Position numbers and translations under genes: made by a program. 64,000 nt of DNA from Sodalis-like secondary symbiont of Drepanosiphum platanoidis. GTDB taxonomy: Bacteria; Pseudomonadota; Gammaproteobacteria; Enterobacterales; Enterobacteriaceae. The DNA lies in contig NZ_OZ060924.1 in NCBI RefSeq assembly GCF_964059955.1, forward strand, positions 372,001-436,000, in the 5' to 3' direction. How positions within the stretch are numbered: position 1 is the stretch's first letter; each line of letters starts with the position of its first letter. Positions 1 to 64,000 of the stretch are shown in pieces. The notes under the pieces are model-generated. The model made no database searches and was not told the origin of the DNA. It saw only the letters and a list, made by a program, of their open reading frames with translations.

Positions 1-1
1 G

Positions 2-433
2 AATATTACTGGTGTTGATTATATTTTAAATGCAATATATTTAGCTTATAAAAATTCTAAACGTTTAAAAATAAATAATGTAAAATTTATATATAGTAAT
101 TGGTTTTCATCATTAAAAAATATTAAATATAATTTAATTGTTTCTAATCCACCTTATTTAAGTTTAAATGATTTTTTTTTATATAAAAAATTTATATATT
201 TTGAACCAATAAGTTCTTTAGTTTCTAAAAAAAATGGTTTTCAAGATATTTTTTTTATTTGTAAAAATTCAAAAAAATATTTATTCAACTATGGTTGGTT
301 AATTATTGAACATGGTTGGAAACAAGGTAAAGTTGTAAGAAAAATATTTTTATATTTTAATTTTAAAAATATCAAAACTATATATGATTATAATCATAAT
401 GAAAGAATTACAGTTGGACAATTTATTATTTAA
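2..433 (+). CDS. prmC: PrmC, release factor glutamine methyltransferase (3' part)
   Basis: The window opens inside this gene; 143 C-terminal residues are visible and the start lies upstream. PrmC uses S-adenosylmethionine to methylate the GGQ glutamine of release factors RF1 and RF2. The NPPY substrate-glutamine motif is at fragment residues 49-52, preceded by the beta strand YNLIVS. The remainder follows E. coli PrmC closely, including FEP, the EHGW block and the final NERITVGQF segment. Its RF2 substrate is encoded in this window (prfB). In E. coli it follows prfA, which would lie off the left edge. Identification is secure. Confidence 0.93.
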   Translation, partial: NITGVDYILNAIYLAYKNSKRLKINNVKFIYSNWFSSLKNIKYNLIVSNPPYLSLNDFFLYKKFIYFEPISSLVSKKNGFQDIFFICKNSKKYLFNYGWLIIEHGWKQGKVVRKIFLYFNFKNIKTIYDYNHNERITVGQFII

Positions 434-854
434 TAAAATTTTTATAATTTAATAAATAAAATTAATAAATTTATTAATAAATAAATATTATTTATTATTT
501 TAAATAATTAATTAATATATAAATATTAAAATTTATATATAAAAATATTTTATATATAAATATAATAAGAATAATTTTTTTGAACAAATTATTTAATTTA
601 TAAAAAATTTATATTATTAATATGATATAAATAATTTATATAAAAATATTAATAATAATTAGATTTATTTTTAATTTTTATTTAAAATATTAAATTTAAT
701 TAAATATATTAAAATTTTATTTTTATTTATAAATTTAAATATATATTTTTTGTTTATTATTTTTAATATATAAAATTTTTTATTTTAAAATAAAAAAATT
801 TATAAATTTAATAAAATTTATTTATAAAATATAATCATATTTTTATTAAATAAA
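434..854. other. Convergent intergenic spacer, almost pure A/T
   Basis: This 421-base gap separates the converging ends of prmC and lgt. No gene or RNA is visible. An inverted repeat at 531-561 has 14-bp arms and a 3-nt loop, all A/T; it could serve as a weak bidirectional terminator, but arms of this length are near chance expectation here. Confidence 0.6.
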
Positions 855-1697
855 TTATTTTTTTAAAAAAATATAAGTTCCTATAATTAACATAGGAAAT
901 GTAAGTATTTGACCTATACTTAAAAAATTAAAAAATAATCCTAATTGAATATCTGGTTGTCTAAAAAATTCTATAAAAATTCTAAATATACTATATATTA
1001 TTAAAAATAAAGAAGAAATTTTTCCTATATTATTTTTTTTATTTTTATAAATATTTAAAATTATGAATAATAAAACTCCTTCTAAAATAAATTCATATAT
1101 TTGTGAAGGATGTCTAGGAAGAGATCCATATATTTTATATATTTTTTTTAAAACAATAGAATTTTTTATAGCAATTAAATCTTCTTTTTGAGAATTTGTA
1201 AATAATATTGCCCATGGAGTATTTAAAGTTATTCTTCCTATTAATTCACAATTTATAAAATTACCTATTCTTCCAAGACCTAAAGAAAATGGTATTAATG
1301 GAGATATAATATCAGTTATACTAAAAAAAATATTTTTATTTTTTTTTGAAAATTTAAAAATTATAAAAATTACTCCTATTAATCCTCCATGAAATGACAT
1401 ACCTCCATTATATATATAAAATATATTTAATGGATTTTTTAAAAAAAAATTTATATTATAAAATAATATATAACCTAATCTTCCACCTATTAATGCTCCT
1501 AAAAATCCATAATATAATAAATCATCAATTTTTTTTTTTGAAAATTTAATTTTTAATTTATATATTTTTTTTTTTGAATTAAAAAATATAAAAAAAAATC
1601 CTATTATATACATTAATCCATACCAACGAAAATTTATAGAACCAATAGAATATATAATTGGATTTATTGATGGAAATATAAAATATTTTTTTATCAT
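855..1697 (-). CDS. lgt: Lgt, prolipoprotein diacylglyceryl transferase
   Basis: Inner-membrane enzyme that moves diacylglycerol from phosphatidylglycerol to the lipobox cysteine of prolipoproteins, the first step of lipoprotein maturation. The 280 residues (E. coli 291) contain the family landmarks: GGRLGY, the HGGL block after GGMSF, the signature GRIGNFINCELIGR, RHPSQIYE and RIFIEFFRQPD. Several hydrophobic segments fit a polytopic membrane protein. It stands alone; the usual neighbour thyA is absent. With lspA at 25656 it implies that mature lipoproteins are still made. Confidence 0.96.
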   Translation of the reverse strand: MIKKYFIFPSINPIIYSIGSINFRWYGLMYIIGFFFIFFNSKKKIYKLKIKFSKKKIDDLLYYGFLGALIGGRLGYILFYNINFFLKNPLNIFYIYNGGMSFHGGLIGVIFIIFKFSKKNKNIFFSITDIISPLIPFSLGLGRIGNFINCELIGRITLNTPWAILFTNSQKEDLIAIKNSIVLKKIYKIYGSLPRHPSQIYEFILEGVLLFIILNIYKNKKNNIGKISSLFLIIYSIFRIFIEFFRQPDIQLGLFFNFLSIGQILTFPMLIIGTYIFLKK

Positions 1698-2161
1698 AAA
1701 ATATATAATACTTATTATTATTTTTATTTATTTTTAAAAAAAATTAAATTTTTATTAATTTATATTTATTATTATATATAATAATAAATTAAATTATTAA
1801 AAATATTTATATATATTTTATATAAAATATATATGTTTATAGTATTTTTTTAAATAAATTATTAAATAATTTAATGTTTATTAAATAAAATAAAATAATT
1901 AATTTTATTTAAATTATATAAAAAAATATTTATTAAAATATTAAAAATATTATTAATAATTTAAAATTTAATTTTTTTAATAAAATATATTTAATAATTA
2001 TTTTTTAAATAAAAATTATATATAATTTTATATTATATATATTTTTTATAAAATATTATATATAAAATTTATTAAATTTAATTTATTAATTTAAATTTAT
2101 TTAAATAATTTTATTAATTTTTTATAAAAAATTTAATATTATTTTTTAAATTTTTATAAAA
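1698..2161. other. Intergenic spacer between rplI and lgt
   Basis: A 464-base almost pure A/T gap with no open frame of note and no RNA gene. A 26-nt palindrome at 1809-1834 (13-bp arms) is the only structure seen and is at chance level for this composition. Confidence 0.6.
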
Positions 2162-2611
2162 TTATTTTTTTAAAATTTTAACAATAACATTTGCATAGAT
2201 TTTATTATATAATTTAATATATATTTTATAATCTCCTATATTTTTTAATGGACCATTTGGAAGTTTAATTTCTTTTTTTATTAAATTAATTCCCATTAAT
2301 TTAATTTCTTTTAAAATTTCTTTATATCCTATTGATCCAAATATCTTTCCTTTTTCTCCTGATTTTGCATATATAATTATATTAGAAAGTTTATTTATTT
2401 TATCAGCTTTTATTTGAGCTATTTTTTTTATTTTTTTTATTTTTAATTTTTCTTGAAGTTGTTTTTTTTTAAAATATTCAATATTTTCCTTAGTAACTAA
2501 AATTGCTTTTTCTTTAGGAATTAAAAAATTTCTAGCATATCCATTTTTAACATTAATTTTATCTCCAATGTTTCCAAGATTTAAAATTTTTTTAATAAGA
2601 AAAACATTCAT
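2162..2611 (-). CDS. rplI: Ribosomal protein L9
   Basis: Large-subunit protein near the L1 stalk base that helps keep reading frame. The 149 residues equal the E. coli length. The N-terminal rRNA-binding domain carries the conserved KNGYARNFLIPKEKA block, followed by the long lysine-rich connecting helix and a C-terminal domain ending in ANVIVKIL. It is the last gene of the rpsF-rpsR-rplI cluster, 34 bases after rpsR. Confidence 0.97.
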   Translation of the reverse strand: MNVFLIKKILNLGNIGDKINVKNGYARNFLIPKEKAILVTKENIEYFKKKQLQEKLKIKKIKKIAQIKADKINKLSNIIIYAKSGEKGKIFGSIGYKEILKEIKLMGINLIKKEIKLPNGPLKNIGDYKIYIKLYNKIYANVIVKILKK

Positions 2612-2645
2612 AAAGTATCCTTTAATATATTTTTTATAAATTTAA

Positions 2646-2870
2646 TTATTTAAAATCAGTATATGGTATCATTGCAAGATATCTAGCTTTTTTAATAGCT
2701 TTAGATAATTGTCTTTGATATTTAGATTTTGTACCAGTAATACGACTTGGTACAATTTTATTACTTTCATTAATATAATTTTTTAATATTGTAATATCTT
2801 TATAATCAACTTCAGTAATATTTTCTGCAGTAAATCTACAAAATTTACGACGTCTAAAATAACGAATCAT
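2646..2870 (-). CDS. rpsR: Ribosomal protein S18
   Basis: Small-subunit platform protein that binds together with S6. I chose the ATG at 2870, giving 74 residues beginning [13 protein letters not shown], against 75 in E. coli. A TTG five codons further upstream is in frame, but it lies inside the GGAG ribosome binding site of the ATG and is therefore unlikely. The core ([38 protein letters not shown]) is highly conserved. It sits between rpsF and rplI. Confidence 0.97.
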
Positions 2871-2934
2871 ATAATTAATCTCCAAATATTATTAATTTTT
2901 AATATTTTAATAAAGTTAATTTTATTAAAAATTA

Positions 2935-3267
2935 TTATTTTTTTTCATCTTTTGTTTTTAAAACAATAGATGATTTAGTAATAGCTTTTTTTACATTTAT
3001 AATAAGATTTCTTATTATATTTTTATCAAATTTAAAAGATGATTTTAAATCATTAATTAAATCTTTAGAAGATTCTATATTAAACAATATATAATGTGCT
3101 TTATTTAATTTTTTTATTGGATATGCTAATTGTCTTCTTCCCCAATTTTCTAATCTATGTATTATTCCTTTTGAATTTTTAATTTTAATTTTATAATTTT
3201 TAATTATATTATCTATTTCGTTAATAACATCAGGGTGTAATAATAAAATTATCTCATAATGTCTCAT
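2935..3267 (-). CDS. rpsF: Ribosomal protein S6
   Basis: Small-subunit protein that pairs with S18 on the platform. The 110 residues (E. coli 131-135) keep MRHYEIILLLHPD, ENWGRRQLAYPIKK and KAHYILFNIE; the acidic C-terminal tail is shortened. It is the first gene of the cluster. In E. coli priB lies between rpsF and rpsR, but only about 60 bases separate them here, so priB has been deleted cleanly. Confidence 0.97.
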   Translation of the reverse strand: MRHYEIILLLHPDVINEIDNIIKNYKIKIKNSKGIIHRLENWGRRQLAYPIKKLNKAHYILFNIESSKDLINDLKSSFKFDKNIIRNLIINVKKAITKSSIVLKTKDEKK

Positions 3268-3500
3268 TAATAAATCCTTTTTTTATGTAAATTTTTAAAA
3301 AATATTTTTAATATAAATAAAATATAGTTTTATTTATATTTTTTAAATAAATTTTTTATTTCTTAAATAAATATTTTTATAAAATTTATTATATATTTAT
3401 AAAAAATTATTAAAAATTGATTAATATAAAAATATAATTTTATTTAAAATTTTAAAATTTATATAAAATATAATAAATATTATTATTTTTTTAATATAAA

Positions 3501-4076
3501 TTAATAATAAGAAAATTTTTTATGTATATGATTAGTAGAATCAGAAATACCATTTAATTGAGGAAAAAATTTTAAAAGATTTTTTTCTATATTATTTTTT
3601 AAAGTAATTTTAATCATTGAACATCCTTGACATCCTCCACTAAATTTTAGTATAGCAAACATATTTTTTGTAATTTTAATTAATTCTACTTTTCCTCCAT
3701 GTTTAGATAAATTAATATTAATTTTTAAATTTAAAAAATCTTTAATTTTATTAAATAAATCAATTGAATTAAATTTATTATATTTTTTTATATAAGGAGC
3801 TTTTATAGTTAAATATGATTTAACATCATTTTTAACAAAATTAATTTCTAAATTTTTTATATAAGGAGATATTTTTTTATTTACAAAAATAGAAAAATAT
3901 TTAAATTTGAATTTAATATCATTTTTTTTTATTTCATTTTTTAAACAAAAAGACATTCCATATTTCATATAAGATGTTTTTAAATTTTTAATAAAAATTC
4001 TAATATTTGTTTTTTCTTTTTTAGAAGATAATATATTTTTAATATATTTTTGAGCAGATTTAGTAATATAAATCAT
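3501..4076 (-). CDS. nfuA: NfuA, Fe-S cluster carrier protein
   Basis: Carries and delivers [4Fe-4S] clusters to target enzymes. The 191 residues equal E. coli NfuA exactly. Residues about 1-100 form the degenerate A-type domain without cluster cysteines, as in the family. The Nfu domain follows, with GGCQGCSM placing the ligands at Cys149 and Cys152, and the protein ends SYY like E. coli. It presumably receives clusters from the SUF machinery encoded at 48166-53771. It stands as a single gene. Confidence 0.95.
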   Translation of the reverse strand: MIYITKSAQKYIKNILSSKKEKTNIRIFIKNLKTSYMKYGMSFCLKNEIKKNDIKFKFKYFSIFVNKKISPYIKNLEINFVKNDVKSYLTIKAPYIKKYNKFNSIDLFNKIKDFLNLKININLSKHGGKVELIKITKNMFAILKFSGGCQGCSMIKITLKNNIEKNLLKFFPQLNGISDSTNHIHKKFSYY

Positions 4077-4369
4077 TATATTTTCTCGTTATTATATTAA
4101 TAATTATATATATTTTAATAAATATTAATTTTTTTTATAATTTTATAATCTTTTTAAAAAATATAAAAAAAATTAATTTAAATAATTTTATATTATATAA
4201 AACATTTTTTAAAAAAATATATATTTAAATAATATTTAAATTTATTAAATATAATATATTAAATTTTTTATAAAAATATATTTTTATTTATTATTAAAAT
4301 TAAAATTTATTTAAATAAAATATATTTATAAAATATAAAATTATTTATTAATAAAATTATTAATAATAA

Positions 4370-5119
4370 TTATATAGGTAAATAAAAATAATATGGATAA
4401 TTAATTTTATATAAATATAGTCCTTTAGGTGGAGCAATATTAAAAGATTTTTTTTTTTGAATTAATAAATTATATATTAATTTTTTTGATTTTTTTCCTA
4501 ATCCTATTTCTATTAAACATCCTACAATATTACGAACCATTTTATATAAAAAAGAATTAGCTTTAATTTTTATCAAAATAAAATTATTTTTTTTATAAAT
4601 TTTAAATTTATATATTGTTCTAATATAATTATTTGTTTGACATTTTGTAGAAATTAATAATTTAAAATTATGTGTTCCTAATAAATATTTTCCTGCATAT
4701 TTCATTTTATCAATATCTAATTTTTTAGAAATATAAAATACTTTTTTATTTAAAAAAACTGAATTATATGTATTATTATATATAATATATTTATAACATC
4801 TAGAAATTGCACTAAATCTTGCATGAAAACTTTCTTTAACATAAATTATCCATTTAACATAAATATCTTTTGGAAGATTAGAATTTAAACCTAATATCCA
4901 AGATTTTATTTTTCTATATGATTTAGTATAAAAATGTACTACTTGATTAACAGCATGAACTCCAGTATCTGTTCTTCCTGCACAATAAATACTTATAGGT
5001 TCATTTGCTATTTTTGATAAAGCTTTTTCTAAACATTCTTGAATACTAATAGAATGTTTTTGCTTTTGCCATCCATGATAATTTGTTCCATCATATTCTA
5101 ATCCAAGAGCTAATTTCAT
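4370..5119 (-). CDS. truA: TruA, tRNA pseudouridine synthase (positions 38-40)
   Basis: Converts uridines 38-40 of the tRNA anticodon arm to pseudouridine. The 249 residues (E. coli 270) keep LEYDGTNYHGWQ, the catalytic motif GRTDTGVHA with nucleophile Asp51, FHARF, and SFLYKMVRNIVGCL. The missing residues are mainly at the termini. It is a stand-alone gene with about 290-430 empty bases on either side. Confidence 0.96.
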   Translation of the reverse strand: MKLALGLEYDGTNYHGWQKQKHSISIQECLEKALSKIANEPISIYCAGRTDTGVHAVNQVVHFYTKSYRKIKSWILGLNSNLPKDIYVKWIIYVKESFHARFSAISRCYKYIIYNNTYNSVFLNKKVFYISKKLDIDKMKYAGKYLLGTHNFKLLISTKCQTNNYIRTIYKFKIYKKNNFILIKIKANSFLYKMVRNIVGCLIEIGLGKKSKKLIYNLLIQKKKSFNIAPPKGLYLYKINYPYYFYLPI

Positions 5120-5519
5120 AAATTTTATTTTATTAAAAAATTTATATTATTATATAATAATAATTATATTATATAAATGTTTAAAAAATTTAATTTTTTT
5201 ATTTGTGTATATTATTTATATAAACATATTAATATTAATTAAATTTTTTATAAATATTATATATAATATATAATTTATTTAAGTTAATAAATAAAATTTT
5301 ATAAAAATTTAAAAAATAATAAAATATATTTTTCAAAAAATTTTTAATTATTTTTTTTTAAAAAAAATATATATATTATAGATAATTAAAATTTATATAA
5401 AATTTTTATATAAAAATTATATTTATATATATAATATTTTATTTTTTAATAAAATTTATTATATAATTTTTTTTGAAAAAAAATAAAATAAAATTATTAA
5501 AATTTATTATGAAAATTTT
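5120..5519. other. Intergenic spacer between csrA and truA
   Basis: About 400 bases of A/T-rich sequence with no visible gene. The only distinct element at its edge is the GC-rich csrA hairpin at 5520-5546, listed separately. In E. coli tRNA-Ser and tRNA-Arg genes follow csrA; none is present here. Confidence 0.6.
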
Positions 5520-5546
5520 ATGCGCCTTTAATTATATAAGGCGCAT
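5520..5546 (-). terminator. Hairpin terminator downstream of csrA
   Basis: An inverted repeat with 9-bp arms (ATGCGCCTT at 5520-5528, AAGGCGCAT at 5538-5546) and a 9-nt loop lies six bases past the csrA stop codon. Six of nine stem pairs are G-C, conspicuous in a genome this AT-rich, which implies selection. The following T tract on the minus strand is short and interrupted. Most likely it ends the recA-alaS-csrA transcripts or protects their 3' end. Confidence 0.75.
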
Positions 5547-5551
5547 GATTT

Positions 5552-5737
5552 TTAAGATATATTTTTTGTAGATTTTTCAACTTGAATACGCTGATATATT
5601 TCTTCACGATGAATAGAAACTTTTTTAGGAGCATCAATACCAATACGAACTTGATTTCCTTTAATTCCTAATATAGTTACTTTTACTTCATCCCCAATTA
5701 TTAGGCTTTCACTAACTCTACGAGTTAAAATAAGCAT
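5552..5737 (-). CDS. csrA: CsrA, carbon storage / post-transcriptional regulator
   Basis: Homodimeric RNA-binding protein that controls translation and stability of target mRNAs by binding GGA motifs. The 61 residues equal E. coli CsrA, with [24 protein letters not shown] and [10 protein letters not shown]. Both key RNA-binding regions are present: Leu4/Arg6-Arg7 at the N-terminus and Arg44. It follows alaS as in E. coli, with about 74 bases between them, and is followed by a strong hairpin. Retention of a global regulator in so reduced a genome is noteworthy. No CsrB/CsrC-like antagonist RNA is seen here. Confidence 0.97.
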
Positions 5738-5811
5738 GATTTTTCCTTAAAAGTTATAAAAATATCATATAAATGATGATAAAATTAAATTAAATTTTAT
5801 ATTAATTTTTA

Positions 5812-8463
5812 TTAAATATTTGTATTATTTTTAAATTTTTTATATATTATTTTTTTTATATCAATAAAAACATTATTTAATTTATGTAAATTATTACTAT
5901 TAGCTCTAGCCGAATAATAACTACCTCCTCCATTTCCTTTAGTTTTTTCTATAAAAAATTCTATAATATCCGTTGCTTTAATATATTTAATAATTTTTTT
6001 ACTTACATTTACAAAAATATTTATTTTATTATTTATAATAGTAAAAATAACTATTATATATGGATCTAAATTAGATTTAATATAATCAATAATTTTATAA
6101 ATAATTTTAATAGAAATATTTTCTATATATTTACATATAATATTAATATTATTAATTATTTTTATTTTTTTAAGTAAAGATTTTATTTTATATTTTATTT
6201 TTTTATTTTCAATTTCTTTTAATTTTTTTTTTAAAAAATAATTAGTATTATATAAATTTTTAATATTTTCAACTATATCATTTTCATTTACTTTAATAAT
6301 TTTAGAAATTAAAAATAATTGTTTTTTTTTAAAAATAATATTTTTTATAGCTTCTTTTCCAGTTATAGCTTCTATTCTTTTTATTCCAGATGCAACAGAA
6401 GATTTTTTATTTATTAAAAATAAAATAATTTTTTTTGTATTATTAACATGAGTACCTCCACATAATTCTATTGAAATATTTGATATAGAAACCATACGAA
6501 CGTAATCTGGATATTTTTTATAAGGTAGCATTAATGCTCCTTTATTTTTAGCTTCTTTTAAAGTAGTATATTCCGATTTAATAGATAAATTTTTATTAAT
6601 ATTGTTATTAACAATTTCTTCAATAGAAGAAATATGATCATCATTAATTAAATCATTATATAAAAAATCAAAACGCAAATGTTTATCATCAATGTAAGAT
6701 CCTTTTTGTTTTATAGAATCTCCAAATATTTTTTTTAAGGAATAATGTAATAAATGAGTTGCAGAATGATTTAATGATATAGAATTTCTATATTTTGTAT
6801 TAATTTTTGCTATAATTTGATCTTTAATTTTAAAAAATCCATTTATTAAAAATCCTATATGTAAAATATTTTTCTTATATTTCTTTGTTTTAATAACTTT
6901 AAAATATGAATTATCTTTAATTATTTTACCTATATCTCCAGTTTGACCACTGGATTCTCCATAAAATGGAGTTTCATTTAATATTATAATAGATTCATTA
7001 TTATTAGATAAACAATCTAATTTTATATTATTTTGATATAATCCTATTATATTTGTTATACATTTTTTTTTATTAAAACCTAAAAATTTTGTATGTTTAT
7101 TACATTTTAATTCAAATTTATTTTTTATATCAATTAATTTTTTATTAAAAACTTTTGATTTATTTTTCTGAATTTCCATTTCTTTTTTAAAAACATTTTC
7201 ATTTATAGAAATATTATGATATTTACAAATATCTTTTGTTAAATCTAATGGAAATCCATGAGTATCATATAACCAAAAAGCAATTTTACCATCTAATTTT
7301 TTTTTATTTAATTTACTAAATTCTTTATTTAAAATATATAATCCATTTTTTAATGTTTTATGAAATTTTTTTTCTTCATTATAAATAATATTTTTTATAA
7401 ATATTTTATCATTTGATAAATGAAAAGATGATAATTTCATTATTTTAATTACTGGAAAAACTAATTTATATAAAAAATAATCTTTAATTCCTAATTTATT
7501 TCCATGAAATATTGCTCTTCTAATAATTCTTTTTAATACATATCCTTGTTTTTCATTAGATGGATAAATTCCATCTCCTATTAGAAATATAGAACAACGA
7601 ATATGATCTGCAATTATTCTTATAGAATTTATATTTAAATTTGAAATATTTGTAATTTTTTTTAAAGAAGAAATTATTTTTTTAAAAATATCAATATCAT
7701 AATTACTTTTAACAAATTGAAGAACTGATGCTATACGTTCTAATCCCATTCCAGTATCAACAGAAGGATTAGGAAGAGGATCCATAATTCCATTATTTTT
7801 ACGATTAAACTGCATGAATACTAAATTCCAAATTTCAATATATCTTTCTTTATTTTTTAAAAAATTTTTATTAATATTATTAGGTATAGAATCTTCATAA
7901 TCATAAAAAATTTCTGAACATGGACCACATGGACCAGTATCCCCCATCTGCCAAAAATTATCAGAATAATATTTATTTCCTTTATTATCTCCAATACGAA
8001 TTAAATTATTTTTATTTATACCAATATCTTTAAACCATATATTATATGTTTCATCATCTTTTTCATATACAGTAATTAATAATTTTTTTTTAGGTATAGC
8101 AAACCAATTTTTATGAGTTAAAAGTTCCCAAGCAAATTTAATTGCATCTTTTTTAAAATAACCACCAAAACTAAAATTTCCAAGCATTTCAAAAAAAGTA
8201 TGATGTTTATTAGTATATCCTACATGATCTAAATCATTATGTTTACCACCTGCTCTTACACAACGTTGTACAGTAACAATATTTTTATATTTAGATTTTT
8301 CTAAACCTAAAAAAATATTTTTAAATTGATTCATTCCTGAATTTGTTAATAATAAAGTATTATCATTTTTTGGAATAAGTGAACTACTAGAAATTATTTT
8401 ATGATTTTTTAAATAAAAAAATTTTAGAAAAGCTTTACGAATTTCTGATGTACTTTTAATCAT
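5812..8463 (-). CDS. alaS: Alanyl-tRNA synthetase
   Basis: Class II synthetase that charges tRNA-Ala and edits mischarged Ser/Gly. The 883 residues (E. coli 876) begin with the catalytic core (RCVRAGGKHNDL, TFFEMLGNFSFGGYFK, MGDTGPCGPCSEIFYD, DTGMGLERI). The editing domain follows, with zinc ligands in NHSATHLLHY and ELCGGTHV. The C-terminal region ends in the GNGGGS segment. It lies between recA and csrA as in E. coli; recX, which separates recA and alaS there, is missing from the 247-base gap upstream. Confidence 0.98.
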   Translation of the reverse strand: MIKSTSEIRKAFLKFFYLKNHKIISSSSLIPKNDNTLLLTNSGMNQFKNIFLGLEKSKYKNIVTVQRCVRAGGKHNDLDHVGYTNKHHTFFEMLGNFSFGGYFKKDAIKFAWELLTHKNWFAIPKKKLLITVYEKDDETYNIWFKDIGINKNNLIRIGDNKGNKYYSDNFWQMGDTGPCGPCSEIFYDYEDSIPNNINKNFLKNKERYIEIWNLVFMQFNRKNNGIMDPLPNPSVDTGMGLERIASVLQFVKSNYDIDIFKKIISSLKKITNISNLNINSIRIIADHIRCSIFLIGDGIYPSNEKQGYVLKRIIRRAIFHGNKLGIKDYFLYKLVFPVIKIMKLSSFHLSNDKIFIKNIIYNEEKKFHKTLKNGLYILNKEFSKLNKKKLDGKIAFWLYDTHGFPLDLTKDICKYHNISINENVFKKEMEIQKNKSKVFNKKLIDIKNKFELKCNKHTKFLGFNKKKCITNIIGLYQNNIKLDCLSNNNESIIILNETPFYGESSGQTGDIGKIIKDNSYFKVIKTKKYKKNILHIGFLINGFFKIKDQIIAKINTKYRNSISLNHSATHLLHYSLKKIFGDSIKQKGSYIDDKHLRFDFLYNDLINDDHISSIEEIVNNNINKNLSIKSEYTTLKEAKNKGALMLPYKKYPDYVRMVSISNISIELCGGTHVNNTKKIILFLINKKSSVASGIKRIEAITGKEAIKNIIFKKKQLFLISKIIKVNENDIVENIKNLYNTNYFLKKKLKEIENKKIKYKIKSLLKKIKIINNINIICKYIENISIKIIYKIIDYIKSNLDPYIIVIFTIINNKINIFVNVSKKIIKYIKATDIIEFFIEKTKGNGGGSYYSARANSNNLHKLNNVFIDIKKIIYKKFKNNTNI

Positions 8464-8710
8464 AATTTTCTCATTTTATTAAAAATATTTTTATAAAAAT
8501 ATTTTTATAAAAAATTAATTTAAAATTTAATAATATATTAAAATATTAATATTTAATTAAAATATTTTTTATAAAAAATATTTATATATTAAAAAATTAC
8601 TTAAAATATATAAGTATATATTATTTAATTTAAAAATTAATCTATTTATAAAAAATAAATATATATTATTTAATAATTTAATAAATTTTAAATTTTTTTA
8701 ATATTATATA

Positions 8711-9714
8711 TTAATTATTTTTTTTTTTAAAAAATTTTTTTTGAATTATTTTTATTAATTTTTTTTTAATTATTTTGTTTTTTTTTAAAAAAATACATAC
8801 ATTTTTTTTTCCTTGTCCAATTTTTTTTCCATTAAAATTATACCAAGAACCAGATTTTTCAATAATTTTATTTTCAACACAAATATCTAATATTTCCATA
8901 TATGTATTAATTCCTTTTCCATATATAATTTGAAATTCTGCTTGTTTAAAAGGTATTGAAATTTTGTTTTTTACAACTTTAACACGAGTATCATTTCCGA
9001 TAATTATATCTCCATTTTTTACAGCTCCAATTCTTCTAATATCTAATCTTACAGATGCATAAAATTTTAAAGCATTACCTCCTGGAGTTGTTTCTGGACT
9101 TCCAAAAATTATACCTATTTTCATGCGAATTTGATTTATAAAAATTAAAAGTGTATTAGATTTTTTTAAGTTACTTGCAAGTTTTCTCATAGCTTGACTC
9201 ATCATACGAGCTGCTAATCCTATATGTGAATCTCCTATATTACCATCAATTTCTGCTTTAGGAGTTAATGCAGCTACAGAGTCTACAATTATTACATCTA
9301 CTGCTCCAGAATTACTTAATTTATCACAAATTTCTAATGCTTGTTCTCCTGTATCTGGTTGTGAACAAAGTAAATTATCAATATTTACACCTAATTTTTT
9401 TGCATATAATGGATCAAGTGCATGTTCTGCATCTATAAAAGCGCATATTTTTTTTTTTTTTGTGCTGAAGAAATAATTTGAAGTGTTAATGTTGTTTTTC
9501 CTGAAGATTCAGGTCCATATATTTCTACAATTCTTCCAATTGGTAAACCACCAGATCCTAATGCAATATCTAAAGATAAAGAACCAGTAGAAATTGTTTC
9601 TATATCCATAGATCTATCATCTCCTAACCTCATAATTGAACCTTTACCAAATTTTTTTTCAATTTTATTTATTATCATATTTAATGATTTTATTTTTTTT
9701 TCATCATTAGACAT
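8711..9714 (-). CDS. recA: RecA recombinase, interrupted by a poly(A) frameshift
   Basis: Strand-exchange ATPase for homologous recombination. The first frame runs from ATG at 9714 with Walker A GPESSGKT at residues 67-74, but it ends just after a run of 14 A (plus-strand T at 9448-9461). One base back, the frame continues with [63 protein letters not shown] and the rest of RecA down to 8711. A net +1 base (15 A) or a -1 ribosomal slip gives about 334 residues (E. coli 353). Everything outside the run is conserved, so the gene is probably rescued by slippage; a recent inactivation or a sequencing error in the homopolymer is possible. Confidence 0.85.
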
Positions 9715-10003
9715 TTTATCTCCATAAATTAAATATTAATATTTTATATAAAAATTTTATAAATTAAATAAATTTTAATATAATTAGAATTTAATATACT
9801 TTTATATTAAATTAATAAATTTTTTTAAAAAATTTATTAATTTTAAATTTAATTTAAAAAATATTTATAATTATTAATTTAAATAAATTTTAATAAATTT
9901 ATATAATAAAATATATAAATATATATATTTAATATTTATTTTTTATAAAGATTTTTTTTTTTAAAATAAATTTATTAAAATTTGTTTTTTATAAAAAATA
10001 TTT

Positions 10004-10333
10004 TTAAAAAAAACATTTTATGGGTTTTGGTAAACCAGCAATTTTTATTGCTTGATTAATTGGTCCTTTAGGAAATAAACGTAAAATATATCTACTATCT
10101 ATATTTTTATTTTTATATTTATTTGAGAGAAATGTAACCATTATTCTAACTCCTGGTATTACTTTAAATTCTTTATAAAATGTACGTAAAAAATTTATTA
10201 ATTTCCAGTGTATCTTATTAAGATTTATATTTTCTTTATAAGCTATTTTATTTGCAAAATCTTTATTCCAAGAATTAAAATTAATTAAATAACCATAAAA
10301 ATCTGTTTCTAATTTTACATTTTTTTTATTCAT
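10004..10333 (-). CDS. tusE: TusE, sulfur carrier for tRNA 2-thiolation (DsrC family)
   Basis: Accepts persulfide sulfur from the TusBCD complex and passes it to MnmA for 2-thiouridine at the wobble position of tRNA-Glu, tRNA-Lys and tRNA-Gln. The 109 residues equal the E. coli length. HWKLINFLRTFY, IPGVRIMVTFL, SRYILRLFPKGP and AGLPKPIKC match the family, and the sulfur-carrying cysteine is the third residue from the end (Cys107). It stands alone. One of its expected substrates, tRNA-Glu(UUC), is encoded at 23884. Confidence 0.94.
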   Translation of the reverse strand: MNKKNVKLETDFYGYLINFNSWNKDFANKIAYKENINLNKIHWKLINFLRTFYKEFKVIPGVRIMVTFLSNKYKNKNIDSRYILRLFPKGPINQAIKIAGLPKPIKCFF

Positions 10334-10774
10334 AATAATTATTATATTTATTTTTAAATTTATATAAAATTTTTTTATATATTATATATATAATTAATAT
10401 TATTTTTAATAAAATAATAAAATTATTTATTTTAAATAATTTTTTAGATAAATATTTACATATAACTTTTAAAAATTTTATATAAAAATTTAATTATATA
10501 ATTTTATATTTATTAATATAAATATATTAATTTTTAAATTTAAATAGTGAAATTTTTATAAAAATTTTAAAAATTTATTAAAATTTTTATTAGTAAATAT
10601 ATATCGAAGTATATATAAATTTTTATAAAAAATTATATATTATATATAAATTTTTTATAAAAATATATTTTAATTTAATTAAATTAATATTAATTTTTTA
10701 ATTATTTATATATTTTTTATTAAAATTAATAATAAAATATAATTTTATACAAAATATTTTAAATAAAAAATTAA
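10334..10774. other. Spacer downstream of the tRNA pair
   Basis: About 440 bases of near-pure A/T between tusE and tRNA-Leu. The only feature is a small imperfect hairpin near 10598-10618 (6-bp A/T stem, loop TCGAAG), about 160 bases past tRNA-Leu on the minus strand, which might end the tRNA transcript. No gene is seen. Confidence 0.5.
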
Positions 10775-10858
10775 TACCCGAGACGAGACTTGAACTCGTA
10801 TAGCCAAAAGGCTGAGGGATTTTAAGTCCCTTGTGTCTACCAATTCCACCACTCGGGC
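10775..10858 (-). tRNA. leuZ: tRNA-Leu(UAA)
   Basis: An 84-nt class II tRNA. The acceptor stem pairs GCCCGAG with CTCGGGT, the anticodon loop is CTTAAAA with anticodon TAA, a variable arm is present, and the T arm contains GTTCAAGTC. It is very close to E. coli leuZ. The discriminator is A73, and the next genomic bases are TTA, so CCA is not encoded. It follows tRNA-Cys as in the E. coli glyW-cysT-leuZ cluster; the glycine tRNA is missing here. Confidence 0.97.
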
Positions 10859-10880
10859 AAAATAAATAAAAAATAATTAG

Positions 10881-10951
10881 AGGCGTATCCCGGAATCGAA
10901 CCGGGATATACGGATTTGCAATCCGTTACATAGCCTTTCTGACAATACGCC
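10881..10951 (-). tRNA. cysT: tRNA-Cys(GCA)
   Basis: A 71-nt tRNA. Acceptor stem GGCGTAT pairs with ATACGCC, the anticodon is GCA within TTGCAAA, the T arm carries GGTTCGATTCC, and the discriminator is U73 as required for CysRS. The bases after U73 are CTA, one change away from CCA, so the 3' end must be added enzymatically. It lies 22 bases upstream of tRNA-Leu on the same strand and is probably co-transcribed with it. Confidence 0.97.
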
Positions 10952-12386
<1,435 letters not shown>

Positions 12387-12402
12387 AATATTTTTAATTT
12401 AT

Positions 12403-12425
12403 AAGGAGCTAATTATAAGCTCCTT
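12403..12425 (+). terminator. Intrinsic terminator of gapA
   Basis: Inverted repeat AAGGAGCT / AGCTCCTT with 8-bp arms and a 7-nt loop, 16 bases past the gapA stop, followed by an interrupted T tract. Half of the stem pairs are G-C, far above background, so this is a convincing rho-independent terminator. Confidence 0.8.
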
Positions 12426-12770
12426 AAATTTTAAGTTAAAATATAAATTTTTTTTAAATTTATTAAAATATTTAAATTTTATAAAAAATATTAATTTTTT
12501 AAAAAAAATAATTTTTTATTAAATTAAATATTATTATTTTAATAAAATTTTTTATATTTACTTTAAAGTAAATATTTTTTATTAAATTTAATTAATTTAA
12601 AAAAAAATTATAATATATTTAATAAATATATTTAATATATTAAATTAATTAAATAAATAATTTTTTTTTAAATATATATATTTATATTAATAAATATACT
12701 TAATTTAAAATTTTATAAATATTTAATGAATAATTATATTTTTATAATAAAATTTCTAAAAAAATTTAAA
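12426..12770. other. Convergent spacer between gapA and cca, with a 22-bp palindrome
   Basis: A 345-base A/T-rich gap. At 12554-12575 there is a perfect 22-nt palindrome centred on TTTAAA with a C-G pair in each arm, followed on the plus strand by six T. It lies about 200 bases past the cca stop and could be an AT-type terminator. No gene is visible. Confidence 0.5.
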
Positions 12771-14000
12771 TTAAAAATAAAATTTTTTATTTTTACATAA
12801 TTTTTTAATAGCATTATTTCTTAAAATAAAAAGTTTTTTACTAATTTCATATCCACATATACCTTCTTTAATAATAGAAGAAGCATTAATTTTTTTAACA
12901 ATATTATAAATATTTGTTAAATAAATTCCTTGATAATAACATTTTTTATTATATTGTAAAAAACTTTTAATATCTGATTCACTTGAAATTATAACTTGTT
13001 TTAAAATTTTTTTATGTCTCCAAACATCAATAGAATATAATAATTTAAGTATTTCTTTAGAAGAAAGACAAAAGATATTATTTATAATAATATGATATTT
13101 AATAACAATTTTTGCTGCTTTTTTTAAAAAATTAGGAATTTTTAATCTTTTACAAAATAATTCTAACAATTTAATTCCTTCAGAAACATAATCATGATAT
13201 TCAATAAATTTTTTATTTAAAAATAAAATTTTTCCAAAATCATGACATAATGCAGAAAATCTTATAACAATATCTTTACTTAATTTTGATGCAATTTTTA
13301 TTGATAAAATTGTATGCATTCCAGAGTTTATTTTTTTATTATTATAATTAATTTCTTGTATTTTAAATAAAGAATAAAATTCTGGAAATAATATTTTTAA
13401 TGCATAACATTCATATAATATTTTAAAATAAATATGAGGATTATTAGTATTTAATGCTTTTTCTGTTTCTTTCCATATTCTTTCTGCTGATAAATAATTT
13501 AATTCTTTAGACATTAATTTCATTAAATTAAAAGTTTCTTTAGCTATCTTAAATTTAAGATGAAAAAATTTTGCTGCTAATCTAGCAACTCTTAATACTC
13601 TTAAAGGATCTTCTTTAAAAGAATTAGAAATATGCCTTAATATTTTAAGTTTAATATCTTTTTTTCCATTATATGGATCTATTATTTTTCCATTAATATC
13701 TTGAGCAATTGCATTAATTGTTAAATCCCTTCTATATAAATCTTCTTTTAAAGTAACGTTAGGTGAAGAAAAAAAAGCAAATCCTTTATGTCCTAAATTT
13801 ATTTTATATTCCATTCGGGCTAATGCATATTCTTCATGAGTTTTTGGATTTAAAAAAACTGGAAAATATTTTCCTACTCTTTTATATCCATTTTTTATCA
13901 TATTTTCTGGTGTTGATCCTATTACTAACCAATCTCTTTCTTTTACTGGAAAATTTAATAAATTATCTCTTATTGCACCACCTACAAGATATATTTTCAT
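12771..14000 (-). CDS. cca: CCA-adding tRNA nucleotidyltransferase
   Basis: Adds and repairs the CCA end of tRNAs. The 409 residues (E. coli 412) carry the class II nucleotidyltransferase head: GGAIRDNLL, the metal-binding ERDW motif, RRDLTINAIAQD and EDPLRVLRVARLAAKF. The C-terminal HD domain keeps LCHDFGK and SESD, so phosphohydrolase activity may persist. The gene is needed here: none of the three tRNAs in the window encodes CCA, unlike E. coli, where all do. It is separated from lysS by 72 bases. Confidence 0.97.
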   Translation of the reverse strand: MKIYLVGGAIRDNLLNFPVKERDWLVIGSTPENMIKNGYKRVGKYFPVFLNPKTHEEYALARMEYKINLGHKGFAFFSSPNVTLKEDLYRRDLTINAIAQDINGKIIDPYNGKKDIKLKILRHISNSFKEDPLRVLRVARLAAKFFHLKFKIAKETFNLMKLMSKELNYLSAERIWKETEKALNTNNPHIYFKILYECYALKILFPEFYSLFKIQEINYNNKKINSGMHTILSIKIASKLSKDIVIRFSALCHDFGKILFLNKKFIEYHDYVSEGIKLLELFCKRLKIPNFLKKAAKIVIKYHIIINNIFCLSSKEILKLLYSIDVWRHKKILKQVIISSESDIKSFLQYNKKCYYQGIYLTNIYNIVKKINASSIIKEGICGYEISKKLFILRNNAIKKLCKNKKFYF

Positions 14001-14072
14001 TTTTTTCCAAAATATTTTATTTAATTAATAAATTAAATTAATAAATTTTTTAAAAAATATATAATAATATTA

Positions 14073-15545
14073 TTAAGAATTAGGTTTTAAAGTAGGAAAT
14101 AAAATTACATCTCTTATATTATTACTATTGGTTAATAACATAATAAGTCTATCAATTCCAATTCCTATACCTGAAGAAGGAGGTAATCCATATTCTAATG
14201 CAGTTATATAATCTTTATCATATAAAAAATAATTTTCAGTAAAATTTTTTTTAATTATTTGTTCTTTAAAACGATATTTTTGTTCATCTGCATCATTTAA
14301 TTCAGAAAATCCATTTCCAATTTCTTGTCCTCCTAAAAAAAATTCAAATCTTTCTGCAAAAAATTCATTTTTATCATTTTTTTTTGCTAAAGGAGAAACT
14401 TCTAATGGATAATCAACTATAAAAGTTGGTTGAATAAGATTATTTTCTACTGTTTTTTCAAAAATTTCAGTTTGAATTTTTCCTAATCCCCAATTTTTTT
14501 GTATATTAATATCTAAAGATTTTGAAATTATTTTTAATTTTTTTAAAGAAAATAAATCATTTAATTTAATGTTTTTATTATATAAACATATAGATTTTTG
14601 CATACTAATTTTTTTAAAAGGTTTACTAAAATCAAAAATTTCATTTTTATTTTTTATAAAATTTGTATTAAATATTTTTTTAACTACTTTTTTTAGTAAA
14701 TTTTGTATTAAATTCATAGCATCATTATAATTAGAATAAGATACATATGCTTCCATCATAGTAAATTCAGGATTATGTTTTAAAGATATTCCTTCATTAC
14801 GAAAACTTCTATTTATTTCAAATATTTTTGTAAAACCTCCTATTAAAAGTCTTTTAAGATATAATTCAGGAGCTATTCTTAAATATAAATCTATATTTAA
14901 TGTATTATGATGTGTAATAAAAGGTCTAGCAGAAGCACCTCCTGGAATATTATGAATCATTGGAGTTTCGACTTCTATAAATTTTTTTTTTATCATAAAA
15001 TTACGTATTTCTTGAATTAATTTAAATCTAATTTTAAATATTTTTCTTGATTTATTGTTAGAAATTAAATCTAAATATCTTTGTCTATAACAAATTTCTT
15101 GATTTATTAATCCATGATATTTATCTGGTAATTTTTTTTTAGATTTTTTAATAAAAAATAATTTATAGCATTTTAATGAAAGCTCACCAGTTTTTGTTTT
15201 AAATAAAATTCCATGAACTCCGACTATATCTGATATATTCCATTTTTTAAAAAAATTAGAATATATACCTAATGGAAGATTATTTTCTGTTATATATAAT
15301 TGAATTTTTCCATTTATATCTTGAATAGTTACAAAAGATGCTTTTCCCATAATTCTTTTTGTTATAATACGTCCTGCTATTTTAGCTTTAATAGATAAAT
15401 AATTTAATTTTTCATTAGAAAAATTATCATATTTTTTATGTAATTCATAAAATGTAGTATTACAACGAAAATTATTTGAAAACAAAATTTTATTTTTTTT
15501 TATAAACTCTGAATTAAAGTTATTTAATTTATTTTCTTTATTCAT
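14073..15545 (-). CDS. lysS: Lysyl-tRNA synthetase (class II)
   Basis: Charges tRNA-Lys. The 490 residues (E. coli 505) begin with the OB-fold anticodon-binding domain (AGRIITKRIMGKASFVTIQD). The class II core follows: motif 1 FIEVETPMIHNIPGGASARPF, motif 2 FEINRSFRNEGISLKHNPEF, and motif 3 GLPPSSGIGIGIDRL near the C-terminus. It is downstream of prfB with 47 bases between, the same order as in E. coli, and is probably co-transcribed. Confidence 0.97.
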   Translation of the reverse strand: MNKENKLNNFNSEFIKKNKILFSNNFRCNTTFYELHKKYDNFSNEKLNYLSIKAKIAGRIITKRIMGKASFVTIQDINGKIQLYITENNLPLGIYSNFFKKWNISDIVGVHGILFKTKTGELSLKCYKLFFIKKSKKKLPDKYHGLINQEICYRQRYLDLISNNKSRKIFKIRFKLIQEIRNFMIKKKFIEVETPMIHNIPGGASARPFITHHNTLNIDLYLRIAPELYLKRLLIGGFTKIFEINRSFRNEGISLKHNPEFTMMEAYVSYSNYNDAMNLIQNLLKKVVKKIFNTNFIKNKNEIFDFSKPFKKISMQKSICLYNKNIKLNDLFSLKKLKIISKSLDINIQKNWGLGKIQTEIFEKTVENNLIQPTFIVDYPLEVSPLAKKNDKNEFFAERFEFFLGGQEIGNGFSELNDADEQKYRFKEQIIKKNFTENYFLYDKDYITALEYGLPPSSGIGIGIDRLIMLLTNSNNIRDVILFPTLKPNS

Positions 15546-15592
15546 AAATTTTTTATATTAAAATTTTTAATAAATTTTTATTTTATAAATTT

Positions 15593-16691
15593 TTATAATC
15601 CCATTTTTAAACTAGCTATAATAAATTTATCTAAATTTCCATCTAAAACTGATTGAACATTAGTTATTTCTATTCCTGTTCTTAAATCTTTTATTCTAGA
15701 ATTATCTAATATATATGATCTTATTTGTCTTCCCCATCCTATATCTTGTTTAGTTTGTTCAATAGCATTTTTTGTAATATTTTTTTTTTGTAATTCAAAT
15801 TTATATAATTTTAATTTAAGCTGTTTAATTGCTTGATCTTTATTTTTATGTTGAGATCTATCACTTTGACATTGTGTAACAATTTTAGTTGGGATATGAG
15901 TAACTCTTACAGCAGATTCAGTTCTATTAACATGTTGACCTCCAGCTCCTGATGCTCTATATACATCTATTCTTAAATCTGATAAATTAATTTTTATATC
16001 AATTTTATTATTTATATCTGGATAAATAAAAGCTGAACTAAAAGAAGTATGTCTTTTATTTCCTGAATCAAAAGGACTTTTTCTTACTAATCTATGTATT
16101 CCAGTTTCTGTTCTCATCCAACCATATGCATATTTTCCTAAAATTTTTATTGTAGCTGATTTAATTCCACATATTTCTCCTTCAGAAATTTCTATTATAT
16201 CTATTTTAAAATTTTTACTTTCTATCCATCTTAAATACATTCGTAATAAAATATTAGCCCAATCTTGTGCTTCTGTACCACCTGATCCAGATTGTATATC
16301 TAAATAACAATTATATTTATCATATTTTTTTTTAAAAATATTTATTTTTTCGAAATTAATAATTTTTTTTTCTAAAAAATATATATTATTTTTTATTTCT
16401 TTTAAAATTTCTTTATCTTTTTCTTTTATTGCTAATTCAAAAAAATCATTAATTTCTGATATATTTTGTATAAAAAAATCAATATTTTTTATATCACTTT
16501 TTAAAAAAGATTGTTCTTTTTTTAATTTTTTAATTTTTAAAAAATTTTTCCAAATATCTGGATCATTTAATTTTTTAGATAATTTTTTTAATTTGTTCTT
16601 TTTTAAAGAATAGTTAAAAATTCCTCCTAATTAAATTTATTTTATTTTTTATTTCTTTTATTTTATTTATTAAATAATTAATTTCAAACAT
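15593..16691 (-). CDS. prfB: Peptide chain release factor 2, made by programmed +1 frameshift
   Basis: RF2 terminates translation at UGA and UAA. Frame zero starts at ATG 16691 ([11 protein letters not shown]) and hits an in-frame TAA as codon 26 (16616-16614), exactly where E. coli prfB has its frameshift stop. Reading resumes in the +1 frame at 16615 (NYSLKKNK) and runs to 15593. The joined protein is 365 residues, equal to E. coli RF2. It contains [21 protein letters not shown], the stop-codon motif SPF in RKSPFDSG, and the catalytic GGQ in [10 protein letters not shown]. The gene precedes lysS as in E. coli. Confidence 0.95.
16613..16628 (-). promoter_or_regulatory. prfB programmed +1 frameshift site
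   Basis: An internal Shine-Dalgarno AGGAGG (16628-16623) is followed by AAT, the slip codon TTT, the stop TAA and C. The arrangement and spacing are those of E. coli (AGGGGG, one codon, CUU UGA C). tRNA-Phe can shift from UUU to UUU with full pairing because the stop begins with U. The differences are UUU for CUU and UAA for UGA. Confidence 0.92.
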
Positions 16692-16947
16692 AATATATTT
16701 CACTGTTAGTATAATTTTTTATATTATAACATAATAATTTTTAATTAAATAAATTTTAAAAAACTAAAATTTATTTAAAAAATTAAATATTTTTAATTAA
16801 AATTTTATATATTTATTTAAATAAATATAATTTTTTAATTTTAAATATAATTAAATATTTTTTTAAAAGAATCAAATAATAAATATTTTTAAATTTAGAT
16901 ATAAAATTTATATTAAAATTTTTAATTAAAAATTAATTAAATAATAT

Positions 16948-17238
16948 TTAATTAATATTAAAAATATTTACACGATTTTTTAATTCTTTTCCTGGTTTAA
17001 AATGTGGAACATATTTTTCTTTTAATAAAACTTTTTTTCCAGTTTTAGGATTTCTTCCAATACGAGAATTACGATAATGTAATGAAAAACTACCAAAACT
17101 TCTAATTTCTATTCTTTCTCCTTTAGATAAACTTATTGACATATATTCTAATATAAATTTTACTGCTTTATTTACAATTTCACTTTGAATATTTAAATTT
17201 TGAAATGTAATATTTTCTATTAATTCAGATTTAGTCAT
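16948..17238 (-). CDS. ihfB: IHF beta subunit
   Basis: One subunit of integration host factor, a sequence-specific DNA-bending protein. I place the start at ATG 17238, giving 96 residues beginning [10 protein letters not shown] (E. coli 94). The GTG two codons upstream overlaps the GGAG ribosome binding site. [28 protein letters not shown] and [12 protein letters not shown], including the intercalating proline of the beta arm, are intact. It follows rpsA as in E. coli. The alpha partner gene is not in this window. Confidence 0.95.
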
Positions 17239-17295
17239 ATACACTCCAATTAAGTTATAATTAAAAATTTTATTAATTTTTAAATTTAATTTAAA

Positions 17296-18951
17296 TTATT
17301 CATTTTTAGTAGCAGCTTGAAATGCTACTTTCATTATGTTAGATGATTTTTTTTGTTTTTTATCTTTATTTAAATTATTTTTTAAAATTTTATTAATTTT
17401 ATTTTTTTTATATAATTCAAGAAAAACAATTCTATTCTTTTTATCTATACTAATAAGTTTTGTTTTTATTATATTTCCTATTATAGGAATAATATCTTTA
17501 AATTCTGTAATATTAATACGACCTTTAATTCCATTTAATAAATTTATTATAACAAATTTTTCTTTAATTGAGTCAATATTTCCTTCTATTATTGGATTTT
17601 TTTTATTAAAAGATATATAATAATTTAAAGGATCTTCTGTAAGTTGTTTAATACCTAAAGATATTCTTTCACGATCAGAATCTACTTGTAATAAAATAGT
17701 TTCTATATCATTACCTTTAACATATTTTTTTATATCTTCCTCTCCAGAAGAATTCCATGATAAATCAGATATATGAACTAATCCATCAATACCACTTGAT
17801 AAACCAACAAATATTCCAAATTCAGTTATAGATTTTATTTTTCCTAAAACTTTATCTCCTTTATTATAAATTTTTGAAAATCCTTTCCAAGGATTAGGAG
17901 TACATTGTTTAATTCCTAAAGAAATTCTTCTTCTTTCTTCATTAATTTCTAATATTATTATATTTACTTTATCACCCACACTAACTACTTTAGATGGATG
18001 TATATTTTTATTTGTCCAATCCATTTCAGAAACATGAACTAAACCTTCAACACCTTCTTCAATTTCTACAAAACAACCATAATCAGTTAAATTAGTAACT
18101 CGTCCTGTTAATTTATTTTTTTCTTTATAACGATTAGAAATAGATATCCATGGATCTTCACTTAATTGTTTTAATCCTAAAGAAACTCTTGTACGTTCTC
18201 TATCAAATTTTAAAATTTTAACATTTATTTCATCACTAATATTAACTATTTCACTTGGATGTTTTACACGTTTCCAAGCCATATCAGTAATATGTAATAA
18301 TCCATCTACTCCACCTAAATCAATAAATGCACCATAATCTGTTAAATTTTTTACAATACCATTAACAATAATTCCTTCTTGTAAATTTTCTAATAAATTA
18401 TTTCTTTCAATATTATATTCTGATTCAATAACAGCTCTTCTAGAAACTACAACATTATTTCTTTTTTTATCTAATTTTATTACTTTAAATTCTAACTCTT
18501 TTCCTTCTAGATAAGAAGTATCTCTTATTGGTCTTACATCAATCAAAGAACCTGGTAAAAAGGCTCTTATACCATTTAATTCTACAGTAAATCCTCCTTT
18601 AACTTTTCCATTAATTATTCCAATAATATTTTCAGAATTATTATGAGAATGTTCTAAAATTTTCCAAGATTCATGTCTTTTTGCTTTTTCACGAGATAAT
18701 AAAGTTTCACCAAATCCATCTTCAACAGCTTCTAATGTAACATCAACTTTATCACCTAATGATATTTCTAATTCACCTTTTAAATTTTTAAATTGTTCTA
18801 TAGGAATAGAAGATTCAGATTTAAGACCAGCATCTACTATAACTATATCTTTTTTTATATTAAGAATAGTTGCACGTACAATAAATCCTGGACGTATTTC
18901 AATTTTTTTAAGGGATTCTTCAAACATTTGAGAAAAAGATTCTTTTGTCAT
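17296..18951 (-). CDS. rpsA: Ribosomal protein S1
   Basis: Large mRNA-binding small-subunit protein that brings mRNAs to the ribosome. The 551 residues (E. coli 557) contain six S1-type OB repeats; the typical segments [38 protein letters not shown] and [20 protein letters not shown] mark repeats three to five. All six are kept, which matters where many genes lack a strong ribosome binding site. The order cmk-rpsA-ihfB matches E. coli, with 96 and about 57 bases between genes. Confidence 0.98.
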
Positions 18952-19047
18952 TTAATATTCTTTAAATTTTTATTTATTTAAAATTATTTTAAATAAGTTT
19001 ATGAGATAATATCTATATATTCCATTATATAGAAAATAATTAAATTT

Positions 19048-19737
19048 TTATAATAAAATAAATGTTTTTTTAATATAATTAAAAGCTTTAAAAATAACTT
19101 CTTCAATAGTTAAAAAAGTTGAATCTAATAATAATGCGTTTTTATCTGGAATTAAAGGAGAAAATTTTCTATTTCTATCTCTATAATCACGTTTTTTTAT
19201 TTGAGATAAAATATAATTAAATTTTATATTTAATCCTTGTTTTTTTAATTCTTTCATTCTTCTAATGGCTCTAGTTTCTGATGATGCATCTAAAAAAATT
19301 TTTACTTTTGAATCACGAAAAACAACTGTTCCCATATCACGACCATCTGCTATTAATCCAGGAAAAATTCTAAATGATCTTTGATATTTTAATAAATTTT
19401 TTCTTATTTTATATAAAGAAGCTATTTTAGAAGCTAAATTTCCAACTATTTCATTTCTAATATCTTTACTTATATCTTTATTTTTATCAAAAATCTTAAT
19501 ACAATTATTTTTTATAAAAAAATTTATATTTAATTTTTTTATTAATGATAATAAAGTTTTTTCTTTATTAATAGAAATTTTATTTTTTAATACTTTTAAA
19601 GCTAAAATACGATATATAGCTCCAGAATCAATAAAATTCCATTTTAATTTTTTAGCTAAAGCTTGACATAAAGTTCCTTTACCAGAACTACTTGGTCCAT
19701 CAATTGTAATTACTGGAACTTTAGCTATTTCTTCCAT
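19048..19737 (-). CDS. cmk: Cytidylate kinase
   Basis: Phosphorylates CMP and dCMP with ATP for nucleotide recycling. The 229 residues (E. coli 227) have the P-loop GPSSSGKGT at residues 14-22, NFIDSGAIYRILAL, GLIADGRDMGTVVF with the CMP-binding Arg-Asp, KIFLDASSETRA, and the lid RDYRDRNRKFSPL. A clear AAGGAG precedes the ATG. In E. coli aroA lies upstream; here a 1.4-kb empty spacer occupies that place. Confidence 0.97.
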   Translation of the reverse strand: MEEIAKVPVITIDGPSSSGKGTLCQALAKKLKWNFIDSGAIYRILALKVLKNKISINKEKTLLSLIKKLNINFFIKNNCIKIFDKNKDISKDIRNEIVGNLASKIASLYKIRKNLLKYQRSFRIFPGLIADGRDMGTVVFRDSKVKIFLDASSETRAIRRMKELKKQGLNIKFNYILSQIKKRDYRDRNRKFSPLIPDKNALLLDSTFLTIEEVIFKAFNYIKKTFILL

Positions 19738-21175
19738 ATTTTTCTCCTTTTAATAAAAAATATATATTTATATAAATATTTTTATAAAATATTTTATATA
19801 TATTTATTTTAAATAAAAATATATATTAAAATATAAAATTTAATAAATAATTGATTAAAATTAATATTTATTAAAAAATAAATAATATTTTAATATACTA
19901 AAATTTTTATATAAAATATATTTAAATTTTAAATAAATTTTAAATAAATTTTAAATATATAAAAAATAATAAAAAAATTAATTTTAATAAAAATTAAATT
20001 AATTTTAATATATTTATATTTTTTTATAATTTATTTATTAATTAAATAAATTACATTAAAATTTTTATTTATATAAATTTAAATTTTAATTTTTTAATAA
20101 AATTTATTTATTAATTAAATAATTTAAAATTTTATATAAAATATTAATGTATATATTTTTAAATATAATATAGAATTATATCATATAACTTATTTATAGT
20201 TAATTCTTCTAATCTATGATTTATAAATAAATTTAATTTTTTTTAATTTATTTTTAAATAATTTATATTTTTTTAATTATTTTTTTAAAAGTTTTTTTTA
20301 TATTTTTTTTAAACATATTAAATAATGTATTTTTTATTTTTTATTTTTATAATTTTTATATAATATTTATTATAAAAATATAAATATAATTATTAAATTA
20401 ATATTTTTTTATAAATTTAAAATATTTTTTAAAAAAAATTTATATTATGATATAATATCATATATATTTTTTTTTAAATTTAAATATATATAATAAATTT
20501 ATTAAAATTTTTATAAAATTTATATAATAAAATGATAAATAAATATTTTATATTAAATAATTTATCTAAAATAATATTTTTTTAAAAAAATAAAAATTAA
20601 TAATTTATTCCTATTAAATCAGTTTTTATTTTTTTTTATAATTTAAATAGTAAAATTATAGTAAAAAAATTATTAAAAGTTAAAAATAGTTCATGAAAAA
20701 AAGAATTAATTTTAATACTTTATAATTTTATTTAATTTAAAAATTATATTAATTTATATTTTTTAAATAAAAATAAAAAAAATAATTAATTATTAATATA
20801 ATTCAATAATTTAAATAATTTTAATATATATTAATATTTTAATATAAATTACTAGAAAATTTTTTAATTTTTTTATTAAAATTAAGTCTATTTTTTCATA
20901 TAAAATAAATTTATTTAAAATTTAGAAAATAATTAATTTTTATTAATACTAATATTATTATAAATAATATTACTAAAAATTCTAATATAATAAAATTAAA
21001 ATTTGGTTTAAATTTTTTTATATTAAATTTATAAATAGAAAATAAATTTTTTTTAAAAATATTTAATTTTTCAATAATAAAAATAATAATATTTTTTTTA
21101 AAAATTTATTAAAAATTTTAATATAAATAAATATTAAATTTTTATAAATAAATAATTAATTAATATTAATTTTAA
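19738..21175. other. 1.4-kb gene-free spacer between pgi and cmk
   Basis: The largest empty stretch in the window, with no convincing open frame on either strand. Slightly less AT-extreme patches at about 20160-20230 and 20600-20710 may be the last traces of lost genes, for example the serC-aroA genes that precede cmk in E. coli; this is inference. A 22-nt palindromic unit occurs twice (20028-20049 and 20101-20122). A start-less minus-strand frame of 64 codons at 20911-21105 is not supported as a gene. Confidence 0.55.
20028..20122. repeat. Two copies of a 22-nt palindromic repeat
   Basis: The identical 22-mer at 20028-20049 and 20101-20122 is itself an inverted repeat: an outer AATTTATTTA half, centre TTAAT, then TAAATAA. 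The copies are 73 bases apart, start to start. They contain only A and T, so part of the match is compositional, but exact identity over 22 bases at this spacing is unusual. Function unknown. Confidence 0.5.
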
Positions 21176-22831
21176 TTAAAATTTTTTATTACATTTTTTA
21201 TAAAAATTAATTAAACCATTAGTAGAACTATTATATAATATTGTTTTTTTATTTTTTTTTAATTCAGGTAAAATTTTCTTTGAAAGTTGCTTTCCAAGTT
21301 CTACTCCCCATTGATCAAATGTATAAATATTTAATAATACTCCTTGTGTAAAAATTTTATGTTCATACATTGCTATTAAAGATCCAAGAGTATATGGAGT
21401 AATTTTATCAATTAATATAGAATTAGTAGGACGATTTCCATAAAAAACCTTAAAAGGTATAATAGATTTTATTAAATTTAATTTTTTTTCATATGTTGTT
21501 AATTCTTTTTTTATATCCTTTTTAGATTTCCCAAAAGCAAGTGCTTCAGTTTGAGCGAAAAAATGAGAAAGAAGTTTTTGATGAGAATCGTTTAGTGGAT
21601 TATGACTAATTGTTGGAGCAATAAAATCACATGGAATAATTTTAGTTCCTTGATGAATAAGTTGATAAAATGCATGTTGTCCATTTGTTCCTACATCTCC
21701 CCATACAATAGGACCAGTTTGATAAAATATTTTTTTTCCATTTCTATCAATAGATTTACCATTAGATTCCATATTACATTGTTGAATATATGAAGAAAAT
21801 TTGTGCATATATTGATCATATGATAATATTGCTTCTGTTTCCATATTAAAAAAATTATTATACCAAATACCAATTAATCCTAATATAACTGGTATATTTT
21901 TTTCTAAAGGTGTTTTTAAAAAATGTTGATCCATATCATAAGCTCCATTTAATAAATTTTTAAAATTATTAAATCCTATAGATAAAGATATAGATAACCC
22001 AACAGAAGACCATAAAGAATATCTACCTCCAACCCAATTCCAAAATTTAAATATATTTTTTTTATTAATACCAAATTCTATTGCTTTTTTTGTATTACTA
22101 GAAATAGCAATAAAATGATTTTTAATAAATTTTTTATTTTTAGAATGTTTTAAAAACCATTGACGAGCATTATATGCATTTGTCATAGTTTCTTGTGTAA
22201 TAAAGGTTTTTGAAGAAATTAAAAATAAAGTAGTAGATGGATTTAAATATTTTATAGTTTCTATAATATGAGTGCTATCAATATTTGAAACAAAATGCAT
22301 AGATAAATGATTTTTATATGGAGTTAATGCTTCTGTTACCATATATGGACCAAGATCAGATCCTCCAATACCAATATTTACTATATCAGTAATTTTATTC
22401 CCAGAATAACCAATCCACTTACCATTAATAACATTTTCACAAAATTTTTTCATTTTTTTTAATACGTTATTAATATCTATCATGATATTTTTTTTATTTA
22501 AATAAATAGGATTATTTTTTTTATTACGTAAGGCTATATGTAAAACAGGATTATTTTCAGTAAAATTTATATTTTTTCCATTAAACATTGAATTTATTGC
22601 ATATTTCAAATTACATTCTTTTGCAAATAAGAATAATTTATTTAAAGTTTTTTTGGTAATAATATTTTTTGAAAAATCTATTAAAATTTTTTTTTTAAAT
22701 AAAATAGAAAAATCATAAAATCTTTTAGGATTTTTTAAAAACAATTTTTTAATTTTTATATTTTTTATTTCAATATAGTGTTCTTTTAAATCTTTCCAAG
22801 ATTTAGTATAAATAGGATTAATGTTTTTCAT
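21176..22831 (-). CDS. pgi: Glucose-6-phosphate isomerase
   Basis: Interconverts glucose-6-phosphate and fructose-6-phosphate at the top of glycolysis. The 551 residues (E. coli 549) carry [51 protein letters not shown] with the catalytic Glu, [15 protein letters not shown] with the catalytic His, and the C-terminal [12 protein letters not shown] with the Schiff-base Lys. It is monocistronic. Together with gapA it indicates a working glycolytic or gluconeogenic route. Confidence 0.98.
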
Positions 22832-23883
22832 AAAATACTCTTTTTATAAAAAAATTTAAATTATATATATTTTTATAAAAATAATTTTATTATTATTTAA
22901 TTTTTTATAATTTTTATTATAAATAAATAATTAATTTATTTTTATTTTATTTAAAAAAAATAATTATAAAATTTTTATAAAATTTATTAAAATTTTAATA
23001 AATTAAAATATTTATTTTTAAATTATTAATTTAATAAAAATTAATTATTATTAATATTTTTTTATTTTATATAAAATATTTATTAAAATTTTATTAAATA
23101 TTTTTAATTATAAAATTATATAAATAATAAAATAAACATTTATATAATTAAAAAAAATAAATAATGGAATATTATATAAAAATTTTAATTTTAGAAAAAA
23201 AATATCAAAAAAATTATTTAATTAGTAAAATTAATTAATAAATTTTATAATAAAAAATAAATTAATTTTAATTAAATTATATAATATATATTTTATTTTT
23301 ATAATATTTTTATTTAAATATATTTTATTTTTTAATAAAATATATTTTATAATATTTTCAAGTTATGTAAATAATTTATATTATATTTATAATATAAAAA
23401 TAATTAAAAATATAAATAAAGATATTTATAATAAAAATATTTTTTAAAAAAATATATTATAAATTCTATTAAAATAATAAATAAAATATATAAGTATTTT
23501 TTATTATATAAACTTAAATTTATTTTTATTTATTTTTTTTAAAATAGATAATTAAAAAAAAATTTTTAATATTTATTAAATAGTTTAGATTTGTTAATTT
23601 AGGTAAATTAATAATAGGATATGAAATATATTTTATTTAAAAATATAAAAATCTTTTATATATAAAAAAATAATTAATATTTAAATTAAAAATTATTTAA
23701 TTAAATTTAATTTTTATTATTTTAAATTTTATTTAAAATTTTATAAATAAAATTTGAATACATAAATATATATAAAATTTTAATAAAATATATATATTTT
23801 ATATATAAAAATTTTAATTAATTAAAAATTAAATTATATTATTTATATTAAAATAAAAAATTAAATATTTTATAAAAATTTAA
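22832..23883. other. 1.05-kb gene-free spacer between tRNA-Glu and pgi
   Basis: Almost pure A/T. A 24-codon open frame from the ATG at 23164 is too short and resembles nothing I know. A slightly more mixed patch at about 23575-23635 may be a gene remnant, but no frame can be reconstructed. No RNA gene is visible. Confidence 0.5.
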
Positions 23884-23956
23884 TGTCCCCTAGGGGATTT
23901 GAACCCCTGTTGCTGCCGTGAAAGGGCAGTGTCCTAGTCCGCTAGACGAAGGGGAC
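23884..23956 (-). tRNA. gltT: tRNA-Glu(UUC)
   Basis: A 73-nt tRNA. Acceptor stem GTCCCCT pairs with AGGGGAC, the anticodon TTC lies in CTTTCAC, and the T arm is GGGTTCAAATCCC. It is very close to E. coli tRNA-Glu. The discriminator is A73 where E. coli has G73, and the following bases are TTA, so CCA is not encoded. U34 is the expected site of mnm5s2U, for which TusE (10004) supplies sulfur. No rRNA genes adjoin it, unlike E. coli. The exact E. coli paralogue cannot be decided. Confidence 0.96.
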
Positions 23957-24250
23957 TTATTATTTTTTTAAGAAATTTTATTTTTAAAAAATTATAAAAA
24001 TTTAAATTAATTTAAAATAAAATTTATATAAATATTATATATTTTTTATAAAATTTTTCAAGAAATTTTATTAAAATATATAAAAAATTTTTTTAATTAT
24101 TTATAAAATTATTAAAATAATAATTTTAAATAATTTAAATTATTTATATAAAAAAATTTTTTATAAATTTATTAAAAAATTAATAAAAAATTAATTTAAT
24201 TTTAATATTTTTAAAATAAATATTAAATATTTTATATATATAAAAAATTA

Positions 24251-25327
24251 TTAATTATTAAATAATATATTTATTATATCTCCATCTTTTACTAAATAAT
24301 TTTTTCCTTCATATCTAACTTTATTAAATTTTTTAGATTGCTTATATCCATTATAATTAATAAAATCTTTAAAAGATATAACTTCAGCTTTTATAAATCC
24401 TTTAGCAATATCAGTATGAATTTTTTTAGAAGCTTCTAATATAGAAGATCCGATTGGTAAAGACCAAGCTTTAATTTCTTTTGAACCTACTGTAAAAAAA
24501 GTTTGTAATTTTAATAATTTAAATCCAAAATTAATTATTTTTTCTATATTTGTTAAAGATTTATTTAAAATAATTTTTTTATTATTTTTTTTATTTTTTA
24601 TTAATTTTTTATAATTAGATTTATTTTTTGCATATATTTCAACAACATATGCATTTTCTTTTTTAGCTATTTTTTTAACTTCATTAATATATTTATTATT
24701 TTTATTTTTTTCTTTATTAATATTAGCAATATACATAAAAGGTTTTAAAGTAATAAAATTAAATTCATTGATAAATTTTTTTTCTTGTAAATTCATTTTA
24801 AGAAAACGAAGCATTTTAAAATTATTAAGATGATTTAAACATTTTTTTAAAAAATTTAATTTAAAATCATTAATATTTTTATTTTTATATAATTTTATTA
24901 TACGTTCGCACATTTTTATTTCAGATAATATTAATTCTGTATTTATTATTTCTATATCTCTATTAGGATTAACAGAAGAATAAATATGTGTAATATTTTC
25001 ATTTTTAAAACATCTAACTACATGCATAATAGCTGTAGTTTCACGAATATTATTAAGAAATTGATTTCCTAATCCTTCTCCTTTATGAGATCCTTTAACT
25101 AATCCTGCAATATCAATAATTTTTATAGTATTAGGAGTAATTTTTTTTGTTTGAACAATATTAGAAAGTTGATTTATACGAATATCTTTTATTGGTAATA
25201 TTCCAATATTAGGTTTAATTGTACAAAATGGAAAATTTTTTGTTTCAACTTGTAATTTTGTTAATAATTTAAAAATAGTAGATTTTCCAACGTTAGGTAA
25301 TCCTATAATTCCACATGATAAACTCAT
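24251..25327 (-). CDS. ychF: YchF/OLA1-family ATPase
   Basis: Universally conserved P-loop protein of the Obg group that hydrolyses ATP and binds ribosomes; its exact job is not settled. The 358 residues (E. coli 363) have the P-loop GLPNVGKST at residues 8-16, switch region KNFPFCTIKPN, DIAGLVKGSHKGEGLGNQFL, a lysine-rich coiled-coil insertion, and a C-terminal TGS domain including FFTVGSKEIKAW and DIAKGFIKAEVI. It stands alone; the E. coli neighbour pth is absent. Confidence 0.96.
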   Translation of the reverse strand: MSLSCGIIGLPNVGKSTIFKLLTKLQVETKNFPFCTIKPNIGILPIKDIRINQLSNIVQTKKITPNTIKIIDIAGLVKGSHKGEGLGNQFLNNIRETTAIMHVVRCFKNENITHIYSSVNPNRDIEIINTELILSEIKMCERIIKLYKNKNINDFKLNFLKKCLNHLNNFKMLRFLKMNLQEKKFINEFNFITLKPFMYIANINKEKNKNNKYINEVKKIAKKENAYVVEIYAKNKSNYKKLIKNKKNNKKIILNKSLTNIEKIINFGFKLLKLQTFFTVGSKEIKAWSLPIGSSILEASKKIHTDIAKGFIKAEVISFKDFINYNGYKQSKKFNKVRYEGKNYLVKDGDIINILFNN

Positions 25328-25655
25328 TTATTTAATTCCCAAATATTTAAATTAAAATTTATATATAAATTATTTTAATAATTTTAATATATTAAAATAT
25401 TTTTTATTATATATATATAATATATTTATTTAAATATTTATAATAAAATATAAATTTTATTAAAATTTTATATATATAAATAATAATTAATATTTTTTTT
25501 AATTTTTATATTAAATATTTATTTAAATTAATATTAAACATTAATTTATAAAAATTTTTAATAATTATAAATATTTTTTTAAAAATTTTTATTTTTAAAT
25601 TTTTATAAAATATTTTTATTTTTAAATAAATTAAAATTATTTTTTAATAAAAATT
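25328..25655. other. Spacer between lspA and ychF
   Basis: A 328-base near-pure A/T region on the 3' side of lspA, with no gene and no structure above chance level. Confidence 0.5.
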
Positions 25656-26159
25656 TTATATATTTTTAATAAAATTTTTTATTATTAATAAAGTTCCAAG
25701 TAAAATAAAAATATCTGCAAAATTAAAAGTTGGATAATGATATTTATTTATATGAAAATCTATAAAATCAATAATTTTTTTATTTATAATTCTATCTAAT
25801 AAATTTGAAATTGTTCCTCCAATAATAAAACAATATCCAATCTTAATAAAAATTGATACATTTTTTAAAAAATAAAATTGTTTTATTAAAAAAAATAATA
25901 TTATTGTTATAGTTATAATTAAAATATATGGAATATTTTTTCCTAAATAACTAAGATATCCAAAAGATATTCCATAATTACAAGTATAAAATAAATTAAA
26001 ATAATTTGAAACATAAAAATTTTTTCTATAAATTAAATAATTTTTAATTATTTTTTTAGAAAAAAAATCTAAAAATATTATAATTAATATTAAATTTAAA
26101 TAATATTTATTTTTAAAATATTTAAAAATTTTTATTTTAAACAAATTCACGTTTTTCAC
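25656..26159 (-). CDS. lspA: LspA, lipoprotein signal peptidase II
   Basis: Inner-membrane aspartyl protease that removes the signal peptide of prolipoproteins after Lgt has acted. The 167 residues (E. coli 164) show four hydrophobic segments and both catalytic aspartates, Asp122 in GGTISNLLDRI and Asp149 in FNFADIFIL, plus NYGISFG. The start is a GTG at 26159 that overlaps the end of ileS by 23 bases; a second GTG at 26150 with an upstream GGTG is an alternative. The order ileS-lspA is as in E. coli. Confidence 0.94.
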   Translation of the reverse strand: MKNVNLFKIKIFKYFKNKYYLNLILIIIFLDFFSKKIIKNYLIYRKNFYVSNYFNLFYTCNYGISFGYLSYLGKNIPYILIITITIILFFLIKQFYFLKNVSIFIKIGYCFIIGGTISNLLDRIINKKIIDFIDFHINKYHYPTFNFADIFILLGTLLIIKNFIKNI

Positions 26160-28947
26160 CAGGAAATTTCATATTAGAAATACATCTATTACATATATTT
26201 AAATTTTTTTTTATACTTTTTGTATAATACCAACATCTTGGACATTTTTTACCAGATGCTTTTATTAATAAAATTTTTAATCCTTTTATTTTTTTAGATA
26301 ATAAAGATTTTTTATCTGAATCAATCCATTTATTAACAGTAGCTTGAGATGTTGATAATATAAAAGGTAATTCTTTTTCTATTTTTTTTAATTTTTTCAT
26401 TAAATCAAATTTAACAAATAATTTAATATTTACTTCTAGAGAAGATTTAATTATTCCATTAATTCTTGCATCTTCAATAATTTTATTTACTTCATTTTTA
26501 ATATTTATTATAATTTTCCAAAAACTATGATTCATAGAATAATTTTCTGGAAGATATGATAAAAAGTTATACCATTCTTCTGTAAAAATATATTTTTTAC
26601 GTTTTCCAGGTAAAAAATTCCATATTTCATCTGCTGTAAATGATAAAATTGGAGATATCCATCTTACTAAAGCTTCTATTATATGATATAAAGCTGTTTG
26701 ACAACTACGTCTTGCAAAACTATTGTGATAAAAAGTATATTGTCTATCTTTAATTATATCTAAATAAAATGATCCCATTTCAATTGAACAAAATTTTATA
26801 ATACGTTTAATAACGTTAAAAAAATTATATTCATTATAAAAATTAATTATTTTTTTTTGTACAATTTTAGTTAAACTTATAGCCCATTTATCTAAAATAA
26901 TCATATTTTCAAATTTTATTATATTTAATTTTGGATCAAAATCATTAATATTTGCTAAAAAAAATCTTATAGTATTTCTAATTTTTCTATATGAATTTAT
27001 TGAAAATTGTAATTTATCTTCTGATATTGAAATTTCATTTTTATAATCAGAAAGAGAAACCCATAATCTTATTATATCACTTCCAAATTTTTTAATTATT
27101 TCTTGAGGTTTAATTATATTTCCTATAGATTTAGACATTTTATTTCCATTTTTATCTATAGCAAATCCATGAGTTAATATTTCTTTACAAGGTTTATGTT
27201 TTTTAATAGCAGAAGATATTATAAGAGAAGACATAAACCATCCTCTATATTGATCTAACCCTTCTAAATATAAATCAGAAGTTTTATTTTTAATATCTAA
27301 TAATTGTTTAATTACTGTTATAGAAGTAGATCCAGAATCAAACCATACATCTAAAACATCTTCTACTTTATTATAATAAATATGTTCTTTTCCAAGAATG
27401 TCTTTTGAATCTAAATCCCACCATGCTTGTACACCAAATTTTTCTATTTTTTTACATACTTTATCTATAATGTTTAATGTATTAGGATGTAATTTAAAAG
27501 TCTTTTTATGAATAAAAATTAATAATGGTACTCCCCAAGTTCTTTGTCTAGAAATACACCAATCTGGTCTTGTTAATATCATATTTTTAATATTATTTTT
27601 TCCCCAAGAAGGAATCCAATTAATTTTATTAATATTTTTTAAAAAACGTTCTTGAATATTTTTAGATTTTATATTAACAAACCATTGAGGAGTTGTACGA
27701 AAAATAATAGGAATTCTATGTCTCCAACAATGTGGATAACTATGTTTAATTTTTTTTATAAAAACTAATGAATTATTTTTAATTAATAAATTTATTATTA
27801 TTTTATTTGATTCAAATATTTTTTTACTATCTAAAATAGTATTTATTCCTTTAATATATAAACCATATTTATCTATTACATTTTCTATTTTTAAATTATA
27901 TTTTTTTCCAATTATATAATCATCTGGACCGTGACTTGGAGCAATATGTACTACACCAGTTCCTTGATCAAAATTTACATGTTCTCCAAATACAATTGGT
28001 ACATTATAATTCATAAAAGGATGTTTAATAATTAATTTTTTTAATTTAATTCCTATAATAATACCAAATTTTTTATAAGAAAATTTACAAATTTTTTTAA
28101 TAATTTTATTAACTAATTTATCAGCTATAATAAAATAATTTTTATCTATTAAAATTAATCTATAAAAAATTTTTGGATTAATAGCAATAGCTTGATTAGC
28201 AGGAATTGTCCAAGGTGTTGTAGTCCAAATTAAAAAATATATTGGATTATTAATATAATTTTTTATAGAAAAATTATTTTTAATAGAATTAAAATTTTTA
28301 ATTAAAAATTTTATATAAATAGATTTGGAAATAATATCTAAATATTCTACTTCTGCTTCTGAAATAGAAGAAGAACAAGAGGTACACCAATGTATAGGTT
28401 TATTTCCTCTATAAATATAACCTTTATTAATCATCTTTCCAAAAGTACGAGCAATATTAGCTTCTGTAATAAAATCCATAGTTAAATACGGATTTTTCCA
28501 ATCTCCTAATACTCCTAATCGAATAAAATCTTTTTTTTGATTATCAATTTGTTCTTGTGCATATTTTCTACAAAAAATACGAAAATTTTTAGAACTTATT
28601 TTATTTTTTGGTTTTCCAAAAATTTTTTCTACTTTTAATTCAATAGGTAATCCATGACAATCCCATCCTGGAATATATGGTGCATTATATCCCATCATTC
28701 CTTTAGATTTAATAATAAAATCTTTTAAAATTTTATTAATAGCATGTCCTATATGTATAGAACCATTTGCATATGGAGGTCCATCATGTAATAAAAAAAT
28801 TTTTTTTTCTTTTTTAGCAATACGAATTAATTTATACAAATTATCTTTATACCAACGTTTTAATATTTTTGGTTCTTTATGTATTAAATCAGCACGCATA
28901 GAAAAATTTGTATTTGGTAAATTTAAAGTATTTTTATAATTATTCAT
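26137..28947 (-). CDS. ileS: Isoleucyl-tRNA synthetase
   Basis: Class I synthetase that charges tRNA-Ile and edits valine. The 936 residues (E. coli 938) contain the HIGH signature at residues 65-68 (PYANGSIHIGHA), the editing domain with WTTTPWTIPANQAIA and DQGTGVVHIAPSHGPDDY, the GWFMSSL block, and KMSKSIGN. The C-terminal zinc finger uses the cysteine pairs CPRC and CNRC. Its 3' end overlaps lspA. In E. coli ribF precedes it, but here only an empty gap lies upstream. Confidence 0.98.
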   Translation of the reverse strand: MNNYKNTLNLPNTNFSMRADLIHKEPKILKRWYKDNLYKLIRIAKKEKKIFLLHDGPPYANGSIHIGHAINKILKDFIIKSKGMMGYNAPYIPGWDCHGLPIELKVEKIFGKPKNKISSKNFRIFCRKYAQEQIDNQKKDFIRLGVLGDWKNPYLTMDFITEANIARTFGKMINKGYIYRGNKPIHWCTSCSSSISEAEVEYLDIISKSIYIKFLIKNFNSIKNNFSIKNYINNPIYFLIWTTTPWTIPANQAIAINPKIFYRLILIDKNYFIIADKLVNKIIKKICKFSYKKFGIIIGIKLKKLIIKHPFMNYNVPIVFGEHVNFDQGTGVVHIAPSHGPDDYIIGKKYNLKIENVIDKYGLYIKGINTILDSKKIFESNKIIINLLIKNNSLVFIKKIKHSYPHCWRHRIPIIFRTTPQWFVNIKSKNIQERFLKNINKINWIPSWGKNNIKNMILTRPDWCISRQRTWGVPLLIFIHKKTFKLHPNTLNIIDKVCKKIEKFGVQAWWDLDSKDILGKEHIYYNKVEDVLDVWFDSGSTSITVIKQLLDIKNKTSDLYLEGLDQYRGWFMSSLIISSAIKKHKPCKEILTHGFAIDKNGNKMSKSIGNIIKPQEIIKKFGSDIIRLWVSLSDYKNEISISEDKLQFSINSYRKIRNTIRFFLANINDFDPKLNIIKFENMIILDKWAISLTKIVQKKIINFYNEYNFFNVIKRIIKFCSIEMGSFYLDIIKDRQYTFYHNSFARRSCQTALYHIIEALVRWISPILSFTADEIWNFLPGKRKKYIFTEEWYNFLSYLPENYSMNHSFWKIIINIKNEVNKIIEDARINGIIKSSLEVNIKLFVKFDLMKKLKKIEKELPFILSTSQATVNKWIDSDKKSLLSKKIKGLKILLIKASGKKCPRCWYYTKSIKKNLNICNRCISNMKFPGEKREFV

Positions 28948-29399
28948 TTAATATCTCAATATTTAAAATTAAATATAAATATTATATATAAATTTTATTT
29001 ATATTTATATATAAAATTATCTTAAATATTAAATATCAAATTTTTAAATTTTTTAAAAATTTTAAATTTTAATATTATTAATATTTTAAAAAATATTTAA
29101 ATATATTAATAATATATAAATTTTTAAAATTATTTTAAAAAAAAATATAAAATATAATAATTTATTTTAATTTTAAATTTATTAATTTAAAATTAATATT
29201 AAATAATTTTTTATATATTTTTATAATTTTATTATATACAATATATAATTTATTATATTATTTAATATAATTTTTTAAAAAAAATTTAATATATAAATAA
29301 TATTAAATTTTAGTAAATTTTAATATTTTTTATATATTTTTATAATTTAATTTTTTATTTTAAAATATTAAAAAATATTAATATACAATGGAGAAAATA
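28948..29399. other. Divergent spacer between ileS and rpsT
   Basis: A 452-base A/T-rich region where E. coli carries ribF. No trace of a reading frame for flavokinase/FAD synthetase is visible. It must contain divergent promoters for ileS-lspA and rpsT, but boxes cannot be assigned by eye. Confidence 0.55.
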
Positions 29400-29663
29400 A
29401 TGGCAAATATTAAATCAGCTAAAAAATATAATATACAATCTGAAAAACGTAGAAAACATAATGCTAGTCATCGTTCTATGATACGAACTTTTATAAAAAA
29501 ATTATATAAAGCAATAAAATTAGGAGATAAAGAAATTGCAAAAAAATTATATAAAATTGTTCAAAAAAATTTAGATAGAGAATCTAGAAAAAATTTAATA
29601 CATAAAAATAAAGCATCTCGTTATAAATCAAATTTAATAAAAAAAATATATAATATGAAATAA
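29400..29663 (+). CDS. rpsT: Ribosomal protein S20
   Basis: Primary 16S rRNA-binding protein of the small subunit. I choose the ATG at 29400, giving 87 residues beginning MANIKSAKK, the same length as E. coli. The ATG 12 bases upstream forms part of the GGAG ribosome binding site. [20 protein letters not shown] and [14 protein letters not shown] match the family. It lies divergent from ileS-lspA as in E. coli and is monocistronic. Confidence 0.97.
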
Positions 29664-30777
29664 TTTTAATATATTTATTATATAAATATATATAATATTA
29701 AAAAATATTTTTTATAAAACATATTTATTAATTAAAATAAAATTTAAAATAATATTATTTTTTAGTTATTTATATCTATAAATTTTAAAATTTATATATT
29801 TAATAATAAATTTGTTTTTATTTAAAATAATATTTTTTAAAAAATATATAAAAATATTAAAAAATAAAAATTAAAATTAAAAATTAATATATAATAAATA
29901 AATTTTTTTTATAAAAATATATTTTATTATATATTTAATATTATTTATTTATATTTTATAAAATTTTTATATAAATTTAAAAATTTTAATAAAAATTTAT
30001 ATTTTAATTTTTTTAAAAAATTTCCTAAAAAATTTTATTTAATTTTATTAAAAATAATTAAATAATATAATAAAAATTATTAAAAATAAAATAATATAAT
30101 ATTTTTTTAAAATTTTATAAAAAATAAAAAATTAAAAATATAAATAAATTATTAATTTTAATATATTTTTCTTGTTATTTTATAATAAATAATATATTTT
30201 TAAAGTTATTTAATAATATAAAAATTTTATATATTCATAATAATATATAATTATTTATTTTATAAATTTTTTAATATTTTAATAAATATTAAAATATTTA
30301 ATATTAATTTTATAAATTTTAAAAAAATTATTTAAAAAAAATAATTTTTTTATAAAAAAATATTTTAAATAAATTAAAAAATAAAAAAATATTTATTTTT
30401 ATTTAATTTATATAAAATTTTAAATATTTTTTTTTTAAATTTAGATATATTTGATAATATTTATTTAAAATAAAATTATATAATATTTAATTATTATTTT
30501 AAATTTTTTAAAAAAATATTTTTAAATATAAAATATTTGTTAAAATTTAATTATTTATAATTATACTATTTGTAATAAATATTATCAAGTTTAACTAATA
30601 TAAATATTATTTATTAATTTTTTATAAAATAAAAAATATTTTAATTTAATTAATTATTTATTATATAAAATAATTATTAAGTATTTAACAAATGATATAT
30701 TTAAATAATTTTAAAAAAAATATTATTATAATATTTCATTTTAATTAAAGTCTTTCTAAAATAAGAGTAATCATTAT
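29664..30777. other. 1.1-kb gene-free spacer upstream of gyrA
   Basis: Near-pure A/T over 1.1 kb with stop codons in all frames. The last 200 bases before gyrA (30570-30777) are slightly less AT-extreme, as expected for a promoter and leader, with AAGAG as a possible weak ribosome binding site. No RNA gene is recognised. Confidence 0.5.
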
Positions 30778-33324
30778 ATGAATGATTTAATTAAAAATAT
30801 TGTACCAATAAGTATTGAAAAAGAATTAAAAAGATCTTATTTAGATTATGCTATGTCTGTAATTATTGGTAGAGCATTACCAGATATTAGAGATGGATTA
30901 AAGCCTGTTCATAGAAGAATATTATTTGCTATGAATATTATGAATAATTTTTATAATAAACCATATAAAAAATCTGCTAGAATTGTAGGAGATGTTATTG
31001 GAAAATATCATCCTCATGGTGATAATGCAGTTTATGATTCTATTGTTAGAATGGCTCAATCATTTTCATTAAGATATCCATTAATAAATGGACAAGGTAA
31101 TTTTGGTTCTATAGATGGAGATTCAGCAGCTGCTATGAGATATACAGAAATTCGTATGTCTAAAATATCTCATGAGTTATTAAAAGATTTAGAAAAAAAT
31201 ACAGTAAAATATAGTTATAATTATGATAATACAGAAATAATTCCAGATGTTATGCCAACTAGAATTCCAAATTTATTAATTAATGGATCTTCTGGAATAG
31301 CTGTAGGAATGGCTACAAATATACCACCACATAATCTTACAGAAATTATTAACGGATGTTTAGCATATATTAAAAATCCTGATATATCTATAAAAGAATT
31401 AATAAAATATATACCTGGTCCAGATTTTCCAACAGCTGGAATTATTAATGGAAAACAAGGGATAGAAGATGCTTATAGTACTGGTAAAGGAAAAATTTAT
31501 ATAAAATCAAAAGTAAAAATAAAATTAGACAAAAAAAGTAAAAAAGAAACTATAATAATAAAAGAAATTCCATATCAAGTTAATAAATCAAGATTAATAG
31601 AAAAAATAGCTGAATTAGTTAAAGAAAGAAAACTTGAAGGAATTAGTGCATTACGAGATGAATCTGATAAAGATGGAATGAGAATTGTTATTGATATTAA
31701 AAGAGATTCAGTATCATCAATAGTATTGAATAATCTTTATTCTTTAACTCAATTACAAATATCTTTTGGGATTAATATGGTAGCCTTATATCGTGGTCAA
31801 CCTAAAATTTTATCTTTAAAAGATATTATATCCTCTTTTATTAATCATAGACAAGAAATAATTACTAAAAGAACTATATTTGATCTTAAAAAAACTTGTG
31901 AAAGAGTACATATTTTAGAAGCACTAACAATTGCATTATATAATATAGATTATATAATTAATTTAATTAAAAATTCTTCATCAACATTAGAAGCAAAAAA
32001 TAAATTAAAAAATAAAAAATGGTTAATAAATAATAAATTAAAAATTTTTAATAAAAAAGATAATTTATTTAAAATATTTCCATATTTTAAAAGAAAATTT
32101 AATAAAAAAAATAATTTATATTCTTTTACTGAAAATCAAATAAAATCTATTTTAGATTTACGTTTACAAAGATTAACAAATTTAGAAAATAAAAAAATAT
32201 TAGAAGAATATAATATTCTATTAAATAAAATAAAACAATATAATAAATTGTTAAATAATTCAGATTTATTAATGGAAGTAATTTGTCAAGAATTAAAAAT
32301 TATAAAAAAAGAATATTATGATTGTCGTCTTACTAAAATAACATCAGATATAAAAGATATAACTTTAAAAGATTTAATTAATAAAGAAGATGTTGTTGTA
32401 ACATTATCTTATCAAGGATATGTAAAATATCAACCTTTAATTGATTATGAAGCACAAAGAAGAGGGGGAAAAGGTAAATCAGCAGCTCGTATTAAAGAAA
32501 AAGATTTTATTTATAGATTATTAGTAGCAAATACTCATGATACAATTTTGTTATTTTCAAGTCGTGGACGTGTTTATTGGATGAAAGTATATCAATTACC
32601 AGAAGCTAGTAGAGGATCTAGAGGAAAACCAATTGTTAATTTAATTCCATTAAAAAATAATGAAAGAATTACTGCCATTTTACCTCTTAGAAAATATAAA
32701 AAAAACAATATGCATGTATTTATGGCAACATCAAGTGGTATTGTAAAAAAAACATCTTTAACTGAATTTAGTAGACCAAGAAATGCTGGAATTATTGCTA
32801 TTCATTTAAAAAAAGGTGATGAATTAATAGGAATAGATTTAGTAAATGGAAAAAATGAAGTTATGTTATTTTCATCTTATGGAAAAGTTGTTCTTTTTCC
32901 AGAAAATCAAGTAAGAAGTATGGGAAGAGTTGCTACAGGAGTTATAGGAATTAATTTATTAAAAGGAGATAAAGTAATTTCTTTAATAATACCACATAGT
33001 GAAGGACCAATACTTACTGTTACACAATATGGATATGGAAAACAAACTATGAAGAAAGAATATCCAATAAAATCTAGAGCAACTCAAGGAGTAATTTCTA
33101 TTAAAGTTACTAAACGTAATGGTAAAGTTGTTGGAGCAGTACAAGTTAATAAATATGATCAAATTATGATGATTACAGATGCTGGTACTTTAGTAAGAAC
33201 TAGAGTTTCAGAAGTAAGTATTATAGGAAGAAATACTCATGGAGTAACGTTAATTCGTACATCAGATAATGAAAAAGTAGTTGGATTACAAAGATTAATA
33301 GAATCAGTTAAATCTAAAAAATAA
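30778..33324 (+). CDS. gyrA: DNA gyrase subunit A
   Basis: The DNA-cleaving and wrapping subunit of gyrase, which introduces negative supercoils with GyrB. The 848 residues (E. coli 875) have the catalytic Tyr122 in [11 protein letters not shown], the winged-helix DNA-binding region, a coiled-coil tower, and the C-terminal beta-pinwheel with the GyrA box QRRGGKG intact, so wrapping should work. Only the acidic C-terminal tail is shortened. Residue 83 of the quinolone-binding region is Asn where E. coli has Ser; Asp87 is kept. It is monocistronic. Confidence 0.98.
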
Positions 33325-33527
33325 AATTATTTATAATTTAAAAATTTTTAATTAAAATATAAATAATAAAAAATATTAAAATATTTTTAATATTTTTTTT
33401 TAATTTATATAAATTATGTTATAATTATATTTATAATATATAATATAATTTTAATATATATTTATATTTAAAAAATATATAAAATATTTTAATACAAATA
33501 TTTATTAAAATTAATAAATGTTTAATA

Positions 33528-33632
33528 GGCAATACCAGTATTATTAAACAATGATAATTTGTAAATCCGGTCAGGTTCGGAAGAAAGCAGCCGTAGCAAA
33601 ATGATGCATGTGTAAAATATACTGGTAAAGCC
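33528..33632 (+). ncRNA. ffs: 4.5S RNA of the signal recognition particle
   Basis: A 105-nt RNA (E. coli 114) that binds Ffh and guides membrane proteins to the Sec translocon. The universally conserved core, GGTCAGG followed by the GGAA tetraloop and GCAGCC, lies at about 33568-33593. The ends pair as GGC...TACCAGTAT with ATACTGGTA...GCC, forming the long closing stem with an AA/AA internal loop. Its mixed base composition stands out sharply from the AT-only flanks. End coordinates are inferred from pairing. Confidence 0.95.
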
Positions 33633-34402
33633 ATTTATTTAATTTAAATAAATATATTTTTTTAAAAATTCATAAAAAATTAATATTAAAATATATATAT
33701 TTTAATATTAAATTGGTACATATATTTTTTATATATTAAAAATAATTTATAAATATTTTTTATATAATTAAATTATTTAATATTTTTTATATATATAAAT
33801 AATTATTTCTTTTCTATAAAATTTATTTTTTTACAAAAATTAAAAAATATAAATATTAATTATTATAATATTTTTTTAAAAAAATATTTAAAAAAATTTA
33901 TAATTTTTTTTCAATTCTCAAAAATTTAACTAAATTAAAAAATTATTTATTATATTTATTTATAATAATTTTTTATTAAATAAACATATAAGTTTAATAT
34001 ATTTTTTTTAAATTTTTTATAAAATATTATTTATTTTAAATAAATTATAAAAAATTTTTATTAATAATTTTATTAATAAAATTATTAATAAAAATTTTTT
34101 TTATAAATTAATATTTTTTATTAATATAAAAATATTTATTTAAAATATTAATTATTTTTATATATATTATATTATTAATTATAAATAAATTATTTAAATA
34201 ATAAAATAAAAAATTAAATTTTTAAAAATTTAAAAAAAAATATTTTAGTTAAATAATTTATTAAATTTAATTAAAATTAAAAATTAAATTATTTAAGTTT
34301 TATTAAAATTATTAAAAATTTATAAAAAAATATAAGTTTATATTTAATTTAAATTTTAATTTATTTAAATTTTTTTAAAAAAATAAATATTTAGGAGAGA
34401 AA
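33633..34402. other. 770-base spacer between ffs and ahpC
   Basis: Gene-free and almost pure A/T. It contains the long perfect palindrome at 34049-34100, listed separately. AGGAGA just before 34403 is the ahpC ribosome binding site. No other RNA or gene is visible. Confidence 0.55.
34049..34100. repeat. 52-nt perfect palindrome (26-bp arms), AT only
   Basis: The sequence reads identically on both strands over 52 bases, centred between 34074 and 34075 on ATTAAT, with outer ends A6-T5 and A5-T6. It can form a 26-bp cruciform or, as RNA, a long hairpin followed by a T run (to 34102). Even in near-pure A/T sequence a perfect 26-bp arm is well beyond chance. It may work as an AT-type bidirectional terminator between ffs and ahpC; other roles are open. 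Confidence 0.75.
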
Positions 34403-35005
34403 ATGATTTTAGTTACAAAAAATGCCCCTGATTTTACATCTTCTGCTATATTAAATAATGGAAAAATAATAGAAGATTTTAATCTTAAAAATTATATAAA
34501 AAATAAATATGCAATTATTTTTTTTTGGCCAATGGATTTTACATTTGTATGTCCATCAGAAATAATAGCTTTTAATAATCGTTATTTAGATTTTAAAAAT
34601 AGAAATATTAAAATAGTAGGAATTTCTTGTGATTCTGTTTTTGTTCATAATGCATGGAAATCAACATCTATAAAAAATGGTGGTATAGGAAAAATATTTT
34701 TTCCAATGGTATCTGATATTAAACATGAAATTATTAATTCTTATGGAATTGCACATCCAAAATTAGGTATAGCACTTAGAGGATCATTTATAATTGATAA
34801 AAAAAATATTATTAGACATCAATCAATAAATGATTTACCTATTGGAAGAAATGTTAATGAAATAATTAGAATAATTGATGCACTTAAATTTCATGAAAAA
34901 AATAAAAAAGTATGTCCTGCACAATGGGAAAAAAATTCAGAAGGAATGGAAGCTTCAATAGAAGGTGTAAAAAAATATCTTTCTAAAAATTATAAAAATA
35001 TATAA
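34403..35005 (+). CDS. ahpC: Typical 2-Cys peroxiredoxin (AhpC/TSA family)
   Basis: Reduces hydrogen peroxide and organic hydroperoxides. The 200 residues carry the peroxidatic Cys50 in DFTFVCPSEI and the resolving Cys171 in KVCPAQWEK near the C-terminus, the typical 2-Cys arrangement. It is longer than E. coli AhpC (187) and looks more like the Prx1-type AhpC/TsaA of other insect symbionts. A good AGGAGA precedes the ATG. No AhpF or thioredoxin gene is in the window, so its reductant is unknown. Confidence 0.93.
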   Translation: MILVTKNAPDFTSSAILNNGKIIEDFNLKNYIKNKYAIIFFWPMDFTFVCPSEIIAFNNRYLDFKNRNIKIVGISCDSVFVHNAWKSTSIKNGGIGKIFFPMVSDIKHEIINSYGIAHPKLGIALRGSFIIDKKNIIRHQSINDLPIGRNVNEIIRIIDALKFHEKNKKVCPAQWEKNSEGMEASIEGVKKYLSKNYKNI

Positions 35006-35181
35006 AATATATTTTTTTATAAAAAAATTATTAAAATATATTATTTATTTATAATAAAATGATTATTTTATATAAAAAATTTTTGTATAAAATAATCTAT
35101 TTTATTAATTTTTATAAATTTTATATAAATACTTTATGTTTATTTTTTTTAAAAAATACATTTAAAAGGTTATAGAAATAT

Positions 35182-35397
35182 ATGCCAATTATAAAAGTAA
35201 GAGATAATGAACCATTTGATGTAGCATTACGTAGATTTAAAAGATCTTGTGAAAAAGCAGGAATTTTATCAGAAGTAAGAAGGAGAGAATTTTATGAAAA
35301 ACCAACTACTGCTAGAAAACGTGCTAAAGCCTCTGCAATAAAACGTCATATAAAAAAAATGGATAGAAATAATATGAAAAAAACTAAATTTTATTAA
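35182..35397 (+). CDS. rpsU: Ribosomal protein S21
   Basis: Small-subunit protein involved in translation initiation and the first gene of the macromolecular synthesis operon rpsU-dnaG-rpoD. The 71 residues equal E. coli, with [20 protein letters not shown] and the basic [17 protein letters not shown] helix. AAAGG precedes the start codon. Confidence 0.98.
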
Positions 35398-35458
35398 AAA
35401 TAAAATATAATAAATTTTTATTAATTTATTAATTTATTAATATATAATATATAATAAA

Positions 35459-35497
35459 TTTATTAATAATTTATTTATTAAATAAATTATTAATAAA
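35459..35497 (+). terminator. AT-only hairpin in the rpsU-dnaG gap
   Basis: An inverted repeat with 19-bp perfect arms around one central base (35478), entirely A/T, lies 61 bases after the rpsU stop. E. coli has a partially efficient terminator at this same spot in the operon, lowering dnaG relative to rpsU. I infer an equivalent attenuating hairpin. No long T tract follows, and in such sequence the arm length is only moderately beyond chance. Confidence 0.45.
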
Positions 35498-35550
35498 AAT
35501 TATTAATAATTCTAATAAAAAACATTTATATATTTTATGTAAAATATTTT

Positions 35551-37296
35551 ATGATTGAAAAAATTCCTCGAGAATTAATTAATACATTAGTTAAACATAC
35601 TAATATTGTTGAGTTAATTAAAAAACGTATTAATTTAATACAAAAAGGTAAAAATTTTATATCATTATGTCCATTTCATAATGAAAAAACACCTTCTTTT
35701 ACAGTTAGTTATGAAAAACAATTTTTTTATTGTTTTGGATGTGGAATTTATGGAAATGTGATTGATTTTTTAATTAATTATGATAAATATTCTTTTATTG
35801 AATCTATTAGAGAATTATCTGAAATTAATAATATTAATATTTTTACCATAAAAAATAAAGAATTTATTAAAGATAAGTATTTTAATGTTTATTATTTATA
35901 TTCTTTTTTAAAAAAAATTAATAATTTTTATCAAAAAAATTTACAAAAAAAAAGTTCATTTTTAGCTTTAAAATATCTTAAAAATAGAGGATTTAGTAAA
36001 TCTATTATATCATATTTTAATATTGGATTTTCTTCTAATGAATGGAAAAGTATTAGTAACAAATTTGGTAATTCAGAAAAAAATAATAAATTATTATATG
36101 ATACAGGAATGATTGTTTATTCTAAAAATGGAATAAAATATGATAGATTTAGAGAAAGAATAATGATTCCTATTAAAAATCAATATGGAAATATTATTGC
36201 TTTTGGAGCTCGTTCAATTAATGATATTTTTCCAAAATATATAAATTCTCCAGAAACTAAAATTTTTAGTAAAAGAAAAGAATTATATGGATTATATGAA
36301 GCAAAAAAAAATAAAATTAAAATAGAAAAATTATTATTAGTTGAAGGATATTTTGATGTTATTTCTTTAGCTCAATATAATATTAATTATGCAGTTTCAT
36401 CTCTTGGAACTTCTATTAATTCAAATCATATTCAAATATTATATAGATTTACTGATAATGTAATATGTTGTTATGATGGAGATGATTCTGGAAAAAAAGC
36501 TGCATGGAATTTATTAAAAAAATCATTAATATATTTAAAGGATGGATATCAATTAAAATTTATTTTTTTACCTAATAAAGAAGATCCAGATACATTAATT
36601 CGTAAAATAGGATTTAAAAAATTTGAAAAATTAATTAATAATGCTAAACCTTTTTCAAAATTTTTATTTGAAAAATTTTTATACAAAATTAAATTAACTA
36701 ATATAGAAGATCATGTTAAATTTATTTCTCTTACACTTCCTTTGATTCAAAAAATACCAGGAAATAATTTAAAATTACATATAAGAAAAAAATTAGCTAA
36801 TATTTTAGGTTTTTTAAATGAATTTGAGCTAGAGAAATTTTTTCCTATACGATCTTCATTTAAATTATCTATTATAAATAATAGTATAAAAAATACTACT
36901 ATGCGTATATTAATTGGATTATTAATACAAAATCCTAAATTACATATATATATTAAAAAAACAAATAAATTTTATTTTTCAAAAACACCAGGAGTAAAAT
37001 TTTTTATAAAATTAATTAATTTAATTAAAATTAATCCAAATATTACAACTGGTTTAATATTAGAAATATTTAGAAATAATATTTGTTATAAAAAAATTAA
37101 AAAAATATTATTATCTAATAATATGATTTCTGAAAATGTAACTAAAAAAATATTTTTAGATTCTTTAAAAAAATTAAAAAATTCTTTATTAATAGATAGA
37201 CAAGAAATGTTATTATCATTAGAAAAAATACGTGGATTAAATTTTAATGAAAAAAAAGAATTATGGTCATTAAATAAATTTCTTGCTAATAAATAA
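35551..37296 (+). CDS. dnaG: DNA primase
   Basis: Synthesises RNA primers at the replication fork. The 581 residues equal E. coli. The N-terminal zinc-binding domain has Cys40, His43, Cys61 and Cys64 (CPFHNEKTPSF ... FYCFGCG). The RNA polymerase core includes RERIMIPIKN, and the TOPRIM motifs are VEGYFDVISL and YDGDDSGKKAA. A divergent C-terminal helicase-interaction domain follows. It is the middle gene of the rpsU-dnaG-rpoD operon; no clear ribosome binding site precedes the ATG. Confidence 0.97.
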   Translation: MIEKIPRELINTLVKHTNIVELIKKRINLIQKGKNFISLCPFHNEKTPSFTVSYEKQFFYCFGCGIYGNVIDFLINYDKYSFIESIRELSEINNINIFTIKNKEFIKDKYFNVYYLYSFLKKINNFYQKNLQKKSSFLALKYLKNRGFSKSIISYFNIGFSSNEWKSISNKFGNSEKNNKLLYDTGMIVYSKNGIKYDRFRERIMIPIKNQYGNIIAFGARSINDIFPKYINSPETKIFSKRKELYGLYEAKKNKIKIEKLLLVEGYFDVISLAQYNINYAVSSLGTSINSNHIQILYRFTDNVICCYDGDDSGKKAAWNLLKKSLIYLKDGYQLKFIFLPNKEDPDTLIRKIGFKKFEKLINNAKPFSKFLFEKFLYKIKLTNIEDHVKFISLTLPLIQKIPGNNLKLHIRKKLANILGFLNEFELEKFFPIRSSFKLSIINNSIKNTTMRILIGLLIQNPKLHIYIKKTNKFYFSKTPGVKFFIKLINLIKINPNITTGLILEIFRNNICYKKIKKILLSNNMISENVTKKIFLDSLKKLKNSLLIDRQEMLLSLEKIRGLNFNEKKELWSLNKFLANK

Positions 37297-37421
37297 TTAA
37301 ATTATAATTTATATAAAAGTATAAATATATTTCATATAAAATATAAAAATAATAAAAATTATTTTTAATAAATAAAAATTTATTATTAATTTTAAATTTA
37401 TATAAATAATAGGATTGTTTT

Positions 37422-39248
37422 ATGGAGAAAAATTCAAAATCACAACTAAAATTACTTGTTAAAAAAGGTAAAGATCAAGGATATTTAACTTTTGCAGAGA
37501 TTCATGATTATTTACCAAAAGATATTATTGATTCTAATCAAATTAAAAATATTATTCAAATGATAAATGATATGGGTATTCAAGTTATGGAAGAAACTCC
37601 TAATGTTGATGAAATATTATTATCATCAACTAATAATTCTGAAACTGATGAAGATGATGTGGAAGATGCAGCTCAAGTTTTATCTAGTGTAGAATCAGAA
37701 ATAGGAAGAACTACAGATCCAATAAGAATGTATATGAGAGAAATGGGGACAGTAGAATTATTAACAAGAGAAGGAGAAATAAATATAGCTAAGAGAATTG
37801 AAGATGGAATTAATGAGGTTCAATCTTCTGTTTCAGAATATCCTAAATCTATTATATATTTATTAGATCAATATGATAAGGTACAATCTGGTGAAGTAAG
37901 GTTATCAGAATTAATTAGTGGATTTATTGATCCTAATATAAAAGAAATACCTCCTGTTACACATATTGGATCAGAAATATCTGAGATAGAAATTTCTGAT
38001 GAAGATGAAAATAATACGCATTCTGATGAAGATAATAAAATAGATCCTGAATTTGCTAGAATAAAATTTATAGAATTAAAAAAACAATATAAAATTAATT
38101 ATAATTTTTCAAAAAAAAAATATAAATTTAATAAAAATTCAATAAAAAAAATAAAAAATTTATCTAATATTTTTAATCAATTTAAATTAGTTCCAAAACA
38201 ATTTAATTTTTTAGTTTATCAAATGAGATACATTATAAAAAAAATAAGAATTCAAGAAAGAATAATAATGAAACTTTGTATAGAAGTAAGTAAAATGCCT
38301 AAAAAAAATTTTATTTCTTTATTTTATGGAAATGAAACAAATAAATCTTGGTTTTATACTGCTGTTTCTATGAAAAAATCTTGGTCTAAAAATCTTTATA
38401 AATTAAATAATGAAATTTTTAAAAGTTTAAATAAATTACGTAAGATAGAAAAAGAAACAGGATTAACTCTTAAACAAGTTAAAGATATTAATAGAAGAAT
38501 GTCTATAGGAGAAGCAAAAGCTAGAAGAGCTAAAAAAGAAATGGTAGAAGCAAATTTAAGATTAGTTATTTCTATTGCTAAAAAATATACAAATCGTGGT
38601 TTACAATTTTTAGATTTAATACAAGAAGGTAACATTGGATTAATGAAAGCGGTAGATAAATTTGAATATCGTCGTGGATATAAATTTTCTACATATGCAA
38701 CATGGTGGATTCGTCAAGCTATAACAAGATCTATAGCTGATCAAGCAAGAACTATAAGAATTCCTGTACATATGATTGAAACAATTAATAAATTAAATAG
38801 AATATCTAGACAAATGTTACAAGAAATGGGAAGAGAGCCAACACCAGAAGAATTATCAGAAAGAATGTTAATACCTGAAGAAAAAATTAGAAAAGTTTTA
38901 AAAATATCTAAAGAACCTATTTCTATGGAAACTCCTATAGGAGAAGATGATGATTCACATTTAGGTGATTTTATAGAAGATACTTCATTAGAATTACCAT
39001 TAGAATCAGCAACATCTGATAGTTTAAAATCAGCCACTAATGATATTTTATCAGGATTAACAGATCGTGAAGCTAAAGTTTTAAGAATGAGATTTGGAAT
39101 AGATATGAATACAGATCATACTTTAGAAGAAGTTGGAAAACAATTTGATGTTACACGTGAAAGAATAAGACAAATTGAAGCAAAAGCTTTAAGAAAATTA
39201 AGACATCCAAGTCGTTCAGAGGTTTTAAAGAGTTTTTTAGATGATTAA
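37422..39248 (+). CDS. rpoD: RNA polymerase sigma-70 factor
   Basis: Primary sigma factor. The 608 residues (E. coli 613) include region 1.1 (about 1-60), region 1.2 with [16 protein letters not shown], a lysine-rich non-conserved region, and region 2 with [21 protein letters not shown] and the -10-recognising [17 protein letters not shown]. Region 4.2 ends [23 protein letters not shown], the -35-recognising helix-turn-helix. Promoter recognition is therefore intact. It is the last gene of the operon and uses many more acidic codons than its neighbours. Confidence 0.98.
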
Positions 39249-39626
39249 TAAAATTTTATTAAAATTTATAATTAAATTAATTTTTATATAAAAATAATTA
39301 TTTTAATTTATTTTTAATAAAAATTTAAATATAAAAAATTTTAATAAATATATTTTTATCTTAAATAAATTATATATAAAAATATAATTAAAAATTTTAA
39401 TAATTAATTTATATTTAAAATTTAAATATTAATTAATGTATTAAGCTTTAATTTATTAAAATTAATAAAATATAATATTTTTTTAAATTTAATTAAATTT
39501 TTATTAAAATATTAAAATATATAAAAAATTATTTTAATATTTAATTAAATTTTCATAAAATATATATAATATTAAAATTTAATTTTTAATTTTTATAAAT
39601 TTTTAATAATTTTTATATTTATATTT
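39249..39626. other. Convergent spacer between rpoD and ksgA
   Basis: A 378-base A/T-rich region between converging genes. No gene or RNA is visible, and no hairpin with G-C pairs that would mark a strong terminator. Confidence 0.5.
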
Positions 39627-40448
39627 TTATTTATATTTTTTAAGAATATTTTTTGTATAAAAATTAGATAAACTACAATATTGTTTTAAAGTAATATTTT
39701 CAGCTCGTAATTTTTCATTTATACCTAATATTTTAAATTCTTTAATTTTAAAAAAATTTTTTAAACTTTTTTTTATAGTTTTTCTTCTCTGATTAAATGC
39801 TGAAAATACAATATTATTTAAAGTTTTTTTACAATAAATAAAATATTTTGGTTTTTTATAAGGTAAAAAATAAACTAATGAAGAATTTACTTTAGGAATT
39901 GGACGAAAAGCAATAGAAGGTATATCTAATACTGATTTAATATAACATTTATATTGTGCCATAATACTTAATTTTCCATAAGATTTATTATTTATTTTTC
40001 CGGTTAAACGATTAGCTACTTCTTTTTGAAACATTAAATACATATCATCAATATATTCGATATATTTAAATAAATGAAATAATAATTGAATTGAAATATT
40101 ATATGGAAGATTTCCAATTATTCTTAATGATTTTTTTTTATTATTACATAATTTAGATAAATTTATTTTTCTAGCATCTGATTCAATAATATTTATATTT
40201 TTTTTTAAAATATTATTTAATAATAAATAAGAAGATAAATTTTTATCAATTTCAATAACAGTTAAATTATTATTTTTTTTTAAAATTGGATATGTTAAAG
40301 AACCAAAGCCAGGACCTATTTCTATAATATTTTGATTTAATTTAGGATTAATAATTGAAATAATAGAATTAATTAATTTTTTATCTATTAAAAAATTTTG
40401 TCCAAAAAATTTTTTTACTTTATAATTTTTATAAATATATTTATTCAT
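39627..40448 (-). CDS. ksgA: KsgA, 16S rRNA dimethyladenosine transferase
   Basis: Dimethylates A1518 and A1519 near the 3' end of 16S rRNA, a late step of small-subunit assembly. The 273 residues equal E. coli. KFFGQNFLIDKKLI and IIEIGPGFGSLTYP form the S-adenosylmethionine site, NLPYNIS is the catalytic motif, and the C-terminal block SAFNQRRKTIKKSL binds rRNA. It follows surA on the minus strand with 193 empty bases where E. coli has pdxA. apaG and apaH, next in E. coli, are absent. Confidence 0.97.
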   Translation of the reverse strand: MNKYIYKNYKVKKFFGQNFLIDKKLINSIISIINPKLNQNIIEIGPGFGSLTYPILKKNNNLTVIEIDKNLSSYLLLNNILKKNINIIESDARKINLSKLCNNKKKSLRIIGNLPYNISIQLLFHLFKYIEYIDDMYLMFQKEVANRLTGKINNKSYGKLSIMAQYKCYIKSVLDIPSIAFRPIPKVNSSLVYFLPYKKPKYFIYCKKTLNNIVFSAFNQRRKTIKKSLKNFFKIKEFKILGINEKLRAENITLKQYCSLSNFYTKNILKKYK

Positions 40449-40641
40449 TTTAAGTATTAATAATATTTTTAATTAAAATTTTTGTTTATAAATTATTATA
40501 TATAATTTTATTTAATTTAAAATTAATTAAATTTATTTTTTTATATAAATATTTTATTATTAAATATATTTAATTTTTTATTTTTATTTAAATTAATATT
40601 TATTAAAAAATTTTATATAAAAATGTAAGATATAATTTATT

Positions 40642-41919
40642 TTAAAATTTATTATATATAATTTTTATATAAGCATTTGATTTAATTTCATTTATCCATT
40701 TTTTTAATTCAATTTTAAATTTATAATTTAATAATTTATTATAAGATATTTGATCAATTTTTTTTGTATTATATATTTCATTTATATTTAAAATTTTAAT
40801 ACAATTCCATTTTTTATTTAAATAAAAAAATGGACTAATTTCTCCTTGTTTAAGGTTAATAATTTTTTTTAAAAAATTATAATTAATTATATTTTTATTA
40901 TTTTTTTTATTTAAATTATTATTAATTATTTTTTTTTTCTTAAAAATAAAATTATTATATAATAAATCATTATTTTTAATTTTTTGTATTAATTTTAATG
41001 AATTAAAATATTTATTTTTACAAAAAAAATTTGAATGAAAATTGAAACTCATATGATATAAATTAATTTTAGTAACTATTTTTTTTTCATTATTACAATA
41101 TATATCATGAATTTTTAAAATATGAAAACCAGCATTTGAACGAATTGGTCCAATTATTGTATTTTTTTTAGTATTTTTTAAATAATAATGAAATATCTTA
41201 GGAAGATCATTATAATTAATCCATCCTATTTTTTCTAAAATAATTTTTCTTTTTTTTGTAGAAAAAATATTAATTAATTTTTTAAATTTAATATTTTTTT
41301 TACTTTCTATAAAAAATAAATTAGATAAAATTTTTAATTTATTTATTTTATAAGAATTATCTGTTTCTTTTAATGGAATTAAAATATGACTAATTTTATA
41401 TTCATTAATTTTTTTTTTATTAATAATATTATTAGTTAATGTTTTTATTTCTTCTGGAAGAATATTAATTCTATTTAAAATTTCTTTATTTTTTAATTTA
41501 AAAATTAATATTTCTTTTTTAATTTTTTCAATAAAATCTTTATAATTAATATTTAAATTTATTAAATATTTTTTTAATGTATTTTTAGTAAAATTATTAT
41601 TTTTAATAAATTTTTTTAAAAAATAATTAATTTCTTTTTTATTAATAAATATTTTTTTTTTAAAAGATTGTTCTAAAATTAAAGTATCTATTATTAATTT
41701 ATTAATAATTTTTTTATATATATAAGATTTATTAATTATTTTTTTTTTTATGTATTTATTTTTATTTAATTTCATTAAAAAATATGTTAAATAAACATCA
41801 CTTTTTAAAATAATATTATTATTTACAATTGCAACAATTTTATTTAAAATTTTTTCTTGTGAAAAAATATTTTGAGAATAAAGTATTAATAATAAAAAAA
41901 TAATTTTTAAAGATTTCAT
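40642..41919 (-). CDS. surA: SurA, periplasmic chaperone / peptidyl-prolyl isomerase
   Basis: Escorts unfolded outer-membrane proteins, including LptD, to the BAM complex. The 425 residues (E. coli 428) start with a signal peptide (about 1-20, hydrophobic LLLILYSQNIFS). The chaperone domain follows (KIVAIVNNNIILKSDV), then a parvulin-like domain with YKISHILIPL, GWINYNDLP and GPIRSNAGFHILKI, and a more eroded second one ending WNCIKIL. The order lptD-surA is as in E. coli, 54 bases apart. Confidence 0.94.
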   Translation of the reverse strand: MKSLKIIFLLLILYSQNIFSQEKILNKIVAIVNNNIILKSDVYLTYFLMKLNKNKYIKKKIINKSYIYKKIINKLIIDTLILEQSFKKKIFINKKEINYFLKKFIKNNNFTKNTLKKYLINLNINYKDFIEKIKKEILIFKLKNKEILNRINILPEEIKTLTNNIINKKKINEYKISHILIPLKETDNSYKINKLKILSNLFFIESKKNIKFKKLINIFSTKKRKIILEKIGWINYNDLPKIFHYYLKNTKKNTIIGPIRSNAGFHILKIHDIYCNNEKKIVTKINLYHMSFNFHSNFFCKNKYFNSLKLIQKIKNNDLLYNNFIFKKKKIINNNLNKKNNKNIINYNFLKKIINLKQGEISPFFYLNKKWNCIKILNINEIYNTKKIDQISYNKLLNYKFKIELKKWINEIKSNAYIKIIYNKF

Positions 41920-41973
41920 TATATGACCATATATTTTAATTAATTAGATTTATTATATTTAATAAAATTTTTA

Positions 41974-44250
41974 TTAAAAAATTGTTTGATATGGTAAAAT
42001 ATTTGAAATAAATTTTATATTTTCTAAAGAATTTTTATTTTTTAATCCATTTAATTCAAATTTTAAAAATATTTTATTTTTATATTGATTTTTTATTTTA
42101 TTAGAATTAATAAAACTTTTTGAAAATCCTAAATTAATAGACCAATAATTTCTATTATATTTTATTCCTATTGCTTCATGCATTATTTTTTTATTTTTAA
42201 AATTATAATAAAATGAACCTATAAAAAATATAGATTTATTTAATGGATAACTTCCAATTAAACTAAATTGTTTAGAATTATTTATTTTTGTATGTTTTTT
42301 TTTAAAAAATTCTGTTAATAAATTATGATAACTTAAAAATAATGTATTCATTTTATTATTATTAAATTCAATAATAATATCTCCTATTTTTAATTTTTTA
42401 TATGAATTTTGATATTCTAAAATACAATAAAATTTTAATTTATTATTTATATACCAATATAAATCACTTATGTAAAAATCACTACCTATATAAGGTATAT
42501 GATTAACTTTTGAATTATTAATAATATTTTTATAAGAAAAAAAATAAATTTGTCCTATTGAAGCATGAAATTTTTCAATTGCTTTAGAATTATAAATTCT
42601 AGTTGTAATACCTATTGGTAATTGATTAGCTGAAGAAATTCTATCTATATTATTATATAAATAATCTCTAAAAATATTTATATAATTAGTTTTTAATATA
42701 GAAGTATCATATAATTTTATATTATTTTGATCTTTATATGGAATATATAAATATTTTGCTTGAATTTCTAAAGTTTGAATATATTTATCTAAAATTTTTA
42801 TATTTCTTTCTAATATTATTTTTCCATGAGTTTTAAATTGAGGTAAAAATCTATAAATAATACTTCTATTATATTTTTGTTTAAAAAAAGTATTTTTATT
42901 TTTTTTTAAATTACTTATTTTATAATAAGTATTCATTAATTTTATTTCTGTATTTAATTTTCCTAAATAATTAAATAAAAATAAATTTATTATTGGTTCT
43001 GAATGAAATCTTATTACATTAATTTTATTTTTATAAATATTAGTAAAATATGTTATTTGATTAAATAATTTAAAACTAAATGGACCTTTTTTATCACTTT
43101 CATAAAAAATTTCTATTTGAGGTTTTTTTTGAAAATTATTATTAATTTTTTTATTTAAACTATAAATTTTATTATATTTTATATAAGCATCCCATTTTTT
43201 ATTAGAAAAATGTAAAATAAAATCTTTTTTAATAAATCCTTTTATCATATCTCCATAATTTAATTTTATTTTTTTAAAAAAATCTAAATCATTACTATTT
43301 ATATAATTTGTATGAAATTTCCAATGTTTATTTAATATAAAATTATATTTCCAATATAATAACCATTTATTTTTTTTATAAGATTTTTTATTAAAAAATA
43401 AATTAAATTTTAATAATCCATTTATATTTTTTTTTAAAAATCTTGTTTCTATTTCAATAAATTTTCCTATTTTTTTTATATAATGTGGAATTATAATAAA
43501 ATTATATTTTTGAGAAAAATATATATAATATGGAATTTTAAATTCTATACCATTATTATGTTTTTTCTTTAAAGAAGGCATAAGAAATTTAAATTTATTT
43601 TTTTTTTTTATAGGAATTTGTATATAAGGTGTATAAAAAATAGGAATTTTATTTATTTTAAAATATACATTCCATATATTTATTATTTTTTTTTTATTTT
43701 TATAAATAATTTTTTTTCCTAAAATATTCCAAATTTTATTATTTAATGAATTACATGTAAATGTAACATTTTTTGCAATTGTATAAAATTTTTTTATATT
43801 ATATTTAATATAATCATATTTTCCATATCCATAAATATTATTAATTTTATATTTTCCATCAAAAATACATATTTTTTTTTTATTTAAATTTAATTTAAAA
43901 TTAGATCCTTTTAGATTAAAATTTTTCCCTATATAATTTACATTTCCATAAGCATTTATTTTATAATTATTTTTTTTTAAAAAATAATTATTTTTTTTAA
44001 TTATAATTGAATCAGCAAATAATTTATTTTTTTTATATAAAATTTTAACATTTCCAGATAATATTGTTTTATTAGGATAAATATGTTTTATTTTTTTTGA
44101 AAAAATATATAAATTTAAATTATTAAAATTTTTTTGATAAGTAAAAGGTTCAAAAAAATTATTAATTTCTTTTGAAGAAGCTAAAGTTTTTTTATAAAAA
44201 AAAACTATACAAATTAAAACAAATAAAAATTTTAATATTTTATTTTTCAT
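41974..44250 (-). CDS. lptD: LptD, LPS-assembly outer-membrane protein
   Basis: Outer-membrane beta barrel that inserts lipopolysaccharide into the outer leaflet. The 758 residues (E. coli 784) have a signal peptide (about 1-25, cleavage near ASS). A beta-jellyroll domain follows (SGNVKILYKKNKLFADS, the OstA repeat), with the conserved NVYFKINKIPIFYTPYIQIPI entering the 26-strand barrel. Of the four E. coli disulfide cysteines only the second seems kept (Cys166 in FTCNSL). The mature N-terminus has none, and the C-terminal Cys pair is replaced by NY in GIKYNRNYWSINLG (about 695-708). Two other cysteines (Cys128, and one near 615) are not at family positions. Confidence 0.93.
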   Translation of the reverse strand: MKNKILKFLFVLICIVFFYKKTLASSKEINNFFEPFTYQKNFNNLNLYIFSKKIKHIYPNKTILSGNVKILYKKNKLFADSIIIKKNNYFLKKNNYKINAYGNVNYIGKNFNLKGSNFKLNLNKKKICIFDGKYKINNIYGYGKYDYIKYNIKKFYTIAKNVTFTCNSLNNKIWNILGKKIIYKNKKKIINIWNVYFKINKIPIFYTPYIQIPIKKKNKFKFLMPSLKKKHNNGIEFKIPYYIYFSQKYNFIIIPHYIKKIGKFIEIETRFLKKNINGLLKFNLFFNKKSYKKNKWLLYWKYNFILNKHWKFHTNYINSNDLDFFKKIKLNYGDMIKGFIKKDFILHFSNKKWDAYIKYNKIYSLNKKINNNFQKKPQIEIFYESDKKGPFSFKLFNQITYFTNIYKNKINVIRFHSEPIINLFLFNYLGKLNTEIKLMNTYYKISNLKKNKNTFFKQKYNRSIIYRFLPQFKTHGKIILERNIKILDKYIQTLEIQAKYLYIPYKDQNNIKLYDTSILKTNYINIFRDYLYNNIDRISSANQLPIGITTRIYNSKAIEKFHASIGQIYFFSYKNIINNSKVNHIPYIGSDFYISDLYWYINNKLKFYCILEYQNSYKKLKIGDIIIEFNNNKMNTLFLSYHNLLTEFFKKKHTKINNSKQFSLIGSYPLNKSIFFIGSFYYNFKNKKIMHEAIGIKYNRNYWSINLGFSKSFINSNKIKNQYKNKIFLKFELNGLKNKNSLENIKFISNILPYQTIF

Positions 44251-45001
44251 ATTTATATATTCTTTTAAAAATTTAAAAATTATTAATAAATATTTATAAA
44301 ATTAATTATTTTATTTAAAATTTTATTAAAATTTTAAATAAAAAATTTAATAATATAAATTTAAAATAAAATATTTAATATTAAATATTTTGAAAATATT
44401 TAATAAATTTTATTAAAATTATTAAAATAAATTATAAAATGTTAATAAATAAACATTATAATATATTTTTTTAATAAAAAAATATATTTTTTATAAAAAA
44501 TTATATATTATATATAATATAATTTATTTTAAAAATTTTTTATTAATTTTAATTAATATTTTTATTAAATTTATTATTAATTTTTTTAAAAAAATTAATT
44601 ATTTTTAAATTAATATAAAATATATAAATTTTTTTTTAAATAAAATTTTATTTATAATGTTAAAATTTTAATATAATTTTTTATTTATATAAAATAAAAT
44701 TAATAATAAATATTTTATATATTATTAAATTTAATATATTTAATAAATATAAAAAATAAATAATAATATATATAAAAATAAATATTAATATAATTTTTTA
44801 TTAAATAAATATTTATATATTTTTCATATTATAAATAAGTATTTTAATATAAAAATTAAAAAAAATTTTATTAAAAATAAATATATTATAATTTATATAT
44901 AAATAAAAATTTTTTAATAAAAATAAAATTATTAATAATTTTTATTATTAATAAAATTTTTTATTAAAAATAATTTTTTTAATAAAAGGATACATTAATT
45001 A
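44251..45001. other. 750-base divergent spacer between lptD and fldA
   Basis: Near-pure A/T with no open frame or RNA gene. It should carry divergent promoters. An AAAGGAT lies just upstream of fldA as its ribosome binding site. Confidence 0.5.
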
Positions 45002-45520
45002 ATGAAAAAAATAGGAATTTTTTTTGGTAGTGATACTGGTAATACTGAATATATTGCTTTTTTAATACAAAAAATTTTAGGAAAAGATATAGTTGATGTT
45101 TATGATATATCTAAAAGTTATAAAAAAGATATAGAAAAATATAAATTTATTATTTTTGGAATTCCTACATGGTATTATGGAGAAGCTCAATGTGATTGGG
45201 ATGATTTTTTTCCTATATTTAAAACTATTAATTTTTCAAAAAAAATAATAGCATTATTTGGATGTGGAGATCAAGAAGATTATTCAGAATATTTTTGTGA
45301 TGCAATGGGTACTCTTTATAAAAATATTATAAATAAAAATAAAATAAAATTAGTTGGTAAATGGTCAACTTCAGGATATTATTTTGATGAATCAAAAGGA
45401 TTAATTAATAAAAAAAATTTTATTGGTTTAGCTATTGATCAAGATAGACAATCAAATTTAACTAAAATAAGAGTTAAAAAATGGATTAATCAAATAAAAG
45501 ATGAAACAAATTTATTTTAA
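45002..45520 (+). CDS. fldA: Flavodoxin I
   Basis: Small FMN protein that donates low-potential electrons, for example to IspG/IspH or radical-SAM enzymes such as BioB. The 172 residues (E. coli 176) have the phosphate loop GSDTGNTE, the FMN loops [15 protein letters not shown] and [18 protein letters not shown], and a long-chain insertion with [10 protein letters not shown]. It pairs with flavodoxin reductase Fpr at 54099. It lies 120 bases before fabI, an arrangement not found in E. coli. Confidence 0.96.
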
Positions 45521-45639
45521 ATAAATATTATATAAAATATTTATTAAAAAAATAAATATATTAATTATTAATTTAAAATAAATTTATATTATTTAAATTT
45601 AAATATTTATTTATAATTTATTTTTTATAGGAAAATACT

Positions 45640-46413
45640 ATGGGATTTCTTAAAAATAAAAAAATATTAATTACAGGTATATCTAGTAAAAAATCTATTT
45701 CATATGGAATAGCAAAATGTATGAATAGAGAAGGAGCAGAATTAGCGTTTACTTATCAAAATAAAAAATTAAAAGATAGAGTAAAAAAAATAGTTAAAAA
45801 ATTTAATTCTAATATTATATTACCATGTGATGTTAAAGAAGATTATCAAATAAAATATTTATTTAAAAAATTATCAAAAATTTGGAAAAATTTTGATGGA
45901 TTTGTTCATTCAATAGCTTATGCTTCTAAAGAACAATTAAAAGGAGATTATATAGAAAATATTAATAGAAAAGATTTTTTACTTTCTCATGAAATTAGTT
46001 CTTATAGTTTTGTATCTTTAGCAAAAGAAAGTAAAAAAATGTTAAATAAAAATTCTTCTATTATTACAATTACATATTTAGGTGCAGAGCGTGTTGTACA
46101 AAATTATAATATAATGGGTATAGCTAAAGCCTCTTTAGAAGCAAATACTAAATATATGGCAAATTCTCTTGGATCAAAATTTATAAGAGTAAATGCTATT
46201 TCTTCTGGACCAATATATACTTTAGCATCTTCTGGAATAAAAGATTTTAAAAAAATGTTAAAAAAAAATGTTTTAAAATCTCCAATTAAAAAAAATATTA
46301 CTATAAAAAATATTGGAAATGTTGCTTCATTTTTAATATCTAATCTTTCATCTGGAATTACAGGAGAAATTATACATGTAGATGGAGGATTTAATATTTT
46401 AGCAATAACATAA
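45640..46413 (+). CDS. fabI: Enoyl-ACP reductase FabI
   Basis: NADH-dependent last reduction of each fatty-acid elongation cycle. The 257 residues (E. coli 262) keep the catalytic pair Tyr156 and Lys163 in NYNIMGIAKASLEAN, the cofactor region GISSKKSISYGIA, HSIAYA, and NAISSGPIYTLASSGI. It runs into birA, which converges from the other strand with only 15 bases between stop codons. Fatty-acid synthesis is presumably needed for phospholipid and lipid A. Confidence 0.97.
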   Translation: MGFLKNKKILITGISSKKSISYGIAKCMNREGAELAFTYQNKKLKDRVKKIVKKFNSNIILPCDVKEDYQIKYLFKKLSKIWKNFDGFVHSIAYASKEQLKGDYIENINRKDFLLSHEISSYSFVSLAKESKKMLNKNSSIITITYLGAERVVQNYNIMGIAKASLEANTKYMANSLGSKFIRVNAISSGPIYTLASSGIKDFKKMLKKNVLKSPIKKNITIKNIGNVASFLISNLSSGITGEIIHVDGGFNILAIT

Positions 46414-46428
46414 ATTATGTTATAATAT

Positions 46429-47295
46429 TTAATAAATATTTTTATATAAAAAAAAATTATCTTTATTTTTTTTTTTAAAAAAATGTGATTTTTTAATAAA
46501 ATTATTTATTAAATTATATTTAGGAAATGACAATAAAAGTTTATTAGATTCAAATTTTTTTAATGATTTTTTTAATGTATTTATTAAATTTATTAATAAT
46601 AAATTACGATCGAAAATTATTCCAGTATCTTTTAAATTAATTATTTTTTTTATATTTAATTTATTTGTATAAGGCATATTTATATTAATTCCTATTCCAA
46701 TAATTACTTGTACTGAATTATTTATTTTTCCAATTGATTCTATTAAAATACCTGCAATTTTTTTATTTTTAAAATATAAATCATTAGGCCATTTTATAAA
46801 TATTTCTGATAATCCAATATTATATAAAACTTTTGCTATCACAAATGCTATAATAATACTTAATCCATATAAAGAATTAAATCCATTTTTTAAAAACCAA
46901 TACATTGAAAAACATATATTACCTCCAAATGTAGATATCCATTTTTTTCCATTTTTTCCTCTTCCTTTTATTTGATGTTCTGTAATACAAACATCTCCTG
47001 ATTTTAATTTATTTATTTTTTTTATTAAAAATTGATTAGTAGAATCAAGTACTGAAAATATATATATTTTTCCTTTTAAAATATTAGATAATATTTTTCT
47101 TTTATCTAATAAATCTAATGGATAATTAATTTTATAAGTATTATTACTTAATTTATGTATATTAATACCCCAACTTTTTATTATATTTATATAAATATAA
47201 ATTTTATTAGAATTAATTCCTAACATTTTAGGAAAAAATATAGATCCATCTGATAAAAAATTAATTAATTTAAGTAAAATATAAAAATCTATCAT
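46429..47295 (-). CDS. birA: Biotin-protein ligase BirA, C-terminally truncated
   Basis: Attaches biotin to AccB of acetyl-CoA carboxylase. The 288 residues compare with 321 in E. coli. An eroded winged-helix N-terminus (about 1-60) precedes the ligase domain with VLDSTNQFLIKK, GRGKNGKKW, FIKWPNDLYFKNKKIAGILIE and IGIGINI. The protein ends in NFIKKSHFFKKKN..., so about 30 residues of the C-terminal SH3-like domain are missing. The stop abuts fabI, leaving no room for more. The biotinyl-AMP loop reads GRGKNGK where E. coli has GRGRRGR. Confidence 0.93.
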   Translation of the reverse strand: MIDFYILLKLINFLSDGSIFFPKMLGINSNKIYIYINIIKSWGINIHKLSNNTYKINYPLDLLDKRKILSNILKGKIYIFSVLDSTNQFLIKKINKLKSGDVCITEHQIKGRGKNGKKWISTFGGNICFSMYWFLKNGFNSLYGLSIIIAFVIAKVLYNIGLSEIFIKWPNDLYFKNKKIAGILIESIGKINNSVQVIIGIGININMPYTNKLNIKKIINLKDTGIIFDRNLLLINLINTLKKSLKKFESNKLLLSFPKYNLINNFIKKSHFFKKKNKDNFFLYKNIY

Positions 47296-48165
47296 AATAA
47301 TAATTTTAACCTATTTACATATAAAATAATATAAACTTAAATATTATTTATAAAAAATAAAAATTTATTATAAATTTTATAAAAATAAAAATTTTTAAAT
47401 TTTTTATAATTAAAAAGTTAATATTTTATTTTTATTAAAATTAATAATTGTTTTTTTAAATAAATTAATTTTTAATATTATATATTTTTATTTTAAATTT
47501 ATCTATTATATAAAAATAATTATTTTTTAAAAAAATTATTTATTAATTTTTTTATTATTTTTTATATTTATTTTATTTTAAATAGCAAATATAATAATTT
47601 TATTATTTTTATTTATAATATATTTAATATATTATTAATATATTTTTTTTTAATTAAAAATATTATTTTTAATAATTTAAGTATTTTAATAAAAATTAAT
47701 ATTTTTAAATAAAAATTTATTTAAATATACTTAATAAATATTAAATAAAATATAAATTTTATAATAAATGAAATTTTATTTAAAAATATTAATTAAATTA
47801 TTTATTTAAATAAATATTATTTTTTTTAATTTTTATAAATTTTAATTAATTTATATATATAAAATATTAATAAATATAATTAAAATATTATATATATTTT
47901 ATTTATTTTTAAATTTAAAAAATTTATATACTTTTTAGTATTTATATTTATTATATAATAAATAAGTATTTTATTTATAAATAAATAAATAAATTAAAAA
48001 TATATTTTTATATATTTTTTTATTTTAAATAAAAATTTTATATAAAATTATAATAATATTTATTAAAATTTAATTATAAATATATTTTAATATTTAATTA
48101 AATTAAATATATTTATTAAAAATATAATATATTAATATTATTAGAATAATTTTAATGGAAATCTT
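47296..48165. other. 870-base divergent spacer between birA and sufA
   Basis: Near-pure A/T and gene-free. It must contain the suf operon promoter. No IscR- or OxyR-type operator can be recognised by eye and no RNA gene is seen. Confidence 0.5.
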
Positions 48166-48537
48166 ATGATAGAAGAAAAATATAAAATAAAAAAAAATAA
48201 AAAAAAATCTTGGAAAGGTTTTATTTTGACTAATTCAGCTATAAATCAAATTACTTTTTTAATTAAAAAAAATAATAATTTAATTGGAATTAAAATAAAT
48301 ATAAAAAATTCTGGATGTGCAGGATATATATATAAATTAGAAGAAGTTTTTTTTTATAATAAAAATGATTTTGTTTATAAATATAAAAAAATAAAAATTT
48401 ATGCTCCTTTAAAAATTATGCCATTAATTGATGGTATAACTATAGATTATATACAAGAAGATTTAAATTATGTATTTAAATTTTATAATCCTAAAGTAAA
48501 AAATCTTTGTGGATGTGGAGAAAGTTTTAACATTTAA
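48166..48537 (+). CDS. sufA: SufA, A-type Fe-S carrier
   Basis: Receives clusters from SufBCD and hands them to target proteins. The 123 residues (E. coli 122) hold the three A-type cysteines: Cys51 in SGCAGY and Cys115/Cys117 in LCGCGESF. Position as first gene before sufB, two bases away, supports SufA over the close relatives IscA and ErpA. The N-terminus is lysine-rich and less conserved. Confidence 0.94.
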   Translation: MIEEKYKIKKNKKKSWKGFILTNSAINQITFLIKKNNNLIGIKINIKNSGCAGYIYKLEEVFFYNKNDFVYKYKKIKIYAPLKIMPLIDGITIDYIQEDLNYVFKFYNPKVKNLCGCGESFNI

Positions 48538-48539
48538 TT

Positions 48540-50027
48540 ATGGTGTATAAATATATTATTATGTCTAGTAAAATAAATCAAAAAAAATTTTTTAACAAAA
48601 AAAATAAATATAAAGAAGGTTTTTTTACAAAAATAAAAAATGAAGAATTATCTTTTGGAATTAACAAAAAAATAATTAAAGAAATATCTAAAAAAAGAAA
48701 TGAACCATTGTGGATGTTAAATTTTCGTTTATCTGCATATAATGCATGGATTAAAATGAAAGAACCACATTGGTTAAAAGCAAAATATAATAAATTAAAT
48801 TATAATGATTATATTTATTATTCAGTTCCTTCTTGTAAAAATTGTAAAAATAAAAAAAACTTAAAAAATAATAATAATTTTAAAAAAAAATATTTAATTG
48901 ATCCAGTAAAAAAAACTTTTAACAAGCTTGGAGTTCCTATTACTGAAAATAATAATATAGCAGTAGATGCTATTTTTGATTCTGTATCAGTTTCCACTAC
49001 TTATCAAAAAAAATTATTAAAAAAAGGTATTATATTTTGTTCTTTTAATGAAGCTATTCATTGTTATCCAAAATTAGTAAAAAAATATTTAGGAAGTGTA
49101 GTACCAATTAATGATAATTTTTTTTCTGCTCTTAATTCTGCAGTAGCTTCTGATGGAACATTTATTTATGTTGGAAAAAATGTACATTGTCCAATTGAAT
49201 TATCAACTTATTTTCGTATTAATTCACCGAATACAGGACAATTTGAAAGAACTATTCTTATAGCAGATAAAAATAGTTATGTAAGTTACATTGAAGGATG
49301 TTCAGCCCCTGCACATAATAAATATCAATTACATGCAGCAGTAGTAGAAGTAATATTATTAAAAAATGCACAAGTTAAATATTCCACAGTACAAAATTGG
49401 TTTTCTGGAAAACATATTAATGAAGGTATTTTAAATTTTGTTACTAAACGTGCTTTATGTTTTGGAAAAAATTCTAAAATGTCTTGGACTCAATCTGAAA
49501 CTGGAGCTGCTATTACATGGAAATATCCAAGTGTTATATTAAAAGGTGATAATACAATAGGAGAATTTTTTTCTGTAGCATTAACTAATTATCATCAACA
49601 AGCAGATACTGGAACAAAAATGATACATATTGGAAAAAATACAAAATCTACTATTATTTCTAAAGGAATTGCATTAGGTAAAAGTGATAATACATATAGA
49701 GGATTAGTTAAAATTATGTCTAATGCTTATAATGCTAGAAATTATACGCAATGTTCTTCTATGATTATTGGAGATAAATGTGGATCACATACTTTTCCAT
49801 ATTTAGAAGTTTATAATAAAAATTCTATATTAGAACATGAAGCAACTACTTCAAAAATTGGACATGATCAACTTTTTTATTGTAAACAACGTGGAATTAA
49901 TGAAGATAATGCTATTTCTATGATAGTAAATGGATTTTGTAAAGACATTTTATCTAAATTACCTCTTGAGTTTGCTGTAGAAGCAACTAGTTTATTAGAG
50001 TCTAATTTAAAAAATTGTGTAGGTTAA
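48540..50027 (+). CDS. sufB: SufB, scaffold subunit of the SUF complex
   Basis: Core of the SufBC2D scaffold on which Fe-S clusters are built. The 495 residues match E. coli SufB end to end: KRNEPLWMLNFRL, FDSVSVSTTYQKKL, FIYVGKNVHCPIELSTYF, GCSAP, KMSWTQSETGAAITWKYPS, NGFCKDI. An ATG seven codons further in (48561, MSSKINQ) looks more like the normal N-terminus and may be the real start; neither has a clear ribosome binding site. The first ATG almost touches the sufA stop. Confidence 0.97.
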   Translation: MVYKYIIMSSKINQKKFFNKKNKYKEGFFTKIKNEELSFGINKKIIKEISKKRNEPLWMLNFRLSAYNAWIKMKEPHWLKAKYNKLNYNDYIYYSVPSCKNCKNKKNLKNNNNFKKKYLIDPVKKTFNKLGVPITENNNIAVDAIFDSVSVSTTYQKKLLKKGIIFCSFNEAIHCYPKLVKKYLGSVVPINDNFFSALNSAVASDGTFIYVGKNVHCPIELSTYFRINSPNTGQFERTILIADKNSYVSYIEGCSAPAHNKYQLHAAVVEVILLKNAQVKYSTVQNWFSGKHINEGILNFVTKRALCFGKNSKMSWTQSETGAAITWKYPSVILKGDNTIGEFFSVALTNYHQQADTGTKMIHIGKNTKSTIISKGIALGKSDNTYRGLVKIMSNAYNARNYTQCSSMIIGDKCGSHTFPYLEVYNKNSILEHEATTSKIGHDQLFYCKQRGINEDNAISMIVNGFCKDILSKLPLEFAVEATSLLESNLKNCVG

Positions 50028-50083
50028 AAATATTATATATTTAAATATAAAATTAAAGAATATTTAAATTAAGGAAACAATAA

Positions 50084-50827
50084 ATGTTATTTATTGAAAA
50101 TTTACATGTTGATATAGAAAAGAAAAAAATTCTTCAAGGAATAAATTTAATTATTAAACCTCAAGAAATTCATGTAATTATGGGTCCTAATGGATCTGGA
50201 AAAAGTACATTATCTGCAACTTTAACTGGAAGAGAAGATTGTAATATTACTAAAGGAAATATTTTTTTTCAAAAAAAAAATTTATGTAAATTGAATATAG
50301 AAGAAAGAGCTTGTGAAGGTATTTTTTTAGCATTTCAATATCCAGTTGAAATTCCTGGAATTAGTAATAGTTTATTTTTACAAACTTCAATAAATTCAAT
50401 TAGAAAATATAATAAAAAAAATATTTTAGATAAATTTGAATTTTTAGATCTTGTAGAAAAAAAAATAAAAATGCTTAATATGTCTAAAGATCTTTTAAAT
50501 AGATTTGTAAATGTTGGTTTTTCAGGAGGTGAAAAAAAAATAAATGATATACTTCAAATGGCAATTTTAGAACCAAAACTTTGTATTTTAGATGAAACTG
50601 ATTCTGGATTAGACATTGATGCTATTAAAATTATTTCTAAAGGAATTAATTCTCTTAGAACAAAAAATAGATCTTTTATAATTATAACTCATTATAAAAG
50701 AATATTAGATTATATAAAACCAGATAAAATACATATTTTATATAAAGGACGTATTATAAAATCTGGTGATTTAAAATTAGTTAAATATATTGAGGAAAAA
50801 GGGTATGGAAATATTATTAAATCATAA
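50084..50827 (+). CDS. sufC: SufC, ATPase of the SUF complex
   Basis: ABC-type ATPase that drives conformational changes of SufB-SufD. The 247 residues (E. coli 248) have Walker A GPNGSGKST at 34-42, the Q-loop FLAFQYPVEIPG, the family-typical signature FSGGEKKIND, and Walker B LCILDETDSGLDID. AAGGA precedes the ATG. Its 3' end overlaps the start of sufD by 23 bases. Confidence 0.97.
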   Translation: MLFIENLHVDIEKKKILQGINLIIKPQEIHVIMGPNGSGKSTLSATLTGREDCNITKGNIFFQKKNLCKLNIEERACEGIFLAFQYPVEIPGISNSLFLQTSINSIRKYNKKNILDKFEFLDLVEKKIKMLNMSKDLLNRFVNVGFSGGEKKINDILQMAILEPKLCILDETDSGLDIDAIKIISKGINSLRTKNRSFIIITHYKRILDYIKPDKIHILYKGRIIKSGDLKLVKYIEEKGYGNIIKS

Positions 50828-52082
50828 ATCTAGAATTATTTCTCAATGGTATAAAATTTTTTCTAAATCTGATATAATTCGTTCTTCTAAATCATTAAAT
50901 AATTGGAAAATACTTAAAAATTTATGGAAATTATATAATAAAAATGAAGATTGGAAATATATATCTTTAAACAATTTTTTTAAACATAATTTTATTATGC
51001 CATTTTTAAAAAAAATAAATTTTAAACAAATAAATAATTTAAGTATTAAAGAAAATGTATATAAATTAGTTTTTGTTGATGGTATTTTTATACCTTATTT
51101 AAGTGATACATATACTGGATTATGGAATATTCAAGTTAAAAAAGAAAATGATTTATTAATTCTTCCTGAACCTATTAAACCTGAATTATTTCTTTATATT
51201 ACAGAAAGTCTTAGTAATGAAATTATATATATAACTTTATCAAATAATTCTATTGAAAAAAAACCTTTATATTTAATTCATTTTAATAATGGATCTAATA
51301 GTAAAAGTAATTTATATACTTCTCATTATCGTCATCATTTTGAAATAAATAATCAATCAAATGGAACAATTATTGAACATTTTATAGGATTAGATAATAA
51401 AAAATATTTTAATGGATCTCGTACAACTATTTCTGTGAAAAATAATTCTATTATAAATCATATAATTTTATTACAAGGAAGTTTAAATAGTTATAATTTT
51501 TTTAATAATGATATTTTTATTGAAAAAAAATCTTTAGTAAAAAGTAATGTATTTACGTTAAATTCAGGATTAAATTTTTTTACTAAAAATATAAATATAA
51601 ATAAAAATAAATCAAATTTTTTTATGAATACTCTTTCATTATTATCAAATAAAGATAAATTTAATATTAATACATATTTACAACATAACTCTTATAATTG
51701 TATTAGTAGACAATTACATAAAATTATTGCATTTAATAAAAGCATTGGATTATTTAATGGACTTATAAAAATTAATAAAAAATCTATAAATACAAATGCT
51801 TCAATGATTAATAACAATTTTATTGTTGATTCTAAAGCTAATATAAATAGTAAACCACAATTAGAAATTTATAATGATGATGTACAATGTAAACATGGAA
51901 GTACTTTTGGAAATATTAATAAAAAACAAATATTTTATTTAAGATCTAGAGGTATAAATAATATTAATGCAAAAAATATGATGATACAAGCTTTTGCATA
52001 TGAAGTAATATCTAAAATAGATGAAAAAATTATTACACAATATATTACATCATATATTCATAATTTCTTACTTGGAGTATAA
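50805..52082 (+). CDS. sufD: SufD, scaffold subunit of the SUF complex
   Basis: Partner of SufB in the SufBC2D scaffold, needed for iron acquisition and assembly. I choose the ATG at 50805, giving 425 residues (E. coli 423); a TTG five codons upstream overlaps the GAGG ribosome binding site. NEDWKYISL, FVDGIFIPYLSD, YRHHFEINNQSNGTIIEHF, RQLHKIIAF, FNGLIKIN and KHGSTFGNINKKQIFYLRSRG align with the family, including the C-terminal His used at the SufB-SufD interface. Confidence 0.96.
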   Translation: MEILLNHKSRIISQWYKIFSKSDIIRSSKSLNNWKILKNLWKLYNKNEDWKYISLNNFFKHNFIMPFLKKINFKQINNLSIKENVYKLVFVDGIFIPYLSDTYTGLWNIQVKKENDLLILPEPIKPELFLYITESLSNEIIYITLSNNSIEKKPLYLIHFNNGSNSKSNLYTSHYRHHFEINNQSNGTIIEHFIGLDNKKYFNGSRTTISVKNNSIINHIILLQGSLNSYNFFNNDIFIEKKSLVKSNVFTLNSGLNFFTKNININKNKSNFFMNTLSLLSNKDKFNINTYLQHNSYNCISRQLHKIIAFNKSIGLFNGLIKINKKSINTNASMINNNFIVDSKANINSKPQLEIYNDDVQCKHGSTFGNINKKQIFYLRSRGINNINAKNMMIQAFAYEVISKIDEKIITQYITSYIHNFLLGV

Positions 52083-52084
52083 AT

Positions 52085-53308
52085 ATGAATTATCCTATTA
52101 ATCGGATACGTTCAGATTTTCCTATATTAAAAACTAAAATTAATAATAATAAATTAATTTATCTTGATAGTGCATCAAGTTCTCAAAAACCTAAAATAGT
52201 TATAAGTAATGAAAAAAATTTTTATAAAAAAAAATATTCTGCAGTTCACAGAGGAACACATAAATTAAGTATAGAATCTACAAAACAATTAGAATCAATT
52301 AGATTACAAATAAGTAAATTTATAAATGCTGATTCAGAAGAAATAATTTTTGTAAAAAATTCTACTGAAGGAATTAATTTAGTTGCTAATTCTTTAAATA
52401 AAAAATTTTTAAAAAAAGGTAATAATATTATTATTACACAAATGGAACATCATTCAAACATAGTACCTTGGATATTACTTGCAAAAAGAAAAAAATTAAA
52501 ATTAAATTATATACCTATTTTACCTAATGGAAAATTAAATTTAAATTATATAAATTTACTTATAAATAAAAAAACATCTATTTTTTGTATTACACAAGTT
52601 TCTAATGTTTTAGGTACAATAAATCCAATAAAAAAAATTATTAGTTATATTAGAAATATTAGTAATGCATTAATTTTAGTAGATGGATCTCAAGCAATAA
52701 TGCATCAAGAAGTTAATGTAAAAGAATTAGATTGTGATTTTTATGTTTTTTCTGGACATAAAATTTATGGACCATCTGGAATTGGAATATTATATGGAAA
52801 AAAATCAATTTTAAATAATATTTCTCCATGGCAAGTAGGAGGTGGTATGATTAATACAGTAAGTTTAACAGAAGGAGTTACATATCAAAAATCTCCATGG
52901 AAATTTGAAGCTGGTTCTCCTAATATTTCTGGCATAATAGGTTTAGGATCTGCGATTTCTTATATAAAAGAAATTGGATTAAAATCTATTGAAAAATATG
53001 AAAATAAAATTATAAAATATACATTAAAAAAATTAAAAAAAATACCTGGATTGATATTATATGGACCTAAAAAAAAAATAGGAGTTATTTCTTTTAATTT
53101 AAAAAAAAATCATGCATATGATGTTGGTACTTTTTTAGATCAATACGGAATTGCATTAAGAACTGGTCATCATTGCGCTATGCCATTAATGAATTTTTTT
53201 AATGTAAAAAGTATGTGTAGAATATCTATAGCAATTTATACAAATTTTAATGAAATAGATATATTTATTGAAAAATTAATATATATACAAAATTTATTAA
53301 ATAAATAA
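52085..53308 (+). CDS. sufS: SufS, cysteine desulfurase
   Basis: PLP enzyme that releases sulfur from cysteine as a persulfide. The 407 residues (E. coli 406) have the PLP-binding Lys226 in FSGHKIYGPSGIG, TQMEHHSNIVPW, and the persulfide-forming cysteine in RTGHHCAMPLM near residue 364. The ATG follows the sufD stop by two bases. It passes sulfur to SufE. It may also be the only desulfurase available to feed tRNA thiolation through TusE, since IscS is not in the window. Confidence 0.97.
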   Translation: MNYPINRIRSDFPILKTKINNNKLIYLDSASSSQKPKIVISNEKNFYKKKYSAVHRGTHKLSIESTKQLESIRLQISKFINADSEEIIFVKNSTEGINLVANSLNKKFLKKGNNIIITQMEHHSNIVPWILLAKRKKLKLNYIPILPNGKLNLNYINLLINKKTSIFCITQVSNVLGTINPIKKIISYIRNISNALILVDGSQAIMHQEVNVKELDCDFYVFSGHKIYGPSGIGILYGKKSILNNISPWQVGGGMINTVSLTEGVTYQKSPWKFEAGSPNISGIIGLGSAISYIKEIGLKSIEKYENKIIKYTLKKLKKIPGLILYGPKKKIGVISFNLKKNHAYDVGTFLDQYGIALRTGHHCAMPLMNFFNVKSMCRISIAIYTNFNEIDIFIEKLIYIQNLLNK

Positions 53309-53357
53309 TTTAATTAATAACAAAAAATTTTTATATAAAAATTATGGAAAAAATTTT

Positions 53358-53771
53358 ATGTATTATTTACCTAATAAAAAAAAATTATTATATAATTTTT
53401 CTCGTTGTTATAATTGGGAAGAAAAATATATATATATTATTGAACTTAGTAAAAAATTATCTTTATTTCCAGAAAAATTTCGTATTAAAAAATATTTAAT
53501 TAGTGGATGTCAAAGTCAAGTATGGATAGTTTTGACTTCTAATAAAAAAGGAATAGCTAAATTTTATGGAGATAGTGATGCTTCTATTGTAAAAGGTTTA
53601 ATTGCAATAATTTTTATTATTTTTGAAGGAATTAATGTTAAAAAAATAATAAAAGAAGATATACAATATTATTTAAAAAAACTTAATTTAAACAAATATT
53701 TAACTCCATCTCGTTCATATGGAATTCAATCTATTATTGAAACAATTTATATGCAATCTATAAAATTTTAA
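53358..53771 (+). CDS. sufE: SufE, sulfur acceptor of SufS
   Basis: Accepts persulfide sulfur from SufS and transfers it to SufB. The 137 residues (E. coli 138) keep NWEEKYIYIIEL, the acceptor Cys51 in SGCQSQVWIV, GDSDASIVKGLIAI and LTPSRSYG. It closes the complete sufABCDSE operon, 49 bases after sufS. An ATG 14 bases upstream is out of frame. Confidence 0.97.
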   Translation: MYYLPNKKKLLYNFSRCYNWEEKYIYIIELSKKLSLFPEKFRIKKYLISGCQSQVWIVLTSNKKGIAKFYGDSDASIVKGLIAIIFIIFEGINVKKIIKEDIQYYLKKLNLNKYLTPSRSYGIQSIIETIYMQSIKF

Positions 53772-54098
53772 TATTAATTTTTATTTAAAGTTTTTTTAAA
53801 AAAATTAAATATTTTATTTAAAATTTATTTTATTTTATAAATTTTATATAAAATTTTATTAAAAATAATTTTTAAAAAATATATATTTAAATATTAAATT
53901 TAAATATTATTTAAAAATTTTTATTAAAAATATGTTAATTTAATAAAATTTTATATAAAATAATATATAAAAATTTAAAAATATTTTTAAATTTTTTAAA
54001 ATATAATAAAATATATAATAATTTTATACAAATCTTTTAAAAAATTATATTATTATTTAATAATATATTATATTTAATAAATTTTAGAGAAATATATT
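53772..54098. other. Spacer between sufE and fpr
   Basis: A 327-base near-pure A/T gap with no gene and no convincing terminator. Confidence 0.5.
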
Positions 54099-54848
54099 AT
54101 GAATGAATGGATAATTGGAAAAATTATAAAAATAAATTATTGGACAAAAAATTTATTTAGTTTAATATTACATGCTTCTATTGATAATTTTATAGCTGGA
54201 CAATTTGCTAAATTATCTATTAAAGTTAATGGAAGAAAAATACAAAGAGCATATTCATATGTTAATGCACCTAAAAATAAAAATTTAGAATTTTATATTT
54301 CAAAAATTGTACAAGGTAAATTAAGTCCATTATTATTTAAATTATCTATAAATGATGAATTAATGATATCTAAAAAATCTTATGGATTTTTTATATTAAA
54401 AAATATTCCTTTATATTGTAAAGATTTATGGATGTTATCTACTGGTACAGCTATAGGACCATTTTTATCTATGATAGAACAAGGAGAAGATATTAAAAGA
54501 TTTAAAAATATTGTATTAGTACATGCAGTAAGTTTTTTAAAAGATTTAAATTATTTTAATAAAATGATAGAATTAAAAAATAAATATAATAATATTTTAA
54601 AAATACAAACAATTATTAGTCGTGAAAAAATAAAAAATTCTTTACATGGTCGTATTCCTTTATTAATTTCTAATGGTAAATTAGAAAAATCTATAGGACT
54701 TGAAATAAATCCTTTAAAAAGTCATATTATGTTATGTGGAAATCCTAATATGGTATCTGATACTCAAAAAATTTTAAAAAAATATAAAAATATGAATAAA
54801 AATTTAAAAAAAAAACCAGGACATATAACTAGTGAAAATTATTGGTAA
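54099..54848 (+). CDS. fpr: Ferredoxin/flavodoxin-NADP+ reductase
   Basis: FAD enzyme that moves electrons from NADPH to flavodoxin or ferredoxin. The 249 residues (E. coli 248) show the FAD-binding RAYSYVNAP (RxYS motif), the NADPH-binding STGTAIGPFLSM, VHAVSFLKDLNY, ISRE, and the C-terminal MLCGNPNMV with an aromatic YW end. An AGAGA lies before the ATG. Its natural partner is the flavodoxin at 45002. The neighbourhood to suf is not an E. coli arrangement, but groups redox genes. Confidence 0.95.
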   Translation: MNEWIIGKIIKINYWTKNLFSLILHASIDNFIAGQFAKLSIKVNGRKIQRAYSYVNAPKNKNLEFYISKIVQGKLSPLLFKLSINDELMISKKSYGFFILKNIPLYCKDLWMLSTGTAIGPFLSMIEQGEDIKRFKNIVLVHAVSFLKDLNYFNKMIELKNKYNNILKIQTIISREKIKNSLHGRIPLLISNGKLEKSIGLEINPLKSHIMLCGNPNMVSDTQKILKKYKNMNKNLKKKPGHITSENYW

Positions 54849-55223
54849 TTTATTTTAAAATAAATATTTTAATTATCATATATATGATATATTTTATATA
54901 TATAAAATATAATTTAATATAATTTTATTTATATAAATAATTTTTAAAAAATATATGTTATTTGTTATTTATTAATAATTAGTTTATAATTAAATTATAT
55001 AAAAAATTTATTAGTATTTGATTTTTTTATAAAATTCATTTATTATTTTAATAAAATTAATTTTAAATAATTATTTTTTAACAAAATTTTTATAAAAAAA
55101 AATAATATTTAAATTTATTAATTTATAAAAATTAAAAAATAAATTATAAAAAATTAAAGTAATTACATAAAACTTTTAGTATAATTTTTTTTATTTTTAT
55201 TATATAATTGGAGTTCTGACCTA
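54849..55223. other. Spacer and leader upstream of the S10 operon
   Basis: A 375-base A/T-rich region. A TATAAT at 55180-55185 could be the operon -10 box, but such strings are common here and no matching -35 is evident. Directly before rpsJ, TTGGAGTTCTGACCTA resembles the E. coli rpsJ translation-initiation region, with GGAG as ribosome binding site. I see no long structured leader of the kind through which L4 regulates the E. coli S10 operon. Confidence 0.5.
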
Positions 55224-55535
55224 ATGCAGAACCAAAGAATTCGTATACGTTTAAAAGCTTTTGATCATCGCTTAATAGATCATTCAACTTTAGAAATAGT
55301 TGAAACTGCTAAAAGAACTGGTGCACAAGTTCGCGGACCAATTCCATTACCAACAAAAAGAGAACGTTTTACAATTTTGATTTCTCCACATGCTAATAAA
55401 GATGCTCGTGATCAATATGAAATACGTACTCATAAAAGAGTAATAGATATTGTAAAACCAACAGAAAAAACTGTAGATGCTTTAATGAAACTTGATCTTG
55501 CTGCTGGTGTAGATGTTCAAATTAGCTTAGATTAA
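55224..55535 (+). CDS. rpsJ: Ribosomal protein S10
   Basis: Small-subunit protein, also the transcription antitermination factor NusE. The 103 residues equal E. coli and are nearly identical ([62 protein letters not shown] in pieces). It is the first gene of the S10 operon and has clearly higher G+C than the surroundings, showing strong constraint. Confidence 0.98.
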
Positions 55536-55560
55536 TATATAATAATCCAGAGAACAAATA

Positions 55561-56193
55561 ATGAAGTGTATAATTGGAAAAAAAATTGGTATGACAAGAA
55601 TTTTTACTAAAGATGGTATATCTATACCAGTTACAGTAATTAAAATACAACCAAATTTTATTACACAAATTAAAAATTCTAAAAAAAATAGTTATTATTC
55701 TATTCAAGTAACTACTGGAACTAAAAAATTTAATCATATAAATAAACCAGAATCAGGACATTTTTTAAAATCTGGTGTACAGGTTGGTAATACATTATGT
55801 GAATTTAATTTATTATCAAAAAATAAAAAGTTAAATATTGGAGATAGTTTTAATATAGATATATTATCTAATATAAAAAAAGTTGATATAACAAGTATTT
55901 CAAAAGGTAAAGGATTTTCAGGAACAGTTAAAAGATGGAATTTTAAAACTCAAGATGCTACTCATGGTAATTCTCTTTCACATAGAGCTCCAGGATCTAT
56001 TGGACAAAATCAAACCCCAGGAAGAGTTTTTAAAGGAAAAAAAATGTCTGGTCAATTAGGAAATGAGAAAGTAACTATTCAAAATCTTAATATAATTAAA
56101 TTAGATAAAAAAAATGAACTTCTTTTAATAAAAGGATCAATTCCTGGAATATCTGGATCTCAATTAATAATAAAAGCTTCTATAAAAATGTAA
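55561..56193 (+). CDS. rplC: Ribosomal protein L3
   Basis: Early assembly protein near the peptidyl transferase centre. The 210 residues (E. coli 209) keep [49 protein letters not shown] and [13 protein letters not shown]. The glutamine of SIGQNQ that PrmB methylates in E. coli is present. It follows rpsJ by 25 bases. Confidence 0.98.
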
Positions 56194-56208
56194 TTTAAAG
56201 GAAAAAAT

Positions 56209-56814
56209 ATGGAATTATTATTGCAAGATACAAAAAATTCAATAACTGTTTCAGATTCTATATTTGGTTGTTATTTTAATGAATCACTTATTCATCAAAT
56301 TATTGTATCTTATGCAACAAATAAAAGACAAGGAACAAAAGCTCAAAAAAATAGATCTGAAGTTTCTGGATCAGGAAGAAAACCATGGAAACAAAAAGGT
56401 ACAGGTAGAGCAAGAGCAGGATCTATAAGAAGTCCTATTTGGCGTTCTGGTGGTGTAACTTTTGCTGCTAAACCAAAAAAATATAATCAAAAAATTAATA
56501 AAAAAATGTATAAAGGAGCATTAAAAAGTATTTTTTCTGAATTAATACGTCAAGATCGTTTAAAAATTTTTAAAAAATTTGATATAGATCAACCTAAAAC
56601 AAAATTACTTAAAAAAAAATTGGAAAATATATCTTTTAATAATATTTTAATTATTACTGATATTATAGATAATAATCTTTTATTATCTTCTAGAAGTATG
56701 AATAAAATAAATATTTGTTGTGTTAATAATATTAATCCAATGTTTTTAATTTCTTCTAATCAAGTTATTACTACTTATAAATCTATAAAAAATATAGAGG
56801 AAAAATTAAGATGA
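56209..56814 (+). CDS. rplD: Ribosomal protein L4
   Basis: Large-subunit protein with a loop lining the exit tunnel; in E. coli it also represses the S10 operon. The 201 residues equal E. coli. [20 protein letters not shown] and [23 protein letters not shown] form the tunnel loop. The stop is TGA and overlaps the rplW start as ATGA, a translational coupling junction that also proves UGA is a stop codon here. Confidence 0.98.
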
Positions 56815-57113
56815 TTAGTGAAGAGCGTTTATTAAAAATATTACTTTCACCACATCTTTCTGAAAAAACATCTATTTCTATGGAAAAAAAAAATACAGTT
56901 GTATTTAAAGTAAATATGACTTCTTCAAAATTAGAAATAAAACATGCATTAAATAAATTACTTAATGTACATGTAATAAATGTTAATACTATGATTGTAA
57001 AAGGAAAAATAAAAGGAAATAATAAAAAAAAAGGATATAGAAATAATTGGAAAAAAGCTTATATAACTCTTAAAAAAGGAGAAAATTTAAGTTTTATTGA
57101 TGGTGCAGAATAA
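56811..57113 (+). CDS. rplW: Ribosomal protein L23
   Basis: Large-subunit protein at the tunnel exit and docking site for trigger factor and SRP. The 100 residues equal E. coli. It begins [21 protein letters not shown] and keeps the conserved basic loop in the C-terminal half ([20 protein letters not shown]). Its start codon overlaps the rplD stop by four bases. Confidence 0.98.
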
Positions 57114-57128
57114 TAATTAGGAATAAAA

Positions 57129-57956
57129 ATGACAATTATTAAATGTAAACCTACATCTCCTGGTCGTCGTCATGTTTCAAAAATAATTAATAAAAATTTA
57201 TATAAAGGAAAACCAATAAGATCTTTATCAAAAGTAATAAAAAAATCTGGTGGTAGAAATAATCATGGACATATTACTACTAGACATATTGGTGGTGGAC
57301 ATAAAAGAAAATATAGAATAATTGATTTTAAAAGAAAAAAAGATAATATATCAGCAATAGTTAATAGAATAGAATATGATCCAAATAGATCTTCAAATAT
57401 TGCATTATTAATATATAAAGATGGAGAAAAAAGATATATTTTAGCTCCAAAAAATCTTTGTATTGGAGATAAAATAAAATCTGGTATAAATGTAAAAATA
57501 AAAATTGGAAATAATTTACCAATTTTTTGTATTCCAGTTGGGTCAACTATTCATAATGTAGAAATGAAACCTGGAAAAGGAGGACAAATAGCAAGATCTG
57601 CTGGATCATCTGTTCAAATAATTGCACAAGATAAATTTTATTCTACACTTAGATTAAAATCTGGAGAATTAAGAAAAATTCAATCAAAATGTCGTGCAAC
57701 ATTAGGAGAAGTAGGAAATACTGAACATATGTTACGTAGATTAGGAAAAGCTGGTGCAAATAGATGGAGAGGAATAAGACCAACTGTTAGAGGTACAGCA
57801 ATGAATCCAGTAGATCATCCTCATGGTGGTGGAGAAGGGAGAAATTTTGGAAAACATCCAGTATCTCCATGGGGTCTTCAAACAAAAGGTAAGAAAACTA
57901 GAAATAACAAAAGAACTAATAAATTTATTATAAATAGTAGAAAAAATAAAACTTAG
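57129..57956 (+). CDS. rplB: Ribosomal protein L2
   Basis: Essential large-subunit protein near the peptidyl transferase centre and the subunit bridge. The 275 residues (E. coli 273) keep [51 protein letters not shown] and [14 protein letters not shown] with the conserved functional His. It ends in TAG. Confidence 0.98.
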
Positions 57957-57966
57957 GGAATAAATT

Positions 57967-58245
57967 ATGCCACGTTCTCTTAAAAAAGGTCCATTTATAG
58001 ATATTCATTTGTTAAAAAAAATAGAAAAATCTATAAAAAATAAAGATAAAAAACCAATTCGTACTTGGTCTCGTCGTTCAACAATTTTTCCAAATATGAT
58101 TGGTTTAACTATTTCAGTTCATAATGGAAAACAACATATTCCAATTTTTATTTCTGATGAAATGGTTGGACATAAATTAGGTGAATTTTCTCCTACTCGT
58201 ACATATCGTGGTCATACAGCTGATAAAAAAATTAAAAAAAGATAG
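57967..58245 (+). CDS. rpsS: Ribosomal protein S19
   Basis: Small-subunit head protein that pairs with S13. The 92 residues equal E. coli: [54 protein letters not shown] and [19 protein letters not shown]. The stop is TAG, which doubles as part of the AGGA ribosome binding site of rplV. Confidence 0.98.
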
Positions 58246-58252
58246 GAAAATT

Positions 58253-58585
58253 ATGGATACTATTTCTAAATATAAATATGCTAGATCTTCACCACAAAAA
58301 ATACGTTTAGTAGCTAATTTAATACGAGGTAAAAAAGCTTTACATGGATTAGAAATATTAAATTTTATTAATAAAAAAGCTTCTTATTTTTTAAAAAAGG
58401 TATTAAAATCTGCTACTTCCAATGCTGAATATAACAATGGTATAAATATAAAAAAATTAAAAATTAAAAAAGTATTTGTTGATAATGGTCCTAGTATAAA
58501 AAGAACTATGCCTAGAGCAAAAGGAAGAGCAGATAAATTATTAAAAAGAACTAGTCATATTACTATAATTCTATCTGATCACTAA
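58253..58585 (+). CDS. rplV: Ribosomal protein L22
   Basis: Large-subunit protein with a beta hairpin in the exit tunnel. I choose ATG 58253, giving 110 residues (as E. coli) beginning [16 protein letters not shown] and preceded by AGGA. An in-frame ATG 72 bases upstream lies inside rpsS and is not used. The tunnel hairpin [15 protein letters not shown] is intact. Confidence 0.97.
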
Positions 58586-58603
58586 TATTATGGAGATTAG
58601 AAA

Positions 58604-59296
58604 ATGGGTCAAAAAGTAAATCCAAATGGAATGAGACTTGGAATTGTTAAACCTTGGAATTCTACTTGGTATTCAAATAAAAAAGAATTTGCTAATAATA
58701 TAGAAAGTGATTTTAAAGTTAGACAATTTTTAAAAAAAACATTATATCAAGCTTTAATTTCTAAAATAGTAATAGAGAGACTTGCAAAAATTATTCGTGT
58801 TACTATTCATACTGCAAGACCTGGAATAGTTATTGGAAAAAAGGGAGAAGATGTAGAAAAATTAAGAAAAATAATTTCAAAAATTGCTAAAGTACCAGCT
58901 CAGATAAATATATCTGAAGTAAGAAAACCTGAATTAGAAGCAATATTAGTATCTAGAAATATTGCTTTACAATTAGAAAGAAGAATTATGTTTAGACGAG
59001 CTATGAAAAGAGCAGTACAAAATGCAATGAGATTAGGAGCTCAAGGAATAAAAGTAAAAATTAGTGGAAGATTAGGAGGATCTGAAATAGCAAGAACAGA
59101 ATGGTATAAAGAAGGTCGTGTACCTTTACATACTATAAGAGCTAATATAGATTATAATTGTTCTGAAGCATATACTACTTATGGAGTTATTGGTATAAAA
59201 GTATGGATATTTAAAGGAGAAATTTTAGGTAAAGTTTCTATTTTTGATCAAATTAATTTAACAACTTCAAAAATAAAAAGAAAAAATAGAAAATAA
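58604..59296 (+). CDS. rpsC: Ribosomal protein S3
   Basis: Small-subunit protein at the mRNA entry tunnel with helicase activity. The 230 residues (E. coli 233) keep [22 protein letters not shown] in its parts, the KH domain [19 protein letters not shown], and [24 protein letters not shown] good GGAG precedes the ATG. It follows rplV by 18 bases. Confidence 0.98.
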
Positions 59297-59316
59297 AGAA
59301 AATTAGGGGATTTATA

Positions 59317-59724
59317 ATGTTACAACCAAAACAAACTAAATTTAGAAAAATGCAAAAAGGAAGAAATAGAGGAAAAATTATAGGAGATAATATTAAATTT
59401 GGTGAATTTGGATTAAAAGCAATAGATAGAGGTAGATTAACTGCTAGACAAATTGAATCTGCTAGAAGAGTTATGACTAGATTTGTTAAAAGACAAGGAA
59501 AAATATGGATAAGAATTTTTCCAGATAAACCTATTACTAAAAAACCATTAGAAGTAAGAATGGGTAAAGGAAAAGGTAATGTAGAATATTGGGTAACTTT
59601 AATAAAACCAGGCAAAATACTTTATGAAATTAATGGTATATCAAAAGATATAGCTATTAAAGCATTTAAACTTGCTTCATCAAAACTTCCAATTAAAACA
59701 ATTTTTATATATAAATTAAAATAA
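59317..59724 (+). CDS. rplP: Ribosomal protein L16
   Basis: Large-subunit protein at the A-site tRNA and needed for late assembly. The 135 residues (E. coli 136) keep [39 protein letters not shown] and [27 protein letters not shown] precedes the start codon. Confidence 0.98.
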
Positions 59725-59735
59725 ATATAAAGTAT

Positions 59736-59921
59736 ATGAAAAAAAATAAAAAAAAATATATATTAAAACTAAAAAATGAATTATTGTGTTTATGTAAAGA
59801 ACAGTTTAATCTTAAAATGAGAATGTCTAGTAAACAATTAAATCAAACTCATTTAATTAAAAAAGTTAGAAAAAAAATTTCTAGAATAAAAACATTATTA
59901 TCATGTAAGGAAAAAATATAA
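59736..59921 (+). CDS. rpmC: Ribosomal protein L29
   Basis: Small helical large-subunit protein near the tunnel exit. The 61 residues (E. coli 63) keep ELLCLCKEQFNLKMRMSSKQL and HLIKKVRKKISRIKTLL. No clear ribosome binding site is seen, so translation may be coupled to rplP 11 bases upstream. It abuts rpsQ with no gap. Confidence 0.95.
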   Translation: MKKNKKKYILKLKNELLCLCKEQFNLKMRMSSKQLNQTHLIKKVRKKISRIKTLLSCKEKI

Positions 59922-60179
59922 ATGAGAGGTAATAATATTCGTATACTTAAAGGAAAAGTTATTAAAAATAAAATGCAAAAATCTATTATTGTTTCAATTG
60001 AACGTTTAGTAAAACATAAATTATATGGTAAATTTATAAAACATACTACAAAATTACATGTACATGATTGTAAAAATGAAAGTAATGTTGGAGATGTTGT
60101 AGAAATTCATGAATGTCGTCCAATTTCTAAAACAAAATCATGGAAATTATTTAAAATTTTAAAAAAATTTAATAAATAA
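59922..60179 (+). CDS. rpsQ: Ribosomal protein S17
   Basis: Primary 16S rRNA-binding protein with an OB fold. The 85 residues (E. coli 84) keep [40 protein letters not shown] and [13 protein letters not shown]. It is the last gene of the S10 operon; a 207-base spacer follows before the spc operon. Confidence 0.97.
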
Positions 60180-60386
60180 AAAATTAATATTTTATTATTA
60201 AAAATTTAATTTTTATATTTATATATAAAAATATTTATATATTAAAAATAATAATTTTTTATTTATTAATAATTTTATTTAAATTTTTTAATTTATATAA
60301 TTTTAATAAACTAAAATTTATTATTTTAAAATTAAATTTTAAATTCAATAATTTAAATTATTATTGATAATTTTGGAGTAATAAAT
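60180..60386. other. Spacer between the S10 and spc operons
   Basis: A 207-base near-pure A/T gap between rpsQ and rplN, much wider than the gaps of roughly 0-54 bases within each operon. It probably carries a separate promoter for the spc operon, as in E. coli. No box can be assigned with confidence. Confidence 0.5.
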
Positions 60387-60758
60387 ATGATTCAAGAACA
60401 AAGTGTTTTAACTGTAGCTGATAATTCAAGTGCTCGTTATGTTATGTGTATTAAAGTTTTAGGAGGTTCTAAAAGAAGATATGCAAACATAGGAGATATA
60501 ATTAAAATTACTGTTAAAGAAGCTATTCCTCATGGAAAAGTAAAAAAAGGAGATGTTCTTAAAGCAGTAGTAGTTAGAACAAAAAAAGGAATAAGAAGAC
60601 CTGATGGATCTGTTATAAGATTTGATAATAATGCTTGTGTTTTATTAAACGATACTAATGAACAACCTATTGGTACTCGTATTTTTGGACCTGTAACTAG
60701 AGAATTACGTAATGAAAAATTTATGAAAATAATTTCTTTAGCTCCAGAAGTTCTTTAA
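60387..60758 (+). CDS. rplN: Ribosomal protein L14
   Basis: Large-subunit protein at an intersubunit bridge and the first gene of the spc operon. The 123 residues equal E. coli: [77 protein letters not shown] precedes the start. Confidence 0.98.
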
Positions 60759-60767
60759 GGATAAAAA

Positions 60768-61076
60768 ATGTCATCAAAAATACATTGCAAAGATACAGTT
60801 ATAATAATAACTGGAAAATATAAAGGAAAAATAGGATTAATAAAAAATATTTTTTCTAATGGAAAAGCTATAGTTAAAGGAATTAATATAAATAAAAAAC
60901 ATAAAAAACCATCACAAAATCAATCTGGATGTATTCTAGAAATAGAAGCTCCAATTCAAATATCTAATCTTATGATTTTTAATAAATCAACTAATAAACC
61001 TGACAGAATTTGTTTTAAAATTAAAAATGGAAAAAAAATAAGAATTTTTAAATCAAATAATCAAATAATTAAGTAA
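60768..61076 (+). CDS. rplX: Ribosomal protein L24
   Basis: Assembly-initiating large-subunit protein with a KOW domain. The 102 residues (E. coli 104) keep KDTVIIITGKYKGKIGLI, VKGININKKHKKPSQNQSG and IEAPIQISNLMIFN. AAGGA precedes the start, nine bases after rplN. Confidence 0.97.
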   Translation: MSSKIHCKDTVIIITGKYKGKIGLIKNIFSNGKAIVKGININKKHKKPSQNQSGCILEIEAPIQISNLMIFNKSTNKPDRICFKIKNGKKIRIFKSNNQIIK

Positions 61077-61090
61077 TTTTAGGATAAATA

Positions 61091-61630
61091 ATGGAAAAAT
61101 TTTATAATTTATATAAAAAAAAAATAATTTTTAAGTTAATAAAAATTTTTAATTATAAATCCATAATGCAAGTTCCAAAAATAAAAAAAATAACTATTAA
61201 TGTAGGAGTTGGAGAATCAATTTCTGATAAAAAAATGTTAAATAAATCATTATTAGATTTATCTATCATTTCAGGACAAAAACCATTAATTACTAAAGCA
61301 AAAAAATCTATATCTGGTTTTAAAATAAGACAAGGTTACCCAATAGGATGTAAAGTTACATTACGTAGAAAAAGAATGTGGGAATTTCTTGAAAGATTAA
61401 TTATTATTTCTATACCAAGAATTCGTGATTTTAGAGGATTATCTAAAAAATCATTTGATGGAAAAGGAAATTATAATATAGGAATTAAAGAACAAATTAT
61501 TTTTCCAGAAATTGATTATGATAAAGTAGAGAAAATTAGAGGTATGAATATAAGTATAACAACTAATGCAAAATCTGATAAAGAAGGATATTTTTTATTA
61601 AAATATTTTAATTTTCCATTTAAAAAATAA
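61091..61630 (+). CDS. rplE: Ribosomal protein L5
   Basis: Binds 5S rRNA in the central protuberance. The 179 residues equal E. coli: [66 protein letters not shown] and [16 protein letters not shown] lies before the ATG. Confidence 0.98.
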
Positions 61631-61642
61631 ATAGGTTATTTA

Positions 61643-61948
61643 ATGGCTAAGCAATCTATGAAAGAACGAGAAATAAAACGTATAAAATTAGCAAAAAAAT
61701 TTTTTAATAAACGTAATAAATTAAAAAAAATTATTTCTAATAAAAAATTTTCAGATAAACAAAGATGGAATGCTGTTTTAAAATTACAATCTTTTCCACG
61801 TGATTCTAGTCCATCTCGTCAAAGAAATAGGTGTCGTCAAACAGGAAGACCACATGCTTTTTTACGAAAATTTGGATTAAGTAGGATTAAACTTCGTGAA
61901 TTTGCAATGAAAGGAGAAATACCTGGATTAAGAAAATCTAGTTGGTAA
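61643..61948 (+). CDS. rpsN: Ribosomal protein S14
   Basis: Small-subunit head protein of the long, zinc-free type. The 101 residues equal E. coli: [58 protein letters not shown] and a final LRKSSW. No CxxC pairs are present, so no zinc dependence. Confidence 0.98.
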
Positions 61949-62002
61949 AAATTATATAAATTTAACAAATATAATTTAATTTAAAATTGAGAAAATATAA
62001 GT

Positions 62003-62395
62003 ATGAGCATGCAAGATCCTATATCAGATATGATAGTACGTATACATAACGGACAAAATGCATATAAAAATTTAATTTCTATGCCTTCATCTAAAATGAA
62101 AATATCTATAGCAAATATTTTAAAAAATGAAGGTTTTATTAAAGATTATGAATGTATTGAAAGTAATAAACCTATTTTGATATTAAAATTAAAATATTTT
62201 AAAGGAAAACCAGTAATAGAAATGATTAAAAGAATTAGTAAACCAGGATTACGTATATATAAAAAATCAGATAAATTACCTAAAGTTATGGATGGAATGG
62301 GAATAGTTATAATATCAACATCCAAAGGAATAATAACTGATAAAAAAGCTAGAAAATCTAATATTGGTGGTGAAATAATTTGTTATGTATCTTAA
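62003..62395 (+). CDS. rpsH: Ribosomal protein S8
   Basis: 16S rRNA-binding protein; in E. coli also the repressor of the spc operon acting on rplE mRNA. The 130 residues equal E. coli: [54 protein letters not shown] and GGEIICYVS. It follows rpsN by 54 bases, the widest gap inside this operon. Confidence 0.98.
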
Positions 62396-62407
62396 TAGGA
62401 AAAAAAA

Positions 62408-62941
62408 ATGTCACGTATTTCAAAAATTCCAATTATCATACCAGATGATATAATTGTAAAAATAAAAAGAAATAATATTTTAATAAAAAAAAATGATATT
62501 GATTTAAATCAAAAAATAAGTAAATTAGTTATTGTAAAAAAAGATAATAATATATTAAAATGTTCTCCTATTAATAATACAAAAAATAGTTGGGCTATTT
62601 CAGGAACTACTCGTTCTTTATTAAATAATATGATTATTGGATTAACAAAAGGATTTATTAAAAAATTAAAACTTATTGGAATTGGATATAAAGCGTCAAT
62701 AAAAAATAAAATTATTTATTTATCTTTAGGTTTTTCTCATATTATTAAATATAAATTACCTGAAAGAATAAATATAGAATGTTATAATCAAACAGAAATT
62801 ATAATTAAAGGATATGATAAACAAGTTGTTGGTCAAGTAGCATCAGATATAAGATCTTATCGTCCTCCTGAACCATATAAAGGTAAAGGTATTAGATATT
62901 TTGATGAAATAGTAAAAATTAAAGAAACAAAGAAAAAATAA
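62408..62941 (+). CDS. rplF: Ribosomal protein L6
   Basis: Large-subunit protein at the base of the L7/L12 stalk. The 177 residues equal E. coli: MSRISKIPIIIPD, GTTRSLLNNMIIGLTKGF, LIGIGYKASIK, LGFSHIIKYKLPE, VGQVASDIRSYRPPEPYKGKG. An AGGA precedes the ATG. Confidence 0.98.
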   Translation: MSRISKIPIIIPDDIIVKIKRNNILIKKNDIDLNQKISKLVIVKKDNNILKCSPINNTKNSWAISGTTRSLLNNMIIGLTKGFIKKLKLIGIGYKASIKNKIIYLSLGFSHIIKYKLPERINIECYNQTEIIIKGYDKQVVGQVASDIRSYRPPEPYKGKGIRYFDEIVKIKETKKK

Positions 62942-62967
62942 AAATTATAATAGAGATTATATAATTT

Positions 62968-63321
62968 ATGAATAAAAAAAAATCACGTATTCGTAGAGCA
63001 TCTAATAGTAGATATAAATTAAAAAAATTAAAAGCTATTAGATTAATTGTACATCGTACATCAAAACATATATATGCACAAATTATTGAACCAAAAAATT
63101 CAAAAATATTAATAACATCTTCTACATTACAAAAATATGTTATAAACAATAAAATAAATACTAGTAATAAAATATCAGCTAGTATTATAGGTAAAAATTT
63201 AGCTGAAAAAGCTTTAAAAAAAGGTATAAAAAAAGTATCTTTTGATAGATCTGGATTTAAATATCATGGTCGAATTAAAGCATTAGCAGAATCAGCTCGT
63301 GCTTCTGGTCTTCAGTTTTAA
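62968..63321 (+). CDS. rplR: Ribosomal protein L18
   Basis: 5S rRNA-binding protein of the central protuberance. The 117 residues equal E. coli: [60 protein letters not shown]. It follows rplF by 26 bases. Confidence 0.97.
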
Positions 63322-63338
63322 AATATAGGCAAATAAAA

Positions 63339-63842
63339 ATGGCGCACATTGAAAAACAATCTAACGAATTTCAAGAAAAATTAATTGCAGTAAATCGTGT
63401 GTCAAAAACTGTAAAAGGTGGACGTGTTTTTAGTTTTACTGCATTAACAGTTGTAGGGGATAGAAAAGGTAAAGTAGGATTTGGTTATGGAAAAGCTAGA
63501 GAAGTACCTGCTGCAATACAAAAAGCAATGGAAAAAGCTCGTTATAATATGATATTTATTCATTTAAAAAATGGAAAAACTATTCAACATTCAATAAATG
63601 GATCTTTTACTGGATCTAAAGTATTTATGAAACCTGCTTCTGAAGGAACAGGAATTATTGCAGGTGGAGCTATGCGTTCTGTATTAGAAGTTGCAGGTAT
63701 TCATAATATATTAGCTAAATCATATGGTTCGAATAATCCAATAAATGTTGTACGTGCTACAATTGAAGCGTTAAAAAATATGAAATATCCTGAAATTATT
63801 GCTAATAAACGTGGAAAATTTATTGAAGAAATTACTGGTTAA
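63339..63842 (+). CDS. rpsE: Ribosomal protein S5
   Basis: Small-subunit protein important for decoding fidelity and mRNA unwinding. The 167 residues equal E. coli: [61 protein letters not shown]. It starts MAHIEKQ like E. coli. Confidence 0.98.
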
Positions 63843-63848
63843 TATAAA

Positions 63849-64000
63849 TTGAAAACTATAAAAATAACTCAAAAAAAAAGTAAAATAAAAAAAATTTTAA
63901 AACATAAATCTACATTAATTGGTTTAGGTTTAAAATATATTGGACATACAGTAGAACGAAAATATACACCAGAAATAATAGGTATGATACGTTCTATATC
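63849..64000 (+). CDS. rpmD: Ribosomal protein L30 (5' part, TTG start)
   Basis: The window ends inside this gene; 50 of about 59 residues are visible. After the start the product reads [16 protein letters not shown], then [20 protein letters not shown] and [11 protein letters not shown], matching E. coli L30. The only possible start in frame after the preceding stop is TTG at 63849, seven bases after the rpsE stop, without a clear ribosome binding site; translation is probably coupled to rpsE. The next genes in E. coli would be rplO and secY. Confidence 0.93.

Follow-up and report, generated by a model that had tools for sequence, protein, structure and literature searches.

How can an LPS translocon be built around an LptD that has lost every cysteine of its interdomain disulfides? 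E. coli reportedly cannot do without LptA, nor without at least one disulfide in LptD, and both proteins are targets for drugs. If a natural genome retains LPS synthesis and the remaining Lpt genes but has neither LptA nor an LptD disulfide, it would separate two roles of the disulfide, that of holding the domains of LptD together and that of giving a licence for the docking of LptA. The question arises from an lptD gene in the window (the whole 64,000-nucleotide stretch of DNA that was analysed, with a GC content of 11-24% across it), which belongs to a source genome of 472,091 bases in two contigs that is 98.4% complete. The family of this genome spans 5-Mb enterobacteria as well as many genomes of 0.3-0.8 Mb, a size pattern that appears typical of insect endosymbionts.

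Despite its divergence, the gene is recognisable as lptD by several measures. The product exceeds the cut-offs of both Pfam LptD families (LptD, PF04453, 188.6 bits against a cut-off of 22.4; LptD_N, PF03968, 31.4 bits against 20.4), so that barrel and jellyroll can still be recognised, as the initial annotation had it. The NCBIfam equivalog model for LptD (NF002997) aligns over positions 1-781 of 783 with 511.6 bits, which falls short of its cut-off of 683, presumably because the model was tuned on less divergent members. With E. coli K-12 LptD (b0054, part of the LptDE translocon) the protein shares the gene order around surA, the two domains and 29% identity in a full-length alignment, and it retains 49% of 237 non-cysteine invariant sites. 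The fold agrees as well: a Foldseek search with an AF2 model, itself of low confidence (pLDDT 61.7, pTM 0.47), returned solved LptD structures for all top matches (TM 0.73-0.78), the first four with E values of 1e-51 or better. A decayed pseudogene was considered and rejected, as a frame of this length (758 codons) at 12% GC would be expected to contain about 89 stops by chance, yet it stays open (P ~4e-42). The positions of the gene, its neighbours and the codons discussed below are collected in the table.

Table. Positions in the window of lptD, its neighbours and the codons relevant to the interdomain disulfides.
Feature	Positions	Strand	Remark	Basis
lptD	41974..44250	-	intact frame of 758 aa; lacks all interdomain-disulfide cysteines	
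surA	40642..41919	-	periplasmic chaperone of LptD; order same as in E. coli	
rsmA	39627..40448	-	a neighbour in E. coli too, though without the intervening pdxA here	
Cys128 codon	43867..43869	-	N-terminal domain strand; aligns with E. coli Asn134	AF2 model, alignment
Cys166 codon	43753..43755	-	E. coli Ser172 column	alignment
Asn167 codon	43750..43752	-	E. coli Cys173 column	alignment
Cys609 codon	42424..42426	-	mid-strand of predicted barrel; aligns with E. coli Gly624	AF2 model, alignment
Asn701-Tyr702 codons	42145..42150	-	E. coli Cys724-Cys725 columns	alignment

The only cysteines encoded are Cys14, which lies in the signal peptide, Cys128, Cys166 and Cys609. E. coli LptD uses Cys31, Cys173, Cys724 and Cys725 for its interdomain disulfides, and none of these four aligned columns holds a cysteine in the window LptD: the Cys31 column is a gap, or Asn in a second alignment, and the remaining three are occupied by Asn167, Asn701 and Tyr702, respectively. 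The initial annotation was therefore right that the mature N-terminus has no cysteine and that the C-terminal CC is replaced by NY. It was off by one residue in taking Cys166 for a preserved equivalent of Cys173, since in the ungapped register (FTSCLPGSDTW in E. coli, FTCNSLNNKIW in the window) Cys166 comes one residue early and matches Ser172. Asn701 and Tyr702 are predicted by the low-confidence AF2 model to lie in a turn between two late strands, the place of the E. coli CC pair, which is described as sitting in the 24-25 turn (PMC12644819). Without a cysteine in this turn neither native interdomain bond can form, and the proposal of the initial annotation that this LptD is assembled without an interdomain oxidative step holds up, no partner cysteine remaining on the barrel side of the turn.

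Could a new disulfide, for example Cys166-Cys609 or Cys128-Cys166, have replaced the old ones? Three cysteines are left in the mature protein and Cys166 adjoins the old site. The low-confidence model, however, taken together with the alignment, places Cys609 in the middle of a barrel strand and not in the turn of the CC pair, and it puts Cys128 and Cys166 both into the N-terminal domain, so that these two could at most bond within that domain. Neither DsbA nor DsbB was detected (see below), which argues further against a new bond, and we regard this explanation as hardly credible.

To see the loss in context, LptD sequences were aligned in 64 rows. One locus, L001, was omitted as it is the window gene, and the LptD of G159 (L054), which is broken and lacks the C-terminus, was aligned but not counted; the LptD of G062, which is in three pieces, was left out. 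Stop codons interrupt LptD in both of these reduced genomes, G062 and G159, where the gene is caught in decay. All 62 other full-length rows keep both Cys173 and Cys725, as do 80/80 named enterobacterial loci, several of which come from genomes of the same alignment. Unlike the source genome, the other reduced genomes that encode a full-length LptD, 31 in number, have all kept this pair, while 15 of them have lost Cys31, Cys724 or both, examples of such loss being G007, G073 and Candidatus Gullanella endobia (L102). Nor is the window LptD the extreme of the set: six of the 31, G007 and G073 being cases of equal or greater divergence, retain 27-49% of the invariant sites, against 49% in the window LptD, and keep the pair. 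For the 15 reduced genomes with less than 75% of the invariant sites, the probability that all would keep both cysteines if these behaved as ordinary invariant sites is ~1e-9, a value that overstates independence, as the rows are related. This retention in the most divergent rows leads us to conclude, from the alignment, that Cys173-Cys725 and not Cys31-Cys724 is the pair under strong selection in reduced genomes. Taken alone, the loss of all four cysteines is not improbable under drift at the divergence of the window LptD (~0.07). The standout feature is that, among the genomes examined, the window LptD is the sole loser of the Cys173-Cys725 pair. AT pressure by itself was rejected as a cause, as the lptD gene of G234, at 14.2% GC, keeps Cys173, Cys724 and Cys725.

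The initial annotation linked the missing cysteines to loss of the Dsb system, after which they would have been useless and drifted away with no involvement of LptA. One part of this link stood. Neither DsbA (PF01323, the family by which an intact dsbA was sought) nor DsbB (PF02600) has a Pfam match in the source genome at its 98.4% completeness. Drift after Dsb loss would also agree with the value of ~0.07 given above and with the fate of BamA, whose Cys690 and Cys700 are replaced by Tyr and Ser in the source genome (L148 9033-11444, minus strand) and are likewise lost in G007, which also lacks Dsb; the BamA pair is kept in G060, G077, G112, G154 and G254, the comparison covering 13 of the 31 other reduced genomes and G021, which has no LptD. 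The part of the link that fell is Dsb loss as a sufficient cause. Both DsbA and DsbB are missing from 5/34 LptD-bearing reduced genomes, namely the source genome (G000), G007, G060, G077 and G112, and the latter four all keep Cys173 and Cys725, three of them with all four cysteines, although three of the four are less divergent than the window LptD. Thus Dsb loss alone does not release the cysteines. Background oxidation may be sufficient for the genomes that keep the pair without Dsb. On balance, we consider drift following Dsb loss a rather unlikely explanation, albeit one that deserves to be taken seriously. Three further reduced genomes (G106, G152 and G173) have a match to DsbB and none to DsbA by PF01323; they have either another partner for DsbB or a divergent DsbA.

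The second loss, which the initial annotation had not noticed, concerns LptA. The gene order in E. coli is kdsD-kdsC-lptC-lptA-lptB, whereas in the source genome lptC is followed directly by lptB, the two being separated by a 190-bp spacer at 1% GC (L156 3297-3930; G000:C1 about 288296-288929) with a contiguous junction that contains no N. A search with PF03968 found no second, LptA-type locus in the source genome, and a second or LptA-sized locus was found in 14 of the 15 LptD-bearing genomes tested; the test covered 13 of the 31 other reduced genomes, unlike the source genome all positive (13/13), and one free-living genome. A 10-row LptA model also returned nothing from the source genome at E<=10. 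The same model recovers four out of four held-out symbiont LptAs (3e-23 to 4.5e-28), from genomes whose LptDs are more divergent than the window LptD (27-31% of invariant sites kept), and finds nothing in the LptD-less control G033. The seven-part Lpt bridge (LptA-G) is accordingly without a detected lptA gene in the source genome.

An LptA might nevertheless be present and have been missed, through an assembly gap or misassembly at lptC-lptB or through its divergence, in which case the loss of the cysteines would be unrelated. The genome is 98.4% complete in two contigs, and the junction is known from the assembly alone. Against this, the canonical site is contiguous, free of N and closed by the AT-only spacer, and the LptA model detects LptAs from genomes in which LptD has diverged further. 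A missed LptA thus strikes us as very unlikely. The lptA gene of G007 (L160 2250-2820) is split over two frames across a T7A9 run, with both halves recognisable; this looks like a frame change, a sequencing slip or slippage in the T/A homopolymer, and G007 was scored as LptA-bearing despite the stops.

LptC of the source genome is shortened as well. The protein has 147 aa, stopping ~45 residues early, and corresponds to E. coli residues 1-143 of 191 and to Pfam LptC positions 2-135 of 175. By contrast, the tail is retained in 10/10 other reduced genomes in which it is visible; of the 12 relatives' loci compared, three (G073, G154 and G184) had nothing that matched LptC at E<=0.01. The shortening of LptC does not by itself imply the absence of LptA, since in E. 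coli C-terminally deleted LptC is described as tolerated when LptB is plentiful (PMC4986956). The source genome is alone, among those tested, in having lost both LptA and the LptC tail.

Otherwise the LPS line is largely in place. The genes found in the source genome include rseP, bamA, skp, lpxD, fabZ, lpxA and lpxB, then msbA, lpxK and kdsB, further kdsD, kdsC, lptC and lptB, the last at 61% identity, and finally lptF and lptG. Loss of LptE was considered and rejected: the Pfam LptE search is empty and the NCBIfam match lies below its cut-off, yet lptE, with a lipobox, is flanked by leuS and holA, as in E. coli. The search for lptE, for the lpxA-D genes and for the bam genes, which the initial annotation had named as a check, thus returned lptE, lpxD, lpxA, lpxB and bamA. 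Genes for LptB, LptC, LptE, LptF and LptG are all present, with the reservations that LptC is short and LptE scores under the NCBIfam cut-off. Open frames at about 12-20% GC were found for lptD, lptE, lptF, lptG, lptB, msbA and the Lpx genes examined (lpxA, lpxB, lpxD and lpxK), and LPS synthesis is probably maintained in the source genome. The kdsD gene (L156 4494-5500, minus strand) is open, with 40% identity to E. coli, and lacks an in-frame ATG, GTG or TTG at its beginning; upstream, a run of A is preceded by an ATG in a different frame, so that the beginning of the gene appears to have undergone a frame change at poly(A).

These open genes bear on another explanation, by which LPS export is failing: a deletion would have removed lptA together with the tail of lptC, and LptD would be at the onset of decay. 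Among relatives whose genomes are of similar size, many indeed lack LptD altogether (88 of the 392 family genomes gave no match, those listed being small genomes), and G062 and G159 carry broken copies. The examined genes from lptD to the Lpx set, however, are all open at their low GC content, and a cell that makes LPS without exporting it should suffer harm, so that the synthesis genes would be expected to go first. We hold failing export to be unlikely.

What is unusual in the source genome is that three things are gone together, namely the disulfide cysteines of LptD, LptA and the tail of LptC, with the remaining genes of the line open. We propose, with a probability of roughly 0.45, that LptD is maintained here and that its Lpt line has given up LptA and, alongside it, the oxidative checkpoint. 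The N-terminal domain of E. coli LptD is reported to contact LptA in vivo only after at least one native disulfide has formed, a requirement that keeps immature translocons from sending LPS to the wrong place (PMC3944529), and translocon function is described as needing at least one of the two LptD bonds (PMC10567701). Since the contact between LptD and LptA needs the native disulfide in E. coli, loss of LptA matches the role of this disulfide: once LptA is gone, the licence that the disulfide gives has no customer.

According to our proposal, LptD would fold and insert with the help of SurA/Skp, BamA and the LptE plug, without a disulfide between beta-taco and barrel. The oxidative checkpoint would have been lost together with the step that it guarded, LptA and the LptA-facing tail of LptC both being gone. 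LPS would then most likely pass from LptB2FG and the shortened LptC, or from LptF/G directly, to the beta-taco of LptD with no LptA between them. The LptD disulfide, along with any need of LptD for Dsb, would have become dispensable in this way; loss of Dsb would have removed the oxidant and would have been insufficient by itself. The computation shows that the four cysteines are absent, that the other LPS and Lpt genes examined are present, that LptC is short and that LptA, DsbA and DsbB are undetected; we infer translocon function, the LptA-free bridge and the causal link between the two losses each from one genome. Several points count against the proposal: the link between the losses rests on n=1, as no second LptA-less LptD was found; Tyr58 of the window LptD is conserved at the place of E. 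coli Tyr63, which crosslinks to LptA; E. coli tolerates a C-terminally deleted LptC, as noted above; and the lptE product has no match to Pfam LptE. The more specific idea that LPS is exported in nature without LptA, by direct transfer from LptB2FG and the shortened LptC to the LptD beta-taco, and that the disulfide is dispensable exactly there, is put forward tentatively, with the odds clearly against it.

If this idea is correct, the conserved purpose of the LptD disulfide would be to license the docking of LptA and not to hold the translocon together, and loss of Cys173-Cys725 should be open to LptD genes only where the genome lacks LptA. In those parts of the literature that our search covered, we found neither an enterobacterial LptD devoid of cysteines nor an Lpt line lacking LptA described. 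The six-protein Lpt bridge of the E. coli LptF R212 suppressors resembles the source genome in that one jellyroll part of seven is missing, and differs from it in which part this is: LptC is missing and LptA required in the suppressors as described, whereas the source genome lacks LptA and keeps a short LptC (PMC9972910). As a separate observation, LptF of the source genome (L162 9202-10302, plus strand) has, in a loose alignment, a Leu at the position of E. coli Arg212, the residue whose change bypasses LptC.
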